A DNA stretch of 64,000 nt from Desmodesmus armatus (Eukaryota; Chlorophyta; Chlorophyceae; Sphaeropleales; Scenedesmaceae), in NCBI GenBank assembly GCA_007449985.2, contig VIIQ02000593.1:682001-746000 (forward strand). Direction: 5' to 3'. Of the stretch, positions 1-64,000 are shown piece after piece. The notes below the pieces were generated by a model that worked only from the letters and a program-made list of their open reading frames with translations, was not told the origin of the DNA and did not search any database. Numbering within the stretch: position 1 is the first letter of the stretch; each line of letters begins with the position of its first letter. The position numbers and the translations under genes were made by a program.

Positions 1-59
1 CTCACCCATGCAGGGGGTGTTTGCACTGACCCAGTGCATGATGATGCCTCACCAGGCTG

Positions 60-3000
60 CTACAGACTGCGCCGCTCATTATCGCGGTCCGCACTGCTGA
101 CGCTGTGCAGCATGCCTATCGCCTTGCGCTTCTGCAGCTGTTCCCAAATACCAAGGCTCGTAGCCAGCACACCACTAGCCAGCAGGAAGGAGCCCTGAAT
201 TGGGGTGGCCTGCACAAAGCTACCCACGCGCTGCACCACTGCTCCTGTCACGTAAGGCCCAAGGAAGCCACCCACTGCCGCACCAATGGCGTTGAACATG
301 GCGACACCGATCGCAACATGCCGCGCCTCCAACGGCTCTACAGGCACACGCAATGGGGCAGGACAGAACACGCGACACGGACAGGAGGAGAACAGTGAGG
401 GGCGGTATCGCATGCTGGCACGACGGCCCTATCCTCGGGCGAACAGTGTCTGGCTACTGGTTATGGAGTAAACATCGGCCTTTCCCGCTCCAACGCCCAG
501 TACCATCATAAGCTGCAGCTGTTGCAGCACTCCGGCCAGTGCAGGCTTCACAAGGTGTGTTAGCACAACAACACCTTCCCACAGGTCAACTAGCGTGGAC
601 ATGGAGATGCATAAGCGCCTAGCTTCCATGGTATAAGAAATAAATTGCATGGAGCAGGAGTTGTGCAGGTGACAGCACAGTGTTAGAGACCGCTCAAAGG
701 CTCACAACCCTCACCTGACACTCGCGCGTACATGACCCCGACTTGCGCATACGCAAACATCATCGCGAACACCAGGGACACAAAGCCAGCCGTGAACGAC
801 AACTTGTACATTGCGCCAAAGCTGAGCCAAAAGACAGACGCGATCGTAGCCGTGATGCCGATGTGCAGTGTGCGTTCACCCACTCGATCGGAGTGCCAAG
901 CTGTGACGGACATCGCCAAAGCAGCCATCGCGTAAGGTATGCCTGACAGCAGCATCGCATTACGCGTGTTGATGGCTGAGTCGCCGCCAGTGCTGGTGCT
1001 GCCTACGGCTGCTGTCCCTGCCAACATATTCTTGATGATGATGGGCATGAACGCGTTCAAGCTGTGGATGCACAGCACTGCAGCAGCACGGCAATAGGCA
1101 AACACACAACAGACATCAGTCAGTCTGCAGTCTCAGCCATTGTTGCATGCAGGCAAACACCAAACATGTACTAAAATCATGGATTAACACGTACTGTAGT
1201 GGTCCACAACATCAATACTGAAAAACATGGCGTAGTGATGTCTTATCACAGTGTACTGAGCGCAACATGCAGCAGCCAACATGAACAGTACCGGAAAGTG
1301 CGTGGGCTGGCCGTGAGCACACAAGCTGCTCACAAGGCACCTGAGGGTTATGCGTCGAGAGCAGCAGGTGCTCGGCTGGCGCACGATCTGACTCAGCATG
1401 CAGACTACCTTTGCAAAGCGGTAGACTGTGGGCAATGTGACTGCTGAAAACTGCCGAGAAAAAATTGCATCACTCACCCCACTGGCAGTTGGCAGCACCC
1501 ATCGCGGTTGCAGCGGCGCGTCCAAGAAGAAAGAGCACAAACAGAAACAAGCCAGGCAGGAAACATGGCAGGCAGAGGTGGCGTCACACAACAAGGCAAG
1601 TTTCCAAGTGTCGAATGACTAAACAGGCAGCAGCAAGCTTTGCGTCTAGAGCCAAAAGTACGTCTGCCACCCCCCTTGGTCGTCATCCTGCCACCCCCGG
1701 GCCCTAGACGCAGTAGCCTATAAGCCGCTCACCAAGAAACCACACAGCGTCAGGTACCAGAGTATCGGCTTCTGGGCTGCCTGCCGTATCAGTCGAAACA
1801 GGTCCGTCACACTGGGCGCAGAGTGAGGCGCATTGTGGGAGGCTGCCAGTGCCCCATGCACCTGCGAGTACGCAGCACACGTGTACTATTCAATTCATTC
1901 AGCATTCCATCAACTCAACACAACACCACCGCTGCTGCTGCTGGTGGTTGCTATTGTGTCGGGGGCACAATAGCAACCAGCACGACCTCCATACCTCCTG
2001 CTCCAGTCATATGCCCTGTCTCAACACTCCACAACGGCGCCATTGTGTGCACCTTCTGGGACTCGTCTCGCAAATCCTTGCACAGCTGCCGGCAGCCTCA
2101 CCCATGCTGCCCGTTCCTCCCTTACCTCCGACTCTAGCAGCTGCTGCTCCTTGAGGGTGAGCATCCATGCATTGCCGTTGAGGGGTCTTGACGGCAGCGC
2201 AAACAGCATGAAGATGCCCAGCAGAACGGCAGGCGCTCCCTCCAGGATAAACAACCACTGCGAGCAGCACCACACACATGTAGCCACTCTCACTGTCAAC
2301 AAACGCACCCTTGTGCTGCTAAATCACGAGTCATAGTGTTCTAGGCTTGGGTTGAATCCCAGGTAAACCGTTGTATTCCGTAGTTAGTTGCAATGGCCTC
2401 AGCCAGTAAGCCAACAGCTAATAAAAAGAGGGACACCGTGTTGGCTGTGCATCAACGACCCCCTGTGGCCTCCATGCACCAGAGCTCGATACTACTTCAC
2501 TGGGCCATGCCTGGCCGCCCTTTCATGAGGCTGACACAGGTCATGGGGAGAGGCTGACACAGGTCATGGGGAGATAGAAGGGGCTACACGATGTCACCAC
2601 CAGGCTGTCAGCGATCGTATTTGTGCCTATGATTTGCGCCGGTGCTGCAGGCGAGACAGAGGGTCTGCGTGAGCGTCTGCGTGCCATGGAGTCGCGTGAG
2701 AAAGAGAAAGAGGAGGACGTGCGGTAGGGGATGCGCCCTGCCCCTGACACCTCAAAAAAGGAAGAGGAGGAGATGAAGGCGCTCAAGCACAGATGGGCCT
2801 CACCTGCCAGCCGTGGAGGCCGCCTGCATTGATGGACATCAGGCCTGCCGCCAGGGGCGGGGCGATGATTGTGCTGAGCGTCAACCCCAGCGACACAACA
2901 GTCATCGGTTTCGTCACCCTGGTGCGGCGGCAGGAGCGACAGCAGCAGCAGCAGCACAAGAGCAACGCGAGGCTTGGTCATGAGAGGGGCAACAAAGGTT

Positions 3001-4841
3001 ATGATGGGCAGTCTAGTGTACAGCGCGACCGGATGGCATGATGTGGGTGGTTGAGGCCTGATAAGCCTGAGTCATTCATCTTGTTCTCGCTGCAACCCTT
3101 GCACCGACGCTTGCCCAACACAGCTTCACAAACGTTGCCCCCACTAGCAGCAGTGTTGCAACAGCCCTTCTGGGTGTGTATCTTGAGACGTGTGTAGCTG
3201 GGTGACCGGGTCCTGGGTTGCGGAATCGTCCACAGACCCGACCTGACAGACATATATCCTGACTGACATCATATGCAGGGACCTCCTGAACCCGACGCTC
3301 GCAGGCTGATGCTGAGGCGGGCACTCTGTCCCTTCAAATTTGTACTGTACTGTATCAAACAGTACAGTACTTCGAAAAATGGTTGCAGGCCAGGTGCAGG
3401 CTCCAGCCCCTACCTGTTGCGTGGGTAGAATTGGGCCAGCAGGTGCATGGCACACGGCATCGCACCGGCCTCTGCAGCAGCAGCAAGAGTCATGCAAACG
3501 TCAAGCAGGCAAAACAAAGACATCATGGAAGGCTGCATGTCTACAGCAGCAAGTAGCAGTGACGTCACCCAGGCTGCATGACCGATTGCGTGTTCTCCAC
3601 GTGTGCTGACCCTTGTTGCTGAAGTGATGGCACGAGCAGCACATGTGCGCTGCAATGCGATGCACGACCCGCACACCTTCCCACTGCGCACTGCGTGCTG
3701 AGTCAGCTGCCTTGAGGAAGGCATGCGGACGCTGGTAAGCAACCAAGCAAGCATTCAACCAACCACAAACCAACCAGCAAGCCGGCCGGCAAGCAGGCCT
3801 GCTCCTACGCATGCCTGTCCTGTACCATCCTAGCCCTGACCTGCAAGCCCCAGCACGGCCCGCTGCCAGTAGAGACCCTTTGCGTCCTTCACCATGGCTG
3901 CAAACATGGCCACCACTCCCCATGAGATGACGGTGGCGGCGTACCAGAACCTCATGCCCAGCTTCATGCCTAGGTAGGCGGAAGGGATGTGGCCAATGCC
4001 ATAGCCTGGGCAGGACACACGCACCAGCAAAGAGCAGGCACATAGTCCAATGCAGACCGCCAAAACCATGCTGGCCGCTCACGGAAGCTTGTGGGTGGCT
4101 GGATGTGGGAAAGTGGACATGCCACACAGGGTGTAGGGGTCGGCTGGCTTTTGCTTGCTTGATTGACAGCGTGACACGCCCTTGCAAGGCTGGGGGCTAA
4201 GCAAGCCTGTGTAAGAGTCAATGCTGCCTGCCGCTAGGCTAGTCAGCTGCTGGATGCTTGCTGCGGCACAGGAGAACACCAGCAACAGCTATTCAATGCA
4301 GTCTGTAGCTGTGGGCGCAGAGGAGCCTTGGGCACAAACAGAACGCACCAAGGGCAAACGTGGCAGCTGCAAGTCCATACTGTTCTGTGGAAAGCTGCAA
4401 GTCGGCGTTCATTTGAAGTGAGGCAAAAGAGAGGGCTGTACGGTCCAGGTAATTTGTTGCTGTTCCCAGGAACAGCTGTGGCAGGACGGTCCAGGAGACT
4501 CTGAAGGACGCAAGGGCAGCCAAGCAAAACATGGCCTTGGTGATGGCATCACGGTGAGGTCCTGGCCTATTGAGGGCTTTTGAAGACACAAAAATCCTGT
4601 CTGCACCTGCCTGTGCTGCCTGCTAGGCATTTAGCATGCAGTCCAGGACGCCCACAACTGGGATGGCAGAAGCGTCTTACTTGCGCAGCGCCCTCTGCAA
4701 GGCCTGCTCGTCCGTTGCTGTGTTGTACAATGATGCAGCTGCATCATCAGGCAGGGTATCCTCCACAGCCTTCTTGTGCCCATTCGTGATTCCTCCTGCG
4801 TCTCTGTCAAGGGTCCCGTCCGCATCCAATGCAGCAGGCAT
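60..4841 (-). CDS. Major facilitator superfamily transporter (ACS type), 10 exons
   Basis: Membrane transporter, about 518 aa, of the anion:cation symporter branch (organic-anion, allantoate or phosphate-type porters); substrate unknown. Exons on the minus strand: 4681-4841, 4349-4500, 3841-4005, 3414-3471, 2804-2918, 2126-2257, 1733-1861, 1478-1481, 715-1077, 60-337 (stop 60-62). All junctions are GT..AG and the summed length is 1557 nt, an exact multiple of three. The family signature NYLDR in TM1 is at residues 70-74. Later family-like segments are AEAGAMPC before TM5, GWQWLFILEG at TM6 and IGAAVGGFLGP near TM11. The N-terminus (about 53 aa) is acidic and soluble. The start ATG at 4841 gives a short exon ending in a GTAAGA donor. 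The 4-nt exon at 1478-1481 is inferred (see findings); without it the frame does not close. It is divergent from the coatomer zeta gene. No poly(A) signal is visible before the window edge. Confidence 0.92.
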
Positions 4842-5267
4842 ACTGATGCTGCTCCTGCCGTGGGGCTGAGCAGATAGAGGTCCGCAATTTGGGAGTTGGT
4901 AAGGCCCCAGGATGCTATATCAAGGCACCATGACTCTCTCCCTGGCCCATTCTGCGGTCTCGCTGCTGCTGATCACTGTCCTTGTCCAGCCAGAAAGGAT
5001 ACCGACGTTGTTCGGAGTACGTTGAGTTTTTTTGCAATTGGTCTTGTTTCTTCGGCCACGCTGAAGCTCAGTGGGTTGTGTACAGTATCGACAGGTCCCA
5101 CCAAGAACCTGTTGAACTGAAACACAAGAACATAGTGTTGAGAACAAAGCAATCAGAAACCACCTTTGGTCCAATCATACACGCCGTTGCGCAGAAGCCC
5201 CTTCCTTGAACGCACAGCAGTGTACTCTCCAGATCACCCCACCAACAGTTTCAACTGCTGCACACAG
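4842..5267. promoter_or_regulatory. Divergent intergenic region between transporter and coatomer zeta starts
   Basis: This 426-bp gap separates two ATG codons in head-to-head orientation (4841 minus, 5268 plus), so it must hold both 5' UTRs and promoters, possibly shared. I see no clear TATA box or other named element. Confidence 0.5.
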
Positions 5268-6880
5268 ATGGCCAACGTAGACGCCACATGTCCAAAAGTG
5301 CTGAACATGCTTGTTTTGGACTCAGATGGCAGGCGCATAGGTGTCAAGTACTTCTCACCAGAGTGGTGAGGCAGAGTCAGTTGCTGCGGCTGGCACAAAC
5401 AGGCGACAGCAGGCTTGGGGACTGAAAGCTCTGCTGCCTTTGCTTGGCACCTTGCAGGTCCACAATCAACAGTCAAGCCAACTATGAAAAAGCAGTGTTT
5501 GCAAAGACCAGCAGAACGAACGCGCGGCAAGAAGGTGGGTTGGATGTCGGACTGCACTCCAGACGGCCCCACCTGCCAACCATTGTTCAGTCGCAGCAGA
5601 CATGCTGATCTGGCTTGTGGTTGCTGATGCAGCGGAGATCATCATGTTTGATGACTACCTAGTGGTGTACAAGCAGCTGGGGGACCTAATGTTCTACGTG
5701 ACGGGCTCGCTGGCAGAGAATGAGCTCATCCTGCATGCTGCGCTGCAAGCCTTCTACGAAGCAACCTCAACCTTGTTAAGGTGAGCCAGGAGTGCATCGC
5801 TGCAGCTGCCATGTGCGCCAGCCCAACGCATCATGGTGCCACACCCAAGGGGTCTGACATCTGAGCACTCTCAGAACTAACAGGCACCACTCACAGGCTG
5901 TGACAGCTGCATTGCCATGCGACTGGCTCCCTTGAGCAGGAAGGCTGGGGAGCAGTGGGGAAAGGCCTGGCCCAGGCTGCAGCGTGGGGGGTCATCAGAG
6001 CCAGCAATCCAACCTGTGCGGGCACATGCATGTCTCACCTGCACCCCCTTGTGTGCCCGTGCTGCACTGCACACCACAGGCAGCAGGTTGACAAGAAGAC
6101 TGTGCTGGAAAACCTGGACCTGCTGCTGCTGGTGATGGATGAGGTTGTGGATGCGGGGTAAGACCAACCAAGGGCACAGCACAGCTGAATCAGCAGGGCT
6201 AGCAGCAGGGGCAGGTGCTGGCAACATGTGCCATGCCATGCGATACACGTGTAGTGGCTTAGCAGGGGACACCATATGTGGCAGCACTGCACCTCAACGA
6301 GATCGTTGCGCTGTGGCTGGGGGCTTCAGTTGCAGTGCAATCAGGTAGTTGTACGCATGTGAACACAACACAGCTTCACCTGGATCCCACGTATTGGGGA
6401 CTCCTGTGTGGCTCTGGTGCTGCAGGTTGATACTGGAGACGGACTCACAGACAGTTGCAGCACGTGTGACCATGCGGGGGGCAGACGCTGAGGTTCCCAT
6501 TGCAGAGCAGGTGAGCCAACCGCACCAAGCCTGTGGTTGATGCCAGCTTCACAACAGGCCTTTTGCAGTCATAGCTGTCATAGCAGCCGATGTCAGGGTT
6601 CTACAGGGACAGGCGTATGTGTTGGCTCAGCTCGTTGCTGTGATGGCACTGGGCTACAGTCAGACTTCTTACAGCAGCTGCATTGCCTTATGCCTGTGTA
6701 TGCGAGGGCGGGCGCTCTGCATGTTGCTTGGCTTTGGCTGAAGGCCACTTGCGTGGCACTGGCTGACAGATAACCGCTGTGCCCCTGTTTTGTCTGCTGT
6801 TGCTGTTTGCAATGTTGCAGACCTTCTCACAGGCGTTTGCATCTGCCAAGGAGCACCTGGCACGCTCCTTGCTCAAGTGA
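5268..6880 (+). CDS. COPZ: Coatomer subunit zeta, 6 exons
   Basis: Small subunit of the COPI coat (F-subcomplex), acting in Golgi-to-ER and intra-Golgi retrograde transport. Exons: 5268-5365, 5458-5534, 5633-5780, 6080-6157, 6426-6510, 6821-6880. The total is 546 nt, giving 181 aa, the usual zeta-COP length. The whole protein is one longin-like domain. Recognisable family segments in order are NMLVLDSDGRRIGVKYF (strand 1), NARQEAEIIMFDDYLVVYK, YVTGSLAENELILHAALQAF, VDKKTVLENLDLLLLVMDE, LILETDSQTVAARV and the C-terminal AKEHLARSLLK. Every intron is GT..AG and the phases agree. A TGTAA motif lies about 390 nt after the stop. Assignment is very secure. Confidence 0.96.
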
Positions 6881-7265
6881 TGCAGCTGGGCTTCACAGCT
6901 TTTTTTGAGCAGCCAGCATGCACAGCTTCTGTTGGGGAAGCCTTCAGGCAGCAGCAGGTCCTTATCTTTGTCGACATGCAGCTGACCCGGGGTGCGCACA
7001 CCATAGGTGTCCGCGCGCTGCCCAGGCTTATCATACAAGAGGGCTGTGGCTGTCATGTCACGGGAAGCACAGCGGGGCCCCCTTTACAGGCTGCTGCAAT
7101 CGTGTTGCCCCAGGAATTTGGGGACGCTTTTGCTGGGGTTGTCATTGGATGAGGGGCATCAGCAGGCATAGCGGCCTGCCAGCCGCTGGGGAGACATTGA
7201 GGCAGTGAGGAAAAGTTCGGGTTGAAGAGTCTGGTTGGCTGAGATCACTGTACATTGCACTGACA

Positions 7266-7270
7266 TGTAA
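7266..7270 (+). terminator. Putative TGTAA poly(A) signal of coatomer zeta
   Basis: TGTAA, the common chlorophyte polyadenylation motif, 386 nt after the coatomer stop codon. The stretch 6881-7265 is then the 3' UTR. 7271-7668 holds the promoter and 5' UTR of the next gene, with no other feature seen. Confidence 0.5.
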
Positions 7271-7668
7271 GATGTGTTTGGGGCATGGATGTCAGGTCAT
7301 TTGGCCTCCCCTTCCACTTTCATCTGCGTTGATCAGGGGCTGATGGGACATGAACACATCACTACCAGTCATCATCGGAACTGAGGTCGAGAAGAGAAGT
7401 GCGGCACACCCTTCTGCAGGATGGAGCTGAGCAATCCTCTCCTGATGGACGCATTGGCAGGCATCACCTGGTCAAACCCTCAAAACTCAAAAAGAACAGG
7501 TGCCTTGCCGTTGCTCCCAAATGAAGCTCCATCATCATTCCCGATACATTTTACCATGATTCAAAACTGCTCGTGTCGCACTTGCTGTCAGTGTTGTTGT
7601 GAGGGCGTTGTTGCTTCTGCTGCTGCTGCAATGCACACCTGTGACTGCTTCAGCTGGAGCCCATTTCC

Positions 7669-10600
7669 ATGCTGAACAACATGTCAAACATACCAGCAAC
7701 GAACCTCTTAGATGACTACCTGCGTGCAACAGCTACTGGCCAGCAGTGCTGTGAGCAGGCCGTGCACTGCAGTCAAGTCCCAGCACAGACTGCGTTCTTG
7801 CATAACCAGGTATTGCAGGGTGTGCACGAAGCCATAGACAGCGCTGTCAGCCGTCAGTCTCCTGATATTACACACCTCAGCATTGGCCAACCACGTGGCA
7901 CAGCAGCAGCGGCCAGGGCATGGTCTCCAGCACCATCGAAGCGTGAGCCCAGCAGTGACAGCAGCCAGCCAGCAACCACACCCAGGGGCATATTTAGGGC
8001 CATGCGGCAAGCAGATGCTGCAGCGTTGTACACCGAGCAGCTATCGGCAGAGCAGCAGCATGAGCCTGGCGCGCTCAGCAGGCTGCACCACCTGCAGCAG
8101 CTGCACAGCGACCCTGTCTTTGCTGGGACAGACTCGCTGGCATCAGAAGTGCGGCTTCTGGCAGACCACGCAGAAAGATCTTCAAAGCTGCTGAGACTGC
8201 AGCAAGACATGGAGATCAAAAGCTACCGCCAGAAGCTGCTGAACACCCTGCAGCAACCGTCAGCATTGTTTGATGGGCACAACCAGCCCAGCCAGCAGCA
8301 ACAGCACGCAGGGCAGCTGCCGCAAACATGCGCAGACGGCATGCCGCGCTGCAGCAGTGCTGTCATGTGGCAGCACAGCAGCAGCAGGATGGCGCAGCCC
8401 GAGCCACGGCCCTGCACTGCTCCCAAGCCACACACCCAGCACAGCGCTGTGGCAGTGCACAGCAATCCCGCCAGGCCTGCCACTGCTGGCAGCTCTGGTG
8501 CTGCAGCCTTGTATGCTGGCGGTCTGCACAGCGGCCTGAAGCAGCACCAGCAGCAGCACCGGCAGCAACCTGCCATGTCAGCAGCAGCAGCGGCAGTGGG
8601 GTACGACAGCAGCAGCGCAGGAGGGTTGCTGGCTGCTACGGCACCCCCAGAACTGCAGCACCTCAAAATCCTGGCAAGCCTGGAGCTACCCTGGAAGCCA
8701 CCAGCTGCAACGACAGCCAGACCTGGATTAGGTAGGGCTCTGGGCTCTGAAGGGTTCAAGGCGTGCTCAGCACACCAGCAGCAGCAACACCATCAGCAGC
8801 AGCAGCGTGCGGTGCCGGCAACGCCAGGCAGCATGTACAACAGCGACGCAGGCCAGCGCCTGTTCCTGCAGACAGACCACCAGCAGCAGCAGCAGGAGTG
8901 CTGCAGTGTGCCTCGCCCGGCCTCTGCAGTGGCTGCACTGCAGCAGAGCCTTGGCGAGCTGGCCAAGCTCAAGGCAAAGTACAGCCAGCTGCAGGACCAG
9001 CAGGAGCAGCAGCAGCAGCTGCTGCGCATGCAACAGGAGCAGCGGTGGCAGCAGCAGCAGGAGGCGGACGCGGAGCGGCGCGCAGCCAAGGCGCGCAGAG
9101 ACACCCGGCTACAAGCAGAGGCTGACCTGCAGCTGCTGCAGCAGGAGCACCGCACACACACGCTGCACGCAGCTGGCAGTGCTGCGCAGTGCGACAGGCC
9201 TGCTGCGGGGTGCGGTGGCAGCAGCAACAGGGCTTGTGCGTGGGCGGACCAGGATACCGCGGGTGGGCTTGGGCCGCGGCTAGGTTCCACGCGCCAGCAG
9301 CCGCGTGATGTCGATGGCCGAGTGCCGTATGCTCGTTGGGACTCCTGGCAGCAGCAGGTGCATGGGCAGCAGCAGCAGGAGTTTGGAGCAGGGTCCTTGT
9401 TTGGTGCTGCTGCTGGTGGTGGTGGGGTGGACCGCCCGCTGGGCAGCTTGGGCAGGCAGCAAGCGGCACAAAATGCAATGCGCAGGTCGCAGTCAGCCCC
9501 TCGACTCCACAGGGCTTGGGATGCCATGCCCTTTGAGTCACTACACCAGCACAGCAACCACCCAGCAGAAAGGGGGCTAGGCCTGGGGTACAGGAGCAGA
9601 AGCCCTGGTGCACGCATGCCCCAGCAGGGGCATCTGGGTGCCAGCTGGGAGGACGGCATGTGGCAGCTGCGCCAGCAGCAGCGGTCAACGCTGCAGGAGC
9701 TGCAGAGACCGAAGACTGCTGCTGCCTGTGTGGGGTTGCGAGGGGTTGCAGGGGTAGGGCTCGGCGCCAACGCAGCAGGGACCCGCACAGCAGCAGCAGC
9801 AGCGGCCGCAGAAGCAGCAGCAGCCACCGGGAGCTGTGGTGTCAGGGATGGGGCCTTTTCTGGGTGGCTGAGCAGCAGTCCCCTGATGAAGTACACAGCA
9901 GGGCTGCGGGGGACACAGAGCAGTGCAGCAGCAGCTGCGCCGACTGGCAGGCTTGGCAGGGGGACGTCAGTGCACACGGTGACAGGGGCACAGGCCACTC
10001 GCAGCAGCTTGAACGGCAGGCCCCAGAGCATCGGTGCCAGTGCTGCTGCTGCAACAGCAGGCAGCTGGCTGCCGGCTGGCAGCAGTGCTGCTGCTGGAGG
10101 TGGTGCATCAGTGGGGCAATCTCACCAGCAGCGGCTGCAAGGAACGTTTGTTGTAGGGGCCAGCAGCCTGAACCAAACGACAACAGCACCCAGGAGTGCA
10201 GCAGCTGCGCACCACTCTTGGCTGCCACAGGAGAAGGGGCCAGGGCAGGTGCCAGTGGGGGCCTGCAAGGCCGCACTCCTGGCCAGCAGAGCTGCAGGCG
10301 CTGCTGGTGTTGGGGGCATTAGTGGGGGGTGGGGCAGGGGCGATGCAGGAGCAGCAAGCACTGGGCGTGTGCATGCCGCTACGACAGCAGCAGCGGGTGG
10401 TGGCAGTGGGGTTGGTACGTCAGCACTGAGGCAGGAGCTGGTGCAACGGGCCCTCCACGGCTACAAGCCGCATCAGGTGGGTGCTGCTGATGGGCAGCGG
10501 ACGCCTTGCGTACGCACGTTGATTGAAACCTTTGCTCAACACTCATGATGATGTTGCTGTGGCTGCATGAGGGGCATGCATGAGTACTGTCGCTGCTGCT

Positions 10601-11022
10601 GTTGTACAGGCTGCTGCGGCTGACACCTTGCATACGACACATGCACTTCCCTCTGCTGCACGGTTGTGGAGGTATCAAGGATCTGCAACAGTCACTGTTT
10701 TTTGACGGCGAGATCGTACAACTTCATCACGCAGCTTTCATGCCAGATTTGTGCAACATTGTCTGTGCAGGTGCCAAGGCGCAGCACAGCCAATGATGAT
10801 GCCAGCAGCATAGCGAGTGATGCCAGCAGCGCAAGCAGCTGGGGGGCGGCTGCCGGTGGCAGCGGCAGCACTCGCAGGGAGTCAGCGTATGCAGCTGCTC
10901 TAGCACGGGTCCGTGAGGCCAAGCAAGCCGCGCGCACGGGGCAGCGTGGCGGCAAGTGGAACAGCAACGGCCATGACGGAGACTGCAGCAGTAGCGATGA
11001 AGGCGGAAGCACCTGCGGCTGA
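7669..11022 (+). CDS. Gln/Ala-rich coiled-coil protein, function unknown
   Basis: A 2.8-kb open exon (7669-10476) ends in CAG with a GTGGGT donor and joins in phase 0 to a last exon (10771-11022), giving about 1019 aa. I do not recognise a family. The protein is dominated by Gln, Ala, Ser and Gly tracts encoded by CAG/GCN repeats. A charged Gln-rich coiled coil is likely at residues 425-495 (LAKLKAKYSQLQDQQEQQQQ onward). Small RP-x-[TS]-A motifs recur (RPCTA, RPATA, RPASA, RPKTA) and there is a basic SQSAPRLHR segment. The C-terminal exon is Ser-rich then basic (ALARVREAKQAARTGQRGGK). The N-terminal 100 residues are less repetitive and may hold the conserved part. The start ATG at 7669 is the first in frame; an upstream exon cannot be excluded. 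A TGTAA lies about 196 nt past the stop. That it is coding is supported by the long open frame and spliced phase. Confidence 0.75.
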
Positions 11023-11192
11023 ACCGCAGGGCGGGGGGGGGGCTTGATGGCATCTGTTGGTAGTTGATTGCTGTGACTGTCTTGAGTTTTGTTGTGCGAC
11101 ACTGGCTCTGCTGTAGCTGTTCTGCTATCTTACAGCATCCTGTGCAGCCATCGCTTCTGTGCAAAGTGACATTTCTTGAGATCTGCTAGCAT

Positions 11193-11337
11193 TTCTCCTT
11201 TCGCCTGGCAGAGTTGTTGTAATAATATCGCAGAGGCTGAAGCTGCCGTGTCTGTCAACGAAAAGAAGTGGTTAATTGATGCATGTGCATGTGCAAATGC
11301 AGCTAGACGAGCTTCTCCTTTCGCCTGGCAGAGTTGT
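11193..11337. repeat. 25-bp exact direct repeat, 120-bp period
   Basis: A 25-bp string beginning TTCTCCTTTCGCCTGGCAGA occurs at 11193-11217 and again at 11313-11337, exactly 120 bp apart, in the convergent region between two genes. The sequence between the copies is not obviously duplicated. Confidence 0.8.
11218..11222 (+). terminator. Putative TGTAA poly(A) signal of the Gln/Ala-rich gene
   Basis: TGTAA 196 nt beyond the stop at 11022. 11223-11857 is convergent intergenic DNA; besides a 25-bp direct repeat (separate entry) I see nothing in it. Confidence 0.4.
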
Positions 11338-11857
11338 CTGCAGCAGACGTGCTGCAGCTCAGGATGGATTCCGTCTTGTCCCATGTGACACACTGGAGTA
11401 TAGCTGACTGGCAGGAGAATTGTATCAGTTGTCATCAAGCTTAGTGTCTCACACTTATCATGTTGTATGCAACGCAAGCGTGCCACCTGGTGAGGTGAAC
11501 TGTGCAACACCCACCCCTTTGCATCAAATACTGTCATGGTCCAACTGGTGATGCTACACAAACACGCACTGCGCAAGGGTGTGTCCAATAAAACCCACAC
11601 ATCTGCAGACTTCCCAGCTTTGAAATGTTGCCAACACAGCCGGGACAAGCAACCTGTTGCAGCGGCCAAAAGTGCACCCGTTGATTTTGAGCAATGACAA
11701 AGGGGGCCAACTCCTACCGGGTGGTGCCACACACAACAATCACGCGCGTACACCAGTTGACTGCCAGGGTCAGAGGCAAAGCCTCACCAGTGAGGCATGC
11801 CTAACACCCCTAGCCCAGGAGGTATCCCGTGCCCGCACCAACAAAGCCGATGCTGGC

Positions 11858-14800
11858 TCAGTACCCCTCATATGACCAGGTGATCTTGCTGAAGGGATGC
11901 CACTTCTTCAGTAGCCCCGCTGCCACCTCGTGCACAGCAGGCCCAAAGGCAGCACTGTAGCCATACACGCTGATCACCTGCTGTTCTGGGTAGTGCTCGA
12001 TCCGGCCTCCACCCAGCACCTGCAGCTGCAAGTGCCCCTCAGGTGCCAAGTGCTGTACCTGCGCCTTAGTGTGCTGGAGTATGTGGTTGTGGTAAGCTGC
12101 TGCAGCGCTGCCGCGCACCAGCAGCTTGCTTCTGCTGCTGTCCCGGGAGTCTGTGAGCCGCATCAACACGTACTTGAACACCCCTGTGTCGATATCAGTC
12201 TGCGGCACCTGATCACCTATCCAGGCACTACTGCTACTGCTGCTGGGGCTGCTGCCGTTGCCGTTTGTGTTGCTGTTGGTACCTAGCCAGTTGGTGATGA
12301 GTCGGTAGGCTAGGGAGTATTCACCAGGGATAAAGAAGCCTGACGGGGCTACTGCTTGACCGTCTTGCAAGGCTCTGTGTAGCCACTCCCTGCAGGGCCA
12401 CATGACACACACGCAAACCTCAGGCAAAAATATTTGAACCGTGCATTGACAGGTGCTTACACCAGCTTGAGACGAACCAAATCCAAGTTATGCAAGGCAT
12501 GTGGTGACCTTTACATGCCGTGACCGTTGCACACACACAGGCAGGTGTTGCATTGAACACTGGGTTTGCCTGGCGATGAGACCGACCTTGTACATACTAG
12601 GCTGTACTGTTGCGCCATCTGGCGCTGACATGCATATGTCAGGCGTCACTGATTGTAGTACAACAACAACAAGAGTCAGCATACCTGCTGAACCAGCGGA
12701 CATCCTCCATCTCATCCTCCTGAGGCACTGGCTGCTGCAGCCGCAAACCCTGAACCGCATCAGCTGCCTCAGCAGCCCTGCAGGTACAGCAGCAGCAGCC
12801 CCTTGCATGCTGACATCACATCGGCTGGCTGGCCCGTGGTGACATGCTACGTCATGTTCTTCGTTTCATCACACAAGTCCTAGTACAGTTTTGCACTGAC
12901 GATGGAACCCTACACAGCTGTGGCTGCTGCGTTGGTGCAACTACTTTCCAGCGCCACCAAATGTGCAGGCAATGGCTGCCATACCAGACGTTGTCAAGCT
13001 TGCCTCATGTGCACCACAAGGTTATGCAGCCAACCCAGCCGGGTGGCACTGGTGCACCCTAGTTACTAGCGCTTGTGGCAATAGCTGGCAGAATCTCTCT
13101 GCCTCTAGCAACCCACCTCCCTTACCCGCAGAACCAAGCCTGCCAGGGAGTGCCAGGCGGCCGCACAGCACACTCACGAGTACACATCCTGCGTGATTGC
13201 TGCAGTGCACCTTGTCATTCAATGCAACCCTGCTGTCAATGCACGCGGCACTGCACCTGCACCTCCCACATTGCAACCGACGAAAAGTGTGTGTCACTCA
13301 CGTGAGCCCTGTGTCCATGGCAGCCATTCGGCCCTGGTGTGACAGCCACTCCATCCCACCAGCTCCAGCAGCAGCAGCCTCTGCATAGAAGCCAACCATC
13401 AAGGACCTCGGGAAGGGCCAAGGCTGGCTGGCAACGTATCTGCAGATACACATGACCACCACACATGTTGACACCGTGGCAGGAAGTCAAGGAGCAGGAC
13501 TGCAGTACACCTAGAGATATGCAGGGAGGGTCTAAGCTACTACGCTCCCTTTTATGGAATTTTATAGGAAACATATTCTTTTGTTGAAAATGCATATGTA
13601 TGTATACATAGAAAGGCCGTGGGCAGATGCACAGCTCTGCAGCTGCGCAAGCACGTCGATTGCTGGTGCATGTCTGCCTGTGACTGCATGTGCCCAGGGT
13701 GAGTAACTGCAGCTGAAAGGTGGGGATCCTGCGCAAGAACAAAATGCTTACGCGCAGAAGATGCGCACAGGGCAGTACAAGTCGCACCACAAGTTCTACC
13801 TGTATGTAAGCCTAGCAGACCCTTCCTGCTGCACCCACCCTGGTCAGAATTCTGCCCAGGGTGGGTGCAGCAGGAAGGGTCTCTTTCGAAAGAGAGGGTG
13901 AATCCCGCCTGAAGCCTTCGGCAGTGCTGGCCAGCCTGATGTTCCAACCACCTGACGCTGTGCACAAGACCGCAAGCAACAAGCAAGCAAGCAAGGGACG
14001 GCCAACCAGCCGCAAGGCCTCCTGGTGCTGGCCTCACCTGACGCTGTGCAGGTCTGCCTCCACCCCTGACTCCTCCAGCACCTCCCTGCACAGGGCCTGC
14101 TCTAGGGTCTCACCAAGCTCAAGGAAGCCAGCAAGGGTCGAGTACCTGTGCACGCAACACATGTAGGACATGAGCGCGATGCACACTAACAAAGCCCACA
14201 AGGGCGGGTCACCTGCACTGAAAACCAAGCTCAGCAAGCTGCACATGCTGACATGCGACACTTGCTGGCCTGCGCAGACAGTGCGCACCACATACAGCAT
14301 GTCTGCCCATCATGAGATTCAAAAGACAGTCCGAGCAACCACAGCGTGACAAGTCGCAGGCTGCACTGCGATTGCATAGCGCCTCCTCACTTATCATAGC
14401 GTGCCAAGACGCCACAACCCCCCTCATTGAGCTGCATCCGGGCGCCTTCCGTGTCATGCACCGGCCCTGAACGCCTTACAGCTGTGCGTATGCGTGCAGT
14501 AGGTAGCTATAGCTGCTGGCTCACCGTCCTTTAGGCCACTCCTGCTTCCTGCCCAGCAGGCACCAGTCCTGGCCGCATGTCACCAGGGTTATGATGGCGG
14601 GGTCGATGCGGGGGTACACTGAGCGACCGGTGGAGCTGCAGCGCCTTGAGAAGCCGCCAGCCTGGCACACAGTGGCAGCCGCAGAACTCAATGAAAGTGA
14701 ATTTGGGTCAGGGCGGTACGCATTGTCTTGACGCGATAGTGTTGCTCCTACTGGCCTTGTTAGCAATGGCACATGCATGCTTGGGAGTCAGCAAGGCGCA

Positions 14801-16090
14801 CGCAGATTAGCGCTTTGAGAGGGGGGCACATAGCATGCTCTGCCGACGAGGCTCAACCTCTCGCCGCCTGGCACCAGAGTTCCCTGTGTGCTTGCGTGTG
14901 GCCAGTCAGCAGAAACCCTGCCCCTGCCGCAACCCCTGACCAACATGGTGCCTGGCAGCTGATGCAGTGCATGCGGCTGCAGGACGCACCCCCATCCTGC
15001 CCTCAACCATGTTGAAGTCTTCGGTTCCAACCTTGCACCAACCTGTGGCAGGGTTTTGGCTCCTGAGGCCCCGTGGTATTGCGTGTCTAAGTTCCACACA
15101 GCCAGCCCTGATGCTACCGCCATCAGCGCTGCATCCTGCCGTGACAAGTCAGGCCCTGCCACCCTGGCAGAGAGCCAGGAGGCAGAATGGTTGCCCGCCA
15201 GAGCATCCGCTGCATCCTTTGCTACTGCCACAGCAAAGTGGGGAGCACCAGCTGCGTCTAGACCTAAGCCGAATGACGAGTGATACGGAGGCAGTGGGGG
15301 AGGAGGGAAGGTGAAAGTCTGTACGCAGACGTTTGTGTACAACGTTGTCAACAACTTTTCCCACACGCCGCCCATAAGTTGAAGGTGGTTCCTCACAGAT
15401 ATTCTCGAAGGCGTGGGCAACAAAGTAGGGTGGCCAGGCCCCACTCCCCTCTCCCTGTCTCCTTTTCCCTGACTGGGTGAGAGCCACGCCCCTCACTTTG
15501 TTGCAAAGCTTCTGCTGGAGAGCTGACCTGCACTACTGCATACGCGTGCTGCAGTATTATGTAAGACCCCACTCCCGGAGTGCCCCGCACAGGCACAGGC
15601 ACATACCTAGAAAGAGGGGTGGCACGCTGGGGTTCAGTGCTGCACCAAGGTCCGCTGCTGGAGAGATCCACACCGGTTGATACTTGACTTGGCTGCTGCC
15701 GGGGGCAGTGCTGGCAGAAGGGAGTGTGCTGGCTGTGCTGGAACTGGAAGTAAGAAGCACCTTGGGCCCTAAGACTGGGGTCACACGCGCGTTTGGGGCA
15801 TTGAACCACTGAGTGAGCTGTTCCTCGTTGCTTCGCTGCTCAGGGGCGCGGTTGAGCGGGTAGTTTGAGTAGTAGACGCTGCTCTGCTCAAACCACTGCT
15901 GCTGGAGCTGCTCTTGCCGGGAGTGCTGCAGTGTGGGGCTACCAGCCTGTGAGTGCTGTGTGGTCCCTGTTTGGAGCCCAGAGGCTGTGCCAGAAACCTC
16001 CTGGTTGTTGGCGTATGATGACAGTACCCGGCAGCTTTTGACTCTAGCAGCAGCACTGTGTGGCCAAGCTGGACCGAGCACAGTGGGGTC
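11858..16090 (-). CDS. Fused NADH pyrophosphatase-type Nudix hydrolase and Janus/PHPT1 phosphohistidine phosphatase
   Basis: Minus-strand exons: about 16090-15607 (5' end unresolved), 15263-15043, 14661-14525, 14145-14038, 13439-13302, 12777-12685, 12389-11858 (stop 11858-11860). All junctions are GT..AG; from 16090 this gives 570 codons with closed phase. N-terminal half: NADH-pyrophosphatase N-domain (YPLNRAPEQRSN), a zinc-ribbon region that has lost most cysteines, SVYPRIDPAIITLV, the Nudix box (GFLELGE...REVLEESG, exon 14145-14038), the NADH-pyrophosphatase array SQPWPFPRSLMVGF and DEMEDVRWFSREW. Such enzymes split NADH to NMNH and AMP. A Ser/Asn-rich linker follows. Then comes a full phosphohistidine phosphatase domain in the same open exon (about 12190-11858): VFKYVLMRL, a Tyr-His at the position of the human catalytic His53, LGGGRIEH, VYGYSAAFGPA and the terminal ITWSYEGY. 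No in-frame ATG precedes the first exon part; a candidate first exon is 16418-16327 (ATG, GTGAGT donor), but its acceptor is unclear. Confidence 0.92.
13817..13882. repeat. 66-bp near-perfect palindrome in a Nudix-gene intron
   Basis: Two 27-bp arms (13817-13843 and 13856-13882) are exact reverse complements. The 12-nt centre TCAGAATTCTGC is itself almost palindromic, so the whole 66 nt can fold with a single mismatch. It lies in the intron between the Nudix-box exon and the SQPWPFP exon. Confidence 0.9.
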
Positions 16091-16454
16091 CTGAGGAGTT
16101 GCTGCAGCATTTCTCTCGGGTTGTTTGGTGGGTGATCAGAGGCCTTGGATGACCTCCTTGACGACAGAGCATTTACTTTCGCACGTCAAAGCATGTGGTG
16201 GGGCCCAGAACACGGCACACAAAAAAGTCAAAACCACAGATCACAGTTGTGTGACTGGTGACGAACTGTGTGGTGCAGGACGTTGCGTGCGACGTTTTTG
16301 GCGCGATGCATCACACCAACACTCACCTTCGACTAGTACACCGCACCACACACACCCACAACAGCTGCAGGCAGTGACAGTTGACCAGCCTTGAATAGTC
16401 CTCAATTGAGTTGAACATCGCGCTGGATTCAGCCTCTTCAGCCGCACATCTGCA
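16091..16454. promoter_or_regulatory. Head-to-head region between Nudix-PHPT1 and NAA38-like genes
   Basis: The two genes diverge here. The plus-strand start is 16455. A minus-strand ATG at 16418 (MFNSIEDYSRL, then a GTGAGT donor at 16326) is a possible first exon of the Nudix gene, which would leave only 36 bp between start codons. No core promoter element is clear. Confidence 0.4.
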
Positions 16455-17030
16455 ATGGCTTCAGCCACAACAGCAGCCCCAATCTCCAGGGAGCAAGACC
16501 AGCAGCAGAAGCAGCAGAAGCACCCGCAGCAGCAACAGCAGCAGCAAACCCCCAAGCTGCCGCAACCAGCAGTGGACAAAGTGAGGCAGCTACTGTATAG
16601 GCGTCTAAAGGTGCGATCACAGCAACTGCAGTGTTGTGGCTCCGATGATTCATATCCTGATAACGACAGGCTGGCGCCACACAGCACCTGTCTGAGAGCT
16701 CAATTTTGCATCCAGGGCTCTCTCACTAGCCACCCACACCTGCATGCTCTTGTTTGTATCTGCTTCCAGGTTGTGCTGCCATCAGGCCGAGTTATAGAGG
16801 GTGACTTGGCGTGCCTGGACAAGCAAGGCAACCTCATTCTCAGCAATGCTGCCGAGCACATCCTCACAGCAGGAGCGGCTGACAGTAGCAGCAGCAGCAG
16901 CAGCAGCAGCCAAGCACAGCCGCAAACGACGCAGCTGGGTATGGTGTTGGTGCCCAAGGCGCAGCAGCAGGAGGTCTCTTTGCGGGTGTCTCTGTCCGAA
17001 AAGGCAGCAATGCTCAAATTGACTTCGTGA
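16455..17030 (+). CDS. NAA38: NAA38/LSMD1-like Sm-fold subunit, 2 exons
   Basis: Probable auxiliary LSM subunit of the NatC N-terminal acetyltransferase complex. Exons 16455-16610 and 16770-17030 give 138 aa. After a Gln-rich N-terminus (residues about 15-35) comes an Sm fold: VDKVRQLLYRRLKVVLPSGR, then VIEGDLACLDKQGNLILSNA (Sm1), a poly-Ser insertion between strands, and QLGMVLVPKAQQQEVSLRV (Sm2-like). This resembles the NAA38 pattern of DGR-x-L-x-G-x(2)-CTD-x(3)-NIIL followed by G-x(2)-(M/L)VP. The ATG at 16455 is used because it gives the only N-terminal exon in phase. The 159-nt intron has no stop, so the unspliced frame would also be open (191 aa), but splicing restores LSM continuity. 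It could instead be another LSM-like protein; the match is by motif only. Confidence 0.78.
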   Translation: MASATTAAPISREQDQQQKQQKHPQQQQQQQTPKLPQPAVDKVRQLLYRRLKVRSQQLQCCGSDDSYPDNDRLAPHSTCLRAQFCIQGSLTSHPHLHALVCICFQVVLPSGRVIEGDLACLDKQGNLILSNAAEHILTAGAADSSSSSSSSSQAQPQTTQLGMVLVPKAQQQEVSLRVSLSEKAAMLKLTS

Positions 17031-19441
17031 AGGGCTGTTTTGTTGCCGCATGCAAGCCGCGCATGGCATTGTGCGGTGTTCCGACCTCTTCGCAGCAGCA
17101 GGCAGGCGTCCTCAGCTGGCTTGGGGGCATCAGTCGCCACCAGTAGTGGGCAATTGATTGCAGCGGACAGCAGCAGTGGGGTGCTGGGTGTGGGGTGCAT
17201 GCGAAGGAGCGGAGTGGCAAAGCCAGAGGTGTATCGCACCACTGCGAAGTGTTGCCGTTGGGTTCTTTGAGGGCACATGTCTGCCGTCTGTCAGCAGTGC
17301 ATCTTGCGCAGCTGCAGCAGCAGCAGCGGTGGCTGGCTGGCCCGATGCAGCTGCCCCTGCGGCTGATCCCAAGAGATGGAGAGGCCCCGCTTTTTGTTAG
17401 TCATCATTTTGTCAGTCATCACTGTATGCAACAGCTGCAGTGCAGCCGGCATCAGCAGCACTGCTGCAGGCTTGGCACATGGGCTGCTAGCGGACTGCTG
17501 CTGCAAGCTGTCCGTTGTTTGCTCCATGTGGCAGAGTCTTGGGTGTCGCAGCCCCTGCCCGCAACATCACCTCATGGTGTCAAGCCTAGCCCTACTAGTA
17601 GTTGGTAGCGGACCGGGTCCCAGTCACGATTGTGGTGTATGCCTCATGCTGTGTGTCGGGGTGTGGGAAGCGTGGGTCTGCACTGCTGGCATGCTGCATT
17701 GTGGCAGAATGCGGTTGAGGAATGTCTTGGTTGGAGCTGTGCACCTGCCAGGCTGGCTGGTTTTCCAGCAGCCTTTTCATTTAGGTGACTCAACCCCAGC
17801 GTTGAGTGGGACGAGATGTGGTGTTCAACAGTTTGGGCTGTCATATCCAATGTACTGGCTGTTGCCTTTGGTGGGGGGTCACCATTCGAGCTTGCTCAGC
17901 AGTTTCTGGTAGTCCCCCTACCTTGAGTGACTGCGTAGAGTGCATTATGCTTGCGCAGCAGTGAGCTGAAAATCCTGAATTGATCAGCCTGGCCCTTGAC
18001 TGTTCGCGGTCAACAGTGCCTCCTGGATGGGACCGTCACCTACACAGATGCTTATGGGTTGGTGGCACGAGCAAACTTCAGCAACTTGCGGTCACTGAGT
18101 GTCATTCACACCGCGAACCGCCTGCTGGTGCACCTATACTAGGCACTGCCATGTAGGTAGAGAAGTAGGGACAGGTCAAGCAACACTGTGACTCTCCTAG
18201 CCACAATTGTCACCCGGCAGTCCGTTCGGATTTCAGGCGAGTGTGCGCACATGCATGTACCAGTGCAGGACTCTTGCAACGTGTGCATTTTGCCGGGGAC
18301 GGGCGTCGACGCCCAAGGGCCCGCTGCTCTGCTGCATGTTGAGTTTTCAATCTATTATCTGTTAAGCCCCCGAGTCGCAGGGACAAACAACAGGCAACTG
18401 TCAAGCCATGATGGCACACACTGTGACAGTGCCGAAAGCGTGCAAAATCCCAGGGTGACTGGCCTGAACACAGTCTGCAGGACTAATTACCCAAGCATTC
18501 ACTTGGCAGCCTTCTGTCAAGGTCAGGTGCAGCTGTTATGCGCCGGTCTGTGCTTTGACCATAAACCCCGAACCCTGGCAGTTTCCATGCTATAAGGCTC
18601 TGGGCAGACTTTGAAGCTCGCGACCTCTATCAGCACTGAGCTAGCTCACTGCTACGTAGCTTCCAACCCTTTCGGCACCAAAGCACACACGTTCTCTCTC
18701 CCGAAGGCCCCCCTGCTTTCGCCGTGAGTTGGTGTCGTTGCTGCATGCCTGTATACGCTAACAAAACGCCCCTTGTATGCTACGTATGCGCGCTGTACGA
18801 GCAGTGCTGCACCCAGAGGCATGTCCATCAGCTGTTGAAGCTCCGTGCAAGGGCCTTCCGAGCTGCCGTGCGACCTCTCTTCTTGCCCATGGGACTCCAA
18901 CATTGATGTGGTGCCTCGCTCTTCTCTTCCGAGCGTCTGCTTCGCCTGCACGCAAGGCAAGACTGCTACGTGCTGTCTGGGAGCATGCCCGGCACGCGCT
19001 GCATGTCACTAGGACAGAAACAACATGCATCATGTCTGAATTGCAGCTGGCAGCAGCGATCAAGCAGCTAGGCACACACTGAAGTACGATTGATGTGCTG
19101 AGTCAGCAGATCCCCAAACGCAAGCTTTGAAAGGTCTGCAATTGTCTCAAAGAAGTGCAACATTATATTACACCCGCCGTGCATGGCAGCGAGGGCAAAT
19201 GCACAGTATCTTGCAAGAACACAGATCAAGCTCCACAAATCCTCGAACATTGGGACACACCGGCAGGTAGCAAGCGTGCATGTTTGGCAGGAGTGGGTAG
19301 TTTGTTGTCTGCAAGCCTGCCATGCAGATCTTGATTCTGAAGGGGCCTGGAACCTCCCTCAACAAGCGCCAAGGCTGCCAACAACAAGTACGCTGCATGG
19401 GTAGTGAGTGAGGGTGCATTCCTCGAGTCGTTGAGTGCAAT
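17031..19441. other. Region with no recognised gene
   Basis: 2.4 kb downstream of the NAA38-like gene. It contains short open frames with ordinary triplet-rich composition (for example 17040-17270 and 18188-18595), none with a family resemblance or convincing splice partners. No TGTAA motif was found soon after the NAA38 stop. I see nothing else supportable. Confidence 0.4.
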
Positions 19442-20922
19442 GCCACCTGCGGCCACGTCAAAATACAGTTCAGGGTTACAGCCACAGCATAGTATCTTGC
19501 TAGCCTGTGCCCAATCTACCGGCCACCTGCGGCCATGGTTGCTTCCTTCCAGCTTAGCAGGCACCTCTTGCCACCTGTAGCACTGTAGCACAGAAACTTG
19601 TCAACGTGTGTCAACGGGCCACCTGCGGCCGCTGGAGAACTCCTCACCATAGCATTGCCCCCCCCCCCCCCCCCCCCCCCCCGCGCACACTCCCCCAAGT
19701 CAGAAATGGCCACCTGCGGCCACTGCAGCCCTTTTCACCCACACAACCAGCCTCCTGCCTCCCCGCATGCCAAGTCAATTGGCCACCTGCGGCCACTGCA
19801 GCTCCACCCAGTTAGTAGCCCCTCTCCTCCAACTCACAGCACAGCTTTGCTGACTTGTGTGCTGAGTCTACGGGCCACCTGCGGCCATCACAGCTCCCGC
19901 CATGTGTTAGCCCCTCTCCTCCCCATAGCACAGCTTTGCTGACCTTTGTGCTGAGTCTACGGGCCACCTGCGGCCACTGAAGCTTCCTTCCTTCGCCACA
20001 CCATAGCTGCACCCCCCCCCCCTCTTCTCAAGCCCCAACTGGCCACCTGCGGCCACTACAGCCATTTTCAGCCACACCACCAGCCTCCTGCCCCACCGCG
20101 CGCCAAGTCAGCTGGCCACCTGCGGCCGTTGGAGAGCTCCACAACATAGCATAGCTTCAGCCCCCCTCCCCGCGCACCCAAGTCAACGGGCCACCTGCGG
20201 CCATGGCAGCTCCCTCTCAGTTGGTAGCCCCCCTCCTCCCACCCATAGCACAGCTTCTTGTCAACATGTGTGTGTCGAGTCTACGGGCCACCTGCGGCCA
20301 CTGAAGCTTCCTTCGCCATAGCATAGCTGTCAGCCTGCCTGCGCATGAGTCAACTGGCCACCCGCGGTCACGACAGCCCCCTTTAGCCACGCAGCCAGCT
20401 TCCCCCCTCCCTGCTTGCCAAGCCTACGGGCCACCTGCGGCCACAGCTGCAGCCAAACAGTCCTACAGACAGCCTTCTGCCCCTTGATTGCCAAGTCAAC
20501 AGGCCACCCGCGGCCACCGCAAGCCAGCATTCTGCTTCTGCTGCGCGCTAAGTCACCGGGCCACCCACGGCCACACTGAAGCTCCCTACAGCTACAGAGC
20601 CCTTCTGCCTGCTTGCGCGCCAAGTCATCAGGTCACTCGCGGTCACAGCTACAGTCACCATCACAGCCTGCTCCACCGCGCACCAAGTCTACGGGCCACC
20701 TGCGGCCACAGCGACAGCCACACAGCCAGCTCATCATCCCCTCGCGCGCCAAGTCATCAGGCCACCCACGGCCACACTGAAGCTGCCCCCAGCCAGAAGT
20801 CAGCCGCCTGCCTCCCCGCCTGCGAGGCCTACAGGCCACCCGCGGCCATTGAAGCTCCCTACAGCCACACAGCCAGCCGCCTGCCTCCTTAGGCGCCAAA
20901 AGTCAGCAGGCCATCTGCATCC
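19442..20922. repeat. Minisatellite with GGCCACCTGCGGCC core, about 20 copies
   Basis: A 14-bp core GGCCACCTGCGGCC recurs about every 60-100 bp, with linkers that are C-rich and often begin with AAGTCAAC or GTCTACG. Copies start near 19442, 19521, 19618, 19708, 19781, 19874, 19961, 20041, 20114, 20190, 20286, 20356, 20429, 20501, 20560, 20631, 20694, 20760, 20834 and 20909. The early copies are nearly exact; copies after about 20350 drift to GGCCACCCGCGGCC or GGCCACCCACGGCC and the last is strongly diverged. The linkers vary in length and contain poly-C runs (for example about 19658-19682). Confidence 0.95.
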
Positions 20923-22037
20923 AGTGAAGCTCTGTACAGCCGCCGATCCAGCCTTCCGCCTAACCATGTGCCAAATCAACAGGCGCCAAGCGCTGTACTG
21001 AAGTGCCAAGTCGACAGCAGACAAAGCCAGGTGGGTGGTCTTCTTGGGTCTGGACAGGTGGCACGGTGCCGCAACAGTCGTGTATGCTGTCGTGGCCTAC
21101 ACAGCTTGACAAACAGTGCCATAGCCAGCACATGCGTACAAATGTGTTGCCTGCAGATCTTTTTCAAGACTGCATGCATCCTGCACGGAGATGCTGACAT
21201 GCTTGATTGTGCACTTTGCCCCAACCCTACCCGCATTGCAGGTATACTGTTGCCCTTCCCATCGCCGGTTCAAGACGCTGCGTATGTCTACTGCACCCCG
21301 CTTGAGAGGAGTCCGAGCACACAGTCCCACCAGACAGGGAAGACAGGATGTGTAGACTAGCTTGCAGAGAGGAGCGCCCACTCATCACTTCCCACCATGT
21401 GACTTGGCTACTGTGCTGGTGTTGTGCTTGCTTAGAGCCAGATACTATAGTGTTGCAAGCGTTGTGTTCAGGGTGTGAGCTGCGTCAACTGCATCAGAAC
21501 GCTCCAGCAGTACATTCATTGAGACAGTGCTGACTTGCCAGCAAGACATGCAGCATGTGTGTATTTGTTGCTGACTGCTTGGGTTCAGAGCAGCTGTGGT
21601 TTCAGAGCACTTGATTCTCTGCATGCACAAGTAGGGTGTTGAGCAGCGAGTTTGCCAGCGCATAGCATCTGAACTGCGAGTGCTATTAAAAGAATGTCAG
21701 TAGTGTGTCAGGAGTAGTTGAGACAGAAACGCAGACAGCTGTGTACAGAAACGCAGACAGCTGTGTGGTTGGCCGGTAGTATCCTCGTTTTATGTGTGTT
21801 TTGTGCAGCAACTGGACAAACCGTAGATGTATAGTCGGCGTTATGTCAGCAGGGTTCATGTTGGCATTGTTGGCGGGCTGTTGTGGTGTATACAGACAGG
21901 CTGGCCAGGGGCCAAGTCGTGTGTTTTCATAGGCAGCTGTAGCGCATTTGAGGGTGCTTTGTGTACTGATAGCAGCAGCGTGCCAGCATCTGTGTTGAGG
22001 AGCAGGACAGCACTTGGCAGTTTGTGTTGTTTTGCAG
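20923..22037. other. Region with no recognised gene; short tandem duplication
   Basis: Just over 1 kb between the minisatellite and the first supportable exon of the next locus. It includes a tandem duplication of about 22 bp (ACAGAAACGCAGACAGCTGT and flanks) near 21722-21766. Upstream exons of the 22038-22800 locus may lie here but none could be placed. Confidence 0.4.
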
Positions 22038-22800
22038 CATTGATCGAGCAACAGCATTCGAAAGCGGCTCAACAGGGCGTGCAGTCCGTCATGTTGTCTG
22101 GGCTTCTTCAGTTGGTTTGGGTCCTGCATGTTCCTCTGCGTCTTCGCCCCCTGCGTCTTCACCATCAGGCAAGCATGTCCTTTGCAAGGTGAGCAGCTTC
22201 AGGACGTGTCGCAGGATTTGTAGAGACCTCTCACTCGACAGATAACACCAGCCAGATGTGTTTGTGCTGTGCGCACATGCAATTCAAGGGGTGGATTTGA
22301 TTTGAACAATGGGGTGGGGATCTTTGGTGGTGATGCGCTCAGTTGTGTGTCTTGTTGTGCAACAGGTCGAGCGTTTAGCCCAAGCTGCAGGCAAGCACAT
22401 TGACGGTAGGCTACCCGTCACAAGGTGAGCAGCCCTGCACACTGCTTGCTGATGATGACAGCTTGGCCGTTGGTAGTTGATTCATGGCCATGTAAATGTA
22501 TGCTGGTCCCACCTAGCAGAAACAGGCACCCTTAGCGTAGCTGTGTTGTGCTTTGTGGTTGTGTCTGTTGTGTCCAGGTCGGTTGTACTAGTTACAGCAC
22601 CGCCACTTTGTGCAGCATCATCAGCTTCAGCACTGCCAGTGCCGCATCCGCTGCGGCAGCCTTGTGCTCTGCAGCCAGCAGCCAGCTCACAAATTTTCTT
22701 GACAGCTACAGCTTGGGGTGATTTGGGGGATGCTCAACGTCTGGAGGTAGATCTTGCGTCGAAGGGGGAAGATGCTACGATGGGAGAGGACGTGCTTTGA
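22038..22800 (+). CDS. Unrecognised gene, three 3'-terminal exons
   Basis: Three exons with consensus GT..AG borders and compatible phases: 22038-22188, 22366-22424 and 22578-22800 (stop TGA). The predicted peptide contains IDRATAFESGSTGRAVRHVV, GKHVLCK joined to VERLAQAAGKHIDGRLPVTR, then SVVLVTAPPLCAASS and an acidic C-terminus. I do not recognise a family. The 5' part is missing; the first listed exon starts in phase 2, so at least one more exon lies upstream. A TGTAA lies at 23283-23287. Coding status rests on phase closure and codon-like composition only. Confidence 0.42.
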
Positions 22801-23385
22801 AGGGGTGTGTGTGGGAGAATGTGTTTTGGAGGGAGATGGCATTCAGAGGCCGCAGGGTTTTGTGGGGGAAAGGGACGTGACCATCAGCAGTCTCAGCCAG
22901 CTGTCACAAGGGGGTGCAGCTTGAAGATGGCTTTACTGGCAGGCCAGCGGGAGTGAAAGACGGGATTGGTTCCGCAACAGCATGCAGTCAGCTGCGAGCA
23001 GGGGTGGGTTGTGTGGGGAATTCTGGGGGTCAGCTACCATCGGGGTGAATGCCTAGCGAAGATGACAGGTGAGGACGGGATGAGCCAGCTTGGTGTGGCC
23101 CTGTGTAGTACGTTGTGTGCTGCTCTGATTACCTGCAATCAGCTAGAGATGAATGTGGTATTGTTGATGGTAGGGACAGCGATCGTAGGGAACAGCGAAG
23201 GATGATCGGCCTCCGGGGGGTGCTTGCATGTGGCCGGCTTGCGTCTGGGTGCGGCTCATGCAGCGTGTGCATTTGGCGCATTTGTAATTGAGTGCCACCA
23301 ATGGGCTTTGTGTGATGTGGACGTGGGGTGTGTGTGTTTGTTTGGACAGTGTGGCGTTGGTGTGTGAGTGCGGTTGTCTGCGCAG

Positions 23386-23830
23386 GTTTTGCATTTGGTG
23401 GCTGCTGGCAAGACCATGTCTATCAGCCAGGTAAGCATTCAGTGTTACCCAGTTGCTGTTCTGAGTCCCTCGCCGCCACACAGCAAGACTGGGTCGCATG
23501 CTCAAAGTGCAGAAGCTGCTGTCAGCCGTCTTTCCTAGCCAACAAAAGGTGTGTGACATGGCAGGCTTTCACAGACAGGCAGTCCTGCAGTATCAGCACA
23601 GCGCATGGCAGCACAGTGTTTGGGAATGGCTGTGGACCCCCCCCCCCCCCCCCCGTCCCTTTGTGATGCCACCAAGGGTCGTGTGTGCTGTTGGCGTTGC
23701 TGGTGTGCGTGTGCATGTGTGCTGTGATGTGTGTTGGTTTCTGGGGTGCAGTTGTCTGCGCAGAACCTTCAGTGCTGACGCATGGAGCACAGGAGACCTT
23801 GGTACAAGCTCAAGTCGACATTCCGGCTGG
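23386..23830 (+). CDS. Candidate three-exon fragment with Cys-rich, CW-like segment
   Basis: Exons 23386-23430, 23484-23548 and 23764-23830 have GT..AG borders and fully compatible phases. The joined peptide reads VLHLVAAGKTMSISQ, then QDWVACSKCRSCCQPSFLAN and KRTFSADAWSTGDLGTSS. The W-V-x-C-x-x-C spacing followed by F-x-x-x-x-W recalls the start of a CW-type zinc finger, but the K-W-R motif and later cysteines are not present, so this may be a chance or degenerate match. The first and third exons share the same acceptor sequence (GTCTGCGCAG). Neighbouring exons could not be placed. Confidence 0.28.
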
Positions 23831-26800
23831 GTAAGTGTAGGGCCAGTGCATGCTGTGCTTCTCCCCAGCCTCCAGACACGGTGTGTTTTGTCAGTGCTAT
23901 AGTTGCAGGAATTCACAGCGATAGGCTTGCTTTGCCTGCTCACATACACCCCCACACTGCCTCATGGCTTGCGCAGTGCTAACTGTGTGTGGCATGCGGT
24001 TGCTGCAACCACCGGCGGCCTTGTCCTGCCGGTGGTTGGTGTGCTGACCAGGGGCCCTGCTAGGCAAGAGGAATCCACCTGTCTCATCCACAACTCCAGG
24101 AGTGCTTTGTGTCCCAGCTGGAGGCATCCACTGGATGAGTCATCCTCCTGCACATGCTCTTCTGGTGGGTAGCTGCTGTTCGAGATCTGTGCAAGGCCTG
24201 CATGCGTGTGACCCGTGCAGCTCTCAGCTGGACATTTGTGTGTGGTGGACAGCTAAACAGTCACGTGACAGCAGCACTGTTATGAAAGCAGGCTGTGCAT
24301 GTCGTAGAGTGGCTGACACGCATGCTTTGACCGCTGCGTAAGGGCAGTGCTGACGCTCTGCATGCCTGCGCTGGCTGCGGCCACCACCCTCCCTTGCCCC
24401 CTGGGTGGTGGCCGGTGTGCTGCCCTGTGTGTGCTGTGTTTGTGTGCTGTGTGCTGCGCTGTGCTGTTGTGTGTGGGTGGCATGGTTGGCTGAGGTTTGG
24501 AGCAGCATTGTAGACTTTCGTGTTGATGTCAAGCAGCTAGTGGCAGCTCTCGTGGCGCATGTTGTGTGGTTCACAGCTCTTTTTTCCATGTACAGCGGGC
24601 TACATAGTCGATCAGTATCAGCAGTCAGCAGTAGGCAGGATGGAGTCTCAGTGCAAGGGGGATGACTGGTGTTGATTTGATGGCGGGTGTGCTGCGGTAA
24701 GTGCTGTTCTGTAGTGGCAGGGGTTTGTGCTCTGACGGCTCTCAGTGACTGTGCAGGGTGTGTTGGCGTTGGCCCGAGTGTTGGAGGGTTTAGGCTAGAG
24801 TGCTGGAGGGTTTAGGCTGCAGCGGGCCAGGCAGTGTTGGATGGCAGTGGGCTTGGTGGACATGGTTCAGGCAAGCAGGGTGCGAGCTGGATTAGGCAGG
24901 AAAGGTTTGGGCATGCAGAATGAGCTGAAGCGGAGTGTAGTGGGCTTGGGCTGTAGTGCTGTCTTGGCGGTGGTTGCTGCAATGCATGCTGTGGAATGAT
25001 CCCTTGTGTTTTGCTGCATGTTGATGTTGGGGTCTGGGGTTCACAGCGTACACAGCAGGAATACAAGCTAAGGGTGGTTCTGAGGAAGCACTGTAGCAAT
25101 TTGCATGCTGTTTGACACGTTTGAAGGGTGGGGCTAAAGTGTTGTCCAAGTGCAGTAGCTATGGCCGTCTGTGCATGTACGCCCTTGTCCTGCTAACTGT
25201 GTCTGCAGTTGCAGTGGGTGTTGCAGGGTAGGCTGGGGTAGTTCTGTCGTGTTGTATAGTAGGGTGTCATGTCATATTGTAGGGCGGGTTGTAGGCATGC
25301 GTACATGTGGGTGGTGTGGGTGTTGTTGCACATGTGTCGAGACTCTCTCCACGCCAGGTGTTGCGGTTGGGCTGGACTTGGGCTGATGCTGGGAAGTATG
25401 AAGGGATGATCTGGTCAGAGCGGTGAAGGGATGATCTGGTCAGAGCGGATGAGCTGGCAAGAAGGGACACTCTGTGGCGAGACGGCGCCTGCGGGAGATG
25501 CCTACACAAGGTGAGGGCGCTGGCTTGCCTGCTGCCATCGGATTTCAGACACTTTGTTGTAAGGTCTGGACACTTTGTGGTGGGCAGGGTGGGCGAGATG
25601 TGGACTGTGTTGTGACAGCTGCAGTCTACACTTCACAGGTGTGCATTATTCTGAAGACACCCAGTTGCCAACAGTATCCAGCAGTAAGCTGAGCAATGCA
25701 GGAGGGATGAGACTGCATTGGCATGTAGTGCAATTTTCACACACGCTGTCCTTGTGCTGCTGTTTGTCAGGTTGCCTGATGGTGGTCTTTGGTGCTTCGA
25801 CGCAATCGTTGGCTGCTTCCCATCCCTGGCCAAGACTTCAGCACCTGCACCACAACAGGGTGGGCAACTTCCTAGGGGCTTTGTATGGGGTGGGAACAGG
25901 CGTGGTGGGGGCAGCGGGCATGAAGTCGATGCACAGGCGATAGTACTGCAGTGGCACTTGATGGGACAAGCTAGCTCATGAGACAAGGGCATATGTTGCG
26001 TGCAGTTTTGTCAGTACAACTGCTCATGTCATTCAGCACCATGCCTTGAAGCAGCTGTGTGTGGGATGCTAGGGGGATCACAGCCAGAATGGTGATGGCA
26101 CAGCAGCAAGTGTCTAAGTTTGTCCTTCTTGTAACAAGGTAAGGGTCGAGAGAGGGGATGCAGAGGTGCATGGTATGTGATGTGTTGGGGCCCCACCCCT
26201 CACTCCCAGCTGCCCTGCAACGCTGCCAGGTTGCCCACCGTGGCCCTTGCGTGGGTGGCTCTGCTGCTGCGCCCCCGCACAGCACCCCCCTCCCTGGGCC
26301 ATGGCGCGGCTCTTCTGGTGGTGCCTGCGCGTAATCCCTTGTGACCTCCTGCTGACATCCCATTCACCATCCGACCCATGCTGGAATCAACCCGGTCCCG
26401 CACATGCCAACGCGTCAAGGGCTATACTGACAACTGTCATCCATGGTCGACGCCTACGACAGGGTGGGCAATTTCCTGGGGGTAAAGGGTTGGGTACATG
26501 CATGTACACAGACATGTTGGGTGCAGGGGTGGCCAGTCAGCTAGTCCGCAGCTGTCTGTTCTGCAGTGGGACCCTGGGCAAAGGTAGTTATGCTGAAGAG
26601 TGTTGGGTGCGCGCACTCGTGCATGGAGTGGTCTCAATCTGACTTGCTCGTACAGCCTGGCAGGTAGCAATGTTTGTCTACCCCAAACTACCGCGTAAGG
26701 ATGGTTAGTCGCACATCGTAGCGGTACAAGGTCAAATACTGAGACTGTGTGTTAGGCAGAGAGGATACATGCATACAAGTGCATCGGTGTCGTGTGTAGC

Positions 26801-28114
26801 CAGTGCAATCCTAAGTTAGGGACCAGCAGCCATGCATAAGCAGCTACTGGAGCTTTGCAGGATGTCACAGCAGAACTGGGCAGTCTGGTGCTGAGCTAAC
26901 AATTTGCCAGCATGCAGTGTGTCAGCATGCACCTCAGCTGCAGTAGGTATGGTAGGGTCCCTCCCCTCACTCCCAGCTCCCCTGCGGCTGCTGCCAGGTT
27001 GCCCACCGTGGTCCTTGCGTGGGTGGCTCTGCTGCTGCGCCCCCGCACAGCACCCCCTCCCTGGGCCATGGCGCGGCTCTGCTGGTGGTGCCTGCGCGTG
27101 ATCCCCTGTGACCCTCCCCGGAGCGGCATGGAGTGGAGAGCAACCAGCGTGGCCACACAGAGATGCTGACCGTGCTTCGTGCATCAGGAGATGTCACTTC
27201 CATGTTGACACCAGGGCCCCTGGGAAGCTACGGGGCTTGAGGGTGTGAAGAGTGTCGCTCCCTGGATGCCCAGCCCAGCTTGTGTGGCAGGTGCGGAGGA
27301 CTGCGTGGCTCGGCCTACTACAGCATTTTGCAGCATCTGTGCTGTGTTACATCAGTGCTGCTAGGGTTAGCTAGCCACATCAACGGCTAGTGGTTGGAAT
27401 TGGTTTCCTTGCAGTCCTGTGCATTCTGGTTTCACTGCCTGCTGGCGTCGCGCACGTGCGCTAAATCCAATCCACAGTATCTGCACTCCCACCAACTGAC
27501 CGTGTGGTGCTATGTCTGTCTTTCTGCATCCAGGTGGATGGCAGCTGTGATGTTGGGAGGTTTCAACCCTGGGAGGTGGTGTGCTGTCTGTGCTAATTGC
27601 AGCACGGGTGCGTGGCAGGATTGTGCAATGGATCTCAGGGAGATGGCAGGGCTGGGCCTAGGTGCACGTGTAACACAAGAACATGATATATGACGTTTGA
27701 GAATTGATGTATGAGGGTCTATGCGACGTGGGTCTGTACAGGGTAGATGAAGTGTAAGTTATGACAGGATTGTTTGAGCGGCAGGACGCCTGGATTGTGT
27801 ACGTGTGGACAGCGATTGAGTACCGTAAGAGCCTTGTCATACACAGAGCGCTGGCATCAGCCTGGCCTTCAGAGACTGATTGATGTATTGCGGCTGAAGT
27901 ATTTTTCAGTCATGACAAGGATGATCTGAACCACAGCGTCAGTTAGCTAGCTGTGTAAAAAGTCAAGCAAGGCATGTGTTTGTTAACTTTGCACAACCTC
28001 AGCCAGTCAGTTGCTGTGCCAGGTTGAGGAACACCTTGCAAGATCAAGTGAGAGCTGAAAACTGAATAAAACTTGATTAGAGTCATAGCGCAAGTCAGCA
28101 GGCCTTGCGCATCA

Positions 28115-28119
<5 letters not shown>
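23831..28119. other. G/T-rich region without a recognised gene
   Basis: The plus strand is G/T-rich, as in introns of plus-strand genes here, so unrecognised plus-strand transcription is likely. Seen within it: an 11-bp perfect stem (24006-24016 with 24028-24038); a 24-bp tandem duplication near 25397-25449; an open segment near 25770-25945 (VGNFLGALYGVGTGVVGA) whose beginning is echoed near 26460; and the long direct repeat listed separately. No product can be named. Confidence 0.4.
26190..27117. repeat. Direct repeat of about 150 bp, copies about 770 bp apart
   Basis: 26190-26345 and 26960-27112 share a long, highly similar stretch including GGTTGCCCACCGTGG, GCGTGGGTGGCTCTGCTGCT, GCCCCCGCACAGCACCCCC and GGCCATGGCGCGGCTCT. 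Differences are a few substitutions and small indels. One frame is open through both (ALAWVALLLRP), but the protein is unrecognised. Confidence 0.85.
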
Positions 28120-28195
<76 letters not shown>

Positions 28196-28196
28196 A
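28120..28196. repeat. (GA)n microsatellite
   Basis: About 77 bp of alternating AG with two GG interruptions near 28150 and 28181. It lies about 390 bp upstream of the DUF2256 gene start. Confidence 0.97.
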
Positions 28197-28581
28197 CTGA
28201 ACAATAGGAACAGAAGCAAATGTGTATCATGCCATAGTGTCTTGTTGCCATGCCAAACAGTCACAAGTGACAGCTTGCAAGTGCTTGCTGAGTCCACATG
28301 CTGATTGGGGTGGCTGATTGGGGTGGTGCCGCCAAGTTGGCATTGTGACACTCACATACCAGAGTGTAGCATCGTGAGGCTCGGCATAGCTTCGTCCGCC
28401 GTCAACAGCTACGGTGTGTTGGTAGGTTGGGGCTACACTTGTTCGTACGTGTCACACAAACCGGCGCAGCTACAGCTGCTACAGCCGGCAGGTCCAGTCA
28501 TCGTAACGCACTAGCATCCTCACAATAGACAAACGTAAAGGAAATTGTTGCATCTAACAGAGGTATGAGGGGCAACATTAG

Positions 28582-29264
28582 ATGCCTCGAGGCGTGAAGA
28601 AGGCAGACCTCCCAGAAAAGATATGTGTCGTTTGTAACCGTCCATTCACATGGAGAAAGGTATATGAGAAGTGCTGGGATCAGGTGAGGGTCGGCACCAA
28701 GCATGGGTGGGCCCAGGCATGCCCAGCAAAGTGACCGCACCATGCTGCTGCTGTTCTGTCCACGTGCTGCTGTCAGCGCTGCACCTCTCAGAGTTCAACA
28801 TCATGTTGATGATATCTGTCGAAATGTTTCGTTCAGATCCTGCCAGCAGTCGTTGCCGGGTTGGTCCGTTCCAGTTGGTGGTTGACATGTGTGGTGAAAA
28901 AGGGTTGGTTGCGGGACAGATGTGTATCATCAAAAAGTGCATCATCAACGCGCCAACCACCACACAACGCATGCTTGCTGCTCTGATTGTTTGATTTTGG
29001 ATGCCTTACTTTCTGTGTCTCTAGGTCCAAACATGCAGTGACCGCTGCAAGAACGAGCGCAAGCGGCAGCGGCAACAGCAGAACAGACTGGCCAAGGCAG
29101 GGCCAGCAGACCAAGCAGAGGACCAGACTGCAGGCGACCTGAAGGCAGTACCTCTCCATAGTATTGCCAGCACATTGTTGCTGCAGGCTGTCATCTCAGC
29201 AGCCTCGATCCAGTTACCTCCTGGGGAGTGTGTTGGGCACTCTGGGCCAGCTTGTTCTCAGTGA
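28582..29264 (+). CDS. DUF2256 small zinc-binding protein, 2 exons
   Basis: Exons 28582-28683 and 29025-29264 give 113 aa. The N-terminal 45 residues match the DUF2256 family: MPRGVKKADLPEKICVVCNR, PFTWRKVYEKCWDQ, then across the splice junction VQTCSDRCKNERKRQRQ. The four cysteines in C-x2-C ... C-x3-C arrangement should form a treble-clef-like zinc site; function in the family is not established (mostly bacteria, also plants and algae). The intron falls between CWDQ and VQTCSDRC. The C-terminal 60 residues are not conserved (Ala/Gln-rich). A TGTAA lies 31 nt after the stop. The start is the only ATG that gives the conserved KK-x-LP-x-K lead-in. Confidence 0.9.
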
Positions 29265-29294
29265 ATTGCTGGCAGGCTCTTGTAGATCTACACA

Positions 29295-29299
29295 TGTAA
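29295..29299 (+). terminator. Putative TGTAA poly(A) signal of the DUF2256 gene
   Basis: TGTAA motif 31 nt downstream of the stop codon at 29264, the best-placed such signal on the plus strand in this window. Confidence 0.6.
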
Positions 29300-32200
29300 C
29301 AATCATTGATTGATTGGGTGACTGATTGATGCCAGCAGCACACAGCATCATGGTTGGTCAGGCCCTGGTTGATGCCCACGCTGTTGACAGTTTCTACAGC
29401 CTGCACAGGCATTGAATCCAACACGATGCTGCCCCACTTTGAAACAACAGCTTTGCATACGCCCACATGCAGGGTTCATACTGTCGTTGCTGTGTGGCAC
29501 ATGAGACGATGAAGCTACTGTAAAGAAAGCATGCCGCCAGCACTGTGAATGAGCATCTCTTGACCAAGCTACATGTCGTGTCAGCAGGCAAGGCCCGGTT
29601 TGTACTTCTGAGCAGTATCCTGTACAACCGCACAAAAGCGCTGTCTGCAGCTGACCCTATATGGTGCACAGTTGCAGGCTGCTGTTCGTACAGTTACACT
29701 GATGCCCAGTGTCACAAGCCATTGCCATGATATGGTCGCCATGCACAATGCAGAGTGGGCAAGTATGGTGCTGACACAAGCTCAGGGACCACCTCGATGC
29801 CGCGTTCAAAGAGCAAGCACACTCAAAACACATGCGGGACCCATTGCAGGCATCCAATACACCAGGTCTTGCTAGTGCAGCTTGTCTCCTGCTGCACCAG
29901 CTTGCATCCACGGTTCCTGGGGTTGCTGCATGAAACACAGGCCTGACAGACTGCAGGCCCGGCTTCTACAAAGACAGCAAGTCACACAGACACTCCTTAA
30001 AAAGGACGCTGATGCAAGCCGTCTAGAGTCTAGTTCTGGTTCCACAGTATGAAACTGTGTGGAGTCCCAGAAACAAGGAGCTGCACTGAAACAAGGAGCT
30101 GCACCGAAACAAGGGGCTGCACCGATTGCAAGTGTGAGTGCAAATGTACACTGCTGCCACGCAACGGGCAGCACTGGGCTATCAGGCCCCACTCAACAGG
30201 CCAAAAAAGTGTAGGCGGTTTGGCTGATTCGCGGCAACATGCAAGCAGTCTTGCAATGTGGTTCCAGCCACAAGCTACGACTATCAGCACCACAACCAAC
30301 CAGAGAACTGCAAGGGGCGACATGCATTTTGCTGGAGGTGGCCCCTTGAGCACGCTTCCTGCAACGAACACAGAGGCAATAGAGCCTGTGCGCTTCAGCT
30401 AGGCAGGATGTCATGCACATGCAGACACACTAAACGGCAGCGTTTGCACCAGCCAAGGGTGTCAGTGTGCTGCTGCTCTTCCTGCAGGCACTTGGCGGAA
30501 TGATGCAACCTCAGCACCTGCAGCACAAGCACGAAATCAAGCACCACCGGTCTGCAAGCAGACGAGCTGAACAAACATATGCCTGCGGCAGGCAAACACC
30601 TGAGGTGCAAAACTTGGGCACCACCCCTGCGCTGCAAGGAATCACCAGCACCACCTGCACTGCAAGCTGACCACCCTAGTCAGCGCCAGCCCCTTTGCAT
30701 GCAGCGTCGCTTGCTGCAGCACAAACTCGTAGCTGCAACCACAAACGCCAAGGAAGCCCCAGCTGATCGTAGAGAGAGAGAAGGTAAGACTGAAATGTGC
30801 AGTCCACAAAGGAATGCACACACGCCTTTGACAGGGCTACGCTGCTGGCCCTGCGGGCAACACTGGCATGTTGCAGCATAGTCCTGGGAAGAATGAGGCA
30901 GCAAAACCGAGCCACAAAGGCCCACAGACAACCCGGCCAAACACTTGCCGCAAAGGCACAAAGCAAGCCGCCCCTGGTGGTAGCTGTACAAACAGTCCAA
31001 TCAACCCTGGCTGTGCGCACACGCGCCAAAATCGTGCATGCACAGGATAGTATCAGTGCTAGGTGTGCGTCAACAGCGCAGGCCCGATAGTAGAGATGCA
31101 AGCAATCATGCAGATAGTAATGCAGCAGTACTAATGCAGCACGGATGGTGCGGCTTGCCGTCGACCAGCTAGGGCAGCTGTGCAGCAGAGACCTTCCATC
31201 AGGTGCAGCATGGAGGTCCACACTCTGTGCTGACTGCGCATGCACCTGGCAACAGTTCACCAGGGGGGTCAATCAGGGGGCATGTACACCAGGCAGAGCA
31301 GCAAAACACACAGCGCTCCTTGACCATGGTCCCCTCCATGGACTGGCGGCACCCCTGTGTGACATGAGACCCTCCTGATCTTGCAGGACTGATGCATGAT
31401 ACAGCATGGTGCAAGCACGTCATGCATGGCTATTACTGGCGGTGAGTAATACAGTCCACCTGTAATACTACTACGAACAAAGTTGCCACCCGCTGTGGCC
31501 ATACTCCATGCACGACTGAGCAGTAACCGAGACCCTCCTGCCAACAAGCCGCAGGGCGCGATGCCGCACACTCCGCTCAAAAGCAGCACTGTGGGTGCAT
31601 GTGGGCGCATGCACGGCATTGATTGCTGCGTTGAACAACACATCCAGCATCCCTAGCACAAAATGCGAGCATGCGCTGCACATGTGCACCAAGAGCCCGT
31701 GATCCCCCACGAACAGCTTTGACAGCAGTGTCAGTCCAAAACCAGCCAATCGCCTCCTATCGTTTATACCTCAGGACACAGATAACACGCAGCCCAGCAC
31801 AATAAAAAGGCAATCGCGTGGGATATCGTGGGTTGGTGCTGGGGTGCAGCATGGTTCAAAAACCAACCACTGCTGGATGATGACTCAGCAGGCACCATGC
31901 GGCACCCTCCATCCTTGACACAAGTGCTTCTATTCAAACCTGTGGAGCCAGAAAAACACCTGTCGAACCAGAAACAGCACGCTGTGGGAGATGTCAAAAA
32001 CTCACCCAGCAGTGCCCCTACCATCAGCGTGCCATCACAACCACCAGCACACTGTACCCTGCTGTCCCTGGCAAGCCGCTTGCGACAGTCACGTTCATCC
32101 CCTACCAACTTTCCAGCAACTGCAACAGATGCCAGCGCAACCATTGGCAGAGCACACGGTGCAGCCATGCACCGATTCAATCGAGTGACAAGGCACAGAC

Positions 32201-35200
32201 AGTGACCACGGCAACCAGCCTGTATGAAGCCCCAGCCAGCAGCCCACACCCCCGTCAACAGCACTCTCCAGCACGCCACGCACAGTAGCAGGCGGTACAG
32301 ACACAGCCCACAAACTGCTTGGTCACCTCACCCCTATGCATGGCCACTTTAAGCCGACCAGAAGCACGGGGACATCCATGGCGCACAGACGCGCACACAC
32401 ACACACACACACATCCGCATGTCAGCACACCTGCGCCCGCCCAATGACAACACAGCTTGGGCCCATGCGCCCAACTGCCAGGGGAGCAGGGGGGCTTGCA
32501 ACGTTGCATCCTGAAGAGTCGGGCATCAGGTGCTGCAGCTCATCACAACCCTGCACATAATAAGACTTATTCTTGCCCTGCCCCCGGGTACCACAACACA
32601 ACAGCAGCACATAGAGATGCCCTCTGTTGGCTGTGCAGGCACGGCTGGGGGTCGAGGGCCTAAGCTGAGGCCATGGCAGGAATTCCCAGCACCACAGTGC
32701 AACGAAAGCGTGCCCAGCAAAGGCAAGGCGGTCTGGCAAAATTGTCTGTGTGCTTTGCAGCATGCAGCCTGCATGCTGTGGTGCTGGTGCAGCACCACAG
32801 CAGCAGGTGACAAACATACATCACAGGCAGGGTTTGCTGCCATACGGTACAAAGGCACTATCCTTGCTGCGCAAAATTCCAAGAAAAGGAAACAGGGTTG
32901 CATGTGTGCATATCATGCAAACTTCAGGCGGCACGGAAGTGATACATGCTGGCTGGCCAGCTGCAAGCGCACACACAGCATTTGCTGCTGGTCAACACCC
33001 TGGCTTGATGGCTGGGGCGGGAGATAGATACAACCCTTGTGTATCTCCCACCACTGGACAGTCCCTCAAGGCATGCATGCACACAACAGCTTCTACAGCA
33101 GCTAGAGGATACCCCACCCTACCAGCACCTATGGCCCATCATCGCAGGACAGATGCAAAAGCGCGCCCAGGCAGCCCCCTGCCAGGTGCAGCAACAAGGC
33201 GTGAGCCAAACAGACAGGCCACCTGCTGTTGCTGCGCAGCACTGTGACAAAAACGCAGCAACCAAGTGCAACAGCAGCACCAAACCCTCCTGATGCCCCC
33301 GCATTTTGCTTCATGCATAATCCACAAAACCCTGGACTCACAATCCCAGCCCACCCAACAAAACACATCTGCGGTGCCGCCTGCACGGCCCCCAGCTTCT
33401 GCTGCAACTGCCGCATCAGTAGGGCCTGAAAGGTCCCTCCTGCAGTGCAACAGCGGCGGCAATTCGTGCTGGGGCCGCTTGTGCAGGCACTACCAAGGAA
33501 TGACTGTGCGCAGGTGGCACAGGACGGCTCAAGTTGTGAAGCTTCATATTCAAACCTTGCCTTCCAACAATCTGACCTGAGGCAGTTTGTGTGTGTCACC
33601 AGCACACCAATCAAAGCTGGATGGCCAAAAACCCCGCTAACAGCTGACTAATGTGTGACTGTCATGGAGGCCAAAACTCGTCAGCTCAACAAACACATGC
33701 TGCCGTTGCCGGTCAGCTAACAAACGAGCCTGTGCCAACCCGCAGGGGGAACACAGTCAACAGTGGCCAAGGAGAACAGAGCACACCATGTCACAAAACT
33801 GCCACAGGCACCCAGCAGCGCCAAAGGGCTATCAGGAGCCTCACTTGAACACGGAAAATCACACCGACACGGGCACTGGTGCAAGCAGGTGCCGCTGTGC
33901 AGGGCAACTTCCTAACAAACCCACACAGAGTTGCCTGTCGATGTTAGCACTATCTCCAACACACACAAAACAGCACCAGCAGATTCAGTTGCCTGTGTGT
34001 ATGTGTTGACACATGACTTCTATGTCCTGCAATGCAAGTTCTTGGTGCGCAGGCATGTGCGGCGGGCACATGCACTGACCCACACAAGACAGCCGATAGC
34101 TGCCAGAGGCGTTGCCCTCCTTTGAGCTGACGCAAGCTGCACCCAAAAAGCAACCGGACAAGCTGTGAATGGCAAACTGTGCCTGATCGCGACAGGCTTG
34201 CTGCCCTGCCAGCCTGCCTGATGTTGTTCCAGGGGCTCAGGAGGACCCAGAGCAAGCAGCAGCTGCGTGACACGGCACGGGCAGCATCCCATGTGGCAGG
34301 ACCAAACGGTAGGCCCCCACAAACAAGGAATGACCAGCAAAGCGATGCATCCTGTCCCAGCACACTGTCAACGGCAGCTGCGCAATGGTGCTACATCGCA
34401 CACAGCACCTGCCAGCACCCCATGAAGACCCTCGATTCACCCCCAACAGCTGCAGAGAAGGGTGCTGGCAGGACACCCTTGCGGCTTTGCACTGCAGCAC
34501 CGTCAATCCCCGTATTCTGCAGCCGATGCAGAGTTGACCCTATGAACCTGCAATATTGTGTGTGGGGGGCCTACAGCCACACCAATTAGCCAAACCCATG
34601 CCGAGCCAACAGTGCTTGTGTCCAGCCAAACAACCCAACGGTCCATGCCAAGGCAGCTGATTCCATCAACCCAGTGTGCTGCAAAGTTGTGTATGCACAC
34701 AGACAAGCCAACCCAACAGCACCACACATCACTGTCTGCCAAACAACAAGGTAGGGTTGCCATGTCATGCGAGGGTGTCCTGCAGGCCACCACCGCGTCC
34801 AACACCCCATGCCAGCACACAACCACCAACATGCGGGCAGCAGAGCGCCGTACTGTATGCCTCCAAAACATACCAAACCAAACAAGTGCCTCTTTTGGTG
34901 ACACCTTCCACCAACCCATGGACCATCAAACACCACAGGTGGAATGGTCGTGATGCGCCATAGCCTGGTCACACAACTGGCTTGCAGGCAAGCTGCTGTC
35001 ATGGCACACCCAACAAGCACATAAGCGTGCAACAAAACCCATGGTGTGCAGAGCACATTGCCTCTTACACACCCAACTTGTGCACAGGCTTTGTACGTCA
35101 TCACACCCACCCTATGCATGGCAGCAAAAGGGATGTGTGCTGATGCATCAAAATGGCACCCGCACTCACAGTAAGGGATGAACACCCACAGACCAAAAGC

Positions 35201-36019
35201 CACCATACATGTGGCAGCACACTCCCACAGCCCTTGTGCCCCAGCACACAAGATCCCTGCTGACCCCATAACACAAGCGCTGCATGCACCACGTGCATGC
35301 AGCGCAGCAAGACCTGTCAATACATGGCGCCTGGAAGCGTGTGCAACCGCCTGCAATGCCTGCAGCAGGCGGTCGCATCATTCAGTGTCTGCACATGTGC
35401 TGGAGCATGCATATCCATGCGTCCCATGTGGATCGAATCGCAAATCCTGCATATCTGCACAAGGAGAGCACTGTGTGTGCTGGGGCCCTTGCGCAAAAGA
35501 GATGAGGGAGGGCAGGCAGGCAGACCAGAGAGGCTGCTGCACTGCCTGCTCTGTTTCGTGACCACCTGCAGCCATATGGTCACGCCAACACAAGTGTAGA
35601 CCAGAGCAAAGAGCACAAAAAACCTCGCCAAGCCAGTGCTGAAGCTTGCCCTTGACATAACCCCCAGTCATAACCAACCCGAACACACACCCAGAGTGGA
35701 ACCAGCGAGCAGGTGGTGTATCACCAAAAGGGCCCATGCATGATAGACAGGCAAAACAATCGCATGGCTTGTTGGCCAGCACACAAGTTGCAGCCCATGT
35801 CCAGCAGCGCTGCTGCATGCCCCTTCTCCCAGCAGCTGCATGTGAAATCAGGCCTTGCACAGCAGCGCTATCACAGAAGGGGCAGGAGCAGGCGCAGTGG
35901 TCCACCTGTCACAGACCCAAATCAAACTCCATGCAGCTAAATCAAACGAGCTTGCTGGTGCCCAGTGCTGCGCCCAAACTGTAGCGCCAGCAGCTGTCTG
36001 GCTGTTACCTGCTCAGCTG
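29300..36019. other. A/C-rich 6.7-kb region without a recognised gene
   Basis: From about 29.9 kb the plus strand becomes rich in A and C (CAACCAACC, ACACAAC), the mirror image of the G/T-rich 21-28 kb region. That suggests minus-strand transcription. Many long minus-strand open frames exist (for example 34586-35356) but they are Cys/Trp-rich, lack splice-phase partners and resemble no family. A short three-copy repeat of about 17 bp (GAAACAAGGAGCTGCAC) lies near 30069-30124. A minus-strand TGTAA (TTACA at 35065-35069) could end the CCCH gene. Nothing else can be supported. Confidence 0.4.
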
Positions 36020-37588
36020 TCAGCCAGCGGACTGTGCGGCAGCGCCTGCCGCCGCCGCCACGCTGCGGTCCCGCCGTGTGGGAGATGCGGTCGAAGGGCG
36101 CGGCATGGGTGCTGCTGTCGCGGCTGCCACAGCTGCTGCCGCCGCTGCCTTAGCCTCTGGCGTAGGGCCCATGGGCCCAAACCCACCACCACCGCCAGCT
36201 GCTGCGCCAGGGGACTTGCTCCTGCGCCCAGGCTCGCCCGCGCTGCCGCTGCCAGCACCACCAGCACCTCTGGGCCCCCTGCCGCCTTGGCCGCTGCTGT
36301 TGTTGCTGGGTCGTCCTGCAGGACCCGGCCCAGGGCCCCAGGGGGCTGGCACACCCCTGTCAAAGGGGCGCCCAGGCTTGAAGCCGTCCCGGGGGCCACT
36401 GCTGCTGCGCTGCAGGGTGCCTCGCACCACTGGTGGCATCTGCACAGCGCTGCTGCCATAAGGGCGCAGGTGCATCACTGGGTGGATCATGGCCGAGGTG
36501 ACAACGGGGTAGACCCCCCTGCTGCTGCCGCTACTGCCGCTGCTACCGCTTTGCGGCATGCTGGGATGGTAGAAGCCGTAGTGCATGAGCAAGCCCTGGC
36601 CGGGGGGACTGGCCATGCCAGGGTGGTAGGGCGCAGGCACGTAGAAGGCGTACGGCGCCACTGGGTACTGGTGCTGCTGCTGCTGGCTGCCTTCTGGCGC
36701 GTGCTGCCCTGAGTGCTGGTGCTGGTGCTGCCTGCCTGTAGTGCCGTTCCTGCGCGGCCTTTGCTGCTGCTGGTCGTGCTGGTGCTGATGCTGGTGCTGC
36801 GCTGACGGCGGTGCTGCTGCTGCTGAGGCGCTGCGCTGGCCTGCTGGCGGCACCGGGGCACCCGGGGGAGCTCGGGGTGGTGAAATTTGCAGGTTTCTGC
36901 AAAGGCGCACCAGCCGTTGCGCAGGTAGAAGGTGCACTCGGGCTCTGCAGGCCGCAGCGGCAGGCCCCTGCTGTTGGAGTAGACTGTCGGGCGGTCGTCT
37001 GGGTGCAGGAACTTGCAGCGGTCACCCTGCGCGGGGGTCATATGGGGGGACAGCACACCGGGGAGGGGGGGGGGGCAGGGTGGGTTAAGACACAACAGTG
37101 GATAATGAGGTGTGTTGGGAGTGACAAGGGAGCCATGTGTCACCACCCGGCAACATGCAGCTCTGTTGGGCGGCACAACAAGAGGCCACCATCCCACGTA
37201 GTGGTGCACAGCCAATGACCACGTGAGCCTCCTCTCGGATAGCCATTGTACTGTGTACGCCAGCAAAATGCACAAGATCATGTGAAACCACTACTGTTGG
37301 GCAGCCACAAGCATCAAGAAGGATGCTGCCAGGCTGGACATGCCTTCCCCCCCTCCTGCCAGCAGCCAAGACACAGTGGCAGAGCTCGCCCCCACGCCTC
37401 CGCCCACTCACGTAAGCACAGGTGCCCGTCCTCATGAAGAAGGCGCATGCTGTTTTGGCTGCAGACTCAGACGCAGGCTCGCTGCGGCCAGACGTGCTTG
37501 TTGTTGCCTCCTGGTCACCGTCACCACGTGGACACTCTGTGCAGCTGGGTGCAGCTGGCTCATCCTCCGATGTAGATAGCGCTGACAT
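36020..37588 (-). CDS. CCCH zinc-finger protein (HUA1-like), apparent frameshift
   Basis: Probable RNA-binding protein of the plant C-x8-C-x5-C-x3-H class. Exon 1 is 37588-37412 and exon 2 is 37026-36020, joined in phase 0 within the first finger. Finger 1: C48-x8-C57-x5-C63-x3-H67 (CAFFMRTGTCAYGDRCKFLH). Finger 2: C90-x8-C99-x5-C105-x3-H109 (CTFYLRNGWCAFAETCKFHH). The linker SNSRGLPLRPAEPEC is typical of the HUA1-like family. Just after finger 2 the reading frame must change near the G/C run at 36864-36868 to enter a long open tail (His/Gln-rich, then APYAFYVPAPYHPGMA, Gly/Pro/Ala-rich) ending at the stop 36020-36022. No intron fits there. Without the shift the protein would end in a low-quality frame. 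Only two fingers are visible; related plant proteins have five or six. Confidence 0.88.
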
Positions 37589-39040
37589 GGTGCCTAGCTG
37601 CCTGCCTGCTGCGCCTAATGCGACGTAACGGACTGGTGATCGTAGGAGGACTGGAGGTTTTCCTACGAGACGAGGAACGCTGCAAAGAATGCTGCCAGGG
37701 GCTGAAGAGAGATCAAAACTTTTGAAATGCAATCAAAGGCTGCCTCTGTGGACAGCCTGTGCCTGTGGAGGCCGACGCAGGTATGTGTGGCCCGATGCAG
37801 AAGACCTCCAACAATGTCTCGGCGACACCAAGCGGACACGAACCAACCAAGACCTGTGCGTCAGGCACGTTTAGAGGCGATGATTGAGTTTGGTTGCTGA
37901 CTGGAAAGCTGAGGGATCAGCTGGAGGAGGCACGGTGGAGGCAAACAGAACGATCCAAACAGTGACGGCTTCAGCAGCGAAAAAGACCACCAAAACACTG
38001 CTTAGTATGCATTCATAACCAAAGGCACGGGTGTAGTCGCCAAGCTTCACAGATAACACAGAGATAACGTGTAGTAGGCCAGTGGGTACGTGTACATAGT
38101 AGACATGGGCGCCTTGTAAAGGAAGGTGGAAACAATCGACATTGATTCAAAAACACTTCCTGTGCGGAGGTCCTCTTGGATCCGCGCTCAGGAGGTTTCC
38201 ATGAATGCAAGGAACGGCAGCAGCAACAGTGACACTCCTTGCCGGTGCGCACACCAAATCCAGCCTACCTATTGCCGTATGCTACAGGAGTACCTAAGCG
38301 CGAGGCGAACGGGGCTCACAACACTGGTGGTCCCATCAACATACCCACCAAGCAGTTGTCCAGTCAGGAACGTTCCTTGTTGACAGCCCAACACCACTGA
38401 GTGGCTGCTGGTCTCTGCCACTCTGCACAAAGTGCTTAAATCATGTACCCTTTGAATATTCCGTGTGTTTGCCCCCAACGGGGGTTCCTGAGCCATCCAC
38501 TACTACTGGTAGGTGTGAGGTACTGGTGCTGCAGCTGTACGGTTACTGTACTGCTGCCTTGGGAAACAAAAACATGTGGGCCAGAGCCCCTGCCTCATCG
38601 ATGTACGCATGCACCAATACAGTTGCTTTATCCTCTTCACTTTCCCCTTTTGATGCGCTGGCAAGGGCTGTTGTGCACGATGAGCCACAAGCCCATGGGG
38701 CTTTTCCTGACACAGGTGGTCATTATGACTACCATGCCATGCGTGTGTTATCGCACAGCTAGGCTTAAAGCAGACATGTACACAACCTTCACTGCCTGCA
38801 GCAAAGGTCCTGTCAGATGCATCCGGCCGAATTTGATGGCTGACTGAACTTGACAACCACAATTGCACGCAGCCCAGTTTGTGGCTGCAACCGCATCCCT
38901 GACTGCCCTCACACACTGTAACACCCTTACACATTTCCCTTGGTCACAACACACACGTGAGGTCCCTTGCACCAGCAACACCATCTAGTGCTGACCTCTC
39001 CCCCCCTCACTCACGCACACATGGCCTCATGCTGCACGTT
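37589..39040. other. Intergenic region with a possible minus-strand exon
   Basis: Between the CCCH gene start and the PheRS beta stop. A minus-strand open segment at 38040-37871 reads LGDYTRAFGYECILSSVLVV followed by FFAAEAVTVWIVLF and a stop. It looks like one transmembrane helix, and another segment near 38400-38290 (GTFLTGQLLGGYVDG) may belong with it, but I could not join them in phase or name a family. The PheRS poly(A) motif is also in this stretch. Confidence 0.3.
38927..38931 (-). terminator. Putative TGTAA poly(A) signal of PheRS beta
   Basis: TTACA on the plus strand (TGTAA on the transcribed strand) 110 nt downstream of the PheRS beta stop. Confidence 0.55.
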
Positions 39041-39683
39041 TCAGTGCAGCAGGTCCCAGCCATGCATGGGGTGCAACTGCTTGAGGTCTGTGTCGAAGCA
39101 GAATGGCTCTATGTTGAGCTCCAGGGCTGACACAGGGTGCTCAACACCAAAAGCTGCTAGGACCTCGGGGTGCACGATGCCAAACACACCCACCTGCAGG
39201 ATACACACAGACACAGACACACACAGAGACATGTAACCGAGAACATTGATTGATGTTCACTGTGTGGTCTTTTCGTAGGGCAGGGGGGGGGGGGGTCAAA
39301 CACATATACGGCGGTTGGACTCTAGCTCATTGCTTACATGTAGCAGACAAGAGGCAGACACATGCAGGTACCAGCCAGTAGAAGTCAACACACTGTGACA
39401 CAGAAGACTCAGCCGTTTTGTCTGCCTTACAGAGAGGCAAACCAAACTCAGGAGCAGCCATCAACACAAGTGCGTGCCTCACCTCCTGCCCCCGTGCTGT
39501 GATGCTGGCCTGCCGCCCCTCAAAGAAGCTTGGGTGGCTGCTGGGTGTCCAGCTGTAGCCGCCACCCAGCCGCTGCTCTAGGGAGGGGTTGCTACCTGAA
39601 GGATGGATGGAAGGATGGCAGGCAGGCAGGCAGGCAGACAGACAGACAGGCAGGCAGACAGACAGACAGACAGACAGGCAGGC

Positions 39684-39724
<41 letters not shown>

Positions 39725-39731
39725 GGCAGGC

Positions 39732-39800
<69 letters not shown>

Positions 39801-42800
39801 GGCAACGACAAAAGCACAGGCACATCAGTCACGGGTGAGTGTGACTACTCTGGTGTGAGTGTGAGAATGAACCCCATGTGTACCAGCTACCGACGTGGGT
39901 GATGAATGCCCAACACTAAATTCATGCGGATCAAGCAGAGGCCACGCCAAACACCCATTTCAACTGCAGGCCCCACTACCTCAAACACACCCCCATTCAC
40001 ACCCATGTACCCACCTGTGTATGGGATACCCAGCACCTGCATCACACGGTTGAGCAGGCCGTGCACGACTTCAAACCCCCCTCAAACCCCCGCCCCCCAC
40101 ACACACATCCACAGCCATACACCCACCTGTATAGGGGATGCCCAGCACCTGCATCACTCTGTTGAGCAGGCCGTGCACGACATCAAACTCGCTGGTCTTC
40201 CCGCATGTCACCGCCAGCAGCCGCCGCTCGTTGCGTGCGCCCACGTCCCTGCTGCTGTCCAGGAGCACCACGTCACTCAACTCAAACAGACGCAGCGGCA
40301 GCGGCTCACCCTTGTTGGCAGCAAGAGTCTTGAGGGCACTGGGCAGCAGCGTGGTGCGACACACCTGCAGCAGCAGAGGTGGACACAGTGTGTGTGCTGT
40401 GCTGTGCTGTGAAAGGCACATGCTGCCTTGCACCCATGCTGTGACTGCGTGATATCTCTGACGCGCTGGAGCTTGTAAGCTCCAACAATCCATGTGTTTT
40501 ACACAAAGAGATAGGTTTGTCGGCTGAAGGCTGCCCATGTCACCCCGTCACCGGTGCTCCAATATATGATCCATGGCCCTGTATGTGTGTGGTTCATCCA
40601 GTGCTGCACATGGTTACGCCATAGCACCCCACAATCATCTGTTTCACACCCGATACCAGTCCCCCTGTCCACATTCACACTGTGCCCAATGCACACGGGG
40701 TAGGCCTGCTTGTGTGCCTCTCAATGTCAACAACATGTTGACACACCTGTGCCCCACATCCTTACACCCACCTCAAACTCAGCTGCTTGTGGGTTGCCCA
40801 CTGCCACAGCTGCAAGCTATCCACACCTGTCCCCCCTCCCAGTGCACACTCACACTCACACGCACACACACCTATGCCTCAATCCACACTCGTATCCGCT
40901 GGATACAACTCACACTTTCGATACCCTCACACCCACCTCAAACTCTGCCGTTTGTGGGTTGCCCACCGCCACTGCCGCACTGCCTGGTGTAGGCTCAGGG
41001 TTGCGCATGTTGTCAAAGTTCTCCGCACGCGAGCAGAGGGCCCAGGTGAGCACCTCGGTGTACCCGGCCAGTGCAACCTCCTGCCGCAGCAGCTCACTCA
41101 GCTGGTTGAGGGGCAGCTCACGACCCTGGGTCACGGTGCTGGGGATCTGTGGTGGAGGATTAGGCAGCCGGGGGGGGGGGCATGAGTGAGTGACAAGCAC
41201 AGCAGCTAAGGGGGTAGCTGACAATTGTGGGTCTCAGTGCTGGGGATCTGTGTGTCTGTGTGTTTTGTTTGTTTGTTGAGGGCGGGGGGCGTGAGTCAGT
41301 GACATGAACAGCAGCTCACTCAGCTGGTTGAGGGGTAGCTCACGACCCTGGGGCACAGTGCTGGGGATCTGGGGGGGGGGTAGGGGGTGGGGGTGGTGGG
41401 TGAGGCAGGGGAGGGCATAGGTCAGAGACATGTGCAGCAGCTCACTCCAGCTGTTTAGGGGGTAGCTCACGACCCTGGGTCACAGTGCTGGGGATCGGGG
41501 GGGGGGGGGGGGGGTGTGGGATGTGGCAGGCGGGCAGGGGGGGGGGGGGCATGAGTCAGGGACAGCAGAGCACTCAGCTGGTTGAGCGGCAGCTCACGAC
41601 CGTGGGTCACGGTGCTGGGGATCTGTGTGTTTGTGTGGGGGGTGGGGGGGGGTGGGGGGGAGCAGGGGGGGGGGGGAGTCAGTGACAAGGGTGGGTGCAG
41701 GCAGGCAGGCAACGGGGGGGGGGGGGGGGGGAGTGATAAGCGCAGCAGCTTGCTCAGCTGTTTACAGGGTAGCTCACGACCCTGAGTCACAGTGTTGGGG
41801 ATCTGGGGGTGTGCTTGGGGGGGGGGGGGCTCGAGTGGACATCTCTGTGTAATCATGAGTGGTGTGGTGTGTGTGTGTGTGTGTGGGGGGGGGGGGGTCA
41901 CAGGACGACCCATCTGCTGTTCTTTGTCATCCTTCAAGCGGTACAAGAGGTTGACCCAGCACAATCTGATGCTAGCTGAAACGCCCTCCCATACCCCCAC
42001 CAATCTGTTGCTGCAGGTTGTTGTAGCCGTAAGTAATAGCCACATCCTCCACTCAACCCCTTGCCGTCAACATGTTGCTGCTTCTTGCCCGCACCAACCT
42101 GCATCCTGAACTTTGAATGTTGCTTGCGCCATGTACCCCAACTCCCTAACACCCCTCGACAACCCCCAACGGTCACTACCCCCCTCCCCCCCCAAAACCC
42201 GTAAGCTAGTGCCCCCCCCCCCTACCAACCTGTTGCTGCAGGTTGTTGTAGCCGTAAGCAATAGCCACATCCTCCACTCAAGTCTCAACCTCGACATGTT
42301 GCTGCTTCTTGCCCGCACCAACCTGCATCCTGAACTTTGAATGTTGCTTGCGCCATGTACCCCAACTCCCTAACACCCCTCAACAACCCCCAACGGTCAC
42401 TACCCCCCCCCCCCACCAACCTGTTGCTGCAGGTTGTTGTAGCCGTAAGCAATGGCCACATCCTCCATAACATCACAGGCATGGAGGATGTCACTGCGTG
42501 TGGCCGGCACCCGCACATTCAGCACCACATCGCTGCTGCTGCTGCTGCTGCTGCTTGGCTCCTGCTGCTGTGTGGTGACCTCTAGCTGCATGCTGTTGAG
42601 CAGCTTGGCCACTGCTGGGGCGTCCAGGGACAGGCCTAGGCTGCTGTTGATGTAGGAGAGGGGCACCTCAAACTCACGGGGGGTCAGGTCGGGGTATACT
42701 GCGGGGTGGATGATGGTGACAGCGGGGGGGGGGGGGGGGCAGGGTTGGTCCAGTGTGTTTGTGTCTGGGTTGGGGGCGGGGGGTGGGGGGTCCAGGGAAA

Positions 42801-45800
42801 GGCCGATGCTGCTGTTAATGTAGGAGAGGGGCACCTCAAACTGACGGGGGGTCAAGTCGGGGTAGACTGGATGCGAAGGAAAGGAAAGCAGAGTGGTGAT
42901 GGAGAGGGGGCAGGGGTGAAGGGGTGGGGAGGGGCCAGTCACGTGTGGGAGCAGGAGAGGTGAGAGAATGTGTGGGTGCATCTTGAGTGGGTGGGTGGGT
43001 GGGGCATACATCGACAGGCTGCTGCTGCTGCTGATAGAATCAAGGGGCACCTCAAACTGACAAGAGGGTTAGGATATACTGTGGGGTGCAGCGTGGCAGG
43101 GGCAGGTCCTGCCTCGGGGCAGACGGGGCCAATGTCAGCGGGTCCTTGGGGGGCTGTGTGTAGGGGGGGAGATAGAATCAACCCGTTGGTGCTGTGAGTC
43201 TGTGCCATCCTGTCTCACCGTGGCTCTCTCCAAAGCTGTCGATGACCTCCACCGCCCTCCCCCCATCACGTGGCTCGCTCCTCCCCCCCCCCCCAAAAAC
43301 CACACATAACCACCACCACCACCAAACCCCTAGCCCACAACCCTGTGCGACACTGTCTCACCGTGGCTCTCCCCGAAGCTGTCGATGACCTCCTCTGCCC
43401 TCCACCCACCACGTGGCTCGCTCTTCCCCCCCCCCCCCCCATCACACAGACACCACGACCACCACCACCACCACCACCAAAACACCAAACCCCAAAGCTC
43501 TAGCCCATAAATTTGTGCGACACTGTCTCACCATGGCTCTCCCCGAAGCTGTCGATGACCTCCACTGGTTCCACCTCAAAGGGCACCGCACAGTACTCAC
43601 TGAACATCGTCACAACTGCAGGGACGCACCAAGGGGGGGGGGGGGGGGACAGCACGGTCAGCACACAGCACGGTACATCATGTGACTGACACGATCCGCT
43701 GTGCTGCGCTCCTCCACGCTCCTAAAATGCTTGACCACACAGTGCTGACTGCACATTGTCACAATACAACTTCAGCAGCCATGGCACTCCAACCCCACTG
43801 TGCTGTTTCATCTGAGCAGGGGTATGTTGAAGAAACCTGCGAGAATAGTGTGTAATGATGAGGGGTCCGTTGCCTTGCGCACCTGTGTTGAGCACCACCT
43901 TTGCCTTTGTGAGGTCTGTGGCTGTGCACTCAATGAACACATCACGCGTGGACAGGGAGATCTGCAGCAAGGGCAACCGGAACATGCACTCACACTCACA
44001 TTTGGTGGCGTACAATATTTGATAGCCTACACACACATTGCATGCCTGCATGCTCACTCCTGTGTGCAGCATTGCTCAGTTGGTCCCTTGCCCCCCCCCC
44101 CTTCATGACAGCCAGACCAGGCTCAACCCCATGCAAAACACAACCTCAGCAGCTGTGGCACACCCAGAAAGGTGTGTTTGTGAAATGTCCAACATGACCT
44201 TGCTACAGGTGGCAGTGAACCCCTCAATTGAGCAACATACACTGGATGTCAAGTGGCATATAATGGCTGTGAGGCTTTGTGGACCATCTCATGCCATCGG
44301 AAGCACCCTTCCTGCAGTCCCCCCCCCCCATACACACACACATCCGCCCTCCTGTCGGCCCCTCTCGCCGCAGTGGCTGCTCCGTTCCTGATGGGCGGCA
44401 GGGACAGCATCCCCAAAAAATGAAATAATATAACATTAATAAAGATATTATATTTATATTATATTTATTTTCACATTTTTTAAAACGTCGCTATCAAAAC
44501 CGACCAACTGCCATGCCCCTGTAGCACAACCAGGCCCCCAATACACTTTGTATGCATCCAACCCTGCAGCCGACACCACTCCCTCCCACCCCTCCCTCCA
44601 TCCCTTTGTCGCGCCTCTCTCACCGCTGTGGCTGCTCCGTTCCTGATGGATGGCAGTGACAGCAGTCCTTAATGAATCCGACTGACTGCCGTGCCGCAGT
44701 AGCACACCCAGACCGTAACCACCCTCCACACCTTCCAAACTCAGCAGCTACCGCCCGTCCCTCGCTTCAAGCCTCCCTCTGACCTTCACTCCCCCTCCAC
44801 CCACAACACTCACCGCAGTAGCTGCCCCGTTGATGATTGGTGGCAGTGACAGCAGTGTCCTGTCAGCGTCGTATATGGCTGGGTACACCAGGCTGTCCTT
44901 GATCAGGGGAACAAACCGCTTAAGCTTCTGGTCGTTGGCCAGGTAGTGCTGCAGGGGGGGGGGGGGACAGCAGAAGGGACAGCAAAGTGCTGTTGCATAA
45001 CGTTGAGGGTTGAAGCAGCAGTAGCAAGGGCTCAGGGTTCAGCTTCAGCTGCTGAATGTGATCAGAAGGGGGTCAGCGTCAACACCAAAACTACTGTCAC
45101 ACGCGTCAAGGGTTGAACGGGCCATCCCCTTCCCCCCCAGCCGGCGGCCCCACACACCCCGATTAGTCGCACCCTGCTCGTACAACGCCCCCCCTTCTCC
45201 TCCATGAGTTCGTCTGCCCTGACCCGCTCCTGCTTGAGTGGCACGACTTTCATCTCAACATGGGGGCACCTTCCTCATCCCCCCCCCCCCCCACGGTCGG
45301 GGCCTCCTTCTCCCCACCCAACCACATCAAACACTTCCGACAAGTTCCTCTACTCTTGCAACAAACTCGACCTCCGCTCCTCCCCCCCCCCTTTGCATCC
45401 TGCCTCCCCCCCCCCTTCCCCCAACCCCCCCCCCCCCCTCACCTCCATGAGCTCATCTGCCCTGAAGGTCCGCTCCTGCTTGAGTGGCACGAAGCTTATC
45501 TCACTGGGGGGCAGCGCCTCGTAGGTGAAGGGACCACGACACTTGGCCAAGTCGTGGGTGCCAATCGCAACAAGGGAGCGCTGACGACACAGGTTCTGGT
45601 GCAGCTTGTCCTGTGGTTACAAAGTGAAGGGGGGAGGTCCAAAAGGATAAGTGCCGTACAGGACTACAGAATCACAGAGTGGACCTGCATGGAAGGGAGG
45701 TGGTAGTGGTGATGGTGGTGGTGGTGGTGGGGGGGGGGAGCGGCACTTGGCCAGGTCGTGGGTGCCAATCGCTACCAGGGAGCGCTGACGACACAAGTTC

Positions 45801-48167
45801 TGGTGCAGCTTGTCCTGCATTAGCATGTTGGGGGGGGGGGGGCGGCGTGTGCAGGCACGAGATGTGTGATGTCTGCTGGGGGGTGGGGTACAAAAAAGGG
45901 TACAAAAAAGGCATAGATAAGGTTGTACTGGACACGATCACCACGTGCCTGCATACACTTGGCATCTCTTCTCAACCCTTACACACATTCTCTATCTACA
46001 CACCACTCAGTTCACTCAGCCCATGTCATGTCTGCATGGCTGTGTGTGTCACAGTGTCTCACCTGCAGGTCAATGAAGCTGTTGTAGCGTGAGGGGTCCA
46101 GTGTGACTCCCCTCAGCACTGCTGCAACAACGTAGGGACGGATCAGCGCAGTCTCTGGACGGACCACCAGCTGCTGAAGGGCCTTGCCTGTTGGAGGGAA
46201 CAACAACACGGACAGCAAAACAAGCACCAGCAGCAGCAGCAGTACAGCAGCGGCGGCAGCAGCAGCAATCACGAAACCCGTAAGCATACGGAGTCTGGCC
46301 CGTGATTGACAGGCCTATGGACCGCGCAGCGCGCTCGGTGAACTGTCTGCCCTAAGACAACTTCACGTTAAACAAGCATTGTTGATGCTCCACACAAGCA
46401 GGACGGGACATAGGCTTTGCTGTCGGTGTGAATCTTTGTACATGCTGAGACCGCTTGAAAGCCCCCGACCCCCCCCTCCGCCCCCCACCCCGCCCAAAGC
46501 TACCCCCCCCCGGGTGTTCGCCAAGAGCATCAGCACCTGGCCCAAGACTGCCCCAAAGCGCCCCCCACCCTTCCTCACCGCATGTCTGCCAGCTTGTATG
46601 TGGGTGCTGGTGTGCGCCCCTTGAATATGTTGAATGTATGGCTGGTGTAAGCCCCTTGAATACGATGGCGCAAGCGATGCCGTCCAGGCACCCCCCCCCC
46701 CAAAACCCACGCACATTTGCTTTCTTTACTGCCCTCCTGGGCTGCCATGGCTGGCAGCGATGATCTCAACCCACCACACCCGTGTCCTGAACACACCCCC
46801 CCCCCCCGCCCCAATCCCTCACCGCGCATGTCTGCCAGCCTGTATGTAGGTGCTGGTGTGCGCCCCTTGAATATGTTGAGGGCGCGTGCAATGCCCTCCA
46901 GGCACAGCATGTCGTATCTGTTGGCAGGGATGTCGATCTTGTAGATTACATCCTCACTCACACCCGACAGCGCTGCGTGGTCGTCAACACCTGACAGCTC
47001 CTTGCGAGCCATCTCACGCTCTGAGGTCTGTAGATGTGTACGGCAAAGGGGTGGTGGGGTGGGGTGGGGTGGGGGTGGGGTGGTGGTGGTGGTGGGGGGG
47101 GGGGGAGGACAAACCCAAGAGTCAGTAAGAGTGGGGTCAGGTAAGGGGTTGATGTCAATCATTTAGATCAAGTGCTTGCTGACGCCCGACAGCGCTGCAT
47201 GGTGCTCAACTCCTGACAACTCCTTACGAGCCATCTCACGCTCCGACGTCAGGTTGGTGGTGGTTGGGGGGGGGGGGGGGTGTTCGGGAGGAAGAGCAAT
47301 TGTGGGGGGTGAGTGGGGCCACTTGAGCCGGCTGAAACCCGTGGGTGGAATTGCATTGCTGCCGCTCAACTGCTGCAGAAAGGGCGCCTACTGCACATGA
47401 CCACCCTTCTGCCCATCTGCTTGCCTTGCGATTCTGTGGATCACCAGCGGACCGAATTCACTCTCGTTGACTGGCCGTACATGCTGCATGTCACGAAGTC
47501 GCGCATCCAGCGCAGCAGCCAGGACGGGGGTGCTGTTTTCAGTCTGCTGCTGGGTGATGCGGTGCCTTCAGTGCTGACCTGCTGCCGGCCTTGTGCTGAG
47601 CACCATACTAGGCAGCTGCAGGTGGTGGTGGTGGTGCACCTCCCTGAGTTGCCCTGCTACTGCCGTCACAACTGCTTGCCCCCTCTCGCAAACCCCATCG
47701 AACCCCTCCTGCACTCCCGTGAGCAACACCCCTTCCTACCTTCTTGCTGCACCCTATCCCTTCGCTCTCCTGCTCGCCTCCCTTCTCTCACTCTGCCATA
47801 CTGGCACTCATTCTTACGCCCCCCGCTCCCGTCCCTGCCCCCCCCCCCCCCGGGGCCCCGTCCCTGCCCCCGCCCATGTTAACGGGAGTCAACACACGCA
47901 CTCACCACGTCATCCAGTTCAATGCCGTACTCGAAGCACAGGTGATCAAACTCCTCATCAGCTGCGGCATAAAAACAGTCCCAGTGAGTCACTATCATCA
48001 TATCTGCTGCTGTCCCCTGGCCAGGGGGTTGGGCTACCAACAGGTGTGTGCTGCTGCTGCCATAGCTACAGCCCACACAGCAGAGCAGCAGAGCGTGCAA
48101 AGCACGTACTGTATGTGCGTCCAAGAGCCTCAAACAGCTGATCACGCTGCACTCCGACGATGGGCAT
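39041..48167 (-). CDS. FARSB: Cytosolic phenylalanyl-tRNA synthetase beta subunit, 13 exons
   Basis: Beta chain of the alpha2-beta2 enzyme that charges tRNA-Phe in the cytosol. Minus-strand exons: 48167-48110, 47961-47906, 47027-46823, 46187-46063, 45610-45443, 44948-44814, 43961-43883, 43615-43532, 42698-42421, 41146-40937, 40364-40127, 39595-39483, 39193-39041. They sum to 1902 nt (633 aa), all GT..AG and in phase. Family segments in order: [57 protein letters not shown] (B3/4), [88 protein letters not shown] (B5), [41 protein letters not shown] and [16 protein letters not shown]. It has eukaryotic/archaeal-type architecture with a Ser-rich insertion before PATRSD and a C-terminal extension of about 17 aa. 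Almost every intron carries exon echoes (see findings). Confidence 0.97.
39601..39804. repeat. (GACA)n/(GGCA)n microsatellite in a PheRS intron
   Basis: About 200 bp of GACA units with interspersed GGCA units in the intron between PheRS exons 39595-39483 and 40364-40127. It opens with a few GGAT units and its acceptor-side end lies within 10 bp of the exon start at 39595. Confidence 0.97.
41147..42420. repeat. PheRS intron built from exon-end echoes
   Basis: This intron holds four or more degenerate copies of the 5' end of the downstream exon (encoding [20 protein letters not shown]) near 41240-41260, 41310-41370, 41440-41495, 41565-41625 and 41750-41805. It also holds two copies of the 3' end of the upstream exon (encoding [15 protein letters not shown]) near 42005-42045 and 42226-42275. 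Each copy is next to a poly-G or poly-C run. Confidence 0.9.
42699..43531. repeat. PheRS intron with two classes of exon echo
   Basis: Copies of the start of exon 42698-42421 ([20 protein letters not shown]) occur near 42795-42870 and 43010-43085. Copies of the end of exon 43615-43532 ([10 protein letters not shown] plus donor) occur near 43212-43262 and 43357-43402. Poly-G and poly-C runs separate them. Confidence 0.88.
45611..46062. repeat. PheRS intron with decoy exon copy and acceptor
   Basis: On the minus strand, 45820-45740 repeats the first 25 codons of the next exon ([24 protein letters not shown]) almost exactly, including an AG acceptor (ATGCAG). It then runs into poly-C and breaks the frame, so it cannot replace the true exon at 45610-45443. 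Confidence 0.9.
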
Positions 48168-48501
48168 GTTGGTCGGTGCAAGCAAGAGCCCAGCAAATGG
48201 GGGTGATCTGTAGGGCGGCCAATTTGCAGAGAGGCACCAGATCGCTGCCGACAAGTGTCACAGGAATGTTTCATTTATGAATTAGTCTGGCTTGCGTTTG
48301 CTGCCTTGAAATTCTTCGAGTGACATTCGTCTGCAGTTGCAACAGCTTTACCCGAACATACTCCCCAGGCGCCTCTTTGGCCGCCGCAAAAGTCGCTTCA
48401 CATGCCCAACCATACCATGGCTGCGTTCAAAGCCTCCAGTGTCGGCGTTGCTGTCCAGTGAGTACTGATCACTGTTGGCAGCAGCAAAGCAAGGAGGTAC
48501 A
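48168..48501. promoter_or_regulatory. Shared divergent promoter region of PheRS beta and ELP1
   Basis: 334 bp between the head-to-head start codons at 48167 (minus) and 48502 (plus). It holds both 5' UTRs. I see no named promoter element; the arrangement makes a bidirectional promoter likely. Confidence 0.55.
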
Positions 48502-49111
48502 ATGGAGAACCTGCAGTTGCAGAATGCATATGGTCTGGACCTGCAGCTCCCATTAGCATACGATGAAGACGATCCAGTGGTCAGCTTCTGCCTGGACAGT
48601 ACAGAGGAGGGAGTGCTGTATGCAGCCACTGCCTCAGGCACAGTGCACTGCTTTGGACAGCATGGGAAGAAGGTGTGTGGTAGGACGATTTGCAACAGTT
48701 ATGTTGTCGGTTACTGCATGATTCAGGGGTGTTGCATGCTTACAGAAACACCTAGCTGGCAAACATGCATGGTGCCGCTGCCGCAGCAGTTGGCAACTGC
48801 TGCTGCAAGCAAGGAGCCTCTGCTGTCCAAGCAGCTGGAGTGGGTTTGTGTACAAAGACCTTGGCAGTTTCTGAGTCATCGACTTTGCTCTGTGCATCGC
48901 GTTGTACACCCTGTGTTTGAGTGGGTGTGTCAACAGCGAAAGACGTATTGCCCAGGCACATTCCATCCGAGCACATTCTGTCAGGGTAGTCAAGCCATGC
49001 CTCTGTGTGCAAAGAACCAGAAGATGTGTGTATGTGTGTGTGGCTGTTGCCTGCAGCTGCTGTGGAGTGTGCCTCTTCCCTTGGAAACCCACCCAGACCC
49101 CACAGCCACCC

Positions 49112-49144
<33 letters not shown>

Positions 49145-52100
49145 TCAAGATCGCAGCTTTCGTGCATGTGGTAGAGCTTGAGGGTCTCTCCATAGCCGCC
49201 AGCAACGGTCAGCTGCTGCTGCTGGACAGTGTGACAAGGGAGGTTGAGGAGGTGGGGGTGGTGCCTGGCGGCATTGCTGCTGCTGGCTGGAGCCCCAATG
49301 GGGAGCAGCTGGCGGTGCTGGACTATAACGGACTGCTGCTGATTATGAACAAGGTACGCCCGGCCGGTCACGATTGGATGCTCCTTTTGTTGGCTATGTA
49401 CGATTCTGATTCTCCTGGTTGGTATATACTCGTGCTGCATTGAGTGCACATGCAGAGTATGATTAGTGGAGGACTCTTCAGCTTGCAAGCACTGCAGTAA
49501 TGTAGTGACAGGCTGTTGCTGCTGAACTGTATTGCGGCGCGGCTGGCTATGCTGGGGTATGCTATACGGTATATCAATCCCTTACTTGCCGTGGGTTGCC
49601 TGCCTGCAGGATTGGGATGTGTTGACACAGGTGGCAGTCCCACCCCCTCAGCAGGACCAGCAGCAGCAGCAGCAGCAGTTGCTGTCTGCCACCCTGACAT
49701 GGCGGGGTGACAGCAACTACCTTGCAACCAACACACTCTGGGGCAGCAGCAGCGACGGCGACAATGACAGCAGCAGCAGCAGCAGCAGCAGTAGGGTGCT
49801 CCACTCATGGGACCGAGAGTCCGGGGGCTTGCATGCCACAGGTCAAGCAGCAGCAGGCCTGTCAGCAGCAGTAGCTTGGCAGCCCAACTGCAGGCACCTC
49901 TTTGCTGCTGCTGCCCTGCCGCCACCCGCCCCAGCAGCAGCAGCAGCAGCAGTAGGGTCACAGCAGCAGCAGCTGCTGCGGGCAGCACCCACCAGCGGGT
50001 GGTCTCTGCTGCCAAGACGGCACCGGCGGCTGCTGCCACTGCTGCCGGCGGCTCACAGCAGCAGCAGCAGCAGCCAGACAGCAGCTGGCAGCAGCACATC
50101 ATTCTGTATGAGCGGAATGGGCTGCAGCATGGGGGCTTTGATGTGCCGACAGCCTCCGACAGCAGCAGCAGCAGCAGCAGCAGCAGCGGTAGTGCTATGG
50201 TGATCCACAGCTTGCATTGGAGCAGTGACTCTCGCCTGCTGGCGGTGGTGTTAGCACCTGAAGCAGCACTGCAGCAGCAGCAGCAGCAGCAGGGCTGTGA
50301 GGGAGTGGTGCCTCATGAGTGGCGGTTGCAGGTGAGTTACAGCCCTGCAGCTTGTGGGTTTCAGGCAAGGGTGTGTGTGTGGGGGGGGGGGGGGGGGGGG
50401 GTCAGCACCTCACACCGTGTGATGGGGTTGCACAGGGGGGGGGGGGTGTCCAATGGTGTGCAGCAGGAGTCACAGTGACGAAAGCAGCAGGTGCTGCGTT
50501 CGCGTTGGCGTCTGCAAATGTATTCCATTCATGTCTGCATCACACGAGGATGTTCACACGCATGTGTGTGTTCATGTGCTGCTGTATGTGCTGCTGCGTA
50601 TGCTGCTGCAGCTGTGGTGTCGCAGCAACTGGCATTGGCACCTGAAGCACGAGCAGCGGCACGAACTGCCAGATGTGTCAGGTGTGCTCCAGGGGTGGGA
50701 AAGGGGGGGTATGGAAGGGGGCAGGCGGCAGGGGCAAACGGGAGAGGTGTCGGTAGGGGTGCCAGAAAGGGTGTGTGTAGACACAGGGAGTGCATCCAGC
50801 CACTGCATCAACCATCTCACCATCCAAGGATCTCCAAACTCCGAACTTTGGTATAAGTGCGTGGTATAAGTGCGTGATAGGGGTGCGGAGGCCATACATT
50901 GGGGGAGAGGGGCAGGGGCAAACAGCAGAGGGGCCGGTAGGGGCATCAAGGGAGGGTATGCATGTTAAGGGTTCAGAGGCAAAGAGTGAGGTGGAGGAGG
51001 GTGGAGGGTTGGGTGGGGTTGTAGGAGGGTGAAAGGTGGCATGGCCTTGGTGGGCATGTCTGAGGTTGAGGCCTTGTTTCCACCAGGATAGTCATGCAAC
51101 AGCGTGCATTGTTGTGTGACGGGGACTGCAGGGACATTTTTGAATGTTGAAAAGGCTTGAAAAGGCTTGAGAGTCCTCTGATGGTCAAAATATGAGTGTC
51201 CATTCAGAGTCCTCTGATGGTCAAAATATGAGTGTCCATCCTGGTCCATTGGTGGATTGCGTCGATGTTGCAAAGGGGCTGATGTGTGTTTGCTGGTGCT
51301 GCAGGCCGCCTGATGGTGTGTTGGGATGAGACACTCCCCTCACGGCTACACCTCATGTCAGGTGAGACAGCAGCAGCAGCAATGGCAGCAATGGCTACGG
51401 CGGCAGCAGCAGCAGCAGCAGCGGCGGCTATGGCTATGGCTGCGGCAGCAGCAGCAGCAGCAGCACTGCGCACATAGGTGCTGTGTGGTCTGCGGGCGGT
51501 GCTTGGCATGTAAAGCCAACAAATCGAGCTGTGCTGAATGCTCGCCATTCCATATGCGTCTGTGTTGTCCTCTGTTTGCTTCACGCTGTCGTGTGCTGTG
51601 TGTTGCTATGCTGTCAGGTGTTGGCCGCTACAGCCGTTTGGACTTTGGTTGGTGCCTGTGTGTGAGCGGGCGGGGCACTGCTGCAGTGATTGACGGCCAC
51701 CAAGTGCTGCTCACTCCACTGAGGTAAGGGAAAGGTTCACAAGGTGCAACAGCTGTTGCAGCATATGTATGTGGGATGCTGTGTTGGTGTGTGTGTGTGT
51801 GGGGGGGGGGGGGCACGGTGTGTGTGGGGCAGGGAGCATCCAGGGGTCAGGGAACCGTTTCACAAACCTTCAACACACATGCACACACAATTCTGGAGGT
51901 TTGTTTGGCGATTGGAAGGGGCCCAATGGCGGTGGTGTAACCCTTTGCCAGGACTTGCTGCAGGGTCCTGCCTGTGCAACACTCGTTTTACTTGCCTGCG
52001 TACAAGACTTGCTGTGCCGTGCTGTGGTGTGCTGTGCCTGCAGGCATGGTCTGGTGCCCCCTCCCATGTGTGCGGTGCGTGCCCTCCTCCCTCGCCCCGC

Positions 52101-52299
52101 TGTAGCCCTGGCATGGTGCAACGGCAACATAGAGGCAGACCTCGACAGCACCACACAGCAGCAGCAGAAGCAGCAGCAGCAGCCATCTACCGCTGCTGCT
52201 GCTGCTGCTGCTGCTGCTGATCCAAACGGCTGTACCCAGGGTGTTGTGGATGGCTCGGTGACCAATGGCGTCACTAGCAGCAGCAGCCAGGGGAGTCAC

Positions 52300-52335
<36 letters not shown>

Positions 52336-55300
52336 ATGTGACTGGCCTGGGGCTGTGTGAGTCTCTTGCAGTGCTGCTGTCTGATGGCCAGCTGGTGTTC
52401 CTAAGGCAGTGGAGTCAGACCTGTGGGAGGAAACACTAGAGGACCAGATCGCCCTGGGAGGCCCCAGGGACTACCTTATACCCCTGGGATACTCACCCAC
52501 CGCTGCTGCTGCTGCTGCTGCTGCTGGTGGTGGTGGTGGTGGGGGTGTGGGTGGGGGTGCAGGGAGTAAGCATGAGGCGTTGCGGTTGGTGAATGATGCG
52601 GAGTACTTTGGGGGGTTGAGTATACCTACGGGGCCTTGGAGCAGCTGCAACAGCAGCAGCGCAGTTACTGCTGTCAGCACCCAGGGGGGTGACGTGCAGC
52701 GGCTGCAGTTCCCTCCCCTCCCAGCAGCAGCAGCAGCAGCAGCAGCAGCTGCGGGTGACAGGAGTGACGGGGGCGAGGGCTTGCCGGCCATCCCATTGGC
52801 AGAAGGGCGTGAGGTGTTGGGGGTTGTGTGGCTGGGACTGCAGCGGCTGCTGCTGCTAGCAGCGCCCTTGGAAGAGGGGCTAGAGGATGGAGAGGGGACA
52901 GTACTAGCCGAGGTTGCAGTTACACTGCCACCTACAGTGGGGACCGACAGCAGCAGCAGCAGCGGCGGCTGCGGCGGCAGCAATGGCAGCAATGGCGGCT
53001 GTGTGCAGCAGGAGTGTGTGCGAGTGAGTTATGCAGGGGGGCATGTGCTGACGGCTGTTAGTCACCCGGCAGGGGTGCTGTGCTGCAGTTGGCACAGGGG
53101 CAGCTGATGTACTACCCTGGCAGCAATGCCGGCAGCAGTGGCAGCAATGGCGGCTTGTTTGGGCAGCAGCAGCAGCAGCAGGTGGGGTCACCGCTGCTGC
53201 CGCTGCCTGCTGCTGCCAGCTTCCCCTGTACCTGCCCCACGATGCTGCTGCTGCCACACGGCCCCGCTCCGTCAACTGCTGCCAGCAGCAGCAGCGGCAG
53301 CAGTCACCCGGGTGACACCGGGCGGCTGCTGCTGCGGTTGCTGCTGCTGCCCCTGCAGTCGGTCTGAGTGCTGCTGGTGTGCTGTACTGGGGCAGCAGGG
53401 TTGTTGCTGCTGATGTCACTAGTGTGGCAGTGAGGGGAGGGGGCCGGGGGGCCCTGCCCTGCTGTATGTCACCCGACAGTCTCTGCTGTACGCAGTGATG
53501 GTGGCACAGCTGCCCACATACCAACACATACTGGTGAGTGGTGGCGGTAGGGGGTCCTGATTGGGTGGGGTCGACAAGTGTGAAGGGGTGAAGGGAGTAA
53601 CATGTGATGCGTGTGGGTCAGAGGGCCTGCAATGGCAGGAGGGGGGTGCACTGGAGAGAGGGGACCCTGCGTTGTTGTATGTCACCCGACGGTCTTTGTT
53701 GTACGTGGTGATGGTGGCACAGCTGCCTAACTACCAACACATATTGGTGAGTGGGGGGGGGGGGAGTTGCTGATTGGGGGGGGGGGTCTGACAAGTGTGA
53801 AAGGTGAAGGGAGTAACATGTGGTGTGTGTGTATCAGGTGGCCTGCAACGGCAGGAGGGGGGTGCAGAGAGACTTTACACTTCCACCCCTTGCCATGTGT
53901 ACAGCATGTGTCACCTGCCCCCTCTGGACCGCTGCCACTGCAGCCTGATGAGGCATATGGTGCACTGACGTAGACAGGTGCCCCCCCACACCTGCTTGCC
54001 ACATCGCTCCTGCTTCCCCCCGCCCCTCATGCACCCCGCCCCACATGTACGCATTTTTTGCACCCCCCCCTCTTACACACACACACACCCCACCACCACC
54101 ACCATGTGTACAACATGTGCCCGCAACCCTCCCCCCCACCCCCACCCCCCGCTGCCACTGCAGCCTGACGAGGCATCTGGTGCCCTGACCTGGAAGTGTT
54201 CAGAGCACCCTGGGGAGTTGATGGCGGCCATGTCCCATGCCATGCGCCCAACAGCTGCAGCAGCAGCGGCACGCGACACACACATGAGGGCGGTGGAGCA
54301 GGGTGAGTGGTGGACAACTGCTGGGGGTGGGGGGTGGAGGGGAGAGTAGAATTGTGCTTGTTGGTGGGGGAGCCTGTGTGGAGGAACTGTCCATGTTGGA
54401 TGTGCACGGTGTGTTTCAGCAGCAGCGCAGTACCTTTTGTCCATCGGTCCAGGAGCCTGCAATGCAGTACAGTAAAAGACAGTACAGTACATTCACCATA
54501 CAGTGTATAAAGTACAGCACACCATGGTGCAACACAATGTGCAGTGCCTATTCCATATTGCCCTGGCTGCTGCAAACTGCGTGTTGTGTGCTCCCCCCCT
54601 CCCCCCAGGTGCTTCCCTGCTGTCAGTGCCGTATGGTGGTGTTGGTGTGGTGCTGGTGATGCCCCGGGGCAACCTGGAGGGCATCTCCCCCCGCCTGCTG
54701 GTGCTGGCTGCTATTACTGAGGCACTGCACAGGGGGGAGTACAGGACGGCATGGGAGCTGGCAGTGAACAACAGGTAGGTACCCCGGGGGGAGGCAGTGC
54801 TTAGTAGGGTGTGTGTGTCGAGGGAAGGGGGGGCTTCTGCCGCTCTGCCTGCTGGTGCTACCTACCATCACTGAGGAATTGCACACAGCAAACTACATGA
54901 CGGCATGAGAGCTGGCAATCGACGGGGGGGGGGGGGGGGGGGGGGGGGGGCTCAGCGTCTACTATGATGTAGGGGTGTTTTTTGGGTGGGTGGGTGGGTG
55001 GGTGGGTGGGTGGGTGGGTGGGTGGGTGGCGCCTGCTGATGCTGGCTGCCATCATGGGCAGTGACTGAAGCACTGCACTTGGGTGGTCTTGCAACAGCAC
55101 GGGAGCTTGCGTTGGTGGTTGGCTGGGTGGGGTGAGAAGCAAGGGGTGGGGGAAGATGCGTCGTATACACCGTACACCAAGTGTGTGTGGGGGGGGGGGG
55201 GGCTTGGCTGCCATCACTGAGGCACTGCACACTGATGAGCACACTAGTGATTACAGAACGACTTGGGAGCTGGCAGTGAGCAGAAGGTGTTTTGAGCTTT

Positions 55301-58300
55301 TTGATGGGGAGGGGGACACTTTGAGTGTCGTTTGGGCGAGAGGTGGGGCGTGAGGAGGTTCAAGCAACAGCATGCAAGGGAATGTGTGTGCTGCTCCGAG
55401 CCCTAGCTTGCGTGTGCAGGCACTCTTGTTGCCCAGCCAGGTCACACAGGCACGTTGCGCACATCCATCGCAAAGTTTGGGTTTTCAAAGTTGGAGGTTT
55501 GAGGTTTCAAACTTTGGCGGATGTGCGCAACGTGCCTGTGTGACCTGGCTGGGCAACAACAGTACTACTACAGATAGTGTCTGACATCCAGGACTTGGGG
55601 TGGGTCCTGAGAGTGGCGCTGGTAGCTGCTTCTTGTTCACACTGCGTTCCCTAGATTACGATTCATGCTACCCTCACACCAGGTGCTGCGCATATAGGCA
55701 GTACAAATTGGCCGGGAGCACATCCTGCCTACCAACACGATACGACAGTACACCTGCTCAACATTGCCACAAAAAACATTGGCACTAGGTGCGTCCTCCT
55801 GTGGTGATCAGCCTGAGGGTGTTGTGGAAGCGCTAGCTAGGGTGGCTGATGGAATCTTTCAAACAGCTAATGTATCAAACGTGCACCTGATGTATACTAG
55901 CTGCAGTGTTTGTACAAAATACCTGGCGAAGTGGTGTCTCAGCAAGAACAGGTGGGAGTGGTGGGAGTGGTGGTGGAGGGTGGGTGGGGGTATGGGCGTG
56001 GGGGGGGGAGGGGTGACAGCAAGTGCGGGTGGGTGGGTGGGTCAGTGGGTGGGCTTGGGGAGCTGGCTGCCGTGATTGAGGCACTGCTTATGGAGGTTAC
56101 AGGACAGCCTGAGAGCTGGCATTAAACAACAGGCGCGTGGGGTCAGGGACCCGTGGGGGTGGGGGGGGGGGGGGGGGGGCTGTGCCGTCTGTGTGCCTGT
56201 GTGGGGGGAAGGGGGGGCAAAGGTGTTGGAGGATGGCGGCCTGAGAGCTCAGAATGTCAGCCAGTAAAGCCAGAATGTCAGCCAGTAAAGCCAGGGGGGG
56301 GGGGGCAACATCAGGCCTTTTGCAGCATGCAGTCACGATCATTGCTCAGCCAGCTCACATAGGCAGCTTTTTTGCCCTTGGCCCTGTTTAGAGTTTGAAG
56401 TTTGAATGCCATTATTGAAAGTTCAAACTTTGGTGGGCGTCCAGGAGCTGCCTGTGTGGAACTGGCTGGGTAATGATCGTGTGCATGCCGCCGAAGGCTT
56501 GGGGTGCTCTCCGTCGTTGTGTGACAGGGGCGGCCGGGGTGACCCGCCCAGCCATGCCTGTTTCTTCCTTGCTATCAAGGTCTACTGCGTCTAGGGTCTT
56601 TGCCTCACACATCAGTCATACAGCCCAGCTCAGCAAAGCTAGCAAGAGCGGCCAATCATCAACAACACGGGGGGGGGGGGGGGGGGCATTGTCAGTCCTT
56701 TTGCGGCATGCAGTCACGATCGTTGGTCAGCCAGCTCACATAGGCAGCTTGGGCTTGTTGTTTTTGAAGTTTGAAGTTTCAAATGCCATGATTTGAAACT
56801 TCAAACTTTGAATGGCATCCTGAAGCTGCCTGTGTGAGCTGGCTGGGTAATGATAGTGTCTACATGCCGACAAGGGCCTGCGTACTTTTCATCACCGTGT
56901 GTGTTGTATCCAGCAGGGGTTGCAGGTTCAGGCCACCTTGTAAATCACACTAGCCGCACAATCGCACCATTCACGGCAAATGACATAGTCAAAAGGGAAA
57001 ACTAAAAAAAAATCAAAAGTAAAAGTATCACAATCTGGTGGGTGGACGTGCAGGGAGCTGGCTGTGCAAACTGTCTAGGCATTGATTGTGTCTACATGCG
57101 GCTCAGGGCTTGGGGTGATTTCCTTCACGAAGTGTGTTGCATACAGCAGGTGGTGGTGGTCTGAACCACCTCGTCAATCACACCACCCACAAGCGCACCT
57201 TCCTCACCGCAAGCCCGGGGGGGGGGGGTGTCAGGTCTTTGCTGCATGCAGGCACGATTGTTGCCCAGCCAGCTCAGATGGGCAGTTTGTGGATGCCCAA
57301 CTTGAAGTTTGAAGTTTCAAATGACATGATTTGAAACTTCAAACTTTGATGGGCATCCAGAAGCTGCCTGTGTGAGCTGATTGGGCAACGATGGTGTCTG
57401 CATGCCGCCCAAGGACTGGGGTGGTTGCCTTCACCGTGTGTGTTGTGTACAGCAGGGGTTGGCGGCCTACATCACATCGTCTATTGATGTTGCCCTGTTT
57501 TCCCCTCTATGTCTCCTCGCAGGGTGGACCTCAACCTGCTAGTGGACTATGCCTGGCCTCGTTTCACCACCGCAGCTGACGCGTTTGTGGCCGCAGTGCC
57601 GGGTGCCTCAGAGCTAGGTGACCTGCTGCTGGCCCTAAGCAGCAGCAGCACCCTACAGCCTGGGGTACCTACGCCTCACTGGCACAGATGCTGGGCTGGC
57701 AGCAGCAGCAGGGCCAGCCGCCGGCAGCTGCTGCTGCTGCTGCTGGAGGTGCTGGTGGTGACAGTGGGAAGGTGTCGGGTGTGTGTGCTGCGTTGAGGGC
57801 GGCGGTGTTGCAGCTGCCGGGGCGCTTTGTGCCGCTGGGGCACCTCAAGACTGTGGTCATGTCCTACGCACGGTGAGGGTGGTGTGTCAGCAGAGGGAGT
57901 GCATGGCATGGTACTCATAGAGGGGGGGGGGGGCTGTAGCCTGTGCTACTTTGGGCGTGCTACGCCCCTTGAAACCATGCAGTGTTGAGGTGCTGGTGTG
58001 TGTGCGTGTGCTGCCTGTGCCCGTGACAGTATATTGCACTTTGTCGAGATGTGTGAGCGTGTATGATTCCGCTTCCTGCACTTCCCGTGTTGCAACGCAG
58101 CTGTCTGCTGCAGAAGTAAGTTATTGTGATCAGCAGGAACGCAGCTGATTGTGCGTCTTGTGCTGCCTGTGCTGGGTTCATCGCGCTGCCCGTTCCTGCT
58201 GCAGGAATGTATCATGTCTTGAGTCAAGCCTTCTAATGGTTCTGCTGTCTGCGCTGCCTGTGCTGCCTGTGCTGTTTGTGCTGCTTGTGCTGGGTTTTGT

Positions 58301-61300
58301 TTTGCTGCCTGTTCCTGCTGCAGGAGTGAGCCCCCCTCACTGGAAGGCGCTCTCTCAGCAATCAGGGACGTCAAGGAGGCAGCAGTGAACGCAACAGCAC
58401 ACCCTCAACACCAACACCAGCCCCAGGGGTCTCATGCCACCGCACCAGCAGCAGCAGCAGCAGCAGCAGATGCAGGATCTACTGTTGCTGCTGCTGCTGA
58501 GGGTGGTCTAGTGGTGACTGAGTCTGATCTGGTCAGTCCGTCAGATCTGAGTGGCGCTGCTGATGCTGCGTTGAAGCACCTGCTGCTGTATGTCGATGTT
58601 GACCAGCTGTACCAGGCAGCACTGGGGCTGTATGACCTTCCACTGGCCTTCATGGTGGTCAGCCACTCACAGGTGCGCTAAGGATCCTTCAACTTTGTTG
58701 AGCATCATGCTAGTCATGATCATTGAGTTGCACACATTGAGGGCTTGTGTTCTCATCATGCACTTGGTTTTGTCATCCATGCCTTGTTTTTTGGGGTGAA
58801 GGGGGGGGGGGTAAGGTTTGGGAATAGGGGGAATCCGCTGTACTGGGCAGCACTGGGTCTGTATGACCTTCCACTGGCTTTCATGGTGGTCAGCCACTCA
58901 CAGGTGCGCTGATGACCCCCTTAGCTTTGTTGAGCATTAGCTGGATGCGTCATGTTGGTCACGATCACTGAGGATTCTGAACAGATTTTGTATACTTTGC
59001 ATGCACTGAGATATTTGTCATCCAAGTCTTGTTTGCTTGCTGAGCTAAGCCTCTGTTCAGCTCGTTCACCTCCCCTCCCCCTCTCCACCACCACCACCAC
59101 CACAACACCACCACACACCCCACAACCACACGCACAAGCTCAGTGTTCTGCACTCCCCCCCCTCCCCCTCCCCTCTGCACTGCCTATACAGAAGGGCCCA
59201 GGGGAGTATCTGTCGGAGCTCAGCAGGTTTGGTTCCTTCAAGGGAGCCCCCCTGCAGCGCCAGGCCATAGACATTGCCCTAGGCCGCTACAGCACACCTG
59301 GTGGCCGCTGGGCCCTCACAATTCAATGCATGCAGCTCATCCTGTCACCCCCGCCCCCCAAACCGCAGCAAACACGCGTGCTCAGTGTCTGACACCCCCC
59401 CCCCCCCTTCCCCTCCCCTCTGCACTGCCTATGCAGAAGGACCCAGGGGAGTACCTCTCAGAGCTCAGTAGGTTTGGCTCCTTCAAGGATCCCTCCCTCC
59501 AGCGCCACGCCATAGACATGTCTTTAGGCCGATACAGCAAAGCCCTGGAGCACTTGGTCACCGCTGGTCCCTCACACTTCGAGGCCTCACTCAAACTGGC
59601 AAAAGACAAGGGACTCCTACGGCAGCTGCTGGCCCTCACACAGCAGCAGCAGCAGCAGCAAGGAGGGGGATCAGAACAGCAGCAGCAGCAGGAGGGTGTG
59701 TTGGGGCCCCGACAGCGGCTTGTGTCTGTGTTGGCTGCGTATGGTGATGCATTGCTGGCTGGCAGGAAGGCTGAGGATGCAGCGGTGGCCTACAGCGCTG
59801 CTGGGCTGATAGACAAGGCACTGAACGCCTACAGGTATGTATCGTGGCCCCTGTTGTTAGGGGGGGGTTTGAGAATGTGTGCAATGTGGGGTGTGCGTGG
59901 TGGTGGTGGGGGGGGGGATGGTGCTTTGCGTTGCAGGCCATGTCTTGACCATGTTTTCTGAGTTGATCAGGACGCTGGGACTGCAGCCATATGTGCTGCT
60001 TATGTCATTCCGCATTGATGATTGCCACGGCAGCGTGGGGCGACACACATGTACTAGTACTTGATGGAGCAACTCATGTGTTGCTCCGCCCTTGCTCCTC
60101 GCCCTCAGTCACTCAAGCACGCCGCTTAGCCCCCTCTGTCCACCTCCTTCCTTCCACTTGACCATGCTCCGCTCCCCGTATTTTGTCCCTCCTGAACCCC
60201 CCCCCCTTTCTTTTCCCCTGCCTTGCCTCCCCCGCCCTCTCCACAACAACAGGGCTGCTGGTGCATGGCGCATGGCCATGGTCCTCTCCTCCCGCCTGCA
60301 AAACTCCCCCCAGCCCCCTCGATAACCTCCTGTGTCCCTTTCACAAACTTACTCTCGCCTCCCCCTTGCCCCCCTCCCACCACCACAAACAGGGCTGCTG
60401 GTGCATGGCGCATGGCCATGGTCCTCTCCTCCCGCCTACATCACTCCCCCCAGCAGCAGCAGGAGCTGGCCAGTGAGCTGGCAGAGCAGCTGCTGGCATC
60501 CGGTGCTGGTGCTGATGCCGCAGTACTGCTGCTGCAGCACCTTGGTGATGTGGATGGGGCTGTGTCTGCCCTCATCACTGCTAAGGAGTGGCGTGAGGGG
60601 CTGAGGGTGGCGTATGCACATGGACGGCAGGACCTGGTGGATACAAACCTGTGCCTGCTGCTGCACAGGTGGGTGGGGTTGGAAGGAGAGGGAAAAGCAG
60701 TGTTTTAGTCATGGTAAAGAGCACTTGCTGTCAAGGTGTTTTGCCATACAGCAAAAGGATCTGGTGGACACAAACCTGGTGCCTGCTGCTGCTCAGGTGA
60801 GCAGAATGCATGCAAACATGGAATAGCCAACATGGATTTCAGCAGTTGCTCTCAAGTCTATCAATGCATGAGACCGAATGTGGAGCATACGGCAGTCCCA
60901 GGAGCCAGGAGGAAACCTACTCATTGGTTGTCAAGTTATCTTCACCACTGGGCATGGCGCCACTGCCGCTGCTGCTGCTGTTGCTGCTGCTGCTTGCTCC
61001 CATCCTCTTGACCTGTCTATGCAGGCCGCGTCAGGTCTGCTGTCTGATGCCAACGAAGCCATCGAGCGCCTCACCAAGTACTCAGCCCGCCTGATCGAGG
61101 TCAGACAACGCCGCACAGCCATGGTAGCAGCTCTGGCAGCAGCAGAGGCGGAGGCGGCAGCAGCGGCGGCTGCAGCTGGCGGCGGCGGCGGGGATTTGTT
61201 TGATCAAGACGATCTCGTGTCGGAGTCCCCAAGCATCGTCAGCGGCTTCAGTATGTACACAGACCGCACCTCTGCTGCTGCTACGGGCTTTGGAAGTAGT

Positions 61301-61776
61301 AGTAGCAGTGCTGCGAGCACCCAGGCGGCGTCGACGCTGGGCGGCCGGGCGCCGATGCGCAAAAAGGGCGGGAAAAAGGGCGGGAAAGGCGCCAAGAAGA
61401 TAAAGGCGGGAAGTCCCGAGGAGGAGGCGGGGTTGGAGGCTCTGTTGGTGACCCTTGGTCCCGCCCAGCATGTGTTAGAGGAGGCTGGGCAGCTAGCAGA
61501 GCTGTTGGTGATGCTGCAGCATGTGGGGGATGCTGCTAAGCTGCAGCAGGGGTGGGGCAGTGGCAGGCGGCGGCGGCTGAAGCGGCAGCACTGGTGACAC
61601 AAGGCCAGCAGCAGCAGCAGGGGGTGGGGAGTGCAGCTGTTGGCCAGGCACATGCAGGGGAGGGTTGCGCAGCAGGAGGGGCTGCGGGTGGTGGTGGTGG
61701 TGGTGCGCCGGCAGCAGCAGCAGGGGCGGCTGCAGCGGTGCGATGGAAGTGGGATGTGCTGCGGGAGCACAAGTGA
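48502..61776 (+). CDS. ELP1: Elongator complex protein 1 (ELP1/IKI3), about 18 exons, several apparent frameshifts
   Basis: Scaffold subunit of Elongator, needed for wobble-uridine tRNA modification. Best-supported exons: 48502-48672, 49057-49353, 49610-50331, 50612-50681, 51305-51361, 51618-51723, 52044 to about 53540 (one or more), 54164-54302, 54609-54774, 57523-57872, 58324-58672, 59437-59834, 60393-60668, about 60752-60795 and 61025-61776. WD40 part: ASNGQLLLLDSVTREVEEVG, GWSPNGEQLAVLDYNGLLL, ILYERNGLQHGGF, AVIDGHQVLLTPLR, HGLVPPPMCAVRALLP. C-terminal solenoid: VVLVMPRGNLEGISPRLLVL, VDLNLLVDY, KDPGEYLSELSRFGSFKD, LAKDKGLLRQLLAL, AAVAYSAAGLIDKALNAYR, AGAWRMAMVLSSRL. The basic KKGGKKGGKGAKKIKAGSPE segment and terminal RWKWDVLREHK match ELP1. 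Poly-Gln/Ala/Ser tracts interrupt the WD40 half. Frame changes are needed near 49920-50060, 52335, 52410, 53090, 53445, 57660 and 61550, all at triplet or homopolymer runs or a 5-bp duplication. They could be assembly indels or decay. Confidence 0.94.
55428..55557. repeat. Foldback hairpin 1 in ELP1 intron
   Basis: Left arm GTTGCCCAGCCAGGTCACAC followed by AGGCACGTTGCGCACATCC is matched by its exact reverse complement at the right end, with an inner AAAGTTTG/CAAACTTT pair. The stem is about 55-60 bp and the loop about 10-15 nt, the most perfect of the four. Confidence 0.9.
56325..56488. repeat. Foldback hairpin 2 in ELP1 intron
   Basis: Outer GCATGC ends, arm TCAGCCAGCTCACATAGGCA pairing imperfectly with TGCCTGTGTGGAACTGGCTG. 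The centre is more diverged than in copies 3 and 4. Confidence 0.85.
56706..56867. repeat. Foldback hairpin 3 in ELP1 intron
   Basis: Arms CAGCCAGCTCACATAGGCAG and CTGCCTGTGTGAGCTGGCTG pair. The centre GAAGTTTCAAAT gcc ATGATTTGAAACTTC forms an inner near-perfect stem. Confidence 0.9.
57244..57405. repeat. Foldback hairpin 4 in ELP1 intron
   Basis: Ends GCATGC...GCATGC. The arm CAGCCAGCTCAGATGGGCAG pairs imperfectly with CTGCCTGTGTGAGCTGATTG. The inner stem is GGATGCCCA/TGGGCATCC plus GAAGTTTCAAAT/ATTTGAAACTTC around a six-base loop. Confidence 0.9.
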
Positions 61777-62764
61777 CCCCCCCCCCCCTTCCCTCACATG
61801 TGGCGGGTACACAACGCCTGAAAGCTAGTTCTGATGGCATGCCTTGTCCACTACAGGGGGTGGTGAGGGGGTGTTCTGTGTTGAACAATGTTGAGTGCAG
61901 CAACAGGTTGGGACAGGGCATGTTCAGGTTGCAGGGGAGTGCCCTGCAGATGAAAGAATTGAGTACGGGTTCATGATGGGCTTGCGCTACTATCTAAGCT
62001 GTCATCAAGCCCCTGCTCAGCATGAGCTGTGAAGATCTTTTGCAGTACTAGAATGGCAACACACGCGCCACATCATTGAAACAGCCAAACAGTGGCTCAG
62101 CAAGCTCAGTGCTGCAGGGGACCCAGCTTGGCTGGGCAAACATTATGATACCACGCTAGTATACAAAAAAGATTCTGATACACCCCCTCAAGATAGTATA
62201 TGTTCAATTGTTAACACATACTACTGAGCTTGTGGCAAAGCCAGTTGCACCAAAGTGTTACACATGAATCAGGTAATCAATGCCACAACCCTTGCTATGA
62301 ACTCAACAGCCCATGTCAGCCATTGATTTCACGGGGATGGGAGAGCAAACTAGAGAGGCGCAACTACGGCAAATAGGGGGTCAAACCAGAAAGACGCACT
62401 CATGAGACTGACACACTTCGTCCAGACCTGTCCATACCTGCTGCACCAGTTTCAGATCCAATCCGATGTGATTTGGCCCAGCATGCAGGAAGAAGTTGCA
62501 CCAGGTCTTGGGGTCATGTAATGGCTGGCACGAGCTGTCAAAGGCTTCAGCCACACTTGCAACATACAAAGCATGTCCTGTGACTATGAACAACAGCAAC
62601 CCATCTCAGCTGGCTGTATGGATTGAAGGATTGAGCGTGCTGGACTGGGTGGACAGAGCAAAAGTGTAAGCTTACACACTCCCCTGTGTTGCACGGTGTG
62701 CACACCGCAGGTAACCACCCCTCGCCCCCCGCCCCCCCGGGCTCGCCTCCGGCGCACTAACCTT
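61777..62764. other. ELP1 3' flank, no other gene seen
   Basis: About 1 kb of sequence without a supportable gene. A TGTAA at 62517-62521 is the first such motif after the ELP1 stop (741 nt) and could be its poly(A) signal. Confidence 0.4.
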
Positions 62765-62772
62765 CACACACA

Positions 62773-62819
<47 letters not shown>

Positions 62820-62852
62820 ACACACACACACACACCACACACACACACACAC

Positions 62853-62892
<40 letters not shown>

Positions 62893-62895
62893 ACA

Positions 62896-62944
<49 letters not shown>

Positions 62945-62995
62945 ACACACACCACACCACACACACACACACACACCACACACCACACACACACA

Positions 62996-63052
<57 letters not shown>

Positions 63053-63057
63053 ACACA

Positions 63058-63108
<51 letters not shown>

Positions 63109-63131
63109 ACACACACACACACACACACACC
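62765..63131. repeat. (CA)n microsatellite, about 365 bp
   Basis: Almost pure CA dinucleotides interrupted at irregular intervals by CC (ACCACA), which keeps all frames open on both strands and creates spurious His/Thr or Cys/Val open frames. No coding role. Confidence 0.98.
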
Positions 63132-63628
63132 TGGTTTCTATACCAGCAGCCAGCTGATGATCACACAGACCCTGATCTAGGAGGAATACAGTTGGGCAAT
63201 GGATTCAAAGGGACCCCAGGCGCAAAGGCCACGAGACTTGTAACAGGTCTTTTACCCTGTCCTATCCTACGGGTGCCTGACCTTGGCCGTCCAGCTGGCG
63301 GCCGTTGTGATGTGTGCCGCCAACACCTGGCATACTCAGGCTATGTGAGGGCGTTGCTGGTCCGCAAGGTGAGTATCAAGAGAAGAGGACGAAGGGGTTG
63401 TACGGCTTACGTAAGCAGCTACGCTGCGACTGCACCCAGCTCAGTCCAGAGTCTGAGCTACATCATTGTAGTTCATGTCTCTGATTGCTAGGCAGTTCTG
63501 CCCAATTACATAAAGCCTTTGTAGTCCGACTACATGTAGGCTACATTTGCGGTGCGAGCCCCAAGAATTGACAGCCACAGACTTCAGCCGGAGGATTCCT
63601 GCGCTGACATTGGTATGTTGGGTTGGCA
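63132..63628 (+). other. Possible exon, product unrecognised
   Basis: A plus-strand open segment ends at a GTGAGT donor at 63370 and contains GGRCDVCRQHLAYSGYVRAL LVRK. The CDVC pair suggests a possible zinc-binding turn, but there is no second exon in phase inside the window and no family match. The rest of this stretch shows nothing supportable. Confidence 0.2.
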
Positions 63629-64000
63629 GCTTATGGTCTGGATTGACAGACCCCAATGTAAAACAAAACATCATCATCATCATGTGGGGTGGCAGCTGGC
63701 ATGACTTGGTGATACGGTGAACCTTGAGACGCGTGAAGGGCCAAGAGTGCCTCATGCGGGACATGTTGAGACATAGCAGAAGGCAAAGGGAACAACATGC
63801 TGGTTGCTGGAGCACCCCTACGCCTGCAAGATCACCCAGAAATGAAAGGAAGACATGTATGAATGCAATGTTGAGCTGAGCCAGACCTGACATCACTGGC
63901 ACAACACGTGGTCCACCAACCAGCCGTCCGTCCACCGAAGCGGGGCTCTGATGATGATGATGTTTGTTTTACATGGGGTCTGTCAATCCAGACCATAAGC
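63629..64000. mobile_element. Short inverted-repeat element (MITE-like), reaching the window edge
   Basis: 63629-63682 and the reverse complement of 63948-64000 match almost perfectly over about 50 bp, starting GCTTATGGTCTGGATTGACA and continuing through a (CAT)n run, with two 1-base length differences. Each arm also contains a mini-hairpin GGTCTG-gattga-CAGACC. The 265-bp middle has no convincing open frame. A target-site duplication cannot be checked because the right flank is outside the window. A non-autonomous DNA transposon or foldback element is the likeliest reading. Confidence 0.75.

Follow-up and report, generated by a model that had tools for sequence, protein, structure and literature searches.

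Differences in intron length are an open question, usually answered by transposons or drift. The window analysed here, a stretch of 64,000 nucleotides from the green alga Desmodesmus armatus, raises this question through one gene, whose introns had been described as largely built from degenerate copies of the exon ends that border them. These copies, hereafter called echoes, were examined for their number, their origin, their fate and their share in intron length, both in this gene and in a sample of other genes.

The gene encodes the phenylalanyl-tRNA synthetase beta subunit (PheRS beta). Its 13 exons are bordered by GT and AG; joined, they give a single open frame of 633 codons plus stop, with the four Pfam domains expected of this subunit (B1, B3/4, B5 and CLM). 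The closest named proteins are those of Scenedesmus sp. NREL 46B-D3 (81%) and Tetradesmus obliquus (82%), and two further proteins match at 89%, which places the host in Scenedesmaceae or near it. In the alignment with four relatives (P0001-P0004), all 12 exon junctions were free of gaps, and therefore no echo is part of the conserved coding sequence. Judged by the gene model, open over 633 amino acids, and by the proteins of the relatives, no additional intron would be needed.

39041..48167, minus strand: PheRS beta gene (open frame, GT-AG borders, Pfam domains, gapless junctions against four relatives)
48167-48110, 47961-47906, 47027-46823, 46187-46063, 45610-45443, 44948-44814, 43961-43883, minus strand: PheRS beta exons 1-7
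43615-43532, 42698-42421, 41146-40937, 40364-40127, 39595-39483, 39193-39041, minus strand: PheRS beta exons 8-13

The assembly searched has 831 contigs with a total of 115.8 Mb. Published values for T. obliquus are 108 Mb, 57% GC, a mean intron of 462 bp and 7.8 introns per gene (PMC5966456). Intron 11 of PheRS holds a long simple CTGT/CCTG repeat (window 39620-39800), and dozens of similar arrays are found elsewhere in the genome. A stretch within a 155-aa open frame (G000 C21:145573-145806) has 54% identity to PheRS residues 119-196 and is perhaps a distant paralogue or a broken copy. A second match to PheRS, on contig C759, was rejected as low-complexity. Elsewhere in the window, long open frames at 7645-10548 and 49526-50478 encode glutamine-, alanine- and serine-rich stretches.

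Self-comparison of the PheRS gene on the coding strand gave 28 local direct repeat pairs, nearly all of them matching an exon end or its echo to the adjoining intron. The preliminary description had counted exon-end copies in at least eight of the twelve introns; self-comparison found them in nine, with 20 echo copies in total, and recovered the positions first given for echoes of exons 3, 5 and 6 and of the ends of exons 10 and 11, as well as the multiple echoes first listed for exons 8 and 9 and the start of exon 10. The presence of exon-end echoes in these introns is thereby confirmed. Of the 24 exon ends, 21 passed the filters, and 11 of these testable ends were echoed.

47151..47250, minus strand: echo of the exon 3 start, intron 2 (81% over 100 bp)
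46561..46633, minus strand: echo of the exon 3 end with donor, intron 3 (88%; exon part 49/51)
46631..46691, minus strand: second, more diverged partial echo of the exon 3 end region, abutting the first (78%; 48/57)
45741..45817, minus strand: echo of the exon 5 start with acceptor, intron 4 (94%; 69/74, 5/5 codon differences silent)
45188..45268, minus strand: echo of the exon 5 end, intron 5 (82%)
44619..44666, minus strand: echo 1 of the exon 6 end with donor, intron 6 (85%)
44364..44409, minus strand: echo 2 of the exon 6 end, intron 6 (83% to the exon, 88% to echo 1)
43343..43397, minus strand: echo 1 of the exon 8 end with donor, intron 8 (unit 170 bp; intron part duplicated too, z 12.6)
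43200..43252, minus strand: echo 2 of the exon 8 end, intron 8 (88%)
42784..42869, minus strand: echo 1 of the exon 9 start, intron 8 (91%)
43000..43088, minus strand: echo 2 of the exon 9 start, more diverged, intron 8 (71%)
42219..42276, minus strand: echo 1 of the exon 9 end with donor, intron 9 (tandem unit 191 bp; intron part 95%, z 25)
41994..42051, minus strand: echo 2 of the exon 9 end, intron 9 (95%)
41205..41829, minus strand: five-echo array of the exon 10 start, intron 9 (self-comparison)
41808-41741, 41627-41563, 41514-41434, 41393-41309, 41262-41205, minus strand: exon 10 start echoes, approximate positions
40760..40814, minus strand: echo of the exon 10 end with donor, intron 10 (87%)
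39986..40076, minus strand: echo of the exon 11 end with donor, intron 11 (87% over 91 bp of a 112-bp shift)

The units of the exon 8 end and the exon 9 end are contiguous and head-to-tail, as is, largely, the array of the exon 10 start. A weak additional match to the exon 8 start in intron 7 (24/29) stands under the threshold applied later and outside the 20 copies.

Echoes were then sought by aligning each exon end to its own intron, with low-complexity sequence masked, at a score threshold of 34 (30 in an earlier run). The sample comprised 20 helicase-domain loci of 9.9 kb centred on matches, three kinase loci, a 3.2-kb locus (L031), the rest of the window, and L006, a locus with a PheRS fragment that lies outside the unbiased sample since it was found via PheRS. 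Gene models outside PheRS came from a home-made finder working on sequence alone, and the PheRS exons were curated in the test at threshold 34. The first version of the finder, partly trained on PheRS, placed 12 of the 13 PheRS exons exactly at an intron cost of −10 or stricter and 11 at −8; the self-trained version used later placed 10 of 13 and called some echoes as exons.

At a score of at least 34, 36 of 493 exon ends over all loci matched their own intron: 11/21 in PheRS, 21/364 in the helicase loci, 2/35 in the rest of the window, 2/26 in L006, and none in the kinase loci (0/45) or L031 (0/2). Counted by introns, echoes were present in 9/12 for PheRS, 21/219 for the helicase loci, 2/28 for the window rest and 2/15 for L006, with 0/28 in the three kinase loci and 0/2 in L031; 10 of the 20 helicase loci contained no echo at all. 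In L031 (C759:61800-65000), where neither of the two exon ends matched, a local tandem family adjoining a very long G run was seen by eye. The reverse complement of the exon ends gave no match (0/493), nor did the reversed sequence (0/493) or the other end of the same exon (0/219), and the introns of other loci gave one in 2465 (0.2 per replicate, five replicates). A comparison of own with mismatched exon–intron pairs had been proposed as a check; in the sampled loci it gave 36/493 against 1/2465. PheRS taken alone had no match in any control, be it the reverse complement, the reversed sequence, the other end of the same exon (0/8) or the introns of other loci, so its adjoining-end echoes are not due to chance.

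At threshold 30, 38 of 432 exon ends matched, with a chance expectation of 0.67; 28 of the 38 ended within 6 bp of the junction, and three of the remaining ten were PheRS ends misplaced by the gene finder. At a score of at least 34, 17 of the 21 helicase-locus matches align to within 20 bp of the junction, while the other four (L015, L022, L029 at 4844, and L030) may be gene-model errors or coding repeats. Echo matches cluster by locus (permutation P = 0.0008, computed without PheRS, L006 and L031). PheRS by far exceeds the other loci (11/21 vs 23/444, Fisher P = 1.3e-8). Junction-spanning duplication is at a high level in PheRS, and modest and clustered elsewhere.

The introns were probably lengthened by recurrent local, often tandem, duplication across splice junctions. 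In the proposed mechanism, a short stretch straddling a junction would be duplicated locally and repeatedly. Each event would carry into the intron a segment of the exon end, of which about 15-96 bp can still be recognised, together with the splice site and part of the adjacent intron. The copy still attached to the rest of the exon would stay in use, and the inner copy would become dead intron and decay without coding constraint while the exon is conserved. The molecular step may be replication slippage, template switching or unequal exchange; fixation would be neutral, and splicing, to judge from the sequence, would ignore the echoes.

A tandem unit that crosses the junction predicts that the intron sequence next to the true junction resembles that next to the echo. 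Such a match, showing that the intron part was duplicated too, was seen at z > 3 in 32 of 57 copy steps, and the distance from copy to copy was 89-257 bp in 53 of the 57. Divergence in those 32 steps was 10.5% in the exon parts vs 17.8% in the intron parts, approximately the 1:2 ratio expected if one exon copy is held and both intron copies drift. Near repeats were direct in 173 cases and inverted in 8. The other 25 steps showed no distinct intron match (z of 3 or less), and they include PheRS echoes that are 93-97% identical in the exon part. This combination of a nearly identical exon part and an unmatched intron part speaks against plain tandem duplication, which predicts clear intron similarity. 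Short templated insertion may explain these young echoes; alternatively, their introns, rich in runs, may have diverged too quickly. Strict tandem duplication across junctions, as originally suggested, is shown for some copies; in several young PheRS echoes, no copy of the intervening intron is recognisable.

One copy had travelled. Part of PheRS exon 10 and its C-rich flank is found inverted, in two or three pieces, on contig C542 (L006 4604-5164), where the pieces adjoin an exon of the crooked-neck (CRNKL1/Clf1) gene whose own end echoes there too. Part of this stretch falls past the predicted intron as modelled; the likely cause is an echo that the finder mistook for an exon. Since an inverted PheRS fragment is present in another gene, copying was not always local. 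No echo family was found genome-wide: besides the gene itself, the best 40 of 214 candidates were only simple repeats and the crooked-neck locus. Repeats of another kind were seen in the sampled loci. A sequence of about 511 bp in a modelled helicase-gene intron (L029 5501-6012) is 98-99% identical at at least 40 other places and looks, by its sequence, like a young mobile element or introner. An element of about 110 bp (L028 3712-3830) matches itself and many genomic places on both strands, and is thus palindromic.

The fate of the copies was followed at codons where the four relatives agree (21 echo alignments, 405 codons). The PheRS echoes carry 56 amino-acid changes, and no codon had a changed exon beside an echo in the ancestral state. 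Where the exon has a lineage-specific residue, at four sites spread over three echoes, the echo shares it every time. Thus, the copies are derived and unconstrained, and at least some of them postdate the divergence from the nearest relatives recovered. Changes on the echo branches fall on codon positions 1, 2 and 3 in the ratio 31:34:55 (P = 0.03 and 0.01), a mild third-position excess that is partly to be expected from silent change of the exon between one duplication and the next. This excess and the five silent codon differences of the exon 5 start echo had raised the idea of coding constraint on the echoes, which was rejected on the 56 to 0 polarity.

The splice dinucleotide is usually kept, as first noticed in PheRS: over all loci, it is present in 38 of the 45 echoes that align within 3 bp of the junction. 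If splicing used the echo, 41 of the 45 would bring in a stop or a frameshift, and 38 a stop; echo-free intron starts of equal lengths hold a stop in 176/225, so the echoes are no worse than other introns. The mean splice-site score was 3.69 for echoes vs 6.57 for true sites, being lower in 33 of 45 and equal to or above the true site in 12 of 45.

These data bear on several other explanations. It is possible, although on the whole doubtful, that a break or stalled fork in the intron was repaired with a copy of 50-90 bp taken from the exon end close by, after which synthesis returned to the intron; the echo would then be an insertion, not a tandem duplication. Such short templated insertion would suit the young PheRS echoes with unmatched flanking intron (z 0.3-1.6; exon 3 end 96%, exon 5 start 93%, exon 9 start 95%, second exon 8 end 94%), the two abutting exon 3 copies of unlike divergence, and the exon-10 fragment inverted in the crooked-neck gene on another contig. 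It does not suit the intron part carried along in 32 of 57 steps, the excess of direct over inverted near copies (173 to 8), or the recovery of only one ectopic exon fragment in the genome queries with PheRS (best 40 of 214 candidates). Gene conversion between exon and echo could instead have kept old tandem duplicates alive, making exon parts look younger than intron parts; L024, with 98% in the exon part vs 82% in the intron part, and the third-position excess agree with it. This is nevertheless improbable, since drift alone would yield a pooled divergence ratio like the one observed (about 1:1.7), silent exon change between duplications also yields a third-position excess, and repeated conversion would erase the many private amino-acid changes of the PheRS echoes.

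A function of the echoes as decoy splice sites, poison exons or parts of regulated splicing is very improbable. The dinucleotide kept in 38/45 and the 12/45 echo sites that score at least as well as the true one would agree with it, but such retention is predicted by modest divergence alone, and both the 56 to 0 amino-acid changes in PheRS and the lower average splice-site scores argue to the contrary. Since the locus is rich in homopolymers, an assembly or polishing artefact was also considered; it is extremely unlikely, as the copies differ by a few to about 29% with private changes, and different repeats occur in many genes on different contigs. Finally, the genome does hold young multicopy elements, yet an introner or transposon family is hardly credible as the source, given that each echo matches its own exon and no family appeared among the best 40 of 214 candidates.

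Local duplication across junctions thus being the preferred reading, its possible determinants were studied. The copies had been said to lie beside G or C runs, but this did not hold against random placement: 12 of 19 PheRS echoes (the two abutting exon 3 end copies taken as one) are within 40 bp of a run of at least 7, vs 11.9 when placement was randomised in the same introns. PheRS introns are unusually run-rich, with 4.57 runs of at least 8 per kb. Across loci, the echo fraction correlated weakly with run density (rho 0.35, P = 0.09; without PheRS and L006, 0.21, P = 0.33). G/C runs as a general cause were rejected on this weak correlation and on the random placement within PheRS. Descriptively, and without the window and L006, G-runs per kb were 0.58 in echo vs 0.26 in echo-free introns, and C-runs 0.17 vs 0.16.

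Preference for junctions was evaluated in the 291 introns modelled over the 20 helicase and three kinase loci, where 18 junction families stand against 4 intron-only families. A simulation of random placement with decay and the same detection, assuming uniform ages and simple indels, put the junction share at 0.48; divided by age, it was 0.43 and 0.45 in the two younger thirds and 0.89 in the oldest. The probability of at least 18 junction families out of 22 is 0.0012 at a share of 0.48 and 0.027 at 0.60. This hints at a real junction preference, although the result depends on the ages assumed in the simulation and on gene models that are themselves uncertain; the observed share is explicable by decay alone if most families are old. 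As a speculative and rather unlikely extension, junctions might be the preferred sites of local duplication here, with gene-specific bursts, a process coupled to transcription, splicing or exon chromatin, and occasional copies to other genes, so that duplication at junctions followed by decay, rather than transposons, would be the main determinant of intron length.

Regarding intron length, the farthest-echo distances sum to 3402 of 7225 PheRS intron bases (47%), which makes the description of the introns as largely built of copies fair by length. After removing the echo distances, the median PheRS intron is 278 bp, vs 288 bp in the sampled genome (228 echo-free introns, window and L006 left out). 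Outside the window and L006, echo introns are longer, with a median of 464 bp (n = 21) vs 288 bp (n = 228; P = 7e-5). Since the intron segment is co-duplicated in 32 of 57 steps, echo introns are longer and echoes occur in other genes too (21/219 introns in the helicase loci, though 0/28 in the kinase loci), intron lengthening by junction duplication is well supported. The accompanying proposal that introns also arise in this way was not: none of 462 exon ends bore the signature of intron birth, which is an upstream exon end at the intron 3' end or a downstream exon start at the intron 5' end.

Intronic minisatellites and other local tandem repeats consist of head-to-tail copies that decay. 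The echoes resemble them as decaying head-to-tail copies of roughly 70-260 bp, and intron-only and intergenic examples of repeats are present in the same loci as the echoes. Unlike minisatellites, the echo unit includes coding sequence, and the exon is a conserved yardstick for the copies.

Other relatives of the process concern new introns. In intron gain by tandem duplication (the Rogers model), as described for vertebrate ATP2A1, an AGGT segment within an exon is duplicated, and the sequence lying between the two copies turns into a new intron (PMC4974935). Both that gain and the echoes involve a short intragenic tandem duplication with splice signals; there, however, a new intron results, whereas here an existing junction is duplicated and the old intron becomes longer. 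Closer is the potato RdRp gene, where a tandem duplication crossing an intron-exon boundary made a new intron via a cryptic donor (PMC4974935). Its unit, made of the 3' part of an intron, the acceptor and the 5' part of the next exon, is like that of the acceptor-side echoes, and the unit here also spans the exon-intron boundary (intron part z > 3 in 32/57 steps). In contrast to potato, the existing intron here absorbs the extra copy, and it has done so many times over, at donors as well as acceptors and in several genes. A study on Drosophila likewise invokes tandem duplication, or intron sliding, for altered exon-intron structure; by its title, it concerns novel intron positions, not lengthening (PMC2891723). 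Introners (PMC9860276) are dispersed element families that create introns and shape them in some lineages, while echoes match their own gene.

Elements of the process are already known, such as the one junction-crossing duplication in a potato gene (PMC4974935). Within mostly freely accessible literature, searched by titles and abstract beginnings, no report of introns lengthened by exon-end echoes was recognised, and neither the recurrence over many junctions and genes nor the accounting of intron length was found in the same search.

For annotation, these results are a warning to gene finders, since echoes resemble exons and the finder used here called some of them as such. For the biology of introns, each duplication carries a conserved piece of exon, which is of help in dating the event, and the rates of intron growth by duplication and of decay could become measurable gene by gene within one genome. 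The junction preference, if true, would indicate a mutational process linked to the way genes are built.
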